From Laspinema sp. D2d (GTDB lineage Bacteria; Cyanobacteriota; Cyanobacteriia; Cyanobacteriales; Laspinemataceae), in assembly GCF_025370755.1 (NCBI RefSeq), contig NZ_JAMXFC010000014.1, positions 62,001 to 126,000 of the forward strand: DNA of 64,000 nt. The letters run 5' to 3'. The position numbers were made by a program, and so were the translations under genes. Each line of letters opens with the position of its first letter. Within the stretch, counting starts at the first letter, position 1. The notes below the pieces were generated by a model that was not told the DNA's origin, did no database searches, and was given only the letters and a program-made list of their open reading frames with translations. Shown piece by piece: positions 1 to 64,000 of the stretch.

Positions 1-803
1 GTACTATTTTAGACGTTTTGCCGCCTGCTCTCAACTCCGACGAGAATTGGGGGTTGGGGGGTTGCGCTTTGAAGGAAAGCAAGGGGTCTTTGTAATCCCG
101 CACCCACTTTAAACTCCCTTTGAGTAACCCTTTCAAATTCCAGAAAATTAGAAAACCTGAACTTGTTTTAAAATTGGCCCGACTACCCCAGAATAGTTAT
201 AGAAATCAGGCGTACCCCAGGGTACGGGATTCAAGTTGAATTCTATCCCTAATACATTAATCCTAGATAAAGGGATGAGACTGACCCATTTACCCGCTTC
301 CGAATGGAGGGGGCGTTCCCTGACTGGGTTTTGGTTGTGGAAGATTGGCAATGAACCGGATGCGAGGGTCTTCAGGCATATTGAGGTCTCGTTTTACCGT
401 TATCCAGTGCGTTAAAATTTCTGTTACCTAGATTACTAAATCTAAGAAAATTTGTCAATTGTTTGGGGAGAATTCAGAAGAATTAAAGGGAACTGCCGAA
501 TTCAGTTAAGAATCCCTAACAACTGGATTAAACCGCTCTGCGATCGCCGGAACTATGGGTTCAAATAGGGGGGATTACCCCTACCCCCAGCTATTATTAT
601 TAATGATATAATTCTTCTGTTTTTATCCATCGGTTGACCTAGTGGAATAGAGAGAAGAGACGTCCAGTTTGGCACCGAGTCAGTCGGGGATGGGGGTTTG
701 CAGTTGAGGTGCAAAGATAAACAGAGTCTGAGTCAGGAAAATCGCGATCGCCTGACTCAGGAAAGAGGTGCGGTAGAGAGATCCCACACCGGATCAACTG
801 CCT
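1..803. other. Gene-free left edge
   Basis: No convincing gene is visible. Two plus-strand frames are open from the window edge, one to a TAA at 93-95 and another to about 112, so the tail of a gene starting outside the window is possible but cannot be decided. The 67-codon minus-strand frame at 148-351 has no recognisable content. Bases 590-650 are AT-rich and could hold promoters. Confidence 0.4.
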
Positions 804-1397
804 TTAACGCTGCTGCATTAATAAAGGACGCACCACCCAATACCCGGCACCAAAAGCACTCACCACAATCAGCAGGATCATAATCAGCAATCCAAATCCC
901 CCGAGGTCCGATCGCTTAACCGGACGGGTGGTGCGACGGGGACGAGTTTCCGGCTGTTCTGTAAATAAAGGTTCTCCCATACCCGCAGTTGCAGCGAGAT
1001 CCGTCATGGCGAAGGGAGAACCCACTGCAGAACCGGGAATTCCATTAAACTGCGAATGACCAGTTTCTGTAGGGGGTATGGCGGAATATGCGGATTCACC
1101 CCGTTGGGTGCGATCGCCACTGCGGTTCAGTGGGGGACTCTGGGGTTCCCAAGCATCCACCACCTGCTGTAAATGCACCGCAGATTGAACCACCGTTTCA
1201 ATTTCCTGGCGCAGTTGTCGGTTTTGTTGAATTAACTGCTGATTTTGAGTCGTTAAGGAATCCAACCGTTCCTGTGCCGTTTGTAACTCAGCGACGACTT
1301 CTCGATACAGCGAGATGGGAACCGAAGGAGAATAAGGTTGATTAGAAGGAGTTGGCGGGGTTGTCGGCAGATTGCCGGAGGCAGTAGCATTTCGCAT
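804..1397 (-). CDS. Coiled-coil protein with C-terminal membrane anchor
   Basis: I do not recognise a named family. From the chosen ATG the protein is about 197 residues: a Pro/Thr/Ser-rich start, a Gln/Leu/Glu-rich coiled coil at roughly residues 30-85, a low-complexity middle, an Arg-rich patch, and one strongly hydrophobic segment (GLLIMILLIVVSAFGAGYWV) about 12 residues before the C-terminus. This predicts a tail-anchored protein with the coiled coil in the cytoplasm. The frame is open further upstream to 1571, but that extension looks non-coding (basic, Cys/Ser-rich), so the internal ATG at 1397 is preferred. No strong ribosome binding site supports either start. Confidence 0.65.
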   Translation of the reverse strand: MRNATASGNLPTTPPTPSNQPYSPSVPISLYREVVAELQTAQERLDSLTTQNQQLIQQNRQLRQEIETVVQSAVHLQQVVDAWEPQSPPLNRSGDRTQRGESAYSAIPPTETGHSQFNGIPGSAVGSPFAMTDLAATAGMGEPLFTEQPETRPRRTTRPVKRSDLGGFGLLIMILLIVVSAFGAGYWVVRPLLMQQR

Positions 1398-1730
1398 AAG
1401 GGCTTTTCGGGTAGTAGGAGGACGGGAGGCGATCGCAACCGTTCGGAGTCTGTTGATGATAGAACTCTGCCTCAGATTACAACAACGATTACCTGGCTTC
1501 GTCAAGGATTTGCTACAAATCTCTACGATTGAGGCACTCGGCAATCGAGACAGGATAGCGTAGACTCCCAATTAGAGAGCGATCGCCCTGACCCTGAACC
1601 AATCTTTACTCTCTATCTTAAATCCTGGAGCCCCTTCATTCAAGGTCCAGGACCCCAAGACTATCCGAATCGGAGCAAATTCTGTCACGATAGAATTAAT
1701 CACGAGACATTCAGTCCCTATTCAGTCAAA
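1398..1730. other. Intergenic region between divergent genes
   Basis: This space separates the minus-strand coiled-coil gene from queF and should contain both promoters. No hairpin, riboswitch or Shine-Dalgarno motif stands out. The upstream extension of the minus-strand frame (to 1571) is judged not coding. Confidence 0.4.
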
Positions 1731-2171
1731 ATGAGTAATTCTTCCATGCAGTCCGATGTATCGCCAACCGCCACCCCTGCCGATGACACCCCGCAGATCA
1801 AGTATGGGGAACGGGAAATCGAAGAGGGACAGTTAATTACCTTTCCCAATCCCCGAGTCGGTAGACGCTATGACATTCACATCACCTTACCGGAATTTAC
1901 CTGTAAATGTCCGTTTTCTGGCTATCCAGATTTTGCCACCATTTATATCACCTACGTTCCGAATGAACGGGTGGTGGAACTCAAAGCAATCAAACTCTAT
2001 ATCAACAGTTACCGCGATCGCTACATTTCCCACGAAGAATCCATCAATCAAATCCTCGATGACTTCGTAGCCGCCTGCGACCCCCTAGAAGCCACTATCA
2101 AAGGTGATTTTCATCCCCGAGGCAACGTCCACACGGTGATAGAAGTTCACCATACCAAACCTCAGACTTAA
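1731..2171 (+). CDS. queF: NADPH-dependent 7-cyano-7-deazaguanine reductase (QueF)
   Basis: QueF reduces preQ0 to preQ1 with NADPH in queuosine biosynthesis for tRNA wobble positions; it is cytosolic. The protein is 146 residues, the usual length of the short single-domain (type I) form. The T-fold core carries the signature ELKAIKLY at residues 83-90 (QueF motif E-x-K-x-x-K-x-Y), the likely nucleophile Cys60 in CKCPFSG and the general acid Asp67 in YPDFAT. The first ~25 residues are a disordered Ser/Thr-rich lead, so a start at Met6 is also possible. It stands alone on the plus strand with no other queuosine gene beside it. Confidence 0.95.
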   Translation: MSNSSMQSDVSPTATPADDTPQIKYGEREIEEGQLITFPNPRVGRRYDIHITLPEFTCKCPFSGYPDFATIYITYVPNERVVELKAIKLYINSYRDRYISHEESINQILDDFVAACDPLEATIKGDFHPRGNVHTVIEVHHTKPQT

Positions 2172-2189
2172 TCACAAAAAGCCCCCCAG

Positions 2190-2372
2190 GCATTAAACAT
2201 TCATTCCTCTGGCCTCCCCCTGCAAATAAACATTTATTCCTCTGGCTTCCCCCAGGAACTAAACATTTATTCCTCCGGCTTCCCCCTTCTTAAGGGGGAC
2301 GGGAGGGGGATCTCAGGGGACGGGAGGGGGATCTAAGGGGGACGGGAGGGGGATCTAAGGGGGGTTGGGGGG
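2190..2372. repeat. Two short tandem-repeat blocks downstream of queF
   Basis: Block one has three imperfect copies of AAACATTTATTCCTCTGGC followed by a C-run, about 33 bp apart (2195-2290). Block two has three copies of GGGGACGGGAGGGGGATCT, about 20 bp apart (2293-2360), ending in a GGGGTTGGGGGGATC tail. The poly-G/poly-C character suggests a degenerate intergenic repeat. It separates the convergent ends of queF and ccsB. Confidence 0.75.
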
Positions 2373-2401
2373 ATCAATCCTTATGGTTTACAAGAGGTCT
2401 A

Positions 2402-4656
<2,255 letters not shown>

Positions 4657-5055
4657 GCTTTAGCCGGGGAAAACGCCGAATATGAACAATTGTAACGTAG
4701 AGGGCACCCCAACGATCGCACTCATCCCACTCAAACCCATAAACCCGCGATCGGTCCCTTCCCCTGTTCGTGGTAACGACTTCAGTCGTTTCCGAATAAT
4801 AGGACTAACTTGGCAAAAAACGTTTTCTATCCGAATTATCTCGAATAATCTTGGTATTTATTCATATAATTTAGTGTGAAAAATTACTTTTTTAAAAGGA
4901 TAAAAAGTTTTATATCTATTATTTAAATCCAAATTTATTAAATAAAATACTCCTGCATCATGAGTCGATATGGAGTTGGTGCAGGATGCGATCGCCTCAT
5001 ACCATCCGCTACAATAAAACGAAATCCCCTATCAACCATCATCCGAGGTTGCATA
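4657..5055. other. Intergenic region, AT-rich in the second half
   Basis: The space between divergent ccdA and a Uma2-type gene. Bases 4855-4950 are very AT-rich and probably hold the promoter of the plus-strand gene. No RNA gene or terminator is seen. The 65-codon frame at 4682-4879 has no recognisable content. Confidence 0.4.
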
Positions 5056-5811
5056 ATGTCTGTTCTACCTCAAACCTCAGTTTTTGAGATAAAAATTACC
5101 TGGCCTAAACTCCCAGAAGACTTTGTACTCCCAGACGACCCCGTGGAAAATTTAGAACATCCTTTATTAGCAAATGCCCTCCGTCACTCTTTGACTCCGG
5201 AGTTATGCCAAGATGCCTTAATTTCGTCGAACTTTGCACTATGTGCTGGCATTAATAACCGCCCCATCTGCAAGGCCCCGGATTGGATGTACATTCGTCC
5301 CGTTGCACCTTGGTCCAGTCCTGAACCCCGTCGCAGCTACACTCCCCACACCGAAGGACCCATTCCCCTCATGGTTATGGAATTCCTATCGGATACTTAT
5401 GGGGAAGAATACTCAATGGAAGTTCAAAACCGCATCGGCAAATGGTACTTTTATGAACAAATTATTAAAGTACCCATTTATGCAATATTTCATCCTACGA
5501 CTGCTCTTTTAGAACTATACGCTTTAGAATCCAACCGATATCAAAGGCAGATGCCCGATGCTAATGGTTTCTATTGGATTCCCGGACTAGAGCTATTTTT
5601 AGGAGTCTGGCAGGGAACCCGTGACAACCGCACAGGCAATTGGTTGCGCTGGTGGAATGCCAACGGTGAACTCTTGCGATGGCCCGAGGAACTGGCTGAA
5701 ACTGAACGCCAACGAGCGGAAACCGAGAGCCAACGGGCTGAAACTGAACGCCAACGGGCTGAAAAACTAGCGCAACGGTTGCGTGAGTTGGGAGTAGATC
5801 CGGATAGTTAA
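5056..5811 (+). CDS. Uma2-like PD-(D/E)XK nuclease-fold protein with C-terminal heptad repeats
   Basis: Resembles the large cyanobacterial Uma2 (DUF820) family of putative restriction-like nucleases whose biological role is unknown. From ATG 5056 it is 251 residues. The central part contains PLMVMEFLSDTYGEEYS and the aromatic stretch typical of Uma2 proteins (IGKWYFYEQI, YAIFHP, LLELYALE). The last ~40 residues are a charged helix made of a 7-residue unit (AETERQR) repeated about four times, ending RLRELGVDPD, a tail common in this family. The frame is open upstream to 4960, but the 32-residue extension is not family-like. Three Uma2-type genes occur in the window. Confidence 0.8.
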   Translation: MSVLPQTSVFEIKITWPKLPEDFVLPDDPVENLEHPLLANALRHSLTPELCQDALISSNFALCAGINNRPICKAPDWMYIRPVAPWSSPEPRRSYTPHTEGPIPLMVMEFLSDTYGEEYSMEVQNRIGKWYFYEQIIKVPIYAIFHPTTALLELYALESNRYQRQMPDANGFYWIPGLELFLGVWQGTRDNRTGNWLRWWNANGELLRWPEELAETERQRAETESQRAETERQRAEKLAQRLRELGVDPDS

Positions 5812-5908
5812 CGGAGTGGAGGGGCGTGAAGAATCAGCGATCGCCCCTCCTATTTTTCCCATCCTTTGTTTTCAACCCTCCTCAAGCAACAGTACAGAAA
5901 GTGCTTAA

Positions 5909-5995
5909 GACAAGAAACCGGGTTTCTAGCCCAGATTTGTTGCCAAGTACCAGAGATTTTGTGAAGAAACCCGGTTTCTAACCTTTACTGCACCC
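5909..5995 (+). repeat. Dispersed AGAAACCGGGTTTCT inverted-repeat element, copy 1
   Basis: AAGAAACCGGGTTTCT (5912-5927) is followed about 38 bp later by AGAAACCCGGTTTCT (5965-5979) and then AACCTTTACTG. Each half is itself palindromic. The same arrangement is found at 40749-40840 and, reversed and decayed, near 62615-62660. It lies just past the 3' end of ftsW and could also fold as a terminator. Confidence 0.8.
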
Positions 5996-5999
5996 AACC

Positions 6000-7187
6000 C
6001 TAACGCTTTCTACGTCCTCTGCCAAAGCGCGATCGCCGCTTATCCGCCAACGACACCACCTCTCCGGTACTACTTTCCCTTGCCACCCGAATCAAAATCC
6101 CTGCACACATCAAACTAGCAATCATCGAACTCCCCCCATAACTAAACAGCGGCAGCGGTAAACCCGTCGTCGGCAGCGCACCCGTCGCCACCCCAATATT
6201 CAGCAGGGACTGTCCAATCATCACCACCATCACCCCGATCGCCACCAACTGCTGCACAATTTCCCGAGTCTTGTACGCCACCAACAATGCCACTGTGGCA
6301 TAACTCCCCAACAGCAGCATCAGGACCATACTGCCTATAAATCCAAACTCCTCAGCATACACGGCAAAAATAAAATCCGTATATTGAATCGGCAAATACA
6401 GCAACTTTTGTTGGGACAAACCATACCCCGTCCCCAAAGTTCCCCCGGACCCTACCGCTAACAAGCTTTGAATTAACTGGTATCCATCTCCAAAGCGATC
6501 GGCCCAAGGATTTAAAAACGACATCACTCTTCGTCGTTGATATTCCTTAATGCTAATACTCAACACCGCCAGGAGAAAACCCGCGAATGCCGTACTCCCC
6601 AAATAAGAAAACGGTAAACCCGACCCCAACGCAATTAACCAAATCGTCATCCCACATAGGGCCGTGGTACTCAAATTCGGCTGTACCAAGATTCCCAACA
6701 GGACCGCCACGAAAATCCCCAACCAATTAATCCGGACTTGCCAAGTCAAGCGGTTCCAGTTGCCAAAAATTCGCGCCGCTTGCAAAATCAGAAACGGTTT
6801 AATTAACTCCGAAGGTTGAATCAAAGCCGGACCCAACTTTAACCACCGCGTCGCCCCGTTAACAGTGGTCCCCAATCCCGGAACAATCGTCAGCCAAATC
6901 AACCCCAGTAGGATAATCACCGCCCAATCAGAAATGCCTTGAATGTATCGCAGGGGGGTATAAACCAGGACATTAAAGCCAATTAAGCCAACCACAACCC
7001 AGATTAGTTGCCGTTTAAAATAGTAAAGCCCATCCCCAAACTCCGCATTTGCACTGGGATAGGAGGCAGAAAACAACACCGCCAACCCCACAAACAGCCA
7101 GAGGAAGGTTAACCATCTCAATAATCGAGCTTCTAAGGCCCATTCTTTGACAGCCGGATCGAAAACGGGAATCAGTAGGCGTTGCAT
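6000..7187 (-). CDS. ftsW: SEDS-family peptidoglycan glycosyltransferase FtsW
   Basis: SEDS protein that polymerises lipid II with a partner class B PBP at the division site (older literature: lipid II flippase). The 395 residues hold about ten membrane helices after a short cytoplasmic N-terminus. Family landmarks are visible: GATRWLKLGP followed by IQPSELIKP, DRFGDGYQLIQSLLA, and GLPLPLFSYGGSS near the C-terminus. The tail is Arg-rich. RodA is close in sequence, but the GDGYQ.QSL and PTTGLPLPLFSYGG combination fits FtsW, and length agrees with cyanobacterial FtsW. It is flanked by repeat elements rather than by a division cluster. Confidence 0.88.
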   Translation of the reverse strand: MQRLLIPVFDPAVKEWALEARLLRWLTFLWLFVGLAVLFSASYPSANAEFGDGLYYFKRQLIWVVVGLIGFNVLVYTPLRYIQGISDWAVIILLGLIWLTIVPGLGTTVNGATRWLKLGPALIQPSELIKPFLILQAARIFGNWNRLTWQVRINWLGIFVAVLLGILVQPNLSTTALCGMTIWLIALGSGLPFSYLGSTAFAGFLLAVLSISIKEYQRRRVMSFLNPWADRFGDGYQLIQSLLAVGSGGTLGTGYGLSQQKLLYLPIQYTDFIFAVYAEEFGFIGSMVLMLLLGSYATVALLVAYKTREIVQQLVAIGVMVVMIGQSLLNIGVATGALPTTGLPLPLFSYGGSSMIASLMCAGILIRVARESSTGEVVSLADKRRSRFGRGRRKR

Positions 7188-7316
7188 TCAAAGCAAGTCC
7201 GATAACTACATTAAGTTTAGTTCAGTCTATTTTATGCCTTCCCGAAGGAATGAAAGCGGAAACTCATTACTACAAACTTTCCCAATCCCCCCCATCCTCC
7301 CCATCCCTTACAAGAG

Positions 7317-7565
7317 TAGGTTTTTTACCTCCGGTCCCCTCCCCTTGCTAAGGGGAGGGTTAGGGTGGGGTTTTCAGTGATGTGCGATCGCACGTCACGA
7401 AGAAATAGGTTGGACCCGCCTCCATACAGGCGCGATCGCCTTTTTTGAGTGCGTGACGTGGCGATCGGCAAGAGGGAACCCCACCCTAACCCTCCCCTTA
7501 GCAAGGGGAGGGGACCGGAACTGCAGTTAATATAAAGGCGAATCACCATGAACGTAAAAAACCTA
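7317..7565. mobile_element. MITE-like element with perfect 42-bp inverted arms
   Basis: Arm 7331-7372 (begins CCGGTCCCCTCCCCTTG) is the exact reverse complement of arm 7477-7518. Each arm contains an inner hairpin around CCCCTTGCTAAGGGG. Outside the arms TAGGTTTTTTAC (7317-7328) is mirrored by GTAAAAAACCTA (7554-7565), so the unit may span about 249 bp. The interior has no real gene. A second copy lies at 28978-29185 and shares the interior words CCATACAGGCG and GCGATCGC. It probably moves passively, if at all. Confidence 0.7.
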
Positions 7566-7665
7566 TCCTCCCCATCCTCCCCATCTCCCCCATCCTCCCC
7601 ATCCTCCCCATCCTCCCCATCTCCCTCATCTCCCCCATCCTCCCCATCCTCCCCATCTTCCAGAA
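7566..7665. repeat. CTCCCCATC-type tandem tract
   Basis: A run of CCTCCCCAT and CTCCCCCAT units, about eleven copies with variations, directly follows the MITE-like element. It is the same family as the tract at 3834-3916 and, in reverse orientation, at 39777-39855. It lies 3' of the apcC terminator. Confidence 0.85.
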
Positions 7666-7668
7666 ATG

Positions 7669-7696
7669 AAAAAAGAGGCCCTAAAGACCTCTTTTT
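7669..7696 (-). terminator. Rho-independent terminator of the apcABC unit
   Basis: On the minus strand GAGGTC, a short loop and GGCCTC form a stem followed by a run of six T. It lies about 48 bp past the apcC stop codon and is the expected end of the apcA-apcB-apcC transcript. Confidence 0.75.
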
Positions 7697-7743
7697 ATAA
7701 TCATTAAAGCTGTAAGTGCTTTCTGTAGTGATGTCAGTAAGAA

Positions 7744-7947
7744 TTAAGATAGGCCGGTGTTCATACCGGGTTTGCCAGTAGCAAGCTGAACTTTGATGAT
7801 TTTGCCACCCATTTTCATAATCCGTTGCTGTTCTTTAAACCAGTTGTCATAAGGAACCAGCTTGGTGAAGTAGGTATTTTGTAATTCCCGCTGGGTGCGA
7901 ATCCGGCTTTGGCTTGGCACGCAAGCCGTCACTTTGAACATTCTCAT
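7744..7947 (-). CDS. apcC: Phycobilisome 7.8-kDa core linker ApcC
   Basis: Small core linker (L_C7.8) that sits in the outer allophycocyanin trimers of the core cylinders and caps and tunes them. The 67 residues match the CpcD/ApcC-type linker domain nearly end to end: start MRMFKVTACVPS, then RTQRELQNTYFTKLVPYDNW, and GGKI near the C-terminus. AGGAG lies about 15 bp upstream of the ATG at 7947. It is the last gene of apcA-apcB-apcC, 243 bp after apcB; the gap contains inverted repeats (GCTCGT near 8035 and ACGAGC near 8076) that may adjust its expression, inferred from other apc operons. Confidence 0.97.
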   Translation of the reverse strand: MRMFKVTACVPSQSRIRTQRELQNTYFTKLVPYDNWFKEQQRIMKMGGKIIKVQLATGKPGMNTGLS

Positions 7948-8190
7948 GGGCTTCTTGCTCCTGTTTCGTTGGAAAAAATTTGTATCTGAACAAAACTATC
8001 TTAATTGAAGCCAGGGAGTCCAGAGTCAATACTAGCTCGTTAAAACTCATCGAAATCTGTTCTCAAGCCTTTGACGAGCTAACACTCACTCTTGACTTCC
8101 CTGTCCTCAAAACTAGGTTGAGTTAATCGAGCGTTGTGCGAGTTAGGGATGATTTTTCAATCGCTACTCTACAAGCTCTGCACTCACCAT

Positions 8191-8676
8191 TTAGCTCAAG
8201 CCAGAGCAGATGTAGTCGAAGTAGACGCCCATTTCTTTACCGGCATCAGGACCTACCAAACCGGCGGTCACTTCTTTCATGGCTTGGATTGCTTGCACGG
8301 TTGCACCGATCGGCACACCCAAGGAGTTGTAGGTTTCTTTCAAGCCATTGAGCACGCGCTCGTCGAGGATGGAGGGGTCAGCCGCCAGCATCGCATAGGT
8401 GGCATAACGGAGGTAGTAGTCGAGGTCACGAATGCAGGCTGCATAGCGACGGGTGGTGTACATATTACCACCGGGACGGGTTACATCCGAGTACAGCAGG
8501 GACTTGGCAACGGCTTCCTTAACGATGGTGGCTGCATTGGCGCTGATAGCGGTTGCAGCACGAACGCGGAGTTCGCCGGTTTGGAAGTAGCCCTTGAGTT
8601 TGTCAAGAGCGGAGTTGTCTAGGTACTTACCTTGGACGTCAGAGGAATTGATAACAGCAGTAATTGCGTCTTGCAT
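8191..8676 (-). CDS. apcB: Allophycocyanin beta subunit
   Basis: Beta chain of allophycocyanin, forming alpha-beta monomers that assemble into the trimers of the phycobilisome core on the thylakoid surface. The length of 161 residues is exactly that of the family. The phycocyanobilin-attachment cysteine is in [15 protein letters not shown] (about residue 81), preceded by the [11 protein letters not shown] segment that bears the conserved methylated asparagine. It follows apcA after a 68-bp gap with a plausible ribosome binding site. Confidence 0.98.
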
Positions 8677-8744
8677 CTTTTATGTTTCCTTAAACTGCGC
8701 GATCTGTGATTATTTACCTTAAACGAATGGAGTAGAGAACAGCT

Positions 8745-9230
8745 CTACTGCATCGCACCGATAACGTAGTCGAAGTAGGAGCCAGCTTCGGCTGCATCTT
8801 CAGCAGACAGTAAGGAAGCAGCTACGTTCTTCATGGCACGGATGCCTTCTGCAACGCCTTCAATCGGGGTGCCGAGAGATTTGTACATTTCACGAACACC
8901 GACAATTCCGATTTCTTCGATCGGGGTGACGTCGCCAGCAACGATTCCGTAGCTGATCAGACGCAGGTAGTAGTCCAAGTCGCGCAGGCAGGTGGCGGTC
9001 ATTTCTTCACCGTAGGCGTTGCCACCGGGAGAAACAACGTCAGGACGCTTTTGGAACAGTTGATCGCCAGCTTGCTTGACGATACGCTCGCGGGATTCGC
9101 TCATGATTTGGGCGATGCGAACGCGGCGCTCACCAGTGGTGACGAAAGACTTGATCCGATCTAATTCGCCGGGGCTAAGGTAGCGAGCCTCAGCATCTGC
9201 ATTCACGATGGACTTCGTGACGATACTCAT
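8745..9230 (-). CDS. apcA: Allophycocyanin alpha subunit
   Basis: Alpha chain of allophycocyanin; 161 residues as expected. The bilin-binding cysteine lies in [17 protein letters not shown], and [11 protein letters not shown] precedes it. An excellent Shine-Dalgarno (GGAGGAAG, at 9239-9246 on the minus strand) precedes the ATG by about eight bases, in keeping with very high expression. First gene of apcA-apcB-apcC. In many cyanobacteria apcE lies directly upstream; here apcE is about 6.1 kb away and accessory genes lie between. Confidence 0.98.
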
Positions 9231-9740
9231 TAACTACTTCCTCCAACAATGAGAGTGTGTATCCAGATATATAAGATATTAATCTGGGTTTTGCAAGACC
9301 TTTCTCGGGATTTTGTGTCTTTAGGTTTTTTTACTCAGTGATGGGGTTTGAGTCCCTTTCTCCTGAGTTACCCCACTTCTCCCTAGCAGTATTCTAGGGG
9401 AATGTGGTTCACAAAAAAACTTTTGACTTCGACTGGATTTTGCAAATACGGATATTTTGCATCATCACGTTTACATTCGCACTCCTTACTTAATATTTTG
9501 TAACAATTTTCCTCAGTTAAAGGGGGTGGGACCCCTATTTTTCGCCCGGTAGCCCCACCCTCTCAAGTTAATAATTGGTAATTAGGTAAATTATTGTAAT
9601 TTAGGCGCTAAAATTGCGTATCTGTAATTTAAGCGGTAGGACCTCCCAGAATGTGATGGGTCGCCGAAGAAGGTTAAAATGGTGGTAGAGTTTCCAACCC
9701 ACCCAAACGGGTGTCTTGTAGCTTACCCAATAGACCCCTA
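9231..9740. promoter_or_regulatory. Upstream region of apcA (510 bp, no gene)
   Basis: No gene is visible. The space between divergent apcA and a Uma2 gene should contain the strong light-regulated apc promoter and a leader. The apcA-proximal 70 bp are AT-rich (ATATATAAGATATTAAT at about 9268-9284). Exact promoter boxes cannot be assigned by eye. Confidence 0.45.
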
Positions 9741-10292
9741 ATGATTGCCATTCCCCACTACATCAGCCCCAGCGACTATCTGGCCCTCGATCGTCAAAAC
9801 CCCATCCGCCACGAATACCGACAGGGTTTGGTTTACGCCATGACCGGAGGGACCGATCGCCATTCACGGATTGCAATAAACCTCCTGAGTGAGATTGATC
9901 GACACCTTGGTAACTCACCCAGTCGCTTCTACGGCAGCACTGTAAAAGTCAACTACAAGGATGAGTTTTATTACTATCCCGATGCTTTCGTAACCTGTGA
10001 CCCGCGCGATCGCCAAGACCGCTATATTAAACGCTATCCCAAATTCATCGCCGAAGTCCTTTCAAGCAGTACCGAAGCCTTTGACCAGGACCTCAAATTC
10101 ACCGACTACCAAAACCTTGATAGTCTGGAAGAATATGTTCTCATTTCCCAAGACAGCCAGCGCGTTGAATGCCGTCGCCGCATCGCTGCCGATACTTGGG
10201 AAACTACGATTTATGAGGCGGGCGATCGCATCACCCTCACCAGCCTTGACCTTGAATTTTCCCTTGAACGACTCTATCGGGGTCTGGATTAA
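9741..10292 (+). CDS. Uma2 family PD-(D/E)XK nuclease-fold protein
   Basis: A compact Uma2 (DUF820) protein of 183 residues from ATG 9741. Typical landmarks: YLALDRQNPIRHEYRQGLVYAMTGGT, RFYGSTVKVNY, the acidic YYYPDAFVTCD strand, and PKFIAEVLSSSTEAFDQDLK, which supply the D and E-x-(V/L) positions of the nuclease fold. A GTG ten codons upstream (9711) is an alternative start. The substrate and role of this family are not established. It is the first gene of the accessory block between apcA and apcE. Confidence 0.88.
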   Translation: MIAIPHYISPSDYLALDRQNPIRHEYRQGLVYAMTGGTDRHSRIAINLLSEIDRHLGNSPSRFYGSTVKVNYKDEFYYYPDAFVTCDPRDRQDRYIKRYPKFIAEVLSSSTEAFDQDLKFTDYQNLDSLEEYVLISQDSQRVECRRRIAADTWETTIYEAGDRITLTSLDLEFSLERLYRGLD

Positions 10293-10643
10293 CCCTCAAA
10301 CTCTGATGCTAACTCACTTGCACAGATGCAGGTTCAAATACGCTGTTTGGTGAAAGGATGGGTAAATCTAGCGCAATAGCGCCAAAGTTGGTAAGAACAG
10401 CGATGCCTCTGGAGGAATGATGACAGATCCGGCAACGGCTAGTTTGATCGATCTCTTGCTCAAGCCTTCACCCAAGAATGTATTATGGAGGGATTGCCCG
10501 AGCAACCACCCGGATAACCTGGACTACAAAAACTGGTCCGTCTACTGCAAATCTTTAAATTTGGGGTTCGCCGTGTCACCCACCGCTTTTTCCCACCTCC
10601 CCCAGCCAACACCTGTTTTCTATGGACTCATTCAATTTACCCC
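10293..10643. other. Mostly non-coding gap before the R-M fusion gene
   Basis: Apart from the doubtful small frame at 10417-10647, there is a 20-codon frame at 10358-10420 (begins MGKSSAIAPKL) that ends next to GGAGGAATGATG. The stretch may be a decayed gene with several frameshifts; no family could be recognised. Confidence 0.3.
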
Positions 10644-10647
10644 ATGA
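10417..10647 (+). CDS. Doubtful 76-residue ORF overlapping the R-M gene by ATGA
   Basis: The frame begins after GGAGGA (very close to the first ATG, better spaced to the second at 10420) and its TGA overlaps the ATG of the R-M gene in the arrangement ATGA, which would allow translational coupling. The protein (LIDLLLKPSPKNVLW, then a Pro/Phe-rich end) matches no family I know and has poor secondary-structure character. It may be a leader peptide, a remnant, or chance. Confidence 0.25.
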   Translation: MMTDPATASLIDLLLKPSPKNVLWRDCPSNHPDNLDYKNWSVYCKSLNLGFAVSPTAFSHLPQPTPVFYGLIQFTP

Positions 10648-13600
10648 AACTCGCTGATATCCTTAAGGACTCAAATTACAAGCCGTCACAATTTACGCCG
10701 GATGAAATTGAGCAATTGGAACAAAGTATTACTCTCAAGACAACGAAAAGCGGTGAGGTTCCCTACACAATTTGCTTAGTCCGACAGAAATCAATCAAGC
10801 TCACGCCAGAGGAAGCAATTCGTCAGCTATATTTACGGGTGCTAACTGATCGCCTGCATTATCCCCTTAGCCGTATTCAGGTGGAATATGGGGTGAATTT
10901 TGGGCGGGAGGTGAAGCGGGCAGATCTTGTGGTGATGGACAAAGATCGTCCTAACACGGCGTATATGGTGGTGGAGGTCAAGAAGCCGAAGCTGAAGGAT
11001 GGGAAAGATCAACTTCGCTCGTATTGCAACGCGACGGGTGCGCCGATCGCTGTTTGGACGAATGGCGAGCAAATTTCCTATTACCAACGCAAAGACCCGA
11101 ACTATTTTGAAGATATTCCCGATTTGCCAAATGTTAATCAAACTTTGGCAGATATTCTACAAATCAAGTTCACCCTACAAGATCTGATCGACAATGACAA
11201 GTTGGTGAAGGAGAATAAATCACTCAAAACCTTGATTGAGGAAATGGAAGATGAGGTTTTGGCGAATGCTGGGGTGGATGTATTTGAGGAGTTGTTTAAG
11301 CTGATTTTTACGAAACTTTATGATGAGTGGTATTCGGGTCAAGGCAACAGGCGATCCACTCGTTCGCTGGAGTTTCGCAATACGGGGCAAACGGAAGGGG
11401 CGCTGAAAACGAAGATTCAGGATCTGTTCGATAAAGCTAAGAAAAAATGGGAAGGGGTGTTTAGTGACGATGCTAAGATTAGCCTCACGCCGTCGCATTT
11501 ATCGGTGTGTGTGTCGTCGTTGGAGAATGTGAAGCTATTTAACTCTAACCTTGATGTGATTGATGAAGCCTTTGAATATTTGATTAACCAAAGCAGCAAG
11601 GGCGACAAAGGGCAATATTTCACGCCGCGCTATGTGATTGATATGTGTGTGAAAATGCTCAATCCCCAAGAGGATGAGTACATGATCGACACAGCGGCAG
11701 GGTCATCGGGGTTTCCGGTGCATACGATTTTCTATGTGTGGCGGCAGATTTTAGAGGATGAAGGGTTACAAGCGAGTCATTTATTTTCCTTAGAAGATAA
11801 GCCGCCCCGATGCAAAGAGTATGTGGAAGACAAGGTGTTTGCCATCGATTTTGATGAAAAGGCAGTGCGGGTGGCGCGGACGCTGAATCTGATTGCGGGG
11901 GATGGGCAAACGAATGTGTTGCACCTGAACACGCTGGATTATGAATTGTGGGATGAGGTCACGGGGCAGGAGGAGTGGAATGATGTTTACCATGAGGGTT
12001 TCAGGCGACTGAAAAAACTAAGACCGAAGGGTCTTAAAGACTATCGAGAGTTTCAGTTTGATGTGTTGATGGCGAATCCGCCCTTTGCGGGAGATATCAA
12101 AGAACCGCGCATGATTGCCCGCTATGACCTGGCGAAAAAGCCGGATGGCAAGTGGCAAACTAAGGTGGGGCGCGATATTTTGTTTATTGAACGAAATCTG
12201 GACTTTTTGAAGCCGGGGGGCAGGATGGCGATCGTGCTTCCCCAGGGGCGATTTAATAATTCTTCTGATAAGAATATTCGTGATTTTATTGCGGAACGTT
12301 GTCGGATTTTGGCGGTGGTGGGGCTACATGGCAATACGTTTAAGCCGCACACCGGAACGAAAACTTCGGTGTTGTTTGTGCAGAAGTGGAATGATGACCG
12401 GAAGGCGGGGGCACTGTGTCCGCGCCGGGATGATTACAATATCTTTTTTGCGACGATGCAAAAGTTAGGGAAGGATAATTCGGGGGATAAGATCTATGTG
12501 AAAAAAACTGATGAATCGGGTGATTTTCTCTGGGATCACCATAAGCATCGGATTGTGGATCATGATTTGTTTAATCATGACCGCCTGACGGAAGACGGGA
12601 TTGCAGAGGCATTTATTGAGTTTGCGAAAAAAGAGAAGCTCAGTTTTTTTGAACCCGGCCCATCTGTTAAACCGTTTGATGCTGACAAGTATCAGCGGTT
12701 AATAGATGGGCTTGAAATCGCAGAAGTTAAATATCAGAAAGTTATGCAAGAAAGCTATTCTTCTAGGATAGATAGCACGTTTTTTCATAAGGAGTTCTTA
12801 AAATCTATTCTCAATGATACAGAATCTTGGGAACTCAGGGAAATCTGTCAAATCAGAAGCGGTACAACACCACCTGATAGAGACGAAAACCTAAAAGAAG
12901 GAATAATACTCCTCAAAACTAATGACATCCGAAATAATGTTTTAACGAATAACAATATAGAAAATTATTTTTTCATTGATGAAGCCATTAACATCCGTAT
13001 GAAAAATACACAACTTCAAACAGAAGATGTGTTGATAAATATTGTTGGTGCTACAACCGATGTTATTGGGCGTGCAGCTTTTGTATCTGGCAATTTTCCC
13101 AAGGCTAATATTACTCAAGCAATGAGTTTCTTAAGGATTAAGGATAGAAAATATGTCGATCCGTGTTATTTATTTGTATTCTTAAGCTGTTTTTATGGAA
13201 ACCAGCAGGTTAGGAGAATTGCTAGACCAACAGGTCAATATAACATGAATCTTGTGGAAGTTAGCTCTATAAAATTGCCTGTTGTAACTTTTGACTTCCA
13301 GAAAAAGATTAGAGGTGGGGTTACTAGATCTAAAGCTTTACTTGAGAGTTCCAAAAGAATCTATTCTGAAGCTGAAGATTTACTGTTGGCGGAGCTTGGC
13401 TTGGAGGACTGGCAACCGACTGAAGAAACCGTTGCGGTCAAGAGTTTTACGGAGTCGTTTCTGTCCTCCGGTCGCCTCGATGCTGAGTATTACCAGCCAA
13501 AACAGCAAAAAGTCATGGCAATCATGCGTCAGTCCGGTCTTTGTATTGATGATGTTGTCTCACTCGCAAAGCGCAAATTTCATCCCGAACAACAAGGCGC

Positions 13601-14135
13601 GTTTAATTACATTGAAATTGGCAATCTCAGCGGAGAAGGTTTTGCTAGTAGTGAAGTAGTACCAATAGAAGAAGCCCCCAGTCGAGCGCAATGGATTGTC
13701 AAAACTAACGATGTAATTACGTCAACCGTTCGCCCGATTCGCAGACTTTCAGCCCTGATTGAACCAGAGCAAAATAACTACATTTGTTCTTCTGGTTTTG
13801 CTGTTCTCAAACCAACCAAAATAGAGCCAGAAGTTTTACTGGTTTATTTGCGATCGCCCATTGTGTGTGAAATCCTGGATCTTCATACTACGGCTAGTAT
13901 GTATCCGTCAATTTCAACTGAGGATCTGTTGAATATTCCGATTACTCTACCGAAAGAATCTACTCGTCAGAAAATCACAGAAAAGGTCAGAGCATCTCGC
14001 AAAGCGCGGGAGCAATCCAAACAACTGCTAGAAATTGCTAAAACAGGAGTAGAACAAGCGATAGAGCAGGATGAAGCAACAGCAACCGCTTGGATTAATC
14101 AGCAGCTTGAAATCTTGGGGGTTGAATTGACATGA
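10644..14135 (+). CDS. Single-chain restriction-modification enzyme: nuclease, N6-adenine methylase and specificity domains
   Basis: A 1163-residue fusion. Residues 1-150: a type I HsdR-N-like nuclease domain with Asp94 (RADLVV) and Glu111-x-Lys113 (VVEVKK), a PD-(D/E)XK pattern. Residues 320-560: an HsdM-like N6-adenine methylase with GQYFTPRYV, motif I DTAAGSSGF (about 349-357) and motif IV NPPF (about 478-481). About 740-1140: two HsdS-like target-recognition halves, beginning SSRIDSTFFHKE and SGRLDAEYYQPK, with helical spacers. No helicase motor or separate hsdR is present, so it is best viewed as a type IIG-like (or solitary type I-like) enzyme that modifies DNA and may cut it. It lies between apcA and apcE. 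The first recognition half (about 12750-13400) is visibly more AT-rich than its flanks. Confidence 0.9.
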   Translation: MKLADILKDSNYKPSQFTPDEIEQLEQSITLKTTKSGEVPYTICLVRQKSIKLTPEEAIRQLYLRVLTDRLHYPLSRIQVEYGVNFGREVKRADLVVMDKDRPNTAYMVVEVKKPKLKDGKDQLRSYCNATGAPIAVWTNGEQISYYQRKDPNYFEDIPDLPNVNQTLADILQIKFTLQDLIDNDKLVKENKSLKTLIEEMEDEVLANAGVDVFEELFKLIFTKLYDEWYSGQGNRRSTRSLEFRNTGQTEGALKTKIQDLFDKAKKKWEGVFSDDAKISLTPSHLSVCVSSLENVKLFNSNLDVIDEAFEYLINQSSKGDKGQYFTPRYVIDMCVKMLNPQEDEYMIDTAAGSSGFPVHTIFYVWRQILEDEGLQASHLFSLEDKPPRCKEYVEDKVFAIDFDEKAVRVARTLNLIAGDGQTNVLHLNTLDYELWDEVTGQEEWNDVYHEGFRRLKKLRPKGLKDYREFQFDVLMANPPFAGDIKEPRMIARYDLAKKPDGKWQTKVGRDILFIERNLDFLKPGGRMAIVLPQGRFNNSSDKNIRDFIAERCRILAVVGLHGNTFKPHTGTKTSVLFVQKWNDDRKAGALCPRRDDYNIFFATMQKLGKDNSGDKIYVKKTDESGDFLWDHHKHRIVDHDLFNHDRLTEDGIAEAFIEFAKKEKLSFFEPGPSVKPFDADKYQRLIDGLEIAEVKYQKVMQESYSSRIDSTFFHKEFLKSILNDTESWELREICQIRSGTTPPDRDENLKEGIILLKTNDIRNNVLTNNNIENYFFIDEAINIRMKNTQLQTEDVLINIVGATTDVIGRAAFVSGNFPKANITQAMSFLRIKDRKYVDPCYLFVFLSCFYGNQQVRRIARPTGQYNMNLVEVSSIKLPVVTFDFQKKIRGGVTRSKALLESSKRIYSEAEDLLLAELGLEDWQPTEETVAVKSFTESFLSSGRLDAEYYQPKQQKVMAIMRQSGLCIDDVVSLAKRKFHPEQQGAFNYIEIGNLSGEGFASSEVVPIEEAPSRAQWIVKTNDVITSTVRPIRRLSALIEPEQNNYICSSGFAVLKPTKIEPEVLLVYLRSPIVCEILDLHTTASMYPSISTEDLLNIPITLPKESTRQKITEKVRASRKAREQSKQLLEIAKTGVEQAIEQDEATATAWINQQLEILGVELT

Positions 14136-14144
14136 GGACCACGA

Positions 14145-14284
14145 AAGCAAGACAGAAAAAAGTTTATCCTTAACACCCTACGGCAGCGGGTCGGACGCTT
14201 GGTTCGTAGTTCTGATTTAATCAAGAGAACTAGGAATTTGTCTCGTATATGGATTTCGGAGATAGCTGATATTTGGGGGAAATG
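14145..14284 (+). pseudogene. Possible IS1-family transposase C-terminal remnant
   Basis: In the frame continuing past the R-M stop codon, bases 14175-14207 encode TLRQRVGRLVR, which resembles the C-terminal segment of IS1-type transposases; the rest, to a TGA at 14282-14284, is not conserved. No inverted ends or other transposase parts are present. It could be a tiny relic of an insertion or a coincidence. Confidence 0.25.
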
Positions 14285-14320
14285 AATAATGATTAAGCGC
14301 TAATTTTTGATTTTTATTGG

Positions 14321-14653
14321 TTAATAGAAGGTCAATATTCCAAGGCAAGAGTCGTTTGTTAACGTTTTGATGTCCGCTTCGTGAGATCGCAAAATTGATT
14401 CAATTTCTGATGTAGAACAGTTCCCCCGACGTATCCAAATCACTTTGGGTGGAAATCCTTTCAGCATGAGTAATTCGTTATAATCGCTATCTTTGGTGGC
14501 AATGATAAAATCATGGCATCGGGCATAATCCCAAACCGTTTGATCGTCGGCCTGGTCTAGGCCAATGGTGGAAACGTGAGTTGATTCAGGAAATAGATCC
14601 GCCAGTCGCTGTACCAATCGAGGGGAGAGATTGTGATCAAATAGCAGTTTCAT
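14321..14653 (-). CDS. DUF5615 PIN-like protein (putative toxin)
   Basis: A DUF5615-type PIN-like protein of 110 residues: start MKLLFDHNLSPRLV, the acidic IATKDSDYNEL motif in the middle, and the PPKVIWIRRGN strand. In this family the N-terminal D and the central KDSD supply PIN-like metal-binding acids; ribonuclease activity is presumed, not shown here. The ATG at 14651-14653 overlaps the TGA of the upstream DUF433 gene, so the two are coupled. The frame is open upstream to 14704 but the extension is inside the DUF433 gene. DUF433-DUF5615 pairs are regarded as probable toxin-antitoxin units. A paralogous pair lies at 20499-21070. Confidence 0.88.
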   Translation of the reverse strand: MKLLFDHNLSPRLVQRLADLFPESTHVSTIGLDQADDQTVWDYARCHDFIIATKDSDYNELLMLKGFPPKVIWIRRGNCSTSEIESILRSHEADIKTLTNDSCLGILTFY

Positions 14654-14874
14654 ACTTGCACCTGTAAGGTTTGGTGTTCGCGCTCGGCGGCATAGCTCAG
14701 GCAAGCCAAGATATCTTCTTGGGTAAGATAGGGAAAGTCATCCAGGATTTCTTGGTAGGTCATGCCAGAGGCTAAATAAGACAGCACATCATAAACGGTG
14801 ATTCGCATTCCACGAATACAGGGTTTACCACTGCGTTTGCCCGGTTCTAGGGTGATGCGATCGCTATAGTTCAT
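14650..14874 (-). CDS. DUF433 protein (putative antitoxin)
   Basis: DUF433 proteins are small winged/HTH-like proteins found just upstream of DUF5615 genes and thought to be the antitoxin and autoregulator. From ATG 14874 it has 74 residues with the hallmark RITLEPGKRSGKPCIRGMRI, then VYDVLSYLASGMT and ILDDFPYLTQEDILACL. AAAGAGGT lies about eight bases before this ATG, which decides the start over the longer frame to 14940. Its 3' end overlaps the DUF5615 start by four bases. Confidence 0.9.
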   Translation of the reverse strand: MNYSDRITLEPGKRSGKPCIRGMRITVYDVLSYLASGMTYQEILDDFPYLTQEDILACLSYAAEREHQTLQVQV

Positions 14875-14988
14875 TGTTTGGACCTCTTTTTCAATTTTTT
14901 CAATAATTAGTGACTTTGATTTTGCCGGTAACGACATCATCTCAAGGCAATAACCAATGTACTCATTATGGCTGACGATGGGCAGTTT

Positions 14989-15094
14989 GCGATCGGCCTC
15001 GGTGGTCTAACAGCGGCGATGAAACCCAGCGCCGCGCGGATAGAACCAGGGATTATGGGCGATCGGCCTCGGTGGTCTAATAGCCGCGATGAAA
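14989..15094. repeat. Two copies of a 36-bp direct repeat, 70-bp period
   Basis: GCGATCGGCCTCGGTGGTCT followed by AAYAGCSGCGATGAAA occurs at 14989-15024 and 15059-15094 with two mismatches, separated by 34 bp. No third copy is found at the next expected positions on either side, and no cas gene is in the window. It is probably a local duplication carrying a HIP1-like core. Confidence 0.75.
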
Positions 15095-15256
15095 TTCCAG
15101 ATAGAGAGCATCCCGCCATACTGGGAGAGTCGCCACCTGCGGGGTTTCCAAGCCATGCAGATAATCAGTCGCTGAGGAAAAAGCCGCCCGGGGGAAGTGG
15201 AGCCACCGTCATTATCGCCCACCCCCGGCAACGACCTGCGATCGGCCCAACCCATC

Positions 15257-15287
15257 AAAAAACCCAGTCTGTCATCCAGACTGGGTT
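15257..15287 (-). terminator. Rho-independent terminator of apcE
   Basis: On the minus strand CCCAGTCTG (15277-15285), a 5-base loop and CAGACTGGG (15263-15271) form a perfect 9-bp stem followed by six T (15257-15262). It lies about 72 bp past the apcE stop codon, so apcE is transcribed separately from apcABC here. Confidence 0.9.
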
Positions 15288-15358
15288 ATCTAACTCTTGT
15301 CAAGAAGAGATAAATCTAATCAAACCTATCTCCCCTCAAAAATTGCATCTCCTCAAAA

Positions 15359-19049
<3,691 letters not shown>

Positions 19050-20255
19050 ATGCCAAACTCTGAAGAGATTACTGCTGCGGTTAGACAACTTTATGATACC
19101 TATCCGTTTCCCCCAGAAGCCCTCCTAGATGAACCGCCTCCGGGGTACAATTGGCGCTGGACTTGGCCTGCGGCTTATGCATTCTGTACCGGGCGCAAAC
19201 CAGCAACTCAGGCGGTGCGGATTTTGGATGCGGGATGCGGGACGGGTGTGGGAACGGAATATTTGGTGCATCTGAACCCGGAGGCGCAGATTACCGGGAT
19301 TGATTTAAGTGGGGGGGCTTTAGAGGTAGCCCGCGATCGCTGTCGGCGTTCTGGGGCCTCTCGGGTGGAGTTCCATCATCTCAGTATTTATGATGTAGCG
19401 CAACTGGAAGGGGAATTTGACCACATTAATTGTGTGGGGGTGTTGCATCACCTCCCGGATCCAATTCGGGGGATTCAGGCATTAGCGACGAAGTTGGCCC
19501 CTGGGGGAATTATGCATATTTTTGTATATGCGGAGTTAGGACGCTGGGAAATTCAACTCATGCAACAGGCGATCGGGCTATTGCAAGGGGAGAAATCCGG
19601 CGACTATCAAGAAGGGGTAAAAATTGGGCGGAAAGTGTTTGCGGCATTACCGGAAAATAACCGTTTAGTGAAGCGGGAAAAAGAACGGTGGGCGATGGAA
19701 AATCACCGGGATGCCAATTTTGCGGATATGTATCTGCATCCCCAAGAGATTGACTATAACATCGATACGTTGTTTGAGTTGATTGATGCGTCGGGGTTAG
19801 AGTTTTTGGGGTTCTCGAATCCGGACTATTGGAATATCGAGCGGTTGTTAGGTCAGGATTCGGAGTTGATGGGAGAGGCGCAAAAGTTAGGCGATCGGGC
19901 CCGATATCGACTCATTGAACTCCTAGATCCAGAAATCACCCATTACGAGTTTTTCCTCGCCCGTCCTCCCCTAGTTAAAATGGACTGGGAGAATGAGCAA
20001 GCCTTGTTAAAAGCGATTCCCGAAGTGAGTCTCTGTTTACAAGGATGGCCCTCACAACATTTATTTGATTACAACTATCAACTCGTGACTTTATCCGAAG
20101 ATGAGTTTGAGTTTATGAAAGGCTGTGATGCCAATTCCCAGGAAGGGGAGGGAACGAAAACCGTTGAAGAGATTTTAGTAGGAGGGCAATTGGATTTAGA
20201 GGGAGTGAGAAGTCTGCAAAAACGGCAACTGATTTTACTGAGTCCCGCAGATTAA
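19050..20255 (+). CDS. Class I SAM-dependent methyltransferase, substrate unknown
   Basis: A 401-residue protein from ATG 19050 (the frame is open 16 codons further up). The N-terminal ~60 residues contain TYPFPPEALLDEPPPGYNW, seen in a group of bacterial methyltransferases. The SAM-binding core has motif I RILDAGCGTGVGTEYL, the acidic end of strand 2 in ITGIDLS, and NCVGVLHHLPDP as motif IV/post-IV. The C-terminal ~200 residues are a helical extension with no family I can name. It stands alone between apcE and a toxin-antitoxin group, so context gives no substrate. Confidence 0.8.
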   Translation: MPNSEEITAAVRQLYDTYPFPPEALLDEPPPGYNWRWTWPAAYAFCTGRKPATQAVRILDAGCGTGVGTEYLVHLNPEAQITGIDLSGGALEVARDRCRRSGASRVEFHHLSIYDVAQLEGEFDHINCVGVLHHLPDPIRGIQALATKLAPGGIMHIFVYAELGRWEIQLMQQAIGLLQGEKSGDYQEGVKIGRKVFAALPENNRLVKREKERWAMENHRDANFADMYLHPQEIDYNIDTLFELIDASGLEFLGFSNPDYWNIERLLGQDSELMGEAQKLGDRARYRLIELLDPEITHYEFFLARPPLVKMDWENEQALLKAIPEVSLCLQGWPSQHLFDYNYQLVTLSEDEFEFMKGCDANSQEGEGTKTVEEILVGGQLDLEGVRSLQKRQLILLSPAD

Positions 20256-20266
20256 AGCGGGCTACT

Positions 20267-20404
20267 CCGGTCCCCTCCCCTTGGCAAGGGGAGGGTTAGG
20301 GTGGGGTTCTTCTCTGTGCTCGCAGCCTCCAACCTGGGGCTATACAAACAACGCGCGCTACTCCGGTCCCCTCCCCTTGGCAAGGGTAGGGTTAGGGTGG
20401 GGTT
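20267..20404 (+). repeat. Tandem direct copies of the MITE-arm sequence
   Basis: Two copies of the 42-bp arm beginning CCGGTCCCCTCCCCTTG lie at 20267-20308 and 20363-20404 in the same orientation, with one base different in the inner hairpin. The 96-bp unit, including GGCTATACRAACAA, is duplicated. Each arm folds into a hairpin. The first lies just after the methyltransferase stop codon and could end its transcript. Confidence 0.85.
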
Positions 20405-20498
20405 CTTCCCTGCGCCCGGTCCCCGCAGCGTCAAGCCTGAGGCTATACGAACAAAGCCCGCCTGCGCAGGCTAAATTTGGGCATGATTGCTCGTTCCT

Positions 20499-20840
20499 CT
20501 AAGGAGTATTAGTAATTTCTACAATCATTTCTCCTTGGCGTAACTGCTCTAACGCATCCGGCAAAGTAGCCATCAACAATTGCCGCAAGTTGCGGTTAGT
20601 GACATTGCCACAAGTTAGCCACAAAATTTGAGGAGGCGATCCTAAACGACATACCAAGTCGATGAAATCACTATCTTTTGTCATAATTACCACATTTTCG
20701 GCTCTTGCGGCTTCAAAAATTTCCATATCTTGAGCATCCCGAAGCCCTAAATCCCGCAATGCACTCGCTTCCAAACCCAAGGTTTTTGTCAGCCAATTTG
20801 CCAGAGTGGGCGGCAGTTGAGCATCGATCCAAATCTTCAT
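20499..20840 (-). CDS. DUF5615 PIN-like protein (putative toxin)
   Basis: Second DUF5615 protein in the window, 113 residues. Landmarks: start MKIWIDAQLPPTLANWL, central VIMTKDSDFIDLV, then PPQILWLTCGNVTN. Acidic residues (D6, the KDSD cluster) are those expected of the PIN-like fold. It overlaps the upstream DUF433 gene by four bases. It differs clearly from the copy at 14321-14653, so the two pairs are separate acquisitions or old duplicates. Confidence 0.9.
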   Translation of the reverse strand: MKIWIDAQLPPTLANWLTKTLGLEASALRDLGLRDAQDMEIFEAARAENVVIMTKDSDFIDLVCRLGSPPQILWLTCGNVTNRNLRQLLMATLPDALEQLRQGEMIVEITNTP

Positions 20841-21070
20841 GCCGTTAGTCTAGGAAAATCAGTGCGTCTTGCAGCAAATAGCAGACACGCTTGAATATCT
20901 GCGAGTTCCAAATCCGGAAAATCTTCTAAAACTTCAGTAATGCTAACATTTTCCGCTAACATTTCTAAAATATCGGTAACTCGAATTCGCATCCCTCTAA
21001 TACAGGGACGACCCCCACATTGACCCGGAGTTTGAGTAATCCGGTTTAGCAAGTCATTCGTTAAGTTCAT
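20837..21070 (-). CDS. DUF433 protein (putative antitoxin)
   Basis: Partner of the DUF5615 gene downstream; 77 residues with RITQTPGQCGGRPCIRGMRI, VTDILEMLAENVS and VLEDFPDLELADIQACL, the normal DUF433 pattern. The stop codon overlaps the next start by ATGA. Function as antitoxin/repressor is inferred from the pairing. Confidence 0.9.
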   Translation of the reverse strand: MNLTNDLLNRITQTPGQCGGRPCIRGMRIRVTDILEMLAENVSITEVLEDFPDLELADIQACLLFAARRTDFPRLTA

Positions 21071-21210
21071 AATCCGTTTTTGTGCTTAATCAGTCATTAG
21101 GTTCTGGGATTAATTAGAGCATAGCATCACCCACTCAACCTTTGAACCTTTAAAAAACCCGGGTTGAGAGATTTTGATAGAAACTTGGTTTCTGAATCCA
21201 AGCCAAGAGA

Positions 21211-21486
21211 CTATTGCTGGGCTTCCATATATGATCGCAATAAATGATTAATCTCCGTCTGATAACCGTGACCTTGAGATTTAAACCACTCCAAAACATC
21301 ACTATCAATGTTTAAAGTGACTTGAGTTTTCGTCTGAGAATTAGGTGAACTTCGCCTCACTACTGCCTTAGCAACCATTTCGGGCGTAATTTCTGGACAG
21401 TCAGAAAAATCAATTTCTTCATCAGTCATCCGGTCTAGCCGGTTCCAGTCAGTTTGAGAGTTGCTCGAAGTAAATTTGTTGTTCAT
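21211..21486 (-). CDS. brnA: BrnA-like antitoxin
   Basis: BrnA antitoxins bind BrnT and repress the brnTA promoter through a ribbon-helix-helix-like domain. From ATG 21486 the protein is 91 residues: an N-terminal segment with DRMTDEEIDFSDCPEITPEM and a C-terminal TQVTLNIDSDVLEWFKSQG followed by YQTEINHLLRSYMEA, the typical BrnA DNA-binding tail. The open frame to 21546 overlaps brnT in another phase and is not part of the gene. It lies directly after, and overlapping, an interrupted brnT. Confidence 0.88.
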   Translation of the reverse strand: MNNKFTSSNSQTDWNRLDRMTDEEIDFSDCPEITPEMVAKAVVRRSSPNSQTKTQVTLNIDSDVLEWFKSQGHGYQTEINHLLRSYMEAQQ

Positions 21487-21724
21487 ATTTAGTAGCTTTT
21501 CTCGCAGAAATAATTCAAATACATTCTTCTTGTTCTGTATGGACAACAGCGATCACTCGCCCTTGCAACAAACCAAAAGTCACCAACCTTTGCTCTCCAT
21601 AATTGAATCGTTCATCTTCAACCGTTAGGATATTTCCATCAAAAATAATGGAAACATCAATAAAATCAATGCCATGTTTACGGAGGTTCGTAAGACGTTT
21701 AGTTTCATCCCATTCAAATTCCAT
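21449..21724 (-). pseudogene. brnT: brnT toxin gene interrupted by an in-frame TGA
   Basis: The BrnT ribonuclease begins MEFEWDETKRLTNLRKHGID and continues to VVHTEQEECI at codon 69; codon 70 is TGA (21517-21515). Reading on in the same frame gives IISARKATKYEQQIYFEQ to a TGA at 21449-21451, total 91 codons, the usual family length. The stop replaces the Arg of the conserved R-I-I-S-A-R-K-A-T segment, consistent with a CGA to TGA transition. The lost segment contains conserved residues of the fold, so the toxin is probably inactive; a sequencing error is the alternative. The restored frame would overlap brnA by 38 bases. Confidence 0.8.
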
Positions 21725-22091
21725 GCCTTGATTGTTACTACATATTGTAATTAAATTTTGCCAAAAATTCATATTAACAGAATCAAAGGCCGAAGTTTCC
21801 ACCCCTGCTGCGAAGATGACTGAGGGTGAATATGCGATCGCCCTCATACCCTGACTCAGTGATGACTACCGCAATTTTTGGCAACTGCTCGCGATTGGGT
21901 GACAACTATCCTGACTGTGGTTGCACAATTTGAAAGGATAGGGGGCGATTCTCGTTCCCAGACGCTTCGCGATCGCAACAAACTCCTGTGAGACAAAACC
22001 TCTCTCAAAGGCTCTCTCCCAATCAAGCTAATCTGTTATCTGCCATTCCAACCGGGTTAAACGAGATTTAATAAGCCCAGTTTCTGAGCGC

Positions 22092-22358
22092 TTAATACAC
22101 CTCATCATGGCTGCCAATATCAACAAATACCGCCCTTTCATCTTCGGTAAAATAGAATAATACCCTCTCATCATACTCCACACTAAAACTCCATAATTCT
22201 TTTAACTTAACCGACAGTTTGTGCGTTTTTAAACTAGGCTCAAATGGATCAATAATGAACAGTTCTAATTTTTGCCAAAACCTTGCCTCTAAATCTGGAG
22301 TGCTTTTAATCTTCTTTTTAAAAGCGCGTTTGAAGGCAGAACTGAAACTAACTTCCAT
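22092..22358 (-). CDS. RelE/ParE-superfamily (YafQ-like) toxin
   Basis: An 88-residue toxin-like protein: MEVSFSSAFKRAFKKKIKS start, the LKTHKLSVKLKELWSFSVEY core, VLFYFTEDERAVFVDIGSHDEVY end. Conserved basic residues and the final SHDEVY fit RelE/YafQ-type mRNA interferases. It follows its likely antitoxin by five bases on the same strand. Confidence 0.87.
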   Translation of the reverse strand: MEVSFSSAFKRAFKKKIKSTPDLEARFWQKLELFIIDPFEPSLKTHKLSVKLKELWSFSVEYDERVLFYFTEDERAVFVDIGSHDEVY

Positions 22359-22363
22359 GATGA

Positions 22364-22570
22364 TTATTCAAGCAATTCTTTCAATTGATTAATCTGGCTA
22401 GAAAATGTAAGTTTTCCTTGCTTTTCTTCCTGCTTGGCTAATTGAAAATTCTCATAAATCTGGTCCCGCGACTCCTCCCGAAGGTACTGCTGTAACAACA
22501 GGGAAATTTCTCTTTTTTCATCTGTAGAAAGACTCTTGATGACATCAACTACATCATTAAATCTCATCAT
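22364..22570 (-). CDS. Small antitoxin-like protein paired with RelE-type toxin
   Basis: A 68-residue protein (67 if the second ATG at 22567 is used) with an N-terminal helix pair (DVIKSLSTDEKREISLLLQQ) and a charged C-terminal tail (FQLAKQEEKQGKLTFSSQIN), the build of cyanobacterial antitoxins located before RelE/YafQ toxins. Function is inferred from position and size. Confidence 0.8.
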   Translation of the reverse strand: MMRFNDVVDVIKSLSTDEKREISLLLQQYLREESRDQIYENFQLAKQEEKQGKLTFSSQINQLKELLE

Positions 22571-22644
22571 TCACTAAGCCTCATGATGCTGAACCGCCTT
22601 TAATGATATCCCATTTTGCTATAAACTAGCCCACACCCCCCCAC

Positions 22645-22673
22645 AAAAAAAACGCCTGAGCGAACTCAGACGC
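22645..22673 (-). terminator. Rho-independent terminator of the atp operon
   Basis: On the minus strand GCGTCTGAG, loop TTCG and CTCAGGCGT form a 9-bp stem with one G-T wobble, followed by eight T. It lies about 29 bp past the atpG (gamma) stop codon and separates it from the toxin-antitoxin group. Confidence 0.92.
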
Positions 22674-22701
22674 ATAAAAAGGATGAATTGTCAAGCAGAA
22701 T

Positions 22702-23658
22702 TTAACGTTGCATTCCGGCTGCACCACCGACCACTTCCAGGATTTCCTGGGTGATGGCGGCTTGACGTGCTTTGTTGTAAGTCAAGGTTAATGTCTCCAT
22801 GAGTTCGCTGGCGTTTTCGCTGGCGTTGTTCATGGCAGTCATTCTGGCGGCTAGTTCGCTGGCGGCTGCTTCTTGCAAGGCACGCAATAACTGGTTATTC
22901 AGATATAGCGGTAACAAGGCTTCCAAAATTTGAGCCGGGTCTTGCTCGAAAATCATGTCCCGAGGGAAGGCTTCCGGCGCAGCAGTCGTAGCGACTTTTT
23001 CGCGCTGGACGTCGAAGGAACCGCCTTTACTGGTAAGGCGGAAGACTTCATCGTCTGGCACTTCTAAGCCTTGGCGATCGAGGGGTAACAGGGTTTGCAC
23101 CACGGGTTTGGAACTGATTAAAGACACAAATTTGGTGTAAATCAATTCCACGCGATCGACGCTTTCCGAGAGGAATAACGAGAGCACTTCATCTGCAATT
23201 TCTGAGGCTTCTGTTGCCGTCGGAATCTGTTCTAAGCCGATGTAGGAGGCGTCGATGGGGCAGTTGCGTCGGCTGAAGTATTGATTGGCTTTGCGTCCGA
23301 CAATCACCAATTTATAATCGAACCCTTCGGCTTGGATTTCTTTAATCCGCGCTTCGGCACGTTTGATGATGTTGTTATTGTAGCCGCCACACAAACCCCG
23401 ATCGCCTGTGACAACGAGCAATCCTACGGTACTCACTTCGCGCTGTTTCAACAAGGGCAGGTCCACATCTTCAAACCGCAAACGAGTTTGCAATCCGAAC
23501 AGGACCTGGGCCAAGCGATCGGCAAAGGGGCGAGTTCCGAGAACTTGTGCTTGTGCGCGACGCACCTTAGCTGCTGCCACGAGGCGCATGGCTTCGGTGA
23601 TTTTTTTCGTGTTTTTTACTGACTGGATGCGATCGCGAATCGCCTTTAGATTTGCCAT
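22702..23658 (-). CDS. atpG: ATP synthase F1 gamma subunit
   Basis: Central rotor shaft of the thylakoid/plasma-membrane ATP synthase (named atpC in older cyanobacterial usage). At 318 residues it is longer than E. coli gamma because of the cyanobacterial insertion (about 195-240, including [13 protein letters not shown]). N- and C-terminal helices are clear ([39 protein letters not shown]). The regulatory cysteine pair of the chloroplast enzyme is absent. Last gene of the operon; beta and epsilon genes are not in the window, as is normal in cyanobacteria. Confidence 0.98.
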
Positions 23659-23772
23659 AATCCCAAATCAAGAATCAAGAATTTAAAATTAAACCTAATG
23701 CATGAAGAATTGAGAATGAAGAATCTAAGAAACCTTCCATTCTTCATTCCCAATTCTTCTCAAGTGTCGGTC

Positions 23773-25344
<1,572 letters not shown>

Positions 25345-25396
25345 TCAGTTTTTGAATCTTTCCCGAGTTTCTATGTCCCTAATGATTTTCTGTGGG

Positions 25397-25948
25397 TTAG
25401 CTGTTGCTGCCTAACCGAACACCAATCCGCCGCAGTTGTCCGCGTAAGCTGGCATCGAGGACTTGCGAACCGACTTTAATCACGACACCACCAATTAAGT
25501 CAGCATCGATTTTCGTTTCAAGTTCGACTTGTTGGGCGGAGGTAATTTCTTTGACCTTATTCCGAACGCCTTCCTGTTGTGCTTCATTCAACGGTACTGC
25601 GGAGGTCACCTCAGCGAGTACGGTTTGATTGAGCTTGCGCAGGAGCATCAGGTAATAGCTGGCAATTCCTTCGATGAAGGGAATGCGTCTGCGGTCAATC
25701 AGCAACATTAAAAAGTTGCGGGTGTAGGGTTGAACGGAATCGCCTAAAATTTGGCCGAGGGCATTTTTTTTGTCCGATTCTTTGATAATCGGACTGCCAA
25801 TAAATTGACCCAAATCGGGAGATTCTTTGAGTAAGTTCAGGATGCCTCGCATATCCTCGCCAATTTGTTCGGTGAGGTTATGCTCTTGCGCCAAGGACAT
25901 CAGGGCTTGAGCGTAAGGTTCAAAAACTTCTGACTGGATGATACTCAT
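25397..25948 (-). CDS. atpH: ATP synthase F1 delta subunit
   Basis: Stalk subunit joining the F1 head to the b/b' peripheral stalk (atpD in older cyanobacterial names). 183 residues; N-terminal helical domain (YAQALMSLAQEHNL) and the C-terminal signature IGGVVIKVGSQVLDASLRGQ. Its start codon overlaps the end of atpF by four bases, indicating coupled translation. Confidence 0.97.
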   Translation of the reverse strand: MSIIQSEVFEPYAQALMSLAQEHNLTEQIGEDMRGILNLLKESPDLGQFIGSPIIKESDKKNALGQILGDSVQPYTRNFLMLLIDRRRIPFIEGIASYYLMLLRKLNQTVLAEVTSAVPLNEAQQEGVRNKVKEITSAQQVELETKIDADLIGGVVIKVGSQVLDASLRGQLRRIGVRLGSNS

Positions 25949-26490
25949 CGATTGCCTCCGAGCATCGCAATACTGTTATCAATGAGTTGCTGCTGTTTGC
26001 CTTCGTCGAGTTGGCTTTTGAGTTGACTTTCAACTCGTTCTAATGCCATTGTTGCCACTCGTTGGCGTAATTCAGCCATTGCCCGTTCTTTAGCGGCGTT
26101 GAGGTCTTGTCCGGCTTCTGCTCTCAAGCGTTCTAAATCTTTTTGAGCTTGGGCGGCAATTTGTTGTCTTTCAACGGTGGCGCGTTCTTGGGCTTGGGCT
26201 TTGATGTTTTCAGCTTCAGCTTGAGCTTGGGCTAGTTTCTGCTGTTGGTCAGACAGTTTTGCGGCTGCATCTTTCTGACGTTTTTCAGCTTCTTTAATGG
26301 CCGATTCGATTTTGGCGCGGCGTTCGGTTAGAATGTTTCCTAAAACTTTCCGACCGAAGTAGAACAGCACGCCAATGACGATCGCCAAGTTAACAACGTT
26401 GGTTTCAAAAAAGTCTAAGTTAAGACCGAAACCTCCTTCTGCTGCTCCTTCTGCATGAGAAGCGAGCAACCAAAAAGTTCCCAGAATCAT
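25945..26490 (-). CDS. atpF: ATP synthase F0 b subunit
   Basis: Peripheral-stalk subunit: one N-terminal membrane segment (NVVNLAIVIGVLFYFGRKVL, about residues 31-50) and a long charged coiled coil rich in Ala, Glu, Gln and Lys. 181 residues. The gene follows the b' gene and overlaps the delta gene, the normal cyanobacterial order. Confidence 0.97.
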   Translation of the reverse strand: MILGTFWLLASHAEGAAEGGFGLNLDFFETNVVNLAIVIGVLFYFGRKVLGNILTERRAKIESAIKEAEKRQKDAAAKLSDQQQKLAQAQAEAENIKAQAQERATVERQQIAAQAQKDLERLRAEAGQDLNAAKERAMAELRQRVATMALERVESQLKSQLDEGKQQQLIDNSIAMLGGNR

Positions 26491-26597
26491 AAGATGGATA
26501 ACTTCCTTTACTTAATGCCGTCGTGCGTTAGATTCGTTAGAATGTTTTTACTGTTTAGAGGAAAAGTTTGATATAATGCTTTGCCTCTAATATCCCT

Positions 26598-27086
26598 CTA
26601 ACTCTTGACTAAGTTGGTGCCGACGAGTTTTTCGAGAATCTGGCGACTTAAGGCATCGACTTGCTGTTCTAAGGAGCTCATCGCTTCTTGCTTTTGCTGC
26701 TCGATTTCTCGTTGAGCTTGCTCTCGTTGAGCTTGACTTTCTCGCTGGGCTTCGGCGATTTGGTCCGCTGCGGTTTTCTGGGCTTCTGCTTGCGCCTGAG
26801 CAATAATCTCTTGCGCTTTTTTCCGACTTTGGGCTAGTTCTTGTTCGTATTGCCGTGCCAAGGTTTCTGCTTTCGACAGGCGTTCTTTAGCGCTGAGTTC
26901 GCTGGTCCGAACATACTCGTTGCGATCGTCGATCGCCTTGCCGAGAGGCTTATAAAAGATCGCGTTTAAAACTACCGCCAAAATTATGAATTGCAGCGCC
27001 ATGATCGGTAAGGTGGCGTCAAAATCAAATAGCCCACCTTCCTTTGCCGCTGTTTCAGCGGCTAGTAAGATCGTCCATTGAATCAT
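26598..27086 (-). CDS. atpF2: ATP synthase F0 b' subunit
   Basis: The second, diverged b-type stalk subunit found in photosynthetic bacteria (also called atpG). 162 residues: membrane segment [20 protein letters not shown] near the N-terminus, then [14 protein letters not shown] and a long Gln/Glu/Ala coiled coil. It pairs with b to make a b-b' heterodimer. It follows the c-subunit gene by about 120 bp. Confidence 0.97.
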
Positions 27087-27209
27087 AGTAAATCAGCCGC
27101 TATTGCTTTCGGGGGTTGAACGGGATGGAAATTGAAATAACAGCGCCCGGTTGTAGAGAGGTGATTATCCTATCCCCTCTCTACACCTGGCAGCACCGCT
27201 TTAATCTTC

Positions 27210-27470
<261 letters not shown>

Positions 27471-27558
27471 TTAGTACAAAATGAACGATTTACAGAATGA
27501 ACGAACTCAGATTTTGGCGGTTCGATCGCGCTCAAAATCTAACTATCAAATCCTAATT

Positions 27559-28314
27559 TTAGTCGTGATGTTCTTCGCCGTGGCCTTCCATCGCTTCACC
27601 GATGTAGACCGCCGCTAAGGTGGCGAAAATCAGGGCTTGGATCGCACTGGTGAATAGTCCCAAAATCATCACCGGAAGGGGGATAAATAAGGGTACCAAC
27701 AACACGAAAACCCCCACCACTAACTCATCTGCCAAGATGTTTCCAAATAGACGGAAACTCAGGGAGAGAGGCTTGGTAAAATCTTCCAGAATGTTGATCG
27801 GCAATAGGATTGGCGTTGGCTGAATGTATTTAGAAAAATACCCCAACCCGCGCTTGCGTAATCCGGCGTAGAAATAAGCCAAAGATGTCAGCAAGGCCAG
27901 TGCTACAGTGGTGTTGATATCACTGGTCGGTGCAGCTAATTCGCCGCCCGGAATGTGAATCAGCTTCCAAGGCACCAACGCTCCAGACCAGTTGCTCACA
28001 AAGATGAACAGAAATAATGTGCCAACAAAGGGCACCCAAGGCCGATATTCTTTCTCTCCGATTTGGCCTTTGGCTAAGTCTCTAATAAACTCCAGGGCAT
28101 ATTCCATAAAGTTTTGAATACCACCGGGGATCCGTTGGATGTTCCGAGTGGCTGCCAAGGAGGTGACAACTAGCAATCCCATCACAAACCAGGAAGTTAA
28201 GACAACCTGACCGTGAAGTTTGAGACCGCCAACTTGCCAATAGAAGTGCTTGCCTACTTCCAATTCGGCGATCGGGAGCGAATTAAAGGCGTTTAAAACC
28301 TCTAGCATATCCAT
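27559..28314 (-). CDS. atpB: ATP synthase F0 a subunit
   Basis: Proton half-channel subunit (older name atpI). 251 residues with five to six membrane helices. The segment [17 protein letters not shown] contains the essential arginine facing the c-ring. The His-rich C-terminus (EGHGEEHHD) is common in cyanobacteria. It follows atp1 and precedes the c-subunit gene. Confidence 0.99.
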
Positions 28315-28360
28315 TAAGCGGGGTTCCAGAGGGACTGGATGGTTTGCAAAATGCCTTATC

Positions 28361-28816
28361 CTATTTGGAGTCCGGCAAAAGGGTCGTTTGAAGGACGTAG
28401 ACGAGGAGCGCGGCTTTATATGTCAGGAAACCCAGAAATATGGGCATCACCTGTAGCTGATCCCACTGAGTTGCTACTATAATCAACCCAATGAACATCG
28501 CGAGCCTGCCTTTACTCAGACTCTGCTTTTGATTGCCGAGACGCTCAACATCCCTTGCCAACATTCTCAAGTAAACCACACCCGTGCACGCCCCGATCAA
28601 ATAATTCAGGGCAATATTGAGCGAATAATAGAACCAAACCGAGACAAACACGACGGCTGTAATCACAAGGGTAGAGACCAACAACTTTTGTTTAAGCTGA
28701 TGGTACTCATCCATAGAGGAATCCCTGGAGGAATTCTCCTGCGGTTCACGAGTCTCGTTGGGTTCGAGTTCTCGCTCTTGGGAAGTGGGTTCTTCAGAAG
28801 GGTCTGACAAGTTCAC
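28361..28816 (-). CDS. atp1: ATP synthase subunit I (Atp1)
   Basis: First gene of the atp operon; the protein is a small membrane factor thought to help c-ring assembly and is not part of the mature enzyme. 151 residues: a hydrophilic acidic N-terminus of about 45 residues, then four hydrophobic segments beginning [20 protein letters not shown]. The long N-terminus may be overcalled; Met35 ([12 protein letters not shown]) is an alternative start. Position directly before the a-subunit gene supports the call. Confidence 0.9.
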
Positions 28817-28977
28817 TCTTAGTTAACTTATGCCCAGATCGTTACACCTGGACGCTAACAGGCCAAAATGAATAATATCACGCGCCGGTAACATAACTTA
28901 AAAAATAATAAATTTATCTGAACCGGGAATTTTTATGGATCCAGGATGTGGGATTTGACTCACATTTAAGTGCACTT

Positions 28978-29185
28978 CCGGTCCCCTCCCCTTGCCAAGG
29001 GGAGGGTTAGGGTGGGGTCCTCTTGGGGTGGCGATCGCACCTCAAGAGGAATAATTGATGACACACCCTAGTACAGGCGCGATCCTCCATACAGGCGCTT
29101 AAGCTGTAAAGAGTGCTTGAAGTGGCGACTGCCACTTCAAGAGGACCCCACCCTAACCCTCCCCTTGCCAAGGGGAGGGGACCGG
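28978..29185. mobile_element. MITE-like element, copy 2
   Basis: Arms 28978-29025 and 29138-29185 are 48-bp inverted repeats with a single central mismatch and begin with the same CCGGTCCCCTCCCCTTG as the element at 7317-7565. The interior shares GCGATCGC and CCATACAGGCG, and GTAAAAACCTAT follows the right arm (about 29200), again as in copy 1. An extra inner hairpin, TTGAAGTGGC/GCCACTTCAA, lies next to the right arm. It separates the divergent start of the atp operon from the 3' end of futC. Confidence 0.7.
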
Positions 29186-29242
29186 AGGTGTAGTTAAATG
29201 TAAAAACCTATCATTGTAAGTCTCCCTAATCTCCCCTCATCC

Positions 29243-30319
29243 TCACCCCACTCCCTTGAGAGCAAAAACCCGCAACCGTTCCTCGATCGCCGCTACTTGT
29301 ACTCGGGTCCCGATCGCCAATAGCGACCCCCCACTACTGCGTGCATGAAATTCTCGTCCCGAAGGGGTCATCAAACAATATCGGTGCTCTCGTCCTAAAA
29401 ACTGCCGATCGCGAATCACCACCTGTCCCGTCTCATCCGGTTTCAGGATTAAATCTTCCTCTCGGATCATTAACTCCCCTTCAGCAGTATCCACGGGTTC
29501 TGTCATCTCCGCTTCAGGCACTTCTACGGCAAAGGACCCGCACTCGGTTTCCCAGAGTTTGCCAATGCGTCGCGCGGGAATAAAATTCGCCTGGGTGACA
29601 AATCCTGCCACAAAGCGCGAGGCGGGTTCTTCATAAATCTGTTCTGGGGTCCCAAATTGTTCGATGCATCCTTTTTTCATCACCGCAATGCGATCGCTAA
29701 TTGCCAGCGCTTCCTCCTGATCATGGGTGACAAAAATCGCCGTCGTATTGGTACTTTTAAGAATCTTGCGGATTTCTTCCCTTAAATACAGCCGCACTTG
29801 GACATCTAAATTGCTCAACGGTTCATCCAGTAGGACGATCGCCGGTGCCGGTGCGATCGCCCGCGCTAAGGCAACTCGCTGCCGTTGACCCCCCGACAGT
29901 TGGTGAGGATAGCGTTTTTCCAATCCCTGCAACCCCACCAAGGCGATCGCCTCAGTCACCTCATGCTCGATCCGTTGTTTCTTCTGACTTTTTAACCCAA
30001 AGGCCACATTTTCTGCCACGGTTAAATGAGGAAACAAGGCATATTCTTGAAACACCATCCCGATTTGTCGATGTTCTGGGGGAATCCAGACTCCACCTCC
30101 GGCAACCTGTCTTCCCCCAATTTCAATTTCCCCGGCATCAGGTTTTTCAAATCCAGCTAATAACCGCAATAGGGTCGTTTTCCCACAACCGGAAGGACCT
30201 AGCAAGGTGAGGATTTCCCCTTTCTGTAAATTCAGTGAAACTTGATTCACCGCAGGATATCCACTGGCATCGAAGGTTTTGGTTACGGATTCTAATCTTA
30301 AGATTTCAGGTTCGTTCAT
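29243..30319 (-). CDS. futC: Ferric iron ABC transporter ATP-binding protein (FutC/FbpC-like)
   Basis: ATPase that drives ferric iron import through the FutB permease. 358 residues. Walker A GPSGCGKTT at about 41-49, Q-loop in GMVFQEYALFPH, signature LSGGQRQRVALARA, Walker B IVLLDEPLSNLD and H-loop FVTHDQ are all intact. The C-terminal ~120 residues form a TOBE-type regulatory domain. It is the last gene of the two-binding-protein iron operon; a 123-bp very AT-rich gap separates it from futB and may contain its own iron-regulated promoter. Confidence 0.9.
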   Translation of the reverse strand: MNEPEILRLESVTKTFDASGYPAVNQVSLNLQKGEILTLLGPSGCGKTTLLRLLAGFEKPDAGEIEIGGRQVAGGGVWIPPEHRQIGMVFQEYALFPHLTVAENVAFGLKSQKKQRIEHEVTEAIALVGLQGLEKRYPHQLSGGQRQRVALARAIAPAPAIVLLDEPLSNLDVQVRLYLREEIRKILKSTNTTAIFVTHDQEEALAISDRIAVMKKGCIEQFGTPEQIYEEPASRFVAGFVTQANFIPARRIGKLWETECGSFAVEVPEAEMTEPVDTAEGELMIREEDLILKPDETGQVVIRDRQFLGREHRYCLMTPSGREFHARSSGGSLLAIGTRVQVAAIEERLRVFALKGVG

Positions 30320-30442
30320 TAGCTTGGCAATCGGAGTTTGTTTTTATTTTTATTGACGAAAAACTTAATTTTGAATTTATTTAAAAATAATTTTAATGGA
30401 TTAGGTTGTCAATAATTGTTTTAAGTTTATCATAATTTTAAA

Positions 30443-32101
30443 TTAATTTTTGGCTGGATTTCGCCATAATAAAACTAACGTAGAACCGGCAGAAACTAAC
30501 AATAGGGTCAAGGAAGCCGCTGCTGCATCGGTAAACTGCACATCCTCTGTCGCTTGCCAAATCTGAGTTGCTAGGGTTTTAAATCCAATCGGTGCCAGTA
30601 ACATGGTGGCGGGCAGTTCTTTAATGGCCGTGAGAAAGACTAGAACTGCACCGCCTAAAACCCCCGGACTGACTAAGGGTAAGGTAATTTCCCCCAGGGT
30701 TTGCCAAGGGGTGCGGCCCAAGGTTCGCGCCGATTCTTCTAATTGGGGATTGACTTGTAGGAGGGAACTGCGAATGGTGCCGACGGATTGGGGTAAAAAT
30801 AATACTAAATAGGCAAACACTAACATGGGTAGAGTTTGATACAAAAACGAGACATACTTAGAACCCATAGAGACTAAAGAGAGGGCAACTACAATTCCCG
30901 GCAACCCAAATCCAATGTAAGTTAAGCGCTCAATTACCGTTGTGATTAGTCCCGGAAAGCGCACGGAAAGGATGGCGACGGGAAGGGCAAATAGGGTGGC
31001 AATGAGGGCAGAAAGACCGGATGCGAGGATAGAATTAAAGCTGGTGGTGAGGACATCGGGGGGAATTTTTCCCGCATTCAGTCCGCGCCCTAACCAGAAG
31101 AGGGTTACGGCAAGGGGGAGCACTAATCCCAAGGCGGTGATGAGGCTACAAAAGGCGATCGCAGGCCATTTCCACGGACCCAAGGCAATGCGCGTGGGGG
31201 TGCGACTGCCGCCAGAACTGCTGCTGTAATAGGCTGCACCTGTTCTCACTCGGTATTCGATCGCCAGGATTAGGAACAACAGGGCGACTAAGACTAAGGA
31301 CAAGACTGCCGCCGAGTTGCGGTTAAAACTACTCCGGTACTGGATGAAAATTACCCGAGTAAAAGAGTCAAACCGCATCAAGCTGGGTGTCCCAAAATCC
31401 CGCAAGGAATAAAGGGCGACTAATAACCCCCCAGCGACTAACGAGGGGCGTAGCTGGGGGAGGGTGACTTGCCAGAAGGTAGACCAGGCATTGTTTCCCA
31501 GGGTGCGGGAGGCTTCTTCGATCGCCGGATCAATGCCTTGCAACCCCGATCGCAGGGCAATCAGCAGATAGGGATAGGTAAACAAGGTTAGCGCCAAAAT
31601 CGCACCGGGCCACCCATAAATAGAAGGCAATTCTTCCACCCCAAAGGGTTCCAGCAGCAGTTGTAGCCAACTCCCTCGGGTGCCAAAGCTGGCAATTAAG
31701 GCAAAGCTGCCCACATAACTCGGAACCGCCAGGGGAAGGGTGGTAGCGACGGTCCAAAACCGCCGCCCGGGCAAATTAGTTCGTTCGGTCAAAAAGGCTA
31801 AGGGCAAGGAAATCAAGGCAGAAAATAGGGTAACGGCTGCGGCTAAACCCGCACTTCGCCCTAATACTTCTAGGGTGCGTGGACGGGAAAGCAAGGTCCA
31901 GACTTCCTCAAATCCTGCACCGGCAGCCCGGATGACGAGATAAAGGAGAGGAAGGGCGATCGCCACGGCGGTAATACTTCCAGCGGCGACCAAAAACCCT
32001 GGAGGGCGAGACCCTTGTCCCGACGGCTGATAGCCCCCAACCCAATGTTCTAATCGCTTGCCAACCTGGGCGATCGCCTTTCCCTGTTTTGTTGATTTCA
32101 T
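30443..32101 (-). CDS. futB: Ferric iron ABC transporter permease (FutB/FbpB-like)
   Basis: Fused double permease of 552 residues with about 12 membrane helices and two ABC-permease domains. Each half has an EAA loop: EEASRTLGNNAWSTFWQVTL and EESARTLGRTPWQTLGEITL, which contact the ATPase. This fused layout is typical of the FbpB/FutB ferric iron family. It lies 75 bp after the second binding-protein gene. Confidence 0.92.
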   Translation of the reverse strand: MKSTKQGKAIAQVGKRLEHWVGGYQPSGQGSRPPGFLVAAGSITAVAIALPLLYLVIRAAGAGFEEVWTLLSRPRTLEVLGRSAGLAAAVTLFSALISLPLAFLTERTNLPGRRFWTVATTLPLAVPSYVGSFALIASFGTRGSWLQLLLEPFGVEELPSIYGWPGAILALTLFTYPYLLIALRSGLQGIDPAIEEASRTLGNNAWSTFWQVTLPQLRPSLVAGGLLVALYSLRDFGTPSLMRFDSFTRVIFIQYRSSFNRNSAAVLSLVLVALLFLILAIEYRVRTGAAYYSSSSGGSRTPTRIALGPWKWPAIAFCSLITALGLVLPLAVTLFWLGRGLNAGKIPPDVLTTSFNSILASGLSALIATLFALPVAILSVRFPGLITTVIERLTYIGFGLPGIVVALSLVSMGSKYVSFLYQTLPMLVFAYLVLFLPQSVGTIRSSLLQVNPQLEESARTLGRTPWQTLGEITLPLVSPGVLGGAVLVFLTAIKELPATMLLAPIGFKTLATQIWQATEDVQFTDAAAASLTLLLVSAGSTLVLLWRNPAKN

Positions 32102-32176
32102 CCTTAACTCAGCACCTTTCGCACCCGAGATTGCATTTGACTTATGTTCTATCTTGACTCAAGTCGCTCAACTTTT

Positions 32177-33181
32177 TTATAAAACTCCCGCTTCCTCTAG
32201 TAAAGAAAGGGTTCCCTCTAAATCGGCTAAGTTGCTCAAATCAATATTAGGCGGATTGATTTGAGAGATGGGAATTTGTTTAGCCGGAGGTTCTACCCCA
32301 GAGATTAAAGGATACTCGCTAGTTTGTTGAGCGAAATACTCTTGGGATTCAGATGTGAGGAGATACTCAATGAATTTTTCCGCATCTGCTTTTTGGTCGT
32401 TGGTATCCATAATGGCAATCCCAGCCACATTAATCATGGACCCGATATCTCCAGACATATAATGATGGGCGACGGGAAAATTGGGATTTTCCGCAATAAA
32501 GCGGGAGAGGTAATAGTTATTCACTAACCCGAGGTGGACTTCTCCCCGACCTAACGCTTCCACAATGGTGGTATTGTTCCGATAGGCTACAGCCCCATTG
32601 GCTTTCATGGCGCGCAACCATTCTAAAGTGCGATCATCTCCCGCAGTAGTGCGCATAGCGGTGATAAAAGCCTGAAATGATCCGTTTGTCGGTGACCAGC
32701 CGACTTTACCGCGCCACTTGGGTTGGGTCAATTCCCAGATATTCTTCGGGAGTTCGTTCCGTTGTACCAGTTGGGTATTGTAATCCAGAACGCGAGCACG
32801 TCCGCTGATTCCCACCCATTGCCCGTTGCGAGAACGAAACCGCGCATCTACTTGGTTGAGCAGGGGTTGAGGAAGCGCGACGGTACGTCGGGCTTGAGCC
32901 ATTGCACCTAATGCGCCAGCATCTTGGGCGAAAAACAAGTCTGCACGGCTATTTCGGCCTTCTTCCAACAGGGCGATCGCCAATTCGGCGGTATCCCCGT
33001 ATCTAACTTCTATATTAAGTCCCAGTTCTTGACGGGCTTTCTCAATTACAGGGGCAATTAAGTTTTCATTGCGCCCAGAATAGATAATCAAGGTTTTTCC
33101 CTGGGCCATCACGACGCGAATTCCGCCCAGGCTCAGGAGTAGGGCGATCGCGGCGATCGCCAGTTTTTTCCCAAAGTTCAT
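32177..33181 (-). CDS. futA: Periplasmic ferric iron-binding protein (FutA-like), Sec-exported
   Basis: Solute-binding protein for Fe(III). From ATG 33181 it is 334 residues with a classical signal peptide (AIAAIALLLSLGGIRVVMA, then QG). The mature start LIIYSGRNENL and the later NNYYLSRF carry tyrosines expected in the iron site of the FbpA/FutA family. The 41-residue frame extension to 33304 precedes the signal peptide and is not used. It is closely similar to the neighbour at 33308-34378, which is predicted to be a lipoprotein. Confidence 0.88.
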   Translation of the reverse strand: MNFGKKLAIAAIALLLSLGGIRVVMAQGKTLIIYSGRNENLIAPVIEKARQELGLNIEVRYGDTAELAIALLEEGRNSRADLFFAQDAGALGAMAQARRTVALPQPLLNQVDARFRSRNGQWVGISGRARVLDYNTQLVQRNELPKNIWELTQPKWRGKVGWSPTNGSFQAFITAMRTTAGDDRTLEWLRAMKANGAVAYRNNTTIVEALGRGEVHLGLVNNYYLSRFIAENPNFPVAHHYMSGDIGSMINVAGIAIMDTNDQKADAEKFIEYLLTSESQEYFAQQTSEYPLISGVEPPAKQIPISQINPPNIDLSNLADLEGTLSLLEEAGVL

Positions 33182-33307
33182 GGTTTGTAATCTCTCTAAT
33201 GTTTCGGTTAATGTTGCTCCCCAATGGTTACAACAAGTGATACTATACCCTAAAGCATCCAAAGGGGCGATCGCCGCAGTATTTCCCCGACAGTTTTCCG
33301 GCAAACC

Positions 33308-34378
33308 CTATAAAATTCCGGTTTCCTCCAGTAGCTTGAGCGTTCCCTCTAAATCATCGAGGTTGCTCAGATCCATATCGGGATACTTAATATCCGATAA
33401 GGGTTTTAGGGTTTTAGCTGCCACTACCCCTGTGGTCAAAGGATACTCGTAAGTCTCTTGAGTAAAGTATTCCTGAGCTTTGGGACTTAACATAAAATTA
33501 ACAAACTGTTGTGATGCAGCCAGATTGTCTGTATTCTCCAAGATACTCACACCCGCTACATTCACCAATGATCCCACATCGTTAGGGAAACTGTGAGCAA
33601 CTGGCGCTTCTGGGTTTTCCGCTTTGAATTTTTCTAAATAGTAGTGATTGACAAATCCAACGGCAATTTCACCCCGAGAAAGCGCTTCCACGATCGCTGT
33701 ATTCTTGGGATATACTTTCGGATTGTTGGCTTGAACCCCTTCTAACCAGGCTTTGGTTTGTTCCTCTCCAAGAGAGAGTCGCAAGGCGGTAACAAAGGCT
33801 TGAAATGACCCATTGCTTGGTGCCCAGCCAATTTTTCCGTCCCATTTGGGATCGGTCAACTCCAGGATCGATTGGGGTACTTCTTCCGGTTGTACCAAGT
33901 TGGTATTATAGTCCAACGTGCGAACCCGACCTGTAATCCCCACCCACTCACCTTCAGGCGATCGATACCGCGACTCCACTTTATTTAGGATATCTTCGGG
34001 CAGTTTGGCGGTGCGATCGGCTTTTTGCATTGCACCGAGAGCACCGGCATCTTGGGCAAAAAACACGTCTGCCGGTGTATTTTCGCCTTCTTCGAGAATC
34101 GCGGCGGCGAGTTCTGCCGTGTCTCCGTAGCGGACTTGAATATCAATGCCGGTTTCCGTCTTGAATTGTTCGATCAGGGAACCCACAAGGTTCTCGTTGC
34201 GACCGGAATAAACAACCAGTTGTTCTCCTGTAGTTGGAGTCGTCGCTGTTGTGGCGACGGGTTCGGGTTCGGTTGTTGCGGTGGGTGTTGTTCCGTTAGA
34301 ACAGGCGACTACCAGTCCCCCACTTGCCAGGAACAAGCCTAATAAGCTTAATAGTTTTCTGCGTTTCACTCCTTGCAC
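33308..34378 (-). CDS. futA: Ferric iron-binding protein (FutA-like), predicted lipoprotein
   Basis: Second FutA paralogue, 356 residues. The N-terminus KRRKLLSLLG has a double arginine and the hydrophobic stretch ends in the lipobox LVVAC (Cys26), followed by a Thr/Pro linker; a membrane-tethered, possibly Tat-exported protein is inferred. The iron-site strands LVVYSGRNENL and NHYYLEKF parallel those of the neighbour. First gene of the iron transport unit, with a candidate Fur box about 140 bp upstream of its start. Confidence 0.9.
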   Translation of the reverse strand: MQGVKRRKLLSLLGLFLASGGLVVACSNGTTPTATTEPEPVATTATTPTTGEQLVVYSGRNENLVGSLIEQFKTETGIDIQVRYGDTAELAAAILEEGENTPADVFFAQDAGALGAMQKADRTAKLPEDILNKVESRYRSPEGEWVGITGRVRTLDYNTNLVQPEEVPQSILELTDPKWDGKIGWAPSNGSFQAFVTALRLSLGEEQTKAWLEGVQANNPKVYPKNTAIVEALSRGEIAVGFVNHYYLEKFKAENPEAPVAHSFPNDVGSLVNVAGVSILENTDNLAASQQFVNFMLSPKAQEYFTQETYEYPLTTGVVAAKTLKPLSDIKYPDMDLSNLDDLEGTLKLLEETGIL

Positions 34379-34517
34379 CTCCCAAAGTACCTCTAGGATT
34401 GTTTCTACTCAATCAAGAAAAACTCTCAACTAACTTTAGAAAGACAATCCAGCCGAAGTTGTTTTTTAATCCAAGATCTGAATTTACGGTATTGGATGAG
34501 TTCCGTCAAGCTTAATG

Positions 34518-34541
34518 AAATAAATTCTCGTTTTTGATTTT
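34518..34541. promoter_or_regulatory. Candidate Fur box upstream of the iron operon
   Basis: AAATAAATTCTC at 34518-34529, continuing GTTTTTGATTTT, resembles the first part of the iron box reported for cyanobacterial FurA (recalled as beginning AAATAAATTCTC). The second half is a weaker match. It is placed about 140 bp before the first FutA gene, where an iron-responsive operator would be expected, and a fur gene lies in the same neighbourhood. Tentative. Confidence 0.35.
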
Positions 34542-34818
34542 TCCAGGACCCACCCCTAGGCTAAACCGCCTTAAAGCCAAAAAGCATAACCGTTGTAACC
34601 GCTATAGCTTCTTTCCAGTCCATTACCAACTGTAAAGAAAATTCAGATAAATGCGGGTTAATGACTCATCTTCCTAAGAAAACTGAGAAAAAATCCGGCA
34701 GTTGCCCGTCAATTTGTTACAGTTTCTTAAAAAACTTTACAACTCATCAAGGTTTGGCCCCAGTCCCCGGTCGTCCGGGGACTCACTCATCCCAGTGCTC
34801 TGTTTGGGGTGGATCTCC

Positions 34819-34849
34819 TAATTAATTGCTAATCACTAGCAATTAATTA
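34819..34849. repeat. Perfect 13-bp inverted repeat
   Basis: TAATTAATTGCTA (34819-34831), spacer ATCAC, and TAGCAATTAATTA (34837-34849) are exact reverse complements. There is no T run on either side, so an operator for a dimeric regulator or an RNA hairpin is more likely than a terminator. Confidence 0.7.
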
Positions 34850-35668
34850 AGAGTGGGGAGGTATAATCCGATACTAGCACTCAGGGGTTGAATGCTCGTC
34901 TGGATGATGGGTTTGCCCCTACCGGCCATTTAATTTTTTTATTTCAAAAATAAGGTGAAATTACAGGGAAAAAGTAATTTAATTTATAAAAAAATTAAAG
35001 GTTAAACTCTTTGAGATCAGTTTGGAGATGAGACAGATTAAGGGTCAGGGAACAGAACTGATTCGGGAAAAGGACCCTACATTCAGGATCCATGATGTTT
35101 GAAGAGGCGGGCCGATCGCACCCCATTTAGCCTATTTAGATAGGTTTGGACTGAAACTCTATCCTGAGACTGAAATCTTTTCCCCCTTAATCCATCACCG
35201 GATCAGCAATCCAATAAAAACGAAGGGATAAAACTCTGAAACCCCTACGGAACAAGGACTTGAACCCCTTTAATCCCTCAAAATTTTTCTCCAGATGATG
35301 TATCCCTGTTTACTTGACAGGGATAAAAAAATCAAGTATTTCTTAAGTTGATATGCATTCTCAGCGATTTTTAAGTCAAGACTGTTAAGGAGGATCACAG
35401 ACTCCCTGGCATCCTGAATCCTGAAGGATGACGACCTCGCTCTCTTTCGGAAAAAAGGCCGTCGTGAACTGCCCTAGTCCTCTTATCTATGATGGTCAAC
35501 AGGTGAGACAGGCTGAAAACCCGATTTCAGGAAGGGAGTAATTTTTGTGGAGTGCTTATTAGTAAAAACTATTAATAAGTCCCTGGGTTGATCACTCGGT
35601 TTGAGAAAGTTGGCATTAAAAACGCTGGAGACTTGCTTTTTAGGTGTGAGAAAAACGGAAAGAAGGGA

Positions 35669-37345
35669 ATGCGTCACAATTGGATGAAGCTCATGCTGGC
35701 ATCACCAGCTATTTTGGCGATCGAGGCATTAAGTCCTACGGGGATCGCGGCCATGCCTCTAGGAGAAATCGCCCCATCGGATCAGATACCACAGGTGGAG
35801 GCGATCGCTCAAGATACCGCCACTCCAGAATCATTGGATATTCTGGAACAAATCAATCTCTACTCCCAGGCGGAGCTAGAACTAGGCCCCTTAGAACAGG
35901 TCAATTCGGTTCGGGAACTCAGCGATGTTAGCCCCACAGACTGGGCATTTCAGGCCGTGAGCGCCCTTGCTGAACGCCATCAATGTCTCCTCGGCTATGG
36001 CGACGGAACCTATCGGGGTAACCGCGCCATGACGCGCTACGAATTTGCAGCCAGCTTAAACGCCTGTTTGATTCAAATTCAGCAACGAATCGAAGGTTTA
36101 AACGCCTTATCCCCCGACGAGATCAACTCGATTCGTCGATTACAAGAAGAATTTGCCGCAGAACTCGCCACCCTACGAGGTCGAGTGGATGCCTTAGAAG
36201 TTCGTACCGCCGAACTAGAAGCCAATCAGTTCTCCCCCACCACAAAAATGAGTGGGGAAGTGCTCATGGCTCCGATTCAGGCTTTTGGCGATCGCGGGGA
36301 AACGATTGCTGGAGGAGAAGAGACCGAACTCTCCTTCGGGTATCGGCTGCGTATGACCTTGGACTCTAGCTTGACCGGCAAAGATCGTCTCCGAACCCGA
36401 CTAGAAGCCGTAAACGTGGCCCGTTTAGATAACACCACGGGCACTGTTATGTCGCGGTTAGGATTTGACGGAGAAAGCGATAACGAAGTGGCCCTGGACC
36501 GCCTAGAGTATCGGTTTCCCATCACCGATAACATGAGAATGTGGATCGCGGCTACTGGATTGGAGCATGATCACATTTTACCCGTCACCAATCCCCTGTT
36601 TGAAAGTAGTGGTGGCGGTGCGCTATCGCGATTTGCCCGTCGCAACCCTGCTGTTCATCGGCAACCAGCGGGTGCCGGTGCAGGCTTTGAATACAAATTT
36701 GGCACTGTGGCTAGACTGTATGGCCTATATATGGCAGGCACTGCCAATACCCCAACTTCTAAAAATGGGTTATTTGATGGCAGCTATAGTGCAACAGCCC
36801 AGCTTACCGCCACTCCCCTTGAAAATTTAGAAGTCAGTTTGACTTACTCTAACTCCTATTTTCCTGGGGGTGAGGTGAATGTTTCTGGAACTACAGGTTC
36901 TGGCAATGCAAGGCGACCCTTTACCAATGATGTTGCCACCTCTTCCAATAACCTGGGGGTACAAGCCAGCTTTGCATTCGAGCCTGTCACCGTATCGGGT
37001 TGGGCCGGTTGGTCCTTAGCTGAAGCCCAAGTTAGTGATGGGGATGTCAACAGCGGCGACACTGCCACCTTATTTAACTGGACGCTGAATGTTGGGGTTC
37101 CTGATTTAGTCAAAGAAGGAAGTCTACTCGGTTTTATTGTCGGCCAACCGCCGAAAGTAATTAGTAATGATGTCTCTGGACGGGAAGACCCCGATACTTC
37201 CTTCCATTTTGAGGCATTATTCAAGTATCCCATCACCAAGAACATCAACATTACTCCGGGATTTTTCGTGATTACCAATCCTGATCATAATTCCGACAAC
37301 AATACCATTTGGGTGGGTACGATGCGGACTCAGTTTAGTTTCTAA
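35669..37345 (+). CDS. SLH-domain outer membrane porin (iron uptake porin type)
   Basis: Cyanobacterial Som/OprB-type porin. From ATG 35669 (preceded by AGAAGGG) it has 558 residues: a signal peptide (LMLASPAILAIEALSPTGIAA), an acidic linker, an SLH domain with SPTDWAFQAVSALAERHQCL and YRGNRAMTRYEFAASLNAC, a coiled coil (about 140-185), and a beta-barrel to a C-terminal aromatic (MRTQFSF). The SLH domain anchors the barrel to the cell wall. This family was linked to inorganic iron uptake in cyanobacteria; location next to iron transport genes agrees. The open frame from TTG 35588 is longer but would bury the signal peptide. Confidence 0.92.
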   Translation: MRHNWMKLMLASPAILAIEALSPTGIAAMPLGEIAPSDQIPQVEAIAQDTATPESLDILEQINLYSQAELELGPLEQVNSVRELSDVSPTDWAFQAVSALAERHQCLLGYGDGTYRGNRAMTRYEFAASLNACLIQIQQRIEGLNALSPDEINSIRRLQEEFAAELATLRGRVDALEVRTAELEANQFSPTTKMSGEVLMAPIQAFGDRGETIAGGEETELSFGYRLRMTLDSSLTGKDRLRTRLEAVNVARLDNTTGTVMSRLGFDGESDNEVALDRLEYRFPITDNMRMWIAATGLEHDHILPVTNPLFESSGGGALSRFARRNPAVHRQPAGAGAGFEYKFGTVARLYGLYMAGTANTPTSKNGLFDGSYSATAQLTATPLENLEVSLTYSNSYFPGGEVNVSGTTGSGNARRPFTNDVATSSNNLGVQASFAFEPVTVSGWAGWSLAEAQVSDGDVNSGDTATLFNWTLNVGVPDLVKEGSLLGFIVGQPPKVISNDVSGREDPDTSFHFEALFKYPITKNINITPGFFVITNPDHNSDNNTIWVGTMRTQFSF

Positions 37346-37374
37346 CCTGACTGTATTTGTTGGACTCAACATCT

Positions 37375-37410
37375 AAAAAATCGGTAAATTCTAAAATTTA
37401 CCGATTTTTT
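37375..37410. terminator. Bidirectional Rho-independent terminator
   Basis: AAAAAATCGGTAAATT (37375-37390), loop CTAA and AATTTACCGATTTTTT (37395-37410) form a perfect 16-bp stem with T runs on both strands. It lies between the convergent porin gene and the ferredoxin-like gene and can end both. Confidence 0.93.
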
Positions 37411-37447
37411 CTATTATTTATAGGCATTTTTTAAGGCTGAGATTGTC

Positions 37448-38098
37448 CTAAAAATGATTCGCAATCAAGTCAGGAATTTCTTCGGGTTGAATCTTGGTAT
37501 AACGGGCTTTATCGGGCATAACCACCACATTAGGACCAGCTTTACAGCGGCTCATACAGCCGGTTCCCTTGATGGTAACATTATCTTCTAAGCCTTTTTG
37601 ACGTAACTGTTCTTCTAAGGCTTTACAGACGGCTGCTCCTCCTTTTTTGCGGCAGTCAGACTTTTGACAAATCAAAATGGTGGCTTTCTTTTTTTCGGGG
37701 ACTACGGCTTCCAGGGTGGGAATGGGGGGTGGAGAACTCGCACAAGTTTCGGCGATCGCACAGTCGCGAAAGTGATCACAACCCGCTACAGAACTCGCGA
37801 TCGGTGCAGGTTCGGACGAGACTGATTTGAAAACCGGAAGAATCTGATAGGCTTTGAGCTTGCATAATCCGGTTTTTAGGTTCAGTTGTTTCTCACCGAT
37901 CGCCCTCACCCAGTCTCCCGGTGTCAACTGAGTTTCTAAAATAGCCCGCTGCTTTTTCGGCATATCGACTTTAATCAACCGTTCCCCTTCCGCTGTCGCC
38001 AATCGAAAGTATTTGAGATTGGTTCCCCCGGGGATGCCAAACCCTAAGAAACGACCTTCGAGATTGAGTTCTGAGGTGTGTTTATATGATTTACCCAT
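37448..38098 (-). CDS. Thioredoxin-like [2Fe-2S] ferredoxin domain protein
   Basis: A 216-residue protein from ATG 38098. The first ~100 residues form a small beta-rich domain (LNLEGRFLGFG, LIKVDMPKKQRA). The C-terminal ~85 residues are a thioredoxin-fold 2Fe-2S ferredoxin: ILICQKSDCRKKGGAAVC, then GCMSRCKAGPNVVVMPD and YTKIQPEEIPDLI. Cysteines in the first and second motifs are the expected cluster ligands. The extra CDHFRDCAIAETC between the domains adds three more cysteines. Its electron partner is unknown; neighbours deal with iron. Confidence 0.85.
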   Translation of the reverse strand: MGKSYKHTSELNLEGRFLGFGIPGGTNLKYFRLATAEGERLIKVDMPKKQRAILETQLTPGDWVRAIGEKQLNLKTGLCKLKAYQILPVFKSVSSEPAPIASSVAGCDHFRDCAIAETCASSPPPIPTLEAVVPEKKKATILICQKSDCRKKGGAAVCKALEEQLRQKGLEDNVTIKGTGCMSRCKAGPNVVVMPDKARYTKIQPEEIPDLIANHF

Positions 38099-38215
38099 TG
38101 TCTTACTGTTTGGTAGTTGTTTTTTGTACAAAAGTTTGCTTAAAGGGGGCGATCGCCGTTTTAAATCCCTGGGGTGAGAGGATCGCAGACTCCCCTCACC
38201 TGCGATCGCCTTGTA

Positions 38216-38461
38216 TTAATTAATTTGCCAGCACTGTTCTAACCACTGCACCAACTCCTGACGAGATGCACTCTGTTGTCTGGATACACTCCAAAATTGC
38301 ACGGTGGCTGTCGTATCGCTCAGGTACACCCGCAAAGGCTGATTGGGTTCACACCAACAGGGAATCTCTAGTTCGCGCAACCGCTGAAATACAGACCATC
38401 GCTCGGCCCCATTCACTTCTACTAACTGTGCTAGATCGGTCTTATACTCCGATGATTCCAT
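38216..38461 (-). CDS. Small conserved-looking protein of unknown function
   Basis: An 81-residue soluble protein, MESSEYKTDLAQLVEVNGAE start, with RWSVFQRLRELEIPCWCEP and an amphipathic end QELVQWLEQCWQIN. AGGAAG lies six bases before the ATG. I recognise the style of a short cyanobacterial protein but no function. It lies divergent from dps. Confidence 0.7.
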   Translation of the reverse strand: MESSEYKTDLAQLVEVNGAERWSVFQRLRELEIPCWCEPNQPLRVYLSDTTATVQFWSVSRQQSASRQELVQWLEQCWQIN

Positions 38462-39098
38462 GCAATCTTCCTAATACTTGCTAAATATTATCAGTAAGCT
38501 GGGTAGAGGGCCCCCTTGATTTTTCTCCTCCCTCTGAGCAAGCGCGATCGGGTTTTGAACCCGGCGATCGCCTTTCTCTCTCCTTAGATTACTGCAACTG
38601 ACAAATATTCTCATCTACTTTCAGGCAGACTTTAACAAAACTTTACAATTCCCGGCCTTTGCCCCTTAAAACAAAGGAAAATCTTCATCTAACCCGATCA
38701 AATCCTAGATTTAGCGTAGAGGAGAACAACAACACTATTGATAGGGGGAACTTGCCAAAGGACCTGGACGGATTGGCAACTCTATCAAAATTAGGATCCT
38801 GCCATTTAGTCCAAAAGAAGCCCTAATCATTCGCAAAAATTGGTAATCTGCAATATTTTAATCAATCAGCTTATTGATAAGAGATAGCATTTTCCACGGT
38901 GCCTAGGGATAGTCGATTCTTGGAGGTAGTGTGGGTGCTGCTTTAACAGATTGACAATTTACAACTGAAGACTCAAGCCTCAAGAGCTTTTAAAAAAGAT
39001 TCAGGCTGTATTCTATGTACTCAATCCCTTGATTTGCCTGTGTTAAAATCCCTCTATTGAGCAATCAAAGTTGCCAATACAAAAGGAGAACACTAATT
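38462..39098. promoter_or_regulatory. Upstream region of dps (637 bp, no gene)
   Basis: No gene is visible. Near dps are AT-rich runs (GTTAAAATCCC, 39042-39052) and the inverted-repeat-like AATCAGCTTATTGATAAG (38864-38881), which may belong to a regulated promoter. A stress- or iron-responsive control is inferred only from the dps function. Confidence 0.4.
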
Positions 39099-39635
39099 AT
39101 GGCTGAAATGCAGAATGCAGTCCGATCCTTTGGGCATATTGCGGACAATCCGATTGGATTAGAAACCTCCGTGACTGCGCCGGTTTGCGAGGGCTTAAAT
39201 GTAGCACTAGCAAGCTTTCAAGCGCTTTATTTGCAATATCAGAAACATCATTTTGTGGTAGAGGGGGCTGAATTTTACTCCCTGCATGAGTTTTTTCAAG
39301 AAAGTTACGAAGCCGTAGAAGAACACGTTCACGATTTAGGGGAACGATTGAATGGGTTGGGGGGAATTCCCGCCGCGAGTTTTAGTAAATTAGCAGAGTT
39401 GTGCTGCTGGACCCCAGAACCGGATGGGGTTTATACCTGCCGTCAAATGGTAGAGCATGACTTGGTAGGGGAACAAGGGATGATTCAATTGTTGCGACGG
39501 CAGGCGGCTCAGGCGGAGAGTTTAGGCGATCGCGCCACCCGCTATCTGTACGAGAAAATCCTCCTAGCGACGGAAGAACGGGCGTATCATCTGGCTCATT
39601 TCCTCGCCGCTGATAGTTTAGTGGTTTCCCGCTAA
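39099..39635 (+). CDS. dps: Dps-family ferritin-like DNA-protecting protein
   Basis: Dodecameric mini-ferritin that oxidises Fe(II) with peroxide, stores iron and protects DNA. From ATG 39099 it is 178 residues; AAAGGAGA nine bases upstream decides this start. The four-helix bundle begins with the pattern [20 protein letters not shown]; His51, His63, Glu67, Asp79 and Glu82 fit the inter-subunit ferroxidase site. An internal [13 protein letters not shown] segment adds three cysteines. The neighbouring fur gene and iron uptake genes point to iron and oxidative-stress control. Confidence 0.93.
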
Positions 39636-39739
39636 ATAACAGAGAGAGTTTCTCAAAACTGCGTTACTGTAGAAGGAAGTTCAGCTTTAAAAGCGGACCG
39701 ACTCGACCTATCGATTCTAAACAGAAGAGAACGCTTAAG

Positions 39740-39774
39740 GCAGAGGGGGGTTTTCCCTCTCTGCATCTTTTTTT
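39740..39774 (+). terminator. Rho-independent terminator downstream of dps
   Basis: GCAGAGGGGG (39740-39749) pairs with CCCTCTCTGC (39755-39764) with one G-T wobble, followed by ATC and seven T. It lies about 105 bp past the dps stop codon. Confidence 0.88.
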
Positions 39775-39776
39775 GG

Positions 39777-39855
39777 GGAGATGGGGGGATGGGGGAGATG
39801 GGGGAGATGGGGAGGATGGGGAGGATGGGGGAGATGGGGAGGATGGGGGGGATGA
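39777..39855 (+). repeat. GATGGGGGA-type tandem tract
   Basis: About nine units of GATGGGGGA or GATGGGGAG follow the dps terminator. This is the reverse-complement orientation of the tracts at 3834-3916 and 7566-7665. The rest of the gap to fur (39856-40196) is AT-rich and then non-descript, with no gene visible; the fur promoter should lie there. Confidence 0.88.
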
Positions 39856-40196
39856 AATTTTATTTGAAAAAACTTGCAATAAAGTCTAAATTCTGTATTA
39901 CTAGATTTATTCCCTTATTGAGGATAAATTTCAATAAGAAGGATAAAATACCGGACAAATATAATTTTGTCAAGACCGTTGGCGGTCAAGTTATGGAGGG
40001 GAGTTGTAGTTAGGGAGAAACCGTGACTTGATTTACCGCTCATGTTCGATGAGTTAGGGAATCTTGCGCCTGGATGCCTGACGCCTGATGCCTGGAGTAT
40101 CCAAGCTAACGAAGCGATCGCGCCTACCATAGCGACCCTAGCGGACAAAGGGCCGAATTCTGACCAACCATTGACCATAAATTCGGGTAAGTCGTC

Positions 40197-40736
40197 ATGC
40201 CATTTTATACCCAGGCACAACTTAAAAGCGAACTGCGACAATTGGGCTGTCGCCTGACTCCCCAACGGGAAGCCATCCTCGGCGTATTTCAAACCATCCC
40301 CCAAGGCAACCATTTAAGTGCTGAAGAACTCTACAGTTTGTTGCAGCGCCAGGGGGAGAAAATTAGCTTATCTACAGTGTATCGAACCCTAAATTTGATG
40401 GCGCGGATCGGAATTCTGCGGGAACTAGAGTTAGCCGAAGGGCATAAACACTACGAACTGAACAAACCCTCACAACCGCACCATCATCTTGTTTGCGTTC
40501 AATGCCATCAGACCCTTGAATTTACCAGTGATTCAATTGCTAAAATTTGCAGCAAGCAAGCTGATTCGGCTCAATTTCAAATGTTAGACGCACAACTGAC
40601 CCTTCATGCAGTTTGCCTAGAAGCATTTGAGGAGGGATGGCCCTATTTACTCCCTGATGATTGGATTTGTCCAAAATCTGGCATGGCGGTAAATCAATCA
40701 GAATCACTCCAGGATAACGGGACTGGAGCGGTATGA
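40197..40736 (+). CDS. fur: Fur family transcriptional regulator
   Basis: Metal-responsive repressor, probably the iron regulator Fur. The 179 residues begin with the winged helix (GCRLTPQREAILGVFQ, ISLSTVYRTLNLMARIGIL) and continue with the metal-binding region EGHKHYELN and HHHLVCVQCHQTLEF (His95-97, Cys100, Cys103). The second Cys-x-x-Cys present in many Fur proteins is not complete: only Cys140 and, later, Cys158 are found. The C-terminal segment EGWPYLLPDDWICPKS is longer than in PerR-type proteins. Whether it is Fur, Zur or PerR cannot be settled by eye; iron neighbours favour Fur. Confidence 0.88.
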   Translation: MPFYTQAQLKSELRQLGCRLTPQREAILGVFQTIPQGNHLSAEELYSLLQRQGEKISLSTVYRTLNLMARIGILRELELAEGHKHYELNKPSQPHHHLVCVQCHQTLEFTSDSIAKICSKQADSAQFQMLDAQLTLHAVCLEAFEEGWPYLLPDDWICPKSGMAVNQSESLQDNGTGAV

Positions 40737-40748
40737 GATTAGAGCAAT

Positions 40749-40840
40749 AGGACCAGAAACCGGGTTTTTGAGCCTAATTTGTTGCTAATGAGCAAAAAGG
40801 TTGGAAAGAAACCCGGTTTTTAACCGTTACTGTATCCAAG
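40749..40840 (+). repeat. Dispersed AGAAACCGGGTTTCT element, copy 2
   Basis: CCAGAAACCGGGTTTTT (40753-40769) and AAAGAAACCCGGTTTTT (40805-40821) followed by AACCGTTACTGTA match the layout of copy 1 at 5909-5995, including TTTGTTGCYAA between the halves. It lies just past the fur stop codon. Confidence 0.82.
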
Positions 40841-41109
40841 TCCCCGGAAAAAAATGATCAGGGGATTTCCTCGGTTCAAGCGGGCGTCACCACAGGCTAG
40901 GATCCGTAGAGGAAGTCATCAAATCTTGTTATTAGCAAAACCGAGTGATACGGATTGAGTGAAACCTCGTAAAATAAACTGGATTTAGCAAAAATGCGAT
41001 CCGGGGTCAGTAGTCAAAGGTCAGTGGTCAGTTGTAACTGAAAGCTGGCAATTGACAACAGACCCTTGACAATGACAACACAGAACCCATAAGTCGAAAG
41101 TTTAAGCCT
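40841..41109. other. Upstream region of carB
   Basis: Non-coding. It includes a CAGTGGTCAGT-type degenerate repeat (41009-41036: GTCAGTAGTCAAAGGTCAGTG) and the carB promoter, not assignable by eye. Confidence 0.4.
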
Positions 41110-44100
41110 ATGCCCCGTCGCAACGACATCCAGAAAATCCTGATCATCGGCTCTGGTCCTATTGTGATCGGGCAAGCTTGCGAATTTGACTATTCAGGGA
41201 CGCAAGCTTGTAAAGCGCTCCGAGAAGAAGGATATGAAGTGGTGCTGGTGAACTCGAACCCCGCCACGATCATGACCGACCCCGAAACAGCCGATCGCAC
41301 CTATATCGAGCCACTGATTCCGGAAGTGCTGGAAAAGGTGATCGCGAAAGAGCGACCTGATGCCCTATTACCCACAATGGGCGGCCAAACCGCTCTGAAC
41401 TTGGCGGTTACCTTAGCCAAAACGGGTGTTTTAGACAAGTATGGCGTTGAGTTAATCGGCGCGAAACTAGAGGCGATCGAAAAAGCTGAAGATCGTTTGC
41501 TGTTTAAAGAAGCAATGGCGCGGATTGGGGTTGCCACCTGTCCCTCGGGGATTGCTACGACTTTGGATGAAGCCAAAGCTGTAGGACACCAAATTGGCAG
41601 TTATCCCTTAATTATTCGACCTGCCTATACCCTCGGTGGAACGGGTGGTGGGATTGCCTACAACCAAAAAGAATTTGAAATCATGGCAGCAGGCGGGATT
41701 GATGCCTCCCCCGTCTCTCAGATTCTGATCGAGCAGTCTCTGCTCGGTTGGAAAGAGTATGAACTAGAAGTCATGCGCGATTTAGCAGATAACGTGGTGA
41801 TTATCTGCTCGATTGAAAATATCGACCCGATGGGGATTCACACCGGGGACTCGATTACCGTCGCACCGGCGCAAACCTTGACGGATAAAGAGTATCAGCG
41901 CCTGCGGGATGCATCGATCGCCATTATCCGCGAGATTGGAGTAGAAACCGGCGGCTCAAATATTCAGTTTGCGATTAATCCGGTCAATGGTGACCTGATT
42001 GTAATTGAGATGAACCCTCGGGTCTCTCGGTCCTCGGCGTTGGCATCGAAAGCAACGGGATTTGCGATCGCCAAGTTTGCTGCTAAATTAGCCGTGGGTT
42101 ATACCCTAGATGAAATTCCGAACGATATTACTCGGAAAACTCCGGCGAGTTTTGAACCCACCATTGACTATGTGGTGACGAAGATTCCGCGCTTTGCCTT
42201 TGAGAAATTCTCTGGATCGGAACCGACTCTGACGACTCAGATGAAGTCTGTGGGTGAAGCAATGGCGATCGGGCGGACTTTTAATGAATCGTTCCAAAAA
42301 GCCATGCGCTCAATGGAAACCGGGCGTTCGGGTTGGGGATGCGATCGCCAAGAAATGCTCCCGAGTTTAGAGCAAATTCGCGCCGGATTACGCACCCCCA
42401 ATCCCGATCGCATTTTTACGGTTCGTCATGCGATGCTCATGGGGATGACGGTGGAGGAAATCTACGAACTCACCTGCATTGACCCCTGGTTCCTGGATAA
42501 ATTCCAAGAACTCCTGGAAACGGAAAAATTCCTCAAGCGATCGCAGCTTCAAGACTTGACAAAAGAGCAAATGTATGCAGTTAAGCAGCAAGGCTTCAGC
42601 GATCGGCAAATTGCTTTTGCGACGAAAACCCACGAGGACCAAGTACGGGCCTACCGTGTCGGGTTAGGGGTCAAGCCCGTTTACAAATTGGTCGATACCT
42701 GTGCCGCCGAATTTGAAGCGCTGACCCCATATTACTATTCGACCTACGAAGAAGAATCAGAACAGACCGTTTCCAATAAACGCAAAGTGATGATTTTAGG
42801 GGGTGGCCCGAACCGGATTGGACAGGGGATTGAATTTGACTATTGCTGCTGTCATGCCTCATACGCATTGCGGGAAGAAGGATGCGAGACTATTATGGTC
42901 AACTCCAACCCTGAAACGGTTTCCACCGATTACGACACCAGCGATCGCCTCTATTTTGAACCCCTCACCAAAGAAGATGTGCTCAACATCATCGAGGTGG
43001 AAAATCCGGAAGGGGTGATCATTCAGTTTGGGGGACAAACCCCGCTGAAATTGGCAATCCCCTTGTATGAGGCACTCATGGCGCAAGGACCCGATCGCCT
43101 CCTACCCCAAGAAGTGACAACCAAAATTTGGGGAACCTCCCCTGACTCCATCGACATTGCCGAAGATCGGGAACGGTTTGAGAAGATTCTCTGGGAATTG
43201 GATATCAAACAGCCTGCAAATGGAATTGCGCGTAGTTATGAGGATGCCTTGGCGATCGCCCAGAAAGTGGGGTATCCCGTGGTGGTGCGTCCTTCCTACG
43301 TCCTCGGAGGACGGGCGATGGAAATCGTCTATTCTGATGCAGACTTGGAACGGTATATGAAGTTTGCCGTCGAAGTCGAACCCGATCGCCCGATTTTGAT
43401 TGATAAATTCCTAGAAAACGCCGTCGAGGTGGACGTAGATGCGCTTGCCGATGCCACGGGACGAGTGGTGATAGGCGGCATCATGGAACATATCGAACAA
43501 GCCGGGATTCACTCCGGTGACTCCGCCTGTTCTATTCCCTATATTTCCTTGAAACCAGAAGCCTTAGCCACCATTCGGGAATGGACCGTTAAATTGGCCC
43601 AAAAACTGAAGGTGATTGGGTTGATGAATATTCAGTATGCCGTGCAAGGGGAACAGGTGTACATCTTAGAAGCCAATCCCCGCGCCTCCCGGACGGTTCC
43701 TTTTGTCTCCAAGGCGATCGGGATTCCCTTGGCGAAGATGGCTTCTTGGATTATGTCTGGCAAAACCTTAGAATCTCTCAACTATACCGAAGAGAAGATT
43801 CCCGAACATATTGCGGTGAAAGAAGTGGTTCTGCCGTTCAACAAGTTCCCGGGTAGCGATACTCTCCTAGGTCCAGAAATGCGATCAACTGGGGAAGTGA
43901 TGGGAATTGATACGGATTTCGGCAAGGCATTTGCCAAAGCTGAATTAGGGGCCGGGGTGCGGTTAGCGCTTCAGGGAACCGTGTTTGTCTCCATGAACAG
44001 TCGGGATAAACCCTTGGTAGTGCCGGTGATTAAGGAGTTCATGGATTTGGGCTTTAAGATTATTGCCACCGATGGCACCCGCAAGGTCCTCCAAGATCAT

Positions 44101-44370
44101 GGCCTGGAGAATGTGGAACTGGTGTTCAAGGTCCATGAAGGTCGTCCCCATGTCATTGACTGGATTAAGAATGACCAGATCCAGTTTATTATCAACACGC
44201 CGACGGGAGAAGAGTCCCAAACCGATGCCCGGATGATTCGCCGCATGGCGTTGGATTATCAACTGCCAATTATTACCACGATCGCCGGTGCAAGGGCCAC
44301 GGTAGCCGCCATTCGCGCGCTCAAGGGTGAACCCTTGGGGGTCAAGGCGATTCAGGATTATCTCAATTAA
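41110..44370 (+). CDS. carB: Carbamoyl-phosphate synthase large subunit
   Basis: Makes carbamoyl phosphate from glutamine-derived ammonia, bicarbonate and two ATP for arginine and pyrimidine synthesis. 1086 residues, standard length. Two homologous ATP-grasp halves are visible: start [20 protein letters not shown] and, in the second half, [36 protein letters not shown] and [16 protein letters not shown] mark the ATP/metal sites. The C-terminal ~140 residues form the MGS-like allosteric domain ([16 protein letters not shown]). The small subunit carA is not in the window. Confidence 0.99.
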
Positions 44371-44439
44371 CCCTTGAAACAGGCGATTGCACCGGGGTTA
44401 ATCAGTAACCTGCGGTGCAGTCTTCGAGAGGGTCTCACG

Positions 44440-44483
44440 GGGGCGATCGCTTCGGTAACAAGGAAGCGATCGCCCCTTTTTTT
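44440..44483 (+). terminator. Rho-independent terminator after carB
   Basis: GGGGCGATCGCTTC (44440-44453) and GAAGCGATCGCCCC (44463-44476) form a perfect 14-bp stem followed by seven T. The stem contains a HIP1 palindrome on each arm. Confidence 0.93.
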
Positions 44484-44493
44484 GGTTAAACCC

Positions 44494-44518
44494 CACACCC
44501 TGAAGGGTGTGTTTTTTT
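44494..44518 (+). terminator. Second Rho-independent terminator
   Basis: CACACCC, loop TGAA and GGGTGTG followed by seven T, 11 bp beyond the first terminator. It is a back-up stop for carB transcription. Confidence 0.85.
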
Positions 44519-45134
44519 GTAGGGGCTACCCCCAGACAGGGGTTCAAAGCCGGGAAGGGACCTGATACGCCTTGAGCCACACCCTACCTGAAAACCCGGG
44601 TATAAAAATCCGAATTTTTCTCCATATTTTCTTCATTTTGTTTTCCAGGATGCATTCTGAAAATTATTTCCTGGGTAATCTCTATATAACCGAGGGCTGG
44701 ACCTTCCAGAACTAAATTTCAGAATCTGGGCGTCAGGACTAGACATTTCGTTAAGAAATGTTACAATTTTTCACATAACGACTTGAGAAATTTAAGAAAT
44801 TTTATGACAACCCCGCAATTCGTACTTGCAGCCATGATTTTGGGCATCCTGTATTCATACAGAACAGCGATCGCCTTGTCTTGCCAATACCAGCTAGAAC
44901 GGGTTCCGGTTCGGGTTCCAAGCCGTCAGAAGTAAGCAAATAGCAATCAGGGGTAAACCGGCACTCCCGAATCATCCCCGATTGCATCAAATGTGGCTAT
45001 CCCGATCAAGATCCCCCGGAGGTTACCCCAGTGCGAGATGCCTCCGGTAGGCTACAGAAACGGGTCCTCTTCAGATTGAGAGTCAAAGATACCAGCCACG
45101 AAAACGAACGTTACCCATTGAGTGAAGAAGCGCC
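44519..45134. other. Gap between carB terminators and the sigma factor gene
   Basis: Contains the possible small frame at 44804-44935. Bases 44590-44800 are AT-rich and may hold promoters for that frame or for the sigma factor. Nothing else is recognised. Confidence 0.4.
44804..44935 (+). CDS. Possible 43-residue membrane peptide
   Basis: ATG 44804 to TAA 44933-44935 encodes a peptide with a hydrophobic first half (FVLAAMILGILYSYRTAIAL) and a basic end (VPVRVPSRQK), the build of a single-span small membrane protein. It lies in a gap with an AT-rich upstream region. There is no clear Shine-Dalgarno and I recognise no family, so it may be chance. Confidence 0.3.
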   Translation: MTTPQFVLAAMILGILYSYRTAIALSCQYQLERVPVRVPSRQK

Positions 45135-46091
45135 ATGAAGACTGCTCAAACTTCTACAGACTTAGTTCGCACTTACCTGCGAGAAATTGGCCGAGTTCCC
45201 CTGTTAACCCACGAGCAGGAGATTATATTGGGTAAGCAGGTTCAGCAATTGAGCCTGTTGCATGAGATTAAAGAGACCCTCACCGAACAGTTCGGTCATG
45301 AACCAACGGATGTAGAATGGTCACAAGCGGCAGGATTATCCTTGGTTGAGCTGCAACATACGATCGAACAAGGTGAAACCGCCAAGCGCAAGATGGTGGA
45401 AGCGAATCTGCGACTGGTGGTGTCTGTTGCCAAAAAGTATATTAAACGCAATGTCGATTTACTGGACTTAATCCAAGAAGGAACGATCGGAATGCAGCGG
45501 GGGGTAGAGAAATTTGACCCCACCAAAGGTTACCGATTTTCCACATACGCCTATTGGTGGATCCGTCAGGCGATTACTCGGGCGATCGCCGAGAAGGGCC
45601 GTACGATTCGCCTCCCCATTCACATTACTGAAAAACTTAACAAAATCAAGAAAGCATCTCGGGAATTATCTCAACAACTCGGACGCACTGCCACAATTGG
45701 CGAGTTAGCGGCAGAGTTAGAACTCACTCCCAAGCAAATTCGGGAGTATATGGAACGCGCTAGACATCCCCTCTCCCTAGATTTGCGGGTGGGGGATAAT
45801 CATGATACAGAACTGAGTGAGTTGTTGGAAGATACCGGACCCTCTCCGGAAGATTTTGCTACTCATTCCGCAATGCGAGCAGATTTAGAAAAATTGATGG
45901 CGGAGTTAACCACCCAGCAACGGGAAGTAATTGCTTTACGGTTTGGGTTGGAAGATGGACAAGCAATGACGCTTTCTAAGATAGGCGATCGGCTCAATAT
46001 TAGTCGTGAACGTGTCCGCCAAATTGAACGAGAAGCTCTTACAAAACTCCGCAAGCGCAAAGCGGATATGAATGAATATGTTGCCAGCTAA
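45135..46091 (+). CDS. Group 2 RNA polymerase sigma factor (RpoD/SigA family)
   Basis: Sigma-70 family factor of 318 residues, shorter than the principal SigA and lacking its acidic N-terminal region, so a non-essential group 2 factor. Region 1.2 starts [21 protein letters not shown]; region 2 has [39 protein letters not shown] and [20 protein letters not shown]; region 4 ends [20 protein letters not shown]. It probably redirects transcription under stress or changing carbon/nitrogen conditions. It resembles the SigB/SigD group, but the exact letter is not assigned. Confidence 0.93.
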
Positions 46092-46120
46092 TCTGGTTTC
46101 TGCTCCCTTAAATTGAGCTG

Positions 46121-46155
46121 AGATGTCTCCTGTTGATGGGAGGCATCTTTTTTTT
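46121..46155 (+). terminator. Rho-independent terminator of the sigma factor gene
   Basis: AGATGTCTCC (46121-46130), a 7-base loop and GGAGGCATCT (46139-46148) form a stem with one wobble pair, followed by a run of T to 46155. Confidence 0.9.
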
Positions 46156-46217
46156 GAGGTTTCGGGATGGAGTTTTAACCCTGAATTTCACAAATTTTCC
46201 CAGAGTCACAGATACCA

Positions 46218-46793
46218 TTAAAATAGCGGCAAGTCTAAGGTGAATCCTGGTAAGATGTTTTCTCCCGATAAGCGGGTGGGAAGTGGGAGGGTTTCTACGG
46301 GTTGAGTGGGTCGATAAATTGAGACTTGTTGCGCTTGCGGATTAATCAGCCAACCTAATTTTAAGCCACTGTTGAGATATTCCTGCATTTTGTCTTGAAG
46401 TTGTTTGATTGAGTCGGTCTGAGACCTCAGTTCTATGACAAAATCAGGACAAAGCGGGACAAATTTTTCCTGTTGTTCCTGGGTAAGAGATTCCCAGCGA
46501 GCATTCTCCACCCAAGCGGCATCTGGTGACCTTTTCCCTCCCTGGGGTAAGATGAAGAGGGTGGATGAACTGAAGACTTTTCCCAGTTGAGTTTGACGGT
46601 TCCAAAACCAAAGATAGCCATTCAAATCTGATTCTCGATTGCCACTGATTCCTCCAACTGGGGGCATGATGAGTAATTCTCCTTGGGCGGTTTCTTCAAG
46701 TCGCCAATTTTCATTGATTTGGCAGAGTTGATAAAATTGGTCTTCGCTGAGGTTGACAGTTTTGAGGTTTAAAATAATCGGTTCTGAAATCAT
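46218..46793 (-). CDS. Uma2 family PD-(D/E)XK nuclease-fold protein
   Basis: 191-residue Uma2 (DUF820) protein. Characteristic strands: LSEDQFYQLCQINENWRLE, GELLIMPPVGGISGNRES, GGKRSPDAAWVEN (catalytic-type Asp) and CPDFVIELRSQTDSI (Glu and following polar residue), LKLGWLINPQAQQVSIYRP. All nuclease-fold positions appear intact. It lies between a sigma factor and a histidine kinase, with no obvious partner. Confidence 0.9.
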   Translation of the reverse strand: MISEPIILNLKTVNLSEDQFYQLCQINENWRLEETAQGELLIMPPVGGISGNRESDLNGYLWFWNRQTQLGKVFSSSTLFILPQGGKRSPDAAWVENARWESLTQEQQEKFVPLCPDFVIELRSQTDSIKQLQDKMQEYLNSGLKLGWLINPQAQQVSIYRPTQPVETLPLPTRLSGENILPGFTLDLPLF

Positions 46794-47061
46794 TTGAATT
46801 TATCCTGATATGTGGTAACCACTGATTTCACAGATTTTCACGCAGCTTTAGATTTTTTGCTAAAAAAGGGAGAAAATCTGTTGACAAGCGGGGTTGACTT
46901 TGATAAATTTATCTTTATAATGGGAGGCTTTGCTAAAATATTATTGGGGTCAACATCCCATTATGAATATAATAAGGTATCAAGTCAAGAATTGCAATGC
47001 TTCTCACCTATCTTTTTTGGCCGCATCAACGGGGAAGCAGAGACCCTGAAAAGTGAGAGTT
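46794..47061. other. Gap between Uma2 and hybrid kinase genes
   Basis: Non-coding. It starts with ACTGATTTCACAGATTTTCACGC, a type of degenerate word often found between genes. The plus-strand frame at 46812-47174 runs into the kinase gene and is judged spurious. Confidence 0.5.
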
Positions 47062-49203
47062 TCATCCAACTTTTTGATGGCGACAAGCTTCAGCAATCAT
47101 GGTGCGAATTTCGGTGCAGAGGCGCTCGAAACTTAACCCTTGTTTTTGGAGAATGGTTTGGACTGAGCCTTTGAGTTGCAAATACTCTTGCGGAGTAATA
47201 TCTTTAGCAGTCATGACAACGACGGGGATGGATCGCCACAGGGGATATTGTTTTAAAGCATTTAAAAACTCAAATCCATCCATTTCTGGCATCATCAAAT
47301 CCAGTAATATCAAATCTGGGGGATGAGCAGCGATCGCCTCTAAACCTCGACGACCATTTTCCGCCACAAAGGTTTTCCAGCCGTGGTTCTCCAGGACCCG
47401 ATGGAGGAGATCCCGAGTGGCTGGATCATCCTCCACAATCAAAATCGATTCTACTGGACCCTTGTCTGGGGCGGATTCTTCTTGGCGTTGCTGATATTTA
47501 TGTAGAAGTGCGATCAATCGATGGCGATCGATGGGTTTCGTCATGTAATCCGAAGCACCCAGAGCCATCCCCATTGGCTTATTATCCATCATTGTGAGGA
47601 CAATCGTAGGGATATCGGCGAGTTCGGGGTCTGCTTTGAGGGCGCATAGAACCGACCAACCATCTTGATGCGGCATCATCACATCAAGGGTAATTGCATC
47701 GGGGTGGAGTTCCTTCGCCAGTTCTAATCCCCGATCGCCTGTGGAGGCAACAGCTACTCCCCAACCTTCTTTGCTCAAAAACCGATGCATGAGATCATGC
47801 ACCGTCGGGTCATCATCAATCACCAAAACCGTTTTTCCCGTCTCTGGGAATACCTCTAAGTCTGCCTTGGACGAGTCCTGTTCTAGGTTGGGAAGAGTTT
47901 TCACTTGTGCGGGAAGGAGCATCGTAAACGTAGACCCTTCTCCTTCGCGACTCGTGACGGTAATATCACCCCCCATCATCTCACAGAACCGCTTGGCGAT
48001 CGCCAACCCGAGACCCGTCCCGCCATACTTGCGAGTGGTGGAGGCATCCGCTTGATTAAATGCCTCAAACAACCGATTGATTTGCTCGGGAGTCATTCCA
48101 ATTCCCGTATCCTTAATTTTAAAGCAAATCCAATCCGATTCAGAGTGAGGAACTCCTGGCTTTGAATAGCCAGACTCCGGCGGTTGTGCGAGGACGGCAC
48201 AAAGGACCGCATGGGCAGAATCTTGGGGTTGCGGGTTGGGAATGCGGGTGACTTCCAGGGAAATTGTGCCATTTTCTGTAAATTTGGCCGCATTGGAGAG
48301 GAGATTAAATAAATTCTGTCTAACTTTGGTTAAGTCAGCCCACATTGAACCCAGTTCCGGCGCATATCGGACAGCCATTTTATTGCTATTTTTTTCGATC
48401 AAGGGTTCGATGGTGCTGACCACTTCCTGTAGGGTGGGTTCAATGTCGAAGGGTTCTAAGTACAGTTCCATGCGACCCGCTTCAATTTTAGACAGGTCGA
48501 GGATATCATTGATAATGCCAAGTAAATGCTTGCCAGCCCCGTGGATTTTTTGCAGATCCAAGCTTAAGTCTTCTTGACCCGTGTCTTCGGCATCTTCTTT
48601 TAACATTTCACTGTAACCGAGGATGGCATTGAGCGGGGTGCGCAGTTCATGGCTCATATTGGCTAAAAATTGACTTTTAGCGCGGTTAGCAGCGATCGCC
48701 GCATCTTTTTTATCTTCAATCGTTTGATTTGCCAGTTGAAATAGGCGAGAGTGAGCGACTAAGAGGATATGCAAGTCTAAAAATCGCACTTGTCCATCCG
48801 GGAGGACCAGGGCGATCGGTTCGTAGGCTTGGTGGGGGTCACGGGCTAGGGCAATATCAACCGCTTCGTGGATTTTACAGGACCCGGGGAGATGGAGGGG
48901 CGGAGAATAGATGCCCGATTGGGTTTCTACCGCTTGGATCGTGTTCCACAGAACGGACATGGGACGTTTGAGATAAATTTCTAATCCATAGGGACGACTC
49001 AGCCATTCAAAAAATTTCCGGCGGGAAATAATCCCCAGGGGTTGTCCATCGGAGATAATCATCACTCCAGGTAATTCGGGGTGAGTTTGAAAGGCTTGGC
49101 TGACAACCTGTCCGAGGGTGGAGGCGGAAACTTGAAAATTATGGGAAGGTAAATCTGCCAAGGTCGAATCAAGGGTCAGCCGGTTCTGTTCTGGGTAAAG
49201 CAC
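47062..49203 (-). CDS. Hybrid histidine kinase with two receiver domains
   Basis: 713-residue cytoplasmic signalling protein. Residues 1-155 form a sensory region resembling a CBS-type pair ([45 protein letters not shown]). The kinase core has the phospho-acceptor His185 in [19 protein letters not shown] and ATP-binding N, G1 and G2 boxes ([32 protein letters not shown]). Two receivers follow: about 460-575 ([24 protein letters not shown]) and about 590-705 ([24 protein letters not shown]). It has no membrane segment. The kinase core is strikingly similar to that of the neighbour at 49680-52547, with which it may form a phosphorelay. Confidence 0.93.
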
Positions 49204-49679
49204 GCTTGTGGTCCTCCCTATACTGACCCAGAAAATACTGATCCAGAAGCCACTGAGCAGGACCCCACCCCTCGGGGGACGAGGTTACCTTTTAATACCC
49301 AATCCACGGGTAAAAGACCTGCTTTACTCTGGAGCGGGTTCAGGCAGGCTTGGTCCGTATAGCTCGACCCTTTGGGGTGCGGGTTTTTATCAACCTGGGA
49401 AAACCGGATTCCGGATAACGACTGAGACCCCTGAGACTGTACCAAAATAGGTAAATTCGGGGACGCATTGGCCTGATGACCCGGGGCAGAAGGGGAAAGG
49501 TTGAGGCGGGATCGGGTCATGTCAGGCTGTCCCTTGCCAAGACTAGCAAAGGTAAGTGCTATATGCCCACTTTCTGTTCGTAACCCGAACTCAGTTTTAA
49601 ACCCTATCATCCTTCACTTCCTCAACTGGATACCTTTCAAAACGATGCCTGAACTCGTGAGTGGTTTGCGGTGGTTTTG
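49204..49679. other. Gap between the two kinase genes
   Basis: Non-coding by appearance. The 130-codon minus-strand frame (49218-49610) is Ser/Gly/Pro-rich without domain features and is not accepted as a gene. ACTGATCCAGAAGCCACTGA-type short repeats occur near 49235. Confidence 0.45.
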
Positions 49680-52547
49680 TTACTCCATTAGGTTAGCCGG
49701 AAACTGAAGGCGGTAGGGGAGACGGACTGTAAAAGTTGAGCCGGATCCGAGTTTGCTAGAAACAGCGATCGCCCCTCCCATCATTTCACAGAATCGCTGA
49801 CCGATCGCCAGTCCCAAGCCGGTTCCCCCATACTTACGGGTGGTACTGGGGTCAGCCTGAGTAAAGGCATTAAAAATCTGCTCCATCTGCTCTGATGTCA
49901 TACCAATTCCGGTATCAATCACCCGAAATTCAATCCAGTCCGGGGGAGGATTGGGGGGAAATACCCGGTCGGGAATGAGTCTCACTTCTAAGGTGATTGT
50001 CCCATTTTCCGTAAATTTAGCAGCGTTGCTTAATAAGTTTAGCAGCACTTGCCGAACTTTGTTTAAATCGGAATACATTTGACCCAGATGGGAGGGAGCA
50101 TTGAGTTGCAGTTGATTCCCGTTTTTCTGCACTAAAGGATGAATCGTCGCCACGGCTGCCTCGATCACTTGGGCTACCTCGAAAGTTTCGAGGTAAATAT
50201 CCATTTTACCTGCTTCAATTTTGGAAAGGTCCAAAATATCATTAATTAGGCTTAAGAGATGCTTGCCCGCAAACTGAATCTTTTTAAGGTCTGGAATAAA
50301 ATCGAGGATATCTGCTTCTTCGGCTTCTTCTTCGAGAATTTCACTATAGCCCACGATCGCATTCAAGGGAGTTCGGAGTTCATGGCTCATATTCGCCAAA
50401 AACATACTTTTGGCTTGATTGGCCGTTTCCGCCGCTTCTTTGGCCTGGTGTAGCATGATTTCCGCTTGTTTGCGACTGGTAATATCTCGAACAATCACGA
50501 TAGTTTGGTTTTCCAGGAGGGGAAGAAGTCGGGCTTCAAAGTATTTGACGCCATTGTTCATCGGTAAGGAGTATTCTCGATAAACCAAATCACGATTGGC
50601 TTTCACTTCCTTCAGAGCTTCTGTAAAAGTTTGACAGATATTGGCGGGGAGAACTTCATCAATTTTCCGCCCGAGGAATTGTTCTGGAGGTAGGTAAAGG
50701 TCTGAGATTTTTCCGGCTTGATAATCTAAAATTGTAGCGTCATTATCCAGTTTAAAGTATAAATCGGGCAGGGCTTTAAAAATGGCTTGCAGTTCCGAAG
50801 TCGTATGATATAATTTCTCTTCATACTGTTTGCGATCGGTGATATCCCGGGTGATGGAAACGACACAGGGAACGCCCTCTAGGACGATGGATTCAGCGCA
50901 GAATAAGCCCACCCGAATTTCCCCAGACTTCATTTTAAAATGGATTTCGCGATCAATGACTCGACCACAGGTTTGTAATTCCTCAATACAGGCCCTTTGT
51001 TCCGCTTCATAGACCCAAATATTCAGATCCATCGAGTTGTTGCCGATGACTTCAGCCCACTCAAAACCGGACATTTCAAGGAAGCGATCATTGACTTCAA
51101 TATAACGCCCTTCCGCCAGGGTGGTAATGGCGATCGCATCGGGAGACGCGCGAAAAGCTTTGGAAAACTTTTCCTGAGAGACGCGTAGGGCCTCTCGCGC
51201 CCGTCGGCGATCGGTAATATCTGTTTGGGACCCCGCAAACCGATAGGGGTTACCATTGGCATCCCGCACCGCCATCCCCCGAACCAGCATCCAGAGGTAG
51301 GACCCATTTTTATGCAAGATGCGATATTCCGTTTGTAAGTGAGGGCTGCGTCCTTTTAAGTGGGCCTGGATATCGGCTTCGACTCGTTCTAAGTCATCGG
51401 GGTGAATACGACTGAACCATTCATCAGGATTGGACCCAATTTCCGGGGGATGACATCCGATCGCCGACTTCCACCGGGGAGAAAAATAGATTTCTTGGGT
51501 CTTCAAATCCCAGTCCCAGATTCCATCATTGGCCCCGGCAACGGCGATCGCATACCGTTCCTGACTCTTCTGAAGGGCAAAGGTCGCCCGTTCCACGGCT
51601 AACTCCATTTCCCAAGGTTTTCTGACCCAAATAAAGGTCGATAATCCACAGGAAAACGCTAAAAAGCCGCCTAGGGAGTATAACCAACCCAGGGGTTGAT
51701 TGACCCGCCATCCGCCCAAGGGGACGGCGGCCATTTCCCAGGACCCGTTGGGTAACGAGACCTCTTGGAGAATCGGGTTGCGATTAAATAGGTTTGGATC
51801 TCCAAAAAATACAGCCCCTTTAGACCCTAAGCCATCTTGTCCACGAATGGCGAACTGAACGGGAATGGGGGTTGTGAAGCGAGATCGAGGCAGGGTAGGT
51901 GTGCGTCCGGTCGGAGGGGCGATCGCCTGGGTGACTGGGAGGAGTTTCGCATCGGTGAACAGCACCTCTGGGTCAATGACGATCGCCACCAGACCCCAGT
52001 AAGCACCATCCCCGGGACTATTCGAGGAAGATATAAAAATCGGAGTGCGACTAATTAACGCATTACCCCCCTGAACTAAGGGGGTCGGACCGGCAACGAT
52101 GGTACTTTTACTCTGGATAGTTTTCTGGACGATTTGGGCCGAGGCGGAATATTCGAGGAGATTTAAACCCAGGGCGGTTTCATGACCCTCTAACGGATAA
52201 AGATGAGTGAGAATATTATTTTTAGCCAACTGAATATTCAGAATTCCCTTTTGCTCAGAGACCATGACCTCCGCAAGGCGCTTAAATTCATCCGGAGTCA
52301 CGGTGGGATGGTTGGAAACGTAGGCAACCAGACCCCGAGTAATAAACAGTCGGGAGTTTAAGGCCCTTTCGAGTTTAGCTCGCTTGGTACTGAGCTGGAG
52401 CAAGACGTCTGTGCGAATTTGCTCACGGTTACGTTCCATTTCAGACTGACCCAGGGCCCAAACTCCGGTTATAACCAGGCCCGCCGAACAGACAGCAGCA
52501 ATGTAAGGTGACAATGGCGATCGCATCACACTCTCATGTTTATTCAA
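49680..52547 (-). CDS. Membrane sensor histidine kinase with CHASE and three PAS domains
   Basis: 955 residues. A first membrane helix (about 14-34), a periplasmic CHASE domain (about 75-240, with RLFITRGLVAYVSNHPTVT and GLNLLEYSASAQIV), a second helix (about 287-307), three PAS domains (about 330-455, 460-570 and 585-700; the first has GIWDWDLKTQEIYFSPRW), and a kinase core with [19 protein letters not shown] (His about 730), [19 protein letters not shown] and [13 protein letters not shown]. There is no receiver domain. The likely signal is a small extracellular ligand. The neighbouring two-receiver kinase is its probable paralogue and possible partner. Confidence 0.93.
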   Translation of the reverse strand: MNKHESVMRSPLSPYIAAVCSAGLVITGVWALGQSEMERNREQIRTDVLLQLSTKRAKLERALNSRLFITRGLVAYVSNHPTVTPDEFKRLAEVMVSEQKGILNIQLAKNNILTHLYPLEGHETALGLNLLEYSASAQIVQKTIQSKSTIVAGPTPLVQGGNALISRTPIFISSSNSPGDGAYWGLVAIVIDPEVLFTDAKLLPVTQAIAPPTGRTPTLPRSRFTTPIPVQFAIRGQDGLGSKGAVFFGDPNLFNRNPILQEVSLPNGSWEMAAVPLGGWRVNQPLGWLYSLGGFLAFSCGLSTFIWVRKPWEMELAVERATFALQKSQERYAIAVAGANDGIWDWDLKTQEIYFSPRWKSAIGCHPPEIGSNPDEWFSRIHPDDLERVEADIQAHLKGRSPHLQTEYRILHKNGSYLWMLVRGMAVRDANGNPYRFAGSQTDITDRRRAREALRVSQEKFSKAFRASPDAIAITTLAEGRYIEVNDRFLEMSGFEWAEVIGNNSMDLNIWVYEAEQRACIEELQTCGRVIDREIHFKMKSGEIRVGLFCAESIVLEGVPCVVSITRDITDRKQYEEKLYHTTSELQAIFKALPDLYFKLDNDATILDYQAGKISDLYLPPEQFLGRKIDEVLPANICQTFTEALKEVKANRDLVYREYSLPMNNGVKYFEARLLPLLENQTIVIVRDITSRKQAEIMLHQAKEAAETANQAKSMFLANMSHELRTPLNAIVGYSEILEEEAEEADILDFIPDLKKIQFAGKHLLSLINDILDLSKIEAGKMDIYLETFEVAQVIEAAVATIHPLVQKNGNQLQLNAPSHLGQMYSDLNKVRQVLLNLLSNAAKFTENGTITLEVRLIPDRVFPPNPPPDWIEFRVIDTGIGMTSEQMEQIFNAFTQADPSTTRKYGGTGLGLAIGQRFCEMMGGAIAVSSKLGSGSTFTVRLPYRLQFPANLME

Positions 52548-53000
52548 TTAGTCCGAAGTCAGCGATAGATAGTTCAGGAACGCAAAACCTGATGGATCTG
52601 AGGCCCCTACAACTGAGCCAGATCTGTGCCTCTTCTGCCTATTCTTAGCCCCTATAGATCTGGAGATTGTAGACTTGGGCATTTTTCAAACCCAAAAAGT
52701 TTGCGGCTTGAAAATTTTCTTCCCATTAGCTTATCCTATTTCCCCAACGGATTGTAGCGACTTGAGGGAAATAATCTCACGACGATGCTATAAAAAATTA
52801 TAGCGGTTTCATATTGTATTTAAAGCTACTATTTTGGGCGGAGCAACGGATCGAAATACCTCCGCACTGATCTAGTTTTAGGGATTTCCCTAAACAAAGT
52901 TCTGCATTAGAGGTTGAGCAGAATTGCTAAAGCCCCCCTTGTTAAGGGGGGTTCGGGGGATCTTTTATAGAAGATTTTATGTTTTGGACTTCCCTTATCC
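52548..53000. other. Gap between dnaJ and the CHASE kinase gene
   Basis: No gene. A hairpin CCCCCCTT-GTT-AAGGGGGG lies at 52933-52951 followed by a GTTCGGGGGATC tail, related to the G-rich block downstream of queF. A small hairpin CTATAA/TTATAG lies near 52789. The kinase promoter should be in this gap. Confidence 0.5.
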
Positions 53001-54008
53001 CTAGAGAAGCAAATCCTGACGCGGTTTAAACGTTTCAATCTGACGCAATTTTTCGTAGAGTTCTCGTTCCTGATCCGTGACCTGTTTGGGAACGGCAATG
53101 ACAATTTCCACGAGTTGATCACCCCGCTTGCCATCGCTAGTGGGATAACCTTTATTGGCAAGACGCAACCGTTTACCCGGTCCAACCCCTGGAGGGAGCG
53201 TCATTTTCACTAACCCGTCCAGGGTGGGGACTTCCACCGGCCCACCGAGAACCGCCTCACAGGGGGAAATGGGGAGTACACAGTAGATATCTGTACCTTC
53301 CACCTTAAAAAAGCCGTGGGGGGCAACGGTGATTTTTAAATACAAATCCCCCCCATTCATGCCTTGACCGCGTAGCCGAATCCGCTGACCTGTGACCATG
53401 CCTGTGGGCATTGTTACTTCAAGCGATCGCCCATCTTCCAGGCGAATCCGTTCCCGACCTCCGGTATAGGCTTTTTCCAGGGGTAAAGTCAGGCGCGCTT
53501 CCACATCCCGAGGGTTGGGACGCGCCGGAATCGTATAGGCGGTTTTGGTCGTGCGGGGTTGAAAAGCATCGCGATCGCTGGTGGTCGTCGTGGTCCCTAC
53601 CCCCACCCCAGCGGTCCGGGTTTCCCGACGTCCCAGCAGTTCATCGACAAAGCTATCAAAATTGGCATATTCCGAGAAATTGCTCGAACTTTGAGGTTCC
53701 CGGGATGACCCTGCCGCAAACGGATTGCTTCGACTGTTCCAGGTTGGGGGTCGCACCGCTGCGCGCCCTTTAAATCCTTTCTTGCCTAAAAACCGACTAA
53801 ATTCATCGTATTGCGCCCGCTTGTTCGGGTCCGAGAGGACCTCATACGCTTCCGAGAGGTCCTTAAATTTTTCCTCGGCGGCTTTATTGCCCGGATTCAG
53901 GTCGGGGTGATACTGCCTTGCCAGTCGCCGGTAGGCTTTTTTAATCGACTCCGTAGAGGATTCTTTCGTCAAGCCGAGAATTTCGTAATAATTGCGCCAG
54001 TTCTGCAT
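53001..54008 (-). CDS. dnaJ: DnaJ-type co-chaperone (type B, DnaK3 partner)
   Basis: J-domain protein of 335 residues from ATG 54008 (an upstream ATG at 54047 would add 13). The J domain ([20 protein letters not shown] with the HPD at YHPDLNPG) is followed by a Ser/Arg/Phe-rich linker and two CTD substrate-binding domains ([35 protein letters not shown]). There is no zinc-finger of CxxCxGxG type, so it is a type B protein. The gene follows dnaK on the same strand, the layout of the cyanobacterial dnaK3 locus. Confidence 0.93.
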
Positions 54009-54188
54009 ATCCGCGATTTTAGACGTTAGATTTTGGATTGTTATCAATTAGATGGACGGACGACCTTGGAGTTATGGAGGGGACTGCGGTTGGGTTGCCG
54101 CTGCCACGGCGCGAGGGGACCCTACCGAACCCCCCTTACCCTCACCAAAGCGCGATTGCAATCCAAAATCGTTCGTGCACGCTTGATT

Positions 54189-56414
54189 TTACAACCACTC
54201 TTCATCATCGTCATCCCAATCTTCATCCTGGTAGGGATTATTGTAACGGTTTGGGCTACTTTTCCCCGGGACTGAGGACCGTCCCCGGCGTCGGGGTCCG
54301 CGACTGTCTCCGGGATAGATTTCTCGGGATTGGGGTCCGCGACTGTCTCCGGGATAGATTTCTCGGGATTGGGGTCCGCGACTGTCTCCAGAATACAGGT
54401 CCCGGGATTGGGGTCCGCGACTGTCTCCAGAATACAGGTCTCGGGATTGGGGTCCACGACTGTCTCCTGGATAAATTTCTCGCGGTTGCCGATAGGCAGT
54501 CTCGAAGAAATCATCTTTAACCGAGTCTCGTTCCGGTCGGTCGTCGGTAAACGCCCGACGGATTGAGCCAAAGATACTCTCTTCCTCTTCCGTCTCTTGA
54601 GTGCGCCGATAGATTTCCCGGTTCAGTTCGTAGACTGCATCTTGAAGGTCAGACTGGGCTAAGTCGATTCCCCGTTCATCCCCCCGTTCTAAACTCTGGC
54701 GCAGATCGCGGATGGCGGTTTCGATCCGTCCGCGATGGGGGGCGACAAATTGGATCCCATAATCCAAGGTGGCCTCTCTGAGTTGCCGTTCCGCTTGATA
54801 GGCTAATGCCTCGACTCGGTTGCGTTTTTCGACGCGTTCCCGGCGTTCGCGATCGACTTGGGCATATTCATCCGCCTCCTGAATCATCCGCATGACTTCC
54901 GATTCGCTGAGGGTGGATGCCCCCTGAATCACGACACTCTGCTCACGCCCGGTCATGCGGTCTAAGGCGGTTACCTGCAAAATTCCATTGGCATCCACAT
55001 CAAAGGATACTTGAATTTGGGGAACTCCCCGAGGTGCGGGTGGAATTCCGGTCAATTTAAACCGTCCCAAGGATTTATTGTCCGCAACCATTTCCCGTTC
55101 TCCCTGGACAATATGAATTTCTACGACGGTTTGATTATTCTCTGATGTGGAAAAGATATCAGAACGTCGCACGGGAATGGTCGTGTTGCGGGGAATTAAT
55201 TTTTTCATCACCCCACCGATGGTTTCTAGTCCCACAGAAAGGGGAGTGACGTCTAATAAGAGGACATCCCGGATTTCTCCGGCGAGAATTCCGGCTTGGA
55301 TGGCGGCCCCTACGGCGACGACTTCATCGGGGTTAACGTTTTCATTGGGTTCACGATCAATGATGCTGCGGACCAGTTCTTTGACGAGGGGAATGCGGGT
55401 GGAACCGCCGACGAGGACGACTTCATCGATTTGGGCGGGGGTCATTCCTGCGTCGGTGAATGCCCGCTTGAGGGGGATCCGAAGTCGGCGAATGAGGTCG
55501 CCGCAGAGGGCTTCAAATTGCGATCGCGTCAGTTTGGTTTCGAGGTGTTTCGGTCCTTCTGCCGTGGCGGTGATAAAGGGTAGGTTAACATCGGTGACTT
55601 GTACGCCCGAGAGTTCAATTTTGGCTTTTTCTGCGGCTTCAATCAACCGCTGTAAACTCTGGCGATCGCGCCGCAAATCCACATCTTCTGCGGCGAGAAA
55701 TTGCTCCGCCAGCCAATCTACAATTTTCTTATCAAAATCATTACCGCCCAACTGGGTATCCCCAGCGGTAGACTTGACCTCAAACACTCCATCCCCCACC
55801 TCCAGGATGGAAACGTCAAAGGTTCCACCCCCTAAGTCAAAGACGAGAATGGTTTTGTAATCAAGCTGATCAAAGCCATAGGCTAATGAGGCGGCTGTCG
55901 GTTCATTGATGATCCGCTTAACATCTATCCCGGCAATCCGTCCGGCGTTGCGCGTGGCTTGTCTTTGGGCATCGTTAAAATAAGCTGGAACCGTAATCAC
56001 TGCGCCGGTTACGGGTTCTCCCAAATAGCGGCTGGCTTCGTCTACCAGTTTCCGCAAAATCATCGCTGAGACTTCTTCCGGGGAGAAATCTTTTTTCAGG
56101 CGAGGACATTTGATTTTGATGTTGTCCTCTTCATCCCGGCGGATGGTGTAGGGAACGCGCTTGGAGTCTGGGGAAAGTTCCCCATAGCGACGGCCCATGA
56201 ACCGCTTGATGGCATAAAAAGTATTTTGGGGATTGAGCACGGCTTGCCGTCGGGCCATTTGCCCGATTAGCTGTTCCCCTTCTTTGCTAAAACCGACCAC
56301 GGAGGGAGTTGTCCGCGTTCCTTCTGCATTGGCAATCACCACCGGCTTGCCTCCCTCCATTACTGCGACCACTGAGTTAGTTGTCCCCAGGTCAATGCCG
56401 ACTACTTTGCCCAT
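54189..56414 (-). CDS. dnaK: Hsp70 chaperone DnaK (DnaK3-like) with C-terminal 13-residue repeats
   Basis: 741 residues. The N-terminal ATPase has [36 protein letters not shown] and [12 protein letters not shown]; the substrate domain includes [19 protein letters not shown]. The C-terminus is unusual: after a helical lid there are five copies of a 13-residue unit ([13 protein letters not shown] or [13 protein letters not shown]) at about 645-707, then a basic patch and the acidic end [12 protein letters not shown]. The long tail and the adjacent dnaJ indicate the cyanobacterial DnaK3 type, which is associated with thylakoid membranes in other species. No CIRCE element was found upstream. Confidence 0.95.
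54294..54482 (-). repeat. In-gene tandem repeat, five units of 39 bp
   Basis: Codes for the 13-residue repeats in DnaK. Units are nearly identical in DNA (core GGGGTCCGCGACTGTCTCC on the plus strand) and fall into two types with a mixed order, which suggests recent duplication and exchange. Being a multiple of three, copy changes keep the frame. Confidence 0.92.
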
Positions 56415-57108
56415 GCTGTTTTCTCCACCTCTCGTGTTTTACTGCTTGGATTAACAATTAAACTGATTTCGGGTTGGTTAGCTCGTTGGAACTTTTTACA
56501 AGAAGCGATCGCCACGAATAGTGGCGACATAACAGTTAACCCTAAGTTGCAATACTCAGGATCTTGCTTTCTGACTTTATTCTATCTTGCGTCAGCACTG
56601 TAGGGGTTTTAGCCTCAGTCCGCGCAACTCTCTTCTCCGATGGCTGGGAAAACCCCAAGCCCTCCCCTTCCTTAACCCAATCCATTGCCAAAGTGTCCCT
56701 TTTCAAGGGGAGTTGGGGGTTCTCTCCAAGAAGATTTTATTTTGGGGGAGTTCGGTTAGAGAGAACGGACCCGAACCCCCGTTTGTTCACGCCGGATTGC
56801 ATCCTGTACTAACTTCTGAAGAATATCGGCTTTTTCTAGGGTGAGTAAGTTGACTTTTGGTCGGGAGTCGGATTCGGGAGGCTAAACTAGAGATTGAGGA
56901 GTATTGCCGATCGCCTCGGTGGAGGGGGTTGGCAGGTCAGTAGAAAGATTGATGGTGTGAGGGGCGAGGCTTACCGCTTCCCGGTTCTTCTCCTGGATGC
57001 CGTACACAGGGTACGGTTGATGACCCATTGTGGGTTGATTCAGGAGGGATAGCTGGAAGAAGGGCAGCCATGAATCGACGTTAACGCATTATTCCCAGGA
57101 GTTGGAAA
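56415..57108. promoter_or_regulatory. Gap upstream of dnaK (694 bp, no gene)
   Basis: The dnaK promoter region is expected here. I looked for the CIRCE inverted repeat and saw none. The plus-strand frames of 82 and 85 codons at 56564-56844 overlap each other in different phases and look spurious. Confidence 0.45.
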
Positions 57109-57372
57109 ATGTCGTCGTTTGGATATTTTCGCCTAGAACCCCGGCCCGAACATATTCGGGCGGTACTTGCAGCCCTGAAGCAACAAGATGCGATCGCCCC
57201 ACAAGAGTTGGCTAAATTGTCGGGATTGACCTTAACTCAAGTCAAATGTGTCCTGAGTGAATTAGAACTCAGGGCAAAAATCAAAATTCTCCGTCGCGAT
57301 TCTACCCCCCGGGTCCGCGTTACCTTGGTGAAGCGATGGGAATGCAACAGTCCGGACCTGAAAACTTGTTAG
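57109..57372 (+). CDS. Small winged-helix-like protein, function unknown
   Basis: An 87-residue protein with a helix-turn-helix pattern (AIAPQELAKLSGLTLTQVKC, then VLSELELRAKIKILR) and a basic C-terminal strand (RVRVTLVKRWEC). It looks like a minimal winged-helix domain that could bind DNA, but no named family was recognised. CAGGAGTTGGAAA lies just before the ATG. Confidence 0.7.
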   Translation: MSSFGYFRLEPRPEHIRAVLAALKQQDAIAPQELAKLSGLTLTQVKCVLSELELRAKIKILRRDSTPRVRVTLVKRWECNSPDLKTC

Positions 57373-57618
57373 TCTATTTCGGGATTGCGGGAGTCTGGAT
57401 TAAGCTTTGAAAAGTTTAGACCCTTGGTCTATCCAGTCGCATATTCCCCAGAGGGCGGCGGCGTCGGGATTTCCCTAATCTCGGCGTTGCCTCTTTTTTA
57501 TCCGGGTTCTCAAAGAGATCATAGGAGTTATTTTCCCAGATAGAGATGGAGTCTAATTTTCCGGCTACCAATAGTTTTTTACGCTATCTATTCTCCTGTT
57601 TTTTAGGTTTTTAAAACA

Positions 57619-58434
57619 ATGAAAGGAAATTTGCTCAAGTTTTTTCCGGGTCTGGTAAATGCACAGCTTTTTAAAAAAATTAAGGAAAATATTCCCCCTT
57701 CTCTCAAGCGAAAAGGAAAACTGACTCAGCGATACACGGCTGATTTGCTCACGGGTAACCTAGGGAAGTTGGTCAAATCACCCCCCTTGTCTCCAGAAAA
57801 TTTAGATTTCTTTGAATTTCAAATTACCATTCGCCAAATCATCCCCAATAATAGCTATTTACAAAATAAAAAGCATAATTTAGCCACAGCGATCGCCTGC
57901 CTTGAAAATGTCCCCATCCACCCAGGTCAAATCTTTTCATTTTGGCATTTAGTTGGAGAACCCAGCCAACGAAAGGGATACCTAGAAAGTCGGGCGATCG
58001 TCAACAATCAACTGAAATATGATTTTGGCGGGGGTTTATGTCAGATCCCTGGACTCTTGTATATTTTAATCCTCAAAGCCGGTTTAAACGCCCTAGAACG
58101 CCATCCCCATTCCCAAGATATCTACACCGAAGAAACCCGCTTTGCCCCGTTAGGTTCCGATGCTACTGTGGTTTATGGATACAAAGATTTTCGATTTCAA
58201 AATACTTTATCTGTTCCCCTCTGTTTCCGGTTCACCCTACTGGATGAAGCGATTATCGCACAACTCTGTTCCACTCAACCGCTTGAAGAGTTCAACGTAG
58301 ATTTTAACGTCAAACAACTAGCGGGGGGGATTAAGCAAGTGGAAACTTTCCGTTATTCTCAAGTTACCAACTCCCGGAAAAAAATTAATACTACGATTTA
58401 TCCCACCTTGGACCCTGATGCTGCTATTTTGTAA
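57619..58434 (+). CDS. VanW family protein
   Basis: 271 residues with the VanW domain: IHPGQIFSFWHLVGEPSQRKG, YLESRAIVNNQLKYDFGGGL, CQIPGLLYILILKAGL and ERHPHSQDIYTEETRFAPLG. VanW occurs next to some vancomycin-resistance genes but its reaction is unknown and it is widespread in bacteria; no other van gene is nearby, so resistance should not be inferred. There is no signal peptide. Confidence 0.9.
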   Translation: MKGNLLKFFPGLVNAQLFKKIKENIPPSLKRKGKLTQRYTADLLTGNLGKLVKSPPLSPENLDFFEFQITIRQIIPNNSYLQNKKHNLATAIACLENVPIHPGQIFSFWHLVGEPSQRKGYLESRAIVNNQLKYDFGGGLCQIPGLLYILILKAGLNALERHPHSQDIYTEETRFAPLGSDATVVYGYKDFRFQNTLSVPLCFRFTLLDEAIIAQLCSTQPLEEFNVDFNVKQLAGGIKQVETFRYSQVTNSRKKINTTIYPTLDPDAAIL

Positions 58435-58555
58435 GTTTATCTTATTAAAACTGAGGGCGATCGCGCTCCTACACCGAGTATTTTGGTCCAATTTATGGGA
58501 TAATCTATCACAGAGTAGCCCGAAACCCTATCTGACGTCCACCCAGCTTTAAACC

Positions 58556-61249
58556 ATGTCAAATTGTGTCCAAAAACTTCATACCTTTATCACCTATTGT
58601 CAGCAACATATCAAAGGCGACGAGAAGGGAGAGGCACAAGTCTTTTTAGACCGTTTCTTTCGGGCATTTGGTCACGAAGGGGCATTAGAAGCCGGTGCCA
58701 GTTATGAGGAAAGAGTTAAAAAAGGGAGCAAAACGGGGAAAACTGGCTTTGCCGATTTGGTATGGAAACCTCGGGTTTTGATTGAGATGAAAAAACGGGG
58801 AGAAAAGCTTCAAAAACATTATTCCCAAGCGTTTGATTATTGGACTCGCTTAGTTCCCGATCGCCCCCGGTATGTCATCCTCTGTAACTTTGATGAGTTT
58901 TGGATTTTTGATTTTGATATCCAACTCGATACTCCCATCGATATCATCAATTTACAACAATTACCGGAACGCGCCGGGGCGTTCACCTTCATGGAATTAG
59001 AGAACCGAACCCCGGTTTTTAATAACAATCAAGTTGAAGTCACCGAACGCGCCGCCCGACGCTTAGGAGAGTTATTTATAGAACTCAAAAAAACCAGAAC
59101 CCGTCGCGGATTTACTGAATCAGTCGCGCAACGATTTATTCTGCAATGTGTGTTAGCTATGTTTGCAGAAGATAGAGGACTGTTACCCCGTGATTTATTT
59201 ATTTCTTCTGTGCAAGACTGCTTGAATGGGGTAAGTTCTTACGACATTCTCGGCGGGTTATTCCGAGAGATGAATACACCGGGCATCACCGGCGCAGGAC
59301 GATATAAAGGGGTGGATTATTTTAATGGCGGCTTGTTTTCGGTCATTCATCCCATTGAATTAACTCGGGAAGAGTTACAATTTTTGGATGTTTCAGCGAG
59401 GGAAGATTGGAGTCAAGTTAGACCTGCCATTTTTGGCAATATTTTCGAGGGTTCCGTGAATGAAACCGAACGTCATACCTACGGAATTCACTACACCTCA
59501 GAAGCGGATATCATGAAGATTGTCCGCCCGACTATTAGCCGGTATTGGGAGGACCGAATCGAAGCAGCTACTACCATTCCAGAACTGAATGGCTTACAGA
59601 TGGAATTGCAAAGCTATCGCGTTCTTGATCCGGCTTGTGGTTCCGGTAATTTTCTCTATATTGCTTATCAAGAATTGAAGCGCATCGAACAGGTATTACT
59701 TGAAAAAATAGCCAGCCGTCGCAAGTCTCCTCGGGAACAATTAGAAATGGGCTTTGTAACGCCATTACAGTTTTATGGCATGGATACCAATCCGTTTGCG
59801 GTGGAGTTGGCAAGGGTGACCCTCGCAATTGCCCGCAAGGTGGCGATCGATAAGTTTGGATTGACCGAAGACCCTCTACCCCTGGATACCTTAGATAAAA
59901 ATATCGTCTGCCAAGATGCTTTATTTAACCAATGGCCGAAGGTTAATGCTATTATCGGAAATCCACCCTTTTTAGGCGGCAAACAGTTAAGAATCAATCT
60001 GGGCGATGACTATATGGATCGGGTTTTTGCTCGCTTTTCAAATGTTAAAGATTCTGTTGATTTTTGTGCCTACTGGTTCAGGTTAGCCCATGATGGTATA
60101 GAGGAGAATGGGAGGGCGGGATTAGTAGCAACAAATTCAGTAAGTCAGGGAAAAAGTCGGGTAGCAACTTTAGACTATATTATCCAAAATAGGGGTTATA
60201 TTCACGAGGCTATTTCCTCTCAACCTTGGTCTGGTGACGCAAAAGTTCATGTGAGTTTAGTAAACTGGGCTAAAGAAAAACCCAATCAATATTATTTAAA
60301 TAATACCCTTGTGTTTTCTATTAACTCTTCCTTGCAATCCACCTTAGATGTTTCCCAAGCAGCTAGACTCAATATTAATAAAAATTGCTGCTTTCAAGGG
60401 GTAATTCCTGTGGGAAAAGGCTTTATTGTCACTGAACAACAAGTCAAAACCTGGATTCAAGCTGAACCCAAAAATAAAGAAGTTCTCAAACTGTTTTCAA
60501 TGGGGTCAAATTTGGCTAAGAATCCCCAAGGTAAACCCGATCGTTGGATTATTGATTTTAATGAGATGACAATTGAAGAAGCCAGCAATTATAGTTTACC
60601 ATTTCAACATATTGAATCAACCGTTAAGCCAGAACGGGATAAGAATAGAGATGCAAAATCGAGAACATACTGGTGGAGATTCCTACGCCATCGCCCTGAA
60701 ATGAGAAATGCGATCGCCACTCTCTCCCATTACTTCACGGTTCCCCGAGTATCAAAATGGGCGATTTTTCTCCCTGCACCTTTAACTTGGCTACCTGGGG
60801 ATCTGAATGTTGTTGTCGCCTCCGATGATTTCTACATTCTGGGAATTTTAACTGCCAAGATACATCGCGTCTGGGTCAATGCTCAAAGTTCAACCCTGAA
60901 AGGCGATACGCGCTACACTCACAATACCTGCTTTGAAACCTTCCCCTTCCCCCAAAATCCTGATACCAAACAAGTAACTTCCATTCGTGAAATCACCCAA
61001 AAACTCCATGACTATCGTACTGAACAAATGGAATCGAAACAATGGGGAATCACTCAATTGTATAATAAATTCTTTGCCGAACCGACCAGCCAATTATCTA
61101 AACTCCACGCCGAACTCGATAAACTCGTGATGGAAGCCTATGGCTTTCAAACAACCAATGATATTTTAGAAAAATTGTTGCAATTGAATAGAGAACTGGC
61201 GGAAAAAGAAGCGCGAGGCGAGTTTGTTTTAGGTCCCCAAGCACCCTGA
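58556..61249 (+). CDS. Type IIL (MmeI-like) restriction-modification enzyme
   Basis: Single-chain nuclease and N6-adenine methylase, 897 residues. The N-terminal nuclease has Asp67, nine residues, Glu77-x-Lys79 (FADLVWKPRVLIEMKKRGE), the D-x9-E-x-K spacing of MmeI. After a helical spacer the methylase has motif I DPACGSGNFLYIAYQEL (about 358-375), an acidic YGMDTNPFAVELAR and motif IV NPPFLGGKQL (about 470-479). The C-terminal third holds the target-recognition region (FQHIESTVKPERDKNRDAKS) and a helical tail. In this family one strand of each site is methylated for protection and cutting occurs at a distance. Active-site residues look intact. Confidence 0.93.
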   Translation: MSNCVQKLHTFITYCQQHIKGDEKGEAQVFLDRFFRAFGHEGALEAGASYEERVKKGSKTGKTGFADLVWKPRVLIEMKKRGEKLQKHYSQAFDYWTRLVPDRPRYVILCNFDEFWIFDFDIQLDTPIDIINLQQLPERAGAFTFMELENRTPVFNNNQVEVTERAARRLGELFIELKKTRTRRGFTESVAQRFILQCVLAMFAEDRGLLPRDLFISSVQDCLNGVSSYDILGGLFREMNTPGITGAGRYKGVDYFNGGLFSVIHPIELTREELQFLDVSAREDWSQVRPAIFGNIFEGSVNETERHTYGIHYTSEADIMKIVRPTISRYWEDRIEAATTIPELNGLQMELQSYRVLDPACGSGNFLYIAYQELKRIEQVLLEKIASRRKSPREQLEMGFVTPLQFYGMDTNPFAVELARVTLAIARKVAIDKFGLTEDPLPLDTLDKNIVCQDALFNQWPKVNAIIGNPPFLGGKQLRINLGDDYMDRVFARFSNVKDSVDFCAYWFRLAHDGIEENGRAGLVATNSVSQGKSRVATLDYIIQNRGYIHEAISSQPWSGDAKVHVSLVNWAKEKPNQYYLNNTLVFSINSSLQSTLDVSQAARLNINKNCCFQGVIPVGKGFIVTEQQVKTWIQAEPKNKEVLKLFSMGSNLAKNPQGKPDRWIIDFNEMTIEEASNYSLPFQHIESTVKPERDKNRDAKSRTYWWRFLRHRPEMRNAIATLSHYFTVPRVSKWAIFLPAPLTWLPGDLNVVVASDDFYILGILTAKIHRVWVNAQSSTLKGDTRYTHNTCFETFPFPQNPDTKQVTSIREITQKLHDYRTEQMESKQWGITQLYNKFFAEPTSQLSKLHAELDKLVMEAYGFQTTNDILEKLLQLNRELAEKEARGEFVLGPQAP

Positions 61250-61316
61250 ATCTAGCTCAAAATCATGGTACAATAACACCTCATTCGCCCAGGATTCCGC
61301 AGGACCCGTCTCATTT

Positions 61317-62624
61317 ATGAACCCCCAAACTAGACCGATCGCTGTAGATTTATTTGCTGGTGCAGGCGGGATGACCCTCGGATTTGAACAGGCGGGTTTT
61401 GACGTCCTCGCAGCGGTGGAAATTGACCCGATCCATTGTGCTACTCACGAATATAATTTCCCAAAATGGAAAGTCTTGTGCAGAAGTGTGGTAGAGGCAA
61501 CTGGGGAAGAGATTAGAACCCAGTCGGAAATAGGCAGCCGCGAGATTGATGTAGTTTGTGGAGGTCCCCCCTGTCAAGGCTTTTCCCTGATGGGTAAACG
61601 CGCTTTAGATGACCCGCGCAATTCCCTGGTGTTTCACTTCATCCGCCTCGTGACTGAACTCCAACCAAAGTATTTTGTAATGGAAAATGTTCGGGGATTA
61701 ACCATCGGTCCCCATAAACAGCTTTTAGAAGAAGTTATTGATAAATTTCATGACTCTGGTTATCAGGTTCTGACTCCCTATCAAGTGCTTAACTCGGCTT
61801 ATTATGGCGTTCCCCAAAATCGAGAACGGCTCTTTTTAATCGGATGTCGCGAGGGATTGTCTTTACCAAACTATCCCACCCCAATTACCCATCCTCCGGG
61901 ATGCAAGAAGTTACGCCAGTTATCGGATCTAACCCCAACGCCAACGGTTTGGGAGGCGATTCAAGATTTGCCGAGGGTAGAACAGTATGCGGAATTATGC
62001 GATCGCGATTGGATTTCCTACCAATACCAACCCGCAAGTGCTTATGGAATTCAGATGCAGGAATTTTCTGAACCTTCTCACAATTATGCCTATCCCCGGA
62101 AGTGCGATCGCAGCATTCTCACCGGCAACCATCGCACCCAGCACACCCAACCGGCGATCGACCGCTTCAAAGCCACCCTTCCCGGCAAATCCGAACCAGT
62201 CAGCCGCTTTCACAAGCTAGATCCCCAAGGATTATGTAATACATTAAGAGCCGGAACCCCCAGTAATCGAGGTGCTTATACTTCCCCTCGTCCTATTCAT
62301 CCCTTTGAACCCCGTTGTATAACCGTTCGGGAGGCGGCGCGTCTGCACTCTTACCCGGATTGGTTTCGTTTCCATGTCACGAAATGGCACGGATTCCGCC
62401 AAATTGGAAATTCTGTTCCCCCACTCTTAGCGAAAGCGGTTGCCGCAGAGATTATCCGGGTGTTAGGGATAGTGCCGATTTCGCCCTCGGTCCCGAGACA
62501 ACTGGAAAATCCAGAGTTGCTAAAACTGCCGATGTCTGCGGCGGCAGCGCAGTATCAGGTTGATCCGCACACCATCGAACCGCGATCGCGCCGCTCCTTA
62601 AACTCTAAAGCATCAGTACAGTAA
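61317..62624 (+). CDS. dcm: DNA (cytosine-5) methyltransferase
   Basis: 435 residues with the full C5-methylase motif order: I (DLFAGAGGMTLGFEQAGF), IV with the catalytic cysteine (GGPPCQGFS, Cys86), VI (FVMENVRGL), VIII (QNRERLFLIG), then a variable target-recognition region (about 240-330) and IX/X (TVREAARLHSYPDWF; GNSVPPLLAKAVAAEI). The Pro/Ser-rich C-terminal ~40 residues are an extension. It lies 67 bp after the MmeI-like gene, same strand, and could be an accessory or orphan methylase; no nuclease of its own is evident. Confidence 0.93.
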   Translation: MNPQTRPIAVDLFAGAGGMTLGFEQAGFDVLAAVEIDPIHCATHEYNFPKWKVLCRSVVEATGEEIRTQSEIGSREIDVVCGGPPCQGFSLMGKRALDDPRNSLVFHFIRLVTELQPKYFVMENVRGLTIGPHKQLLEEVIDKFHDSGYQVLTPYQVLNSAYYGVPQNRERLFLIGCREGLSLPNYPTPITHPPGCKKLRQLSDLTPTPTVWEAIQDLPRVEQYAELCDRDWISYQYQPASAYGIQMQEFSEPSHNYAYPRKCDRSILTGNHRTQHTQPAIDRFKATLPGKSEPVSRFHKLDPQGLCNTLRAGTPSNRGAYTSPRPIHPFEPRCITVREAARLHSYPDWFRFHVTKWHGFRQIGNSVPPLLAKAVAAEIIRVLGIVPISPSVPRQLENPELLKLPMSAAAAQYQVDPHTIEPRSRRSLNSKASVQ

Positions 62625-62665
62625 CAGTTAGAAACCCAATTTCTTGACAAAATTACTGCAAAAGA
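62615..62665 (-). repeat. Decayed third copy of the AGAAACCGGGTTTCT element, reversed
   Basis: On the minus strand AGAAATTGGGTTTCTAACTGT is followed by TACTGTACTG, matching the end of copies 1 and 2 (AACCNTTACTG). Only the right half is clear. It overlaps the 3' end of the cytosine methyltransferase gene. Confidence 0.45.
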
Positions 62666-62805
62666 TGGGCCGGTTCATCCATTTAAGACCCCACTCCCTC
62701 TGCGAGTGTGAAACTGTACAAAACATAGGGTCCGGCCCTCGAACAGGCGAGGGCATCGGTTACTTGACCGCTACTCCACACTTTGAACACCTCCCCCTGA
62801 TCGGA

Positions 62806-63168
62806 TCAGCGCAGGAGTTGTTTAATGGTTTGAATCAGTTCGGCGGGACGAAAGGGTTTCGTGATGTAGGCATCCGCGCCTTGTTTCATACCCCAATACC
62901 GATCAAACTCTTGACTTTTGCTGGTACACATGATAACGGGAATATTCTGAGCTTTCGGGTCGTTTTTTAACCACCGACAGAGTTCATAACCGTTCATTCT
63001 GGGCATGACAATATCGGTGACGACTAAATCTGGAGGCTTGGCCTGAATTTGTTCTTTGGCTTCTACTCCGTCGGATGCTTCAATCACTTCCAACCCGCTT
63101 TTTTTCAAAATGTCCGATACCATTTCGCGTACCGTACCGCTATCATCCACAATTAGAATTATACTCAT
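62806..63168 (-). CDS. CheY-like single-domain response regulator (PilH/PixH type)
   Basis: 120-residue receiver with no output domain. Acidic pocket Asp8/Asp9 (IILIVDDS), phospho-acceptor Asp52 (VVTDIVMPRMNG), Thr82 and Lys104 (ADAYITKPF) are all in place. The GMKQGADAY segment and the preceding DRYW are characteristic of cyanobacterial PilH/PixH receivers used in type IV pilus motility and phototaxis, although no pil or che gene lies beside it here. Function is inferred. Confidence 0.88.
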   Translation of the reverse strand: MSIILIVDDSGTVREMVSDILKKSGLEVIEASDGVEAKEQIQAKPPDLVVTDIVMPRMNGYELCRWLKNDPKAQNIPVIMCTSKSQEFDRYWGMKQGADAYITKPFRPAELIQTIKQLLR

Positions 63169-64000
63169 CGCTCCCTCCGTAATTTCTGGTTCTAAAGGTT
63201 TGGCGTATAATTCATCGTTCTTTTAATGCCAAGATGCTGTTGGCAAGGTGAGTGAATTATTAAGAGTAAACCCATAAAACTTAACAAATTGATAATAATG
63301 GTTATTCTCTAGGGTCATAAATGGTCTGTCATGAGATTGTCCCGATCGCTACTCCTTTATATTGCTCTATATTGCTCTAATTTATCCAAACCTGACGGGT
63401 CTATTAAGAGGATGCACCATTTCGTGAACTTTGGAACTGACATGGAATTCGCCCTGGGTAGGGCATCCATACTGGGGAGGGTGCTGATACTAGATCAGCC
63501 TTGGTTCTAACCGGATTCCGTTTGACAACCGGACTAGCGGGGAACTAGACCGTTTGGGTGGGAATCGAGCGGCTAGAACTGGCTTGAGCAAACCTCTGCC
63601 GATTTGCGATCGCTTTTTTACATTAGGGTTGGTAAAAACCCAAAGGATCTCTATCATCGCACGGGCCAAGCTCAGTGCGATCGCAAAATTCTGTTGAACA
63701 CAGAGTCAAGACTCCTGTTCTCAGGGGTTCATAGAATCGGACCTCGAAATTGCCTGGACTGCTTAAACCTGAGTTGTTTGGACCCATTCACTTTTATTGG
63801 GTCAAATTTCCGCCTCATGACATCACTAAACAGAATCAATCGCTGATTATATCATTGATTTTAGGGCCATAAACGAGAGGTCAGTCAGGATTTTAGCTGT
63901 TCCCGAACTTCCCGATCATTTTTGAGCGAGTCCTCAAGGTAGAGGCAAGCAAGCGAATCGCCTCTACCTTTAGAGAGAAAATGTCCCGGCTCTATTCCAT
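63169..64000. other. Gene-free right edge
   Basis: No convincing gene. The 80-codon frame at 63604-63846 lacks domain features. Several short repeats occur (TATATTGCTCTA, twice near 63358-63379). The promoter of the receiver gene should lie near 63169-63300, an AT-rich stretch. Confidence 0.4.

Follow-up and report, generated by a model that had tools for sequence, protein, structure and literature searches.

Among restriction-modification systems, AloI, PpiI and TstI are described as R-M-S1-S2 single chains (PMC3874165; PMC4027205), which share an N-terminal nuclease, a gamma-methylase and two C-terminal target recognition domains (TRDs) and have no translocase. How single-chain type IIB enzymes function when a single catalytic unit serves two TRDs has been called a mystery (PMC3874165). 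Split type IIB enzymes are also known: BcgI-like enzymes combine two RM subunits with one S, and BsaXI keeps its S subunit separate from a longer RM chain of 916 aa with a C-terminal 'paddle', a feature reported as unusual among type IIB enzymes (PMC11997821). The window analysed here, a stretch of 64,000 nucleotides from Laspinema sp. D2d, carries a restriction-modification-specificity (RMS) gene in which these parts are fused. Because the AloI/PpiI/TstI design is already in print and R-M-S1-S2 is an established class, the architecture is not unusual, and the encoded protein would be an added member of that class.

Domain layout of the RMS gene

The RMS gene is an open reading frame on the forward strand with an ATG start (Table 1). 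An earlier note had read it as one 1163-residue chain joining a nuclease, a methylase and two recognition halves, and both the reading frame and the Pfam search agree with this; the domain search retrieved HSDR_N_2, N6_Mtase, Eco57I (residues 397-561) and two stretches of Methylase_S, the stronger at residues 726-906 (1.3e-10), and the residues and motifs singled out by that note (Asp94, Glu111, Lys113, DTAAGSSGF, NPPF) lie where it had placed them. The two specificity halves are likewise borne out, as the S subunit 1yf2 from the PDB aligns to residues 719-1149 of a structure model in which domain placement is unreliable because its pTM is 0.45, with a further match of residues 987-1129 to the HsdS chains 5ybb/3okg; part of the TRD2 region also resembles TTE-HsdS. 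The proposed absence of an ATP-driven helicase from the chain is matched by family profile searches (Pfam and NCBIfam), in which no helicase family was found at E 0.1.

Table 1. Features of the RMS gene and its neighbours, in window coordinates
Feature	Position	Strand	Residues, size and basis
RMS gene, single-chain	10644..14135	+	1163 aa; fused full-length relatives
PD-(D/E)XK nuclease domain (HSDR_N_2), N-terminal, predicted	10806..11129	+	residues 55-162; Pfam (1.5e-27), 77-row alignment, BsaXI fold match
Catalytic codons (predicted)	D94 10923-10925; E111 10974-10976; K113 10980-10982	+	
N6-adenine DNA methylase domain (N6_Mtase), predicted	11553..12416	+	residues 304-591; Pfam (2.4e-29), alignment
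Methylase motifs	DTAAGSSGF 11688-11714; NPPF 12075-12086	+	residues 349-357; residues 478-481
TRD1 (first target recognition domain)	12777..13313	+	~residues 712-890; Methylase_S, model
CR1 spacer helix	13290..13394	+	residues 883-917; predicted model
TRD2 (second target recognition domain)	13530..13955	+	~residues 963-1104; identity to relatives
CR2 spacer helices	13956..14117	+	residues 1105-1158; predicted model
3' core repeat, ~107 bp	14016..14123	+	codes residues 1125-1160; profile, genome searches, control segments
ATG overlapping RMS stop codon	14132..14173	+	13-codon frame only; read from sequence
Uma2-family gene, upstream neighbour	9711..10292	+	Pfam (2.8e-33); neighbour only
DUF5615 gene, neighbour	14321..14704	-	PIN-like toxin candidate; Pfam
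DUF433 gene, neighbour	14650..14940	-	antitoxin candidate; Pfam

Among the neighbours, DUF433 belongs to a family described as a predicted antitoxin associated with PIN (PMC2701414), and a neighbour protein of ~277 aa gave no PDB fold match at E 0.001 or better.

Restriction enzyme class and its alternatives

The RMS protein is very probably a single-chain type IIB-like (IIG) restriction-modification enzyme. R, M and a two-TRD S are joined in one polypeptide, the N-terminal PD-(D/E)XK nuclease is intact by sequence and model, and no ATP-driven translocase is found in the protein or the locus; the separate HsdR motor subunit that type I systems encode with M and S was not found, nor was the ATP-dependent helicase that type ISP (LlaGI-like) enzymes carry in the same chain. 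In size, it is comparable to AloI and CjeI (~1250 aa in print), the likeness to AloI and TstI being drawn from published descriptions.

BsaXI is the closest solved relative, its RM chain being the best PDB match across nuclease, connector and methylase. RM.BsaXI (type IIB) gives the best PDB sequence match (3.6e-21), and BsaXI entries occupy ranks 1-3 in a Foldseek search of the model, with a structure match spanning 502 residues (model 4-584) at Z 24.3; of the structure matches listed, these are the ones that extend into most of the nuclease, residues before 187 being barely tested. In the sequence alignment, E111 and K113 fall on BsaXI E105 and K107, which mutation is reported to show as essential (PMC11997821); when the nuclease part of BsaXI is considered by itself, the phmmer score is low (8.7 bits), and BsaXI D90 lies two residues off D94. 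The nuclease residues, whose loss would have told against the earlier reading, are retained, as D94, E111 and K113 are identical in 77/77 rows of an alignment that adds the gene's own copy (L001) to 76 relatives; for NPPF, the number of rows agreeing at each position is 76 or 77.

Such invariance would be unexpected in a vestige and, together with a nearest solved relative that is a type IIB RM subunit and no type I M protein, makes it very unlikely that the protein is a type I M-S fusion needing an HsdR encoded elsewhere, with a structural or vestigial N-terminal domain. That alternative draws on an artificial EcoKI M-S fusion that functions with HsdR (PMC3510504), on the best PADLOC model (PDLC03034, residues 6-670, 1140.9 bits), whose name 'Type I methyltransferase' is a label and no test, and on six SWI2_SNF2 matches in the own genome, all on other contigs and none (0/6) on the window's contig, C11. 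However, an HsdR homologue was found near the family gene in only 1 of 84 sources (L092, ~5.6 kb off), flanks being short in some loci. For this check, loci were scanned for motifs, and nine large ORFs taken from SWI2_SNF2 regions were compared by BLAST; near L087 and L092 the scan had found ORFs that combine Walker A, GTGK-type and DEAH marks, of which only that of L092 was HsdR-like by BLAST. A vestigial nuclease, considered separately, was set aside as unlikely, the catalytic residues being fully conserved.

The full conservation of the nuclease residues also weighs against a methylase that marks DNA and does not restrict, whether for regulation or within a broader defence set such as MADS; this reading is likewise very unlikely. 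The MAD2 model of that system (NCBIfam MADS2) covers residues 42-633 (1.1e-95), and the S part is matched by the MAD5 model (MADS5), but the scores stay below the curated cut-offs: 321.4 bits is far under 720 (NF047738), and 104.5 bits is under 400. The single-chain type IIB-like assignment is thus preferred, and the earlier view of a type IIG or IIB-like design assembled from type I-like parts is upheld by the domains, the conservation, the BsaXI match and the finding that an HsdR is seldom linked.

Nuclease and methylase activities of the RMS protein are predicted from its domains, intact residues, conservation and fold match. Further, we infer a target, cutting on both sides, ATP independence and a multimer: the two halves of a bipartite site would be recognised by one TRD each, and an adenine in either half would receive an N6-methyl group from the methylase. 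Unmethylated DNA would be cleaved by the PD-(D/E)XK domain on each side of the site, at a set distance from it, in a reaction that would need Mg2+ but not ATP. A multimer is expected because one nuclease and one methylase per chain would serve two TRDs, and the multimer action of TstI and AloI provides a model for it.

Fused and split relatives

The loci of relatives were taken as the best 80 of 295 and include duplicates (L010 = L053; L164 = L041; L144/L166 = L047; L171 resembles L038). Full-length single-frame relatives were identified at 24 of 82 further loci, and the fusion is therefore no sequencing artefact. The family has both fused and split (RM+S) forms, the latter label falling on 46 of 77 tree rows; its split forms resemble BcgI-like type IIB enzymes, whereas the window's gene is fused. 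RM parts of split relatives are 60-72% identical to that of the window, and in one of them (L053) identity reaches 88% over residues 1-616; as fused and split relatives such as this have similar catalytic parts, they could serve to test how fusion affects stoichiometry and cleavage.

Recognition domains reassort naturally in this family, TRD1 and TRD2 separately. TRD2 is 79.5-91% identical in six relatives with differing TRD1 and 51-55% identical in L068 and L113; TRD1 gave no close relative, the top identity being 35% among the best 25 of 63 matches, self excluded. For phase variation by simple repeats, which was also considered, the RMS gene offers only short tracts (G6, A7, T7 and short GT runs), and in the interrupted alleles L038, L044, L047, L065 and L070 no tract of at least 6 was found at the breaks.

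Small-gene arrays joined by the 3' core

The last ~107 bp of the RMS gene recur in cyanobacteria as joints between small-gene modules, within arrays of same-strand genes that are mostly toxin-antitoxin types, Uma2 and DUF559; the module set comprises Uma2, MntA/HepT, RelB/ParE, antitoxin/RelE, PemK and DUF559. The window and the loci retrieved by the cyanobacterial searches were scanned with a core profile, the core alignment holding 48 copies with short matches left out, and the arrays were surveyed without the duplicate loci L164 and L166. The window itself has one joint, after which no panel gene was found, and its core gave no sigma-70-like promoter match.

From the differing order of modules and their mostly constant spacing, module exchange at the core may be proposed. 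On a tentative reading, rated as possible, the coding 3' end is a recombination joint at which shared toxin-antitoxin and nuclease modules are inserted, lost and shuffled, the RMS frame being restored each time. A less likely reading is that the extra core copies are chance-preserved ends of decayed RMS genes, near which unrelated toxin-antitoxin genes were inserted. Some copies are indeed clear gene relics, with more of the RMS gene attached to the core (L126, L128, L174, L182, L185). An end to the similarity close to the core is in part expected as well, TRD2 being variable on its upstream side, and the left core boundaries are partly set by the start of that variability. Decay is harder to reconcile with the frequency of the core, which at 60 bits or more has a match in 29 of 386 genomes, an even draw, against 9 and 7 for two control 108-bp segments of the RMS gene; since only two candidates were scored per genome, core copy numbers are lower bounds.

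Spacing bears on both readings. Module genes mostly start at a near-constant distance past the core and end within ~45 bp of the next core, which speaks against decay, as does L180, an array with no RMS gene in the stretch covered. Nevertheless, decay would accommodate the few modules (in L048, L177, L185 and L190) whose start lies 130-221 nt from the core, as well as the 14 of 29 places where the last core is followed by no panel gene. Two intercore intervals, one each in L125 and L165, have no panel gene, and L050 has a core copy that precedes the RMS gene by ~7 kb on the same strand instead of following it. If the 3' joint proves to be a true recombination site, as the tentative reading proposes, it would explain how toxin-antitoxin and Uma2 genes are gathered and shuffled; clusters or cassettes of such small genes have been remarked on in prokaryotes and in cyanobacteria (PMC2701414).

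No description of such arrays, or of a cassette system anchored in a restriction enzyme gene, was found in the literature searched, with subscription journals and preprints lying outside it. The nearest case is that of Microcystis, where a toxin-antitoxin module lies between direct repeats behind MaOC1 (PMC7935541). The likeness lies in a module that sits downstream of a cyanobacterial gene and is enclosed by repeats of one orientation; the MaOC1 repeats are described as 152-bp elements outside the gene, with inverted repeats (PMC7935541). In contrast, the RMS core is the coding 3' end of the RMS gene itself and is common to several module types.

Integron cassettes are small one-orientation genes with ~100-bp repeats between them, rich in toxin-antitoxin genes. 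One consensus core folds weakly as a single strand (-4.8 and -2.5 kcal/mol for the two strands), which may set it apart from the folded attC site of integrons; in their one-orientation small genes, their repeats of ~100 bp and their wealth of toxin-antitoxin genes, the RMS-core arrays nonetheless resemble integron cassettes.

Domain composition and predicted structure of the RMS protein

The RMS gene encodes nuclease, methylase and S-type part in a single 1163-residue chain, as the earlier note had proposed, and this composition is confirmed by the open reading frame and by the domain search that the note suggested, in which Pfam returned HSDR_N_2, N6_Mtase, Eco57I and Methylase_S (see table). 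The nuclease and methylase residues named in the note stand at their positions, and its claim that the chain lacks an ATP-driven helicase is borne out, no helicase family having been matched by Pfam and NCBIfam at E 0.1. The nuclease residues D94, E111, and K113 are identical in 77 of 77 alignment rows, one of which is the RMS gene itself. The methylase order of DTAAGSSGF, then NPPF, with the target recognition domains (TRDs) last, is the gamma-class order. The note's finding is correct, and the enzyme design itself is already known. The source genome (6.63 Mb, 83 contigs) carries one full copy of the gene, together with six other matches, all partial and weak.

An AlphaFold2 model built from a 42-row alignment (A1) has a mean pLDDT of 77.0 and a pTM of 0.45, with the nuclease and TRD blocks at about 70–94 and residues 560–700 mostly poor. 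The top three PDB matches by Foldseek are RM.BsaXI chains (1.4e-17 to 8.9e-17), and VIA-align yields Z 24.3 over 502 residues against 8w2p_A (model 4–584, rmsd 11.6) and Z 16.3 against the S subunit 1yf2 (model 719–1149). Among the matches listed, it is the BsaXI entries that extend into most of the nuclease, a part that is barely tested according to the tool. BsaXI E105 and K107 align with E111 and K113 of the RMS protein, and D90 falls two residues off D94 in an ungapped, weak alignment; cutting by BsaXI is abolished by alanine at E73, D90, E105 or K107, as PMC11997821 describes.

Positions in the window, in the RMS protein and at loci (L-numbers) with relatives or core copies
Feature	Location	Detail
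RMS gene	window 10644–14135 (+)
HSDR_N_2	residues 55–162	Pfam, 1.5e-27
N6_Mtase	residues 304–591	Pfam, 2.4e-29
Eco57I	residues 397–561	Pfam
Methylase_S	two stretches, better 726–906	Pfam
TRD2 query	residues 958–1118
Core	window 14016–14123	about 107 bp, DNA profile
Two phycobilisome genes	window 8191–9230	apcAB by position
Variable interval	window 9230–15360
36-bp repeat, two copies	window 14989–15094	94% identical, spacing 70; by apcE end of variable interval
apcE	window 15359–18610
Second type IIG-like gene	window 58556–61249	four MmeI Pfam domains; same strand, about 44 kb off
Half-length S-like frame	L076:8450–9211	opposite orientation, downstream of split RM + S genes
RhuM-family gene	L089:3962–4990	immediately behind split RM + S pair
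Uma2, then RelB/ParE	L037	module order
Uma2, then MntA/HepT	L042	module order
MntA/HepT, then antitoxin	L163	module order
RelB/ParE, then antitoxin/RelE	L052	module order
Truncated antitoxin, then Uma2, then Uma2	L041	module order
RelB-like directly	L043, L044, L070	module order
Uma2	9–10 nt past core end	15–16 in L138, L192
MntA	9–12 nt past core end	19 in L040
RelB-like	38–40 nt past core end	21 to truncated match in L126
Antitoxin	32–41 nt past core end	130 in L190
Nucleotidyltransferases only about 35% alike	27–32 nt past core end	L169, L197, L198
64% nucleotidyltransferase	175 nt past core end	L177
PemK's partner	147 nt past core end	L185
DUF559	34 nt (L169), 221 nt (L048) past core end

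Fused and split forms of the family

A family scan of the contig collection identified 295 stretches encoding a relative, the best 80 of which were kept and, together with the window's own gene (L001) and the loci L008 and L009, form a set of 83 loci, labeled fused or split by mechanical ORF criteria. One full-length frame is present in 25 loci, an RM-type frame lacking a complete S part in 52 (46 split, and six contig-truncated or stop-interrupted fused), and other partial cases make up 6. Because the labels require at least six changes on the RM-part tree (77 rows from the top of the list, quick method, SH-aLRT only, root not known), fusion or fission has probably been repeated in the family. 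In 47 loci with an S match behind an RM-type frame, including the interrupted fused forms L044 and L047, the S frame lies at +2 relative to the RM-type frame in 41, and the first S start codon, as picked mechanically, falls 30–36 nt past the RM stop in 36. L053, a cousin from cyanobacteria, combines an RM part that shares 88% identity with the window's and a separate S gene that shares 37%. The RM-part PADLOC model was matched in 25 of the 386 cyanobacterial genomes drawn (1e-60).

The second recognition domain, TRD2, is 79.5–91% identical in six relatives (L037, L038, L039, L042, L049 and L070). Identity falls to 55% in the methylococcal S protein of L113, a split form, and to 51% in the Thiospirillum protein of L068, a fused one. 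Because TRD2 is shared in this way while TRD1 is at most 35% identical to any of its 25 best hits out of 63, self excluded, the TRDs move independently of one another and of the catalytic part. The TRD2 half-site should be common to those six enzymes.

Nine large ORFs from SWI2_SNF2-matching regions, used as BLAST queries against the ORFs of 84 sources, some of them short-flanked loci, found one HsdR homologue, in L092, about 5.6 kb from its RM genes; a helicase-like ORF near L087, flagged by a motif scan, was unmatched by these queries. None of the source genome's six SWI2_SNF2 matches lies on the window's contig.

Several other genes adjoin family members. An unnamed gene (open frame of about 200–300 aa) lies within about 90 nt of RM(S) genes in 12 of the 83 loci (L051, L073, L077, L082, L084, L092, L099, L101, L111, L112, L113 and L115) and was not seen next to the window's RMS gene. 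Its invariant E-x2-Y-x2-R, and H-G near the C-terminus, resemble HEPN ribonuclease motifs; no Pfam family reached cut-off in the three tested, and the protein model (pLDDT 87) had no significant PDB match. The half-length frame in L076 is a possible inversion partner, and L075, L085 and L104 have a nearby gene in the same BLAST cluster as the RhuM-family gene of L089 (BLAST only).

Module arrays at the 3' core

Short pieces matching only the C-terminus turned up in the search for RMS relatives. The 23 aligned cores ending RMS genes (in L053, the S gene) and 25 aligned copies elsewhere have the core in common, and the bases past it vary with the following content; 21 of 28 non-gene copies examined begin 60–125 bp from the core end. 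With two candidates scored per genome, so that copy numbers are lower bounds, the core segment was found in 40 of 386 genomes (46 places) and two 108-bp control segments of the RMS gene each in 9 (9 places; E 0.001), and at 60 bits or more in 29 genomes, compared with 9 for the methylase control and 7 for the N-terminal control. Decay of RMS genes explains some of the extra copies, but leaves this excess over the controls unexplained. A search of the window's core copy for a sigma-70 promoter gave no match, and one consensus core folds weakly on either strand, apparently unlike integron attC sites.

Among 22 RMS loci whose downstream flank exceeds about 1.4 kb (L040 was omitted for its short flank), six (L037, L041, L042, L052, L163 and L169) have one or two extra same-strand cores downstream of the gene. 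Between cores stand small genes assigned by Pfam to Uma2, nucleotidyltransferase with HepT, RelB-like with ParE, antitoxin-like with RelE-like, PemK and DUF559; for the 78-aa antitoxin-like protein Pfam gave no match, and one RelE match falls slightly below its cut-off. The order of modules differs among loci, and the distance from core end to gene start is near-constant for each module, with exceptions; similarly, HepT ends 26–27 nt ahead of the next core in three cases. A panel gene lies within about 45 nt past the core in 11 of the 22 loci, farther off in L048, and is not close by in 10, the window among them. The stop codon of the window's RMS gene is overlapped by an ATG, as happens before Uma2 in L037, and the window's frame has only 13 codons. 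In a second set of 29 loci from the 386-genome draw, partly the same places, a panel gene follows a core in 15 and is absent in 14; it is carried by 10 of the 18 places new to the array table, L171 looking like L038 again. One 3.1-kb locus (L180) reads antitoxin, RelB/ParE, core, Uma2, core, Uma2, core. Apart from the core it contains no piece of an RMS gene, and its genome, G291, is outside the 25 matching the RM model.

From this directly observed geometry, we infer an exchange of modules at the core. Homologous recombination between cores would give such arrays, and so would circles bearing a module and a core. A cyanobacterial precedent is the toxin-antitoxin module behind MaOC1, which is flanked by 152-bp direct repeats (PMC7935541), and PMC2701414 notes Uma2 genes mostly as cassettes of paralogues.

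Genomic site and relation to known type IIB enzymes

The RMS gene is flanked by apcE and two phycobilisome genes, and the interval between them is a variable cargo site within a photosynthesis gene cluster. In five same-genus genomes (L129–L133), the DNA alignment from apcE stops exactly at window 15257. Past this point the content differs; examples are Uma2, identified by a DNA match, PIN-like genes, picked out by eye, and an EAD4-NACHT protein in L131. L129 and L132 contain DNA matching the 36-bp repeat stretch.

The RMS protein fits the single-chain type IIB class, and its described architecture sets it beside AloI. PMC3874165 lists AloI, PpiI and TstI as R-M-S1-S2 single chains, and BcgI, BaeI, CspCI, BsaXI and NgoAVIII as RM + S enzymes; of the 16 type IIB enzymes modelled in PMC11997821, eight are RM + S and the remainder single-chain. 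PMC4027205 describes TstI as a homotetramer bridging two sites and cutting either side of each. Beyond this known design, the added interest lies partly in the natural pairs of fused and split forms and partly in the 3' joint.
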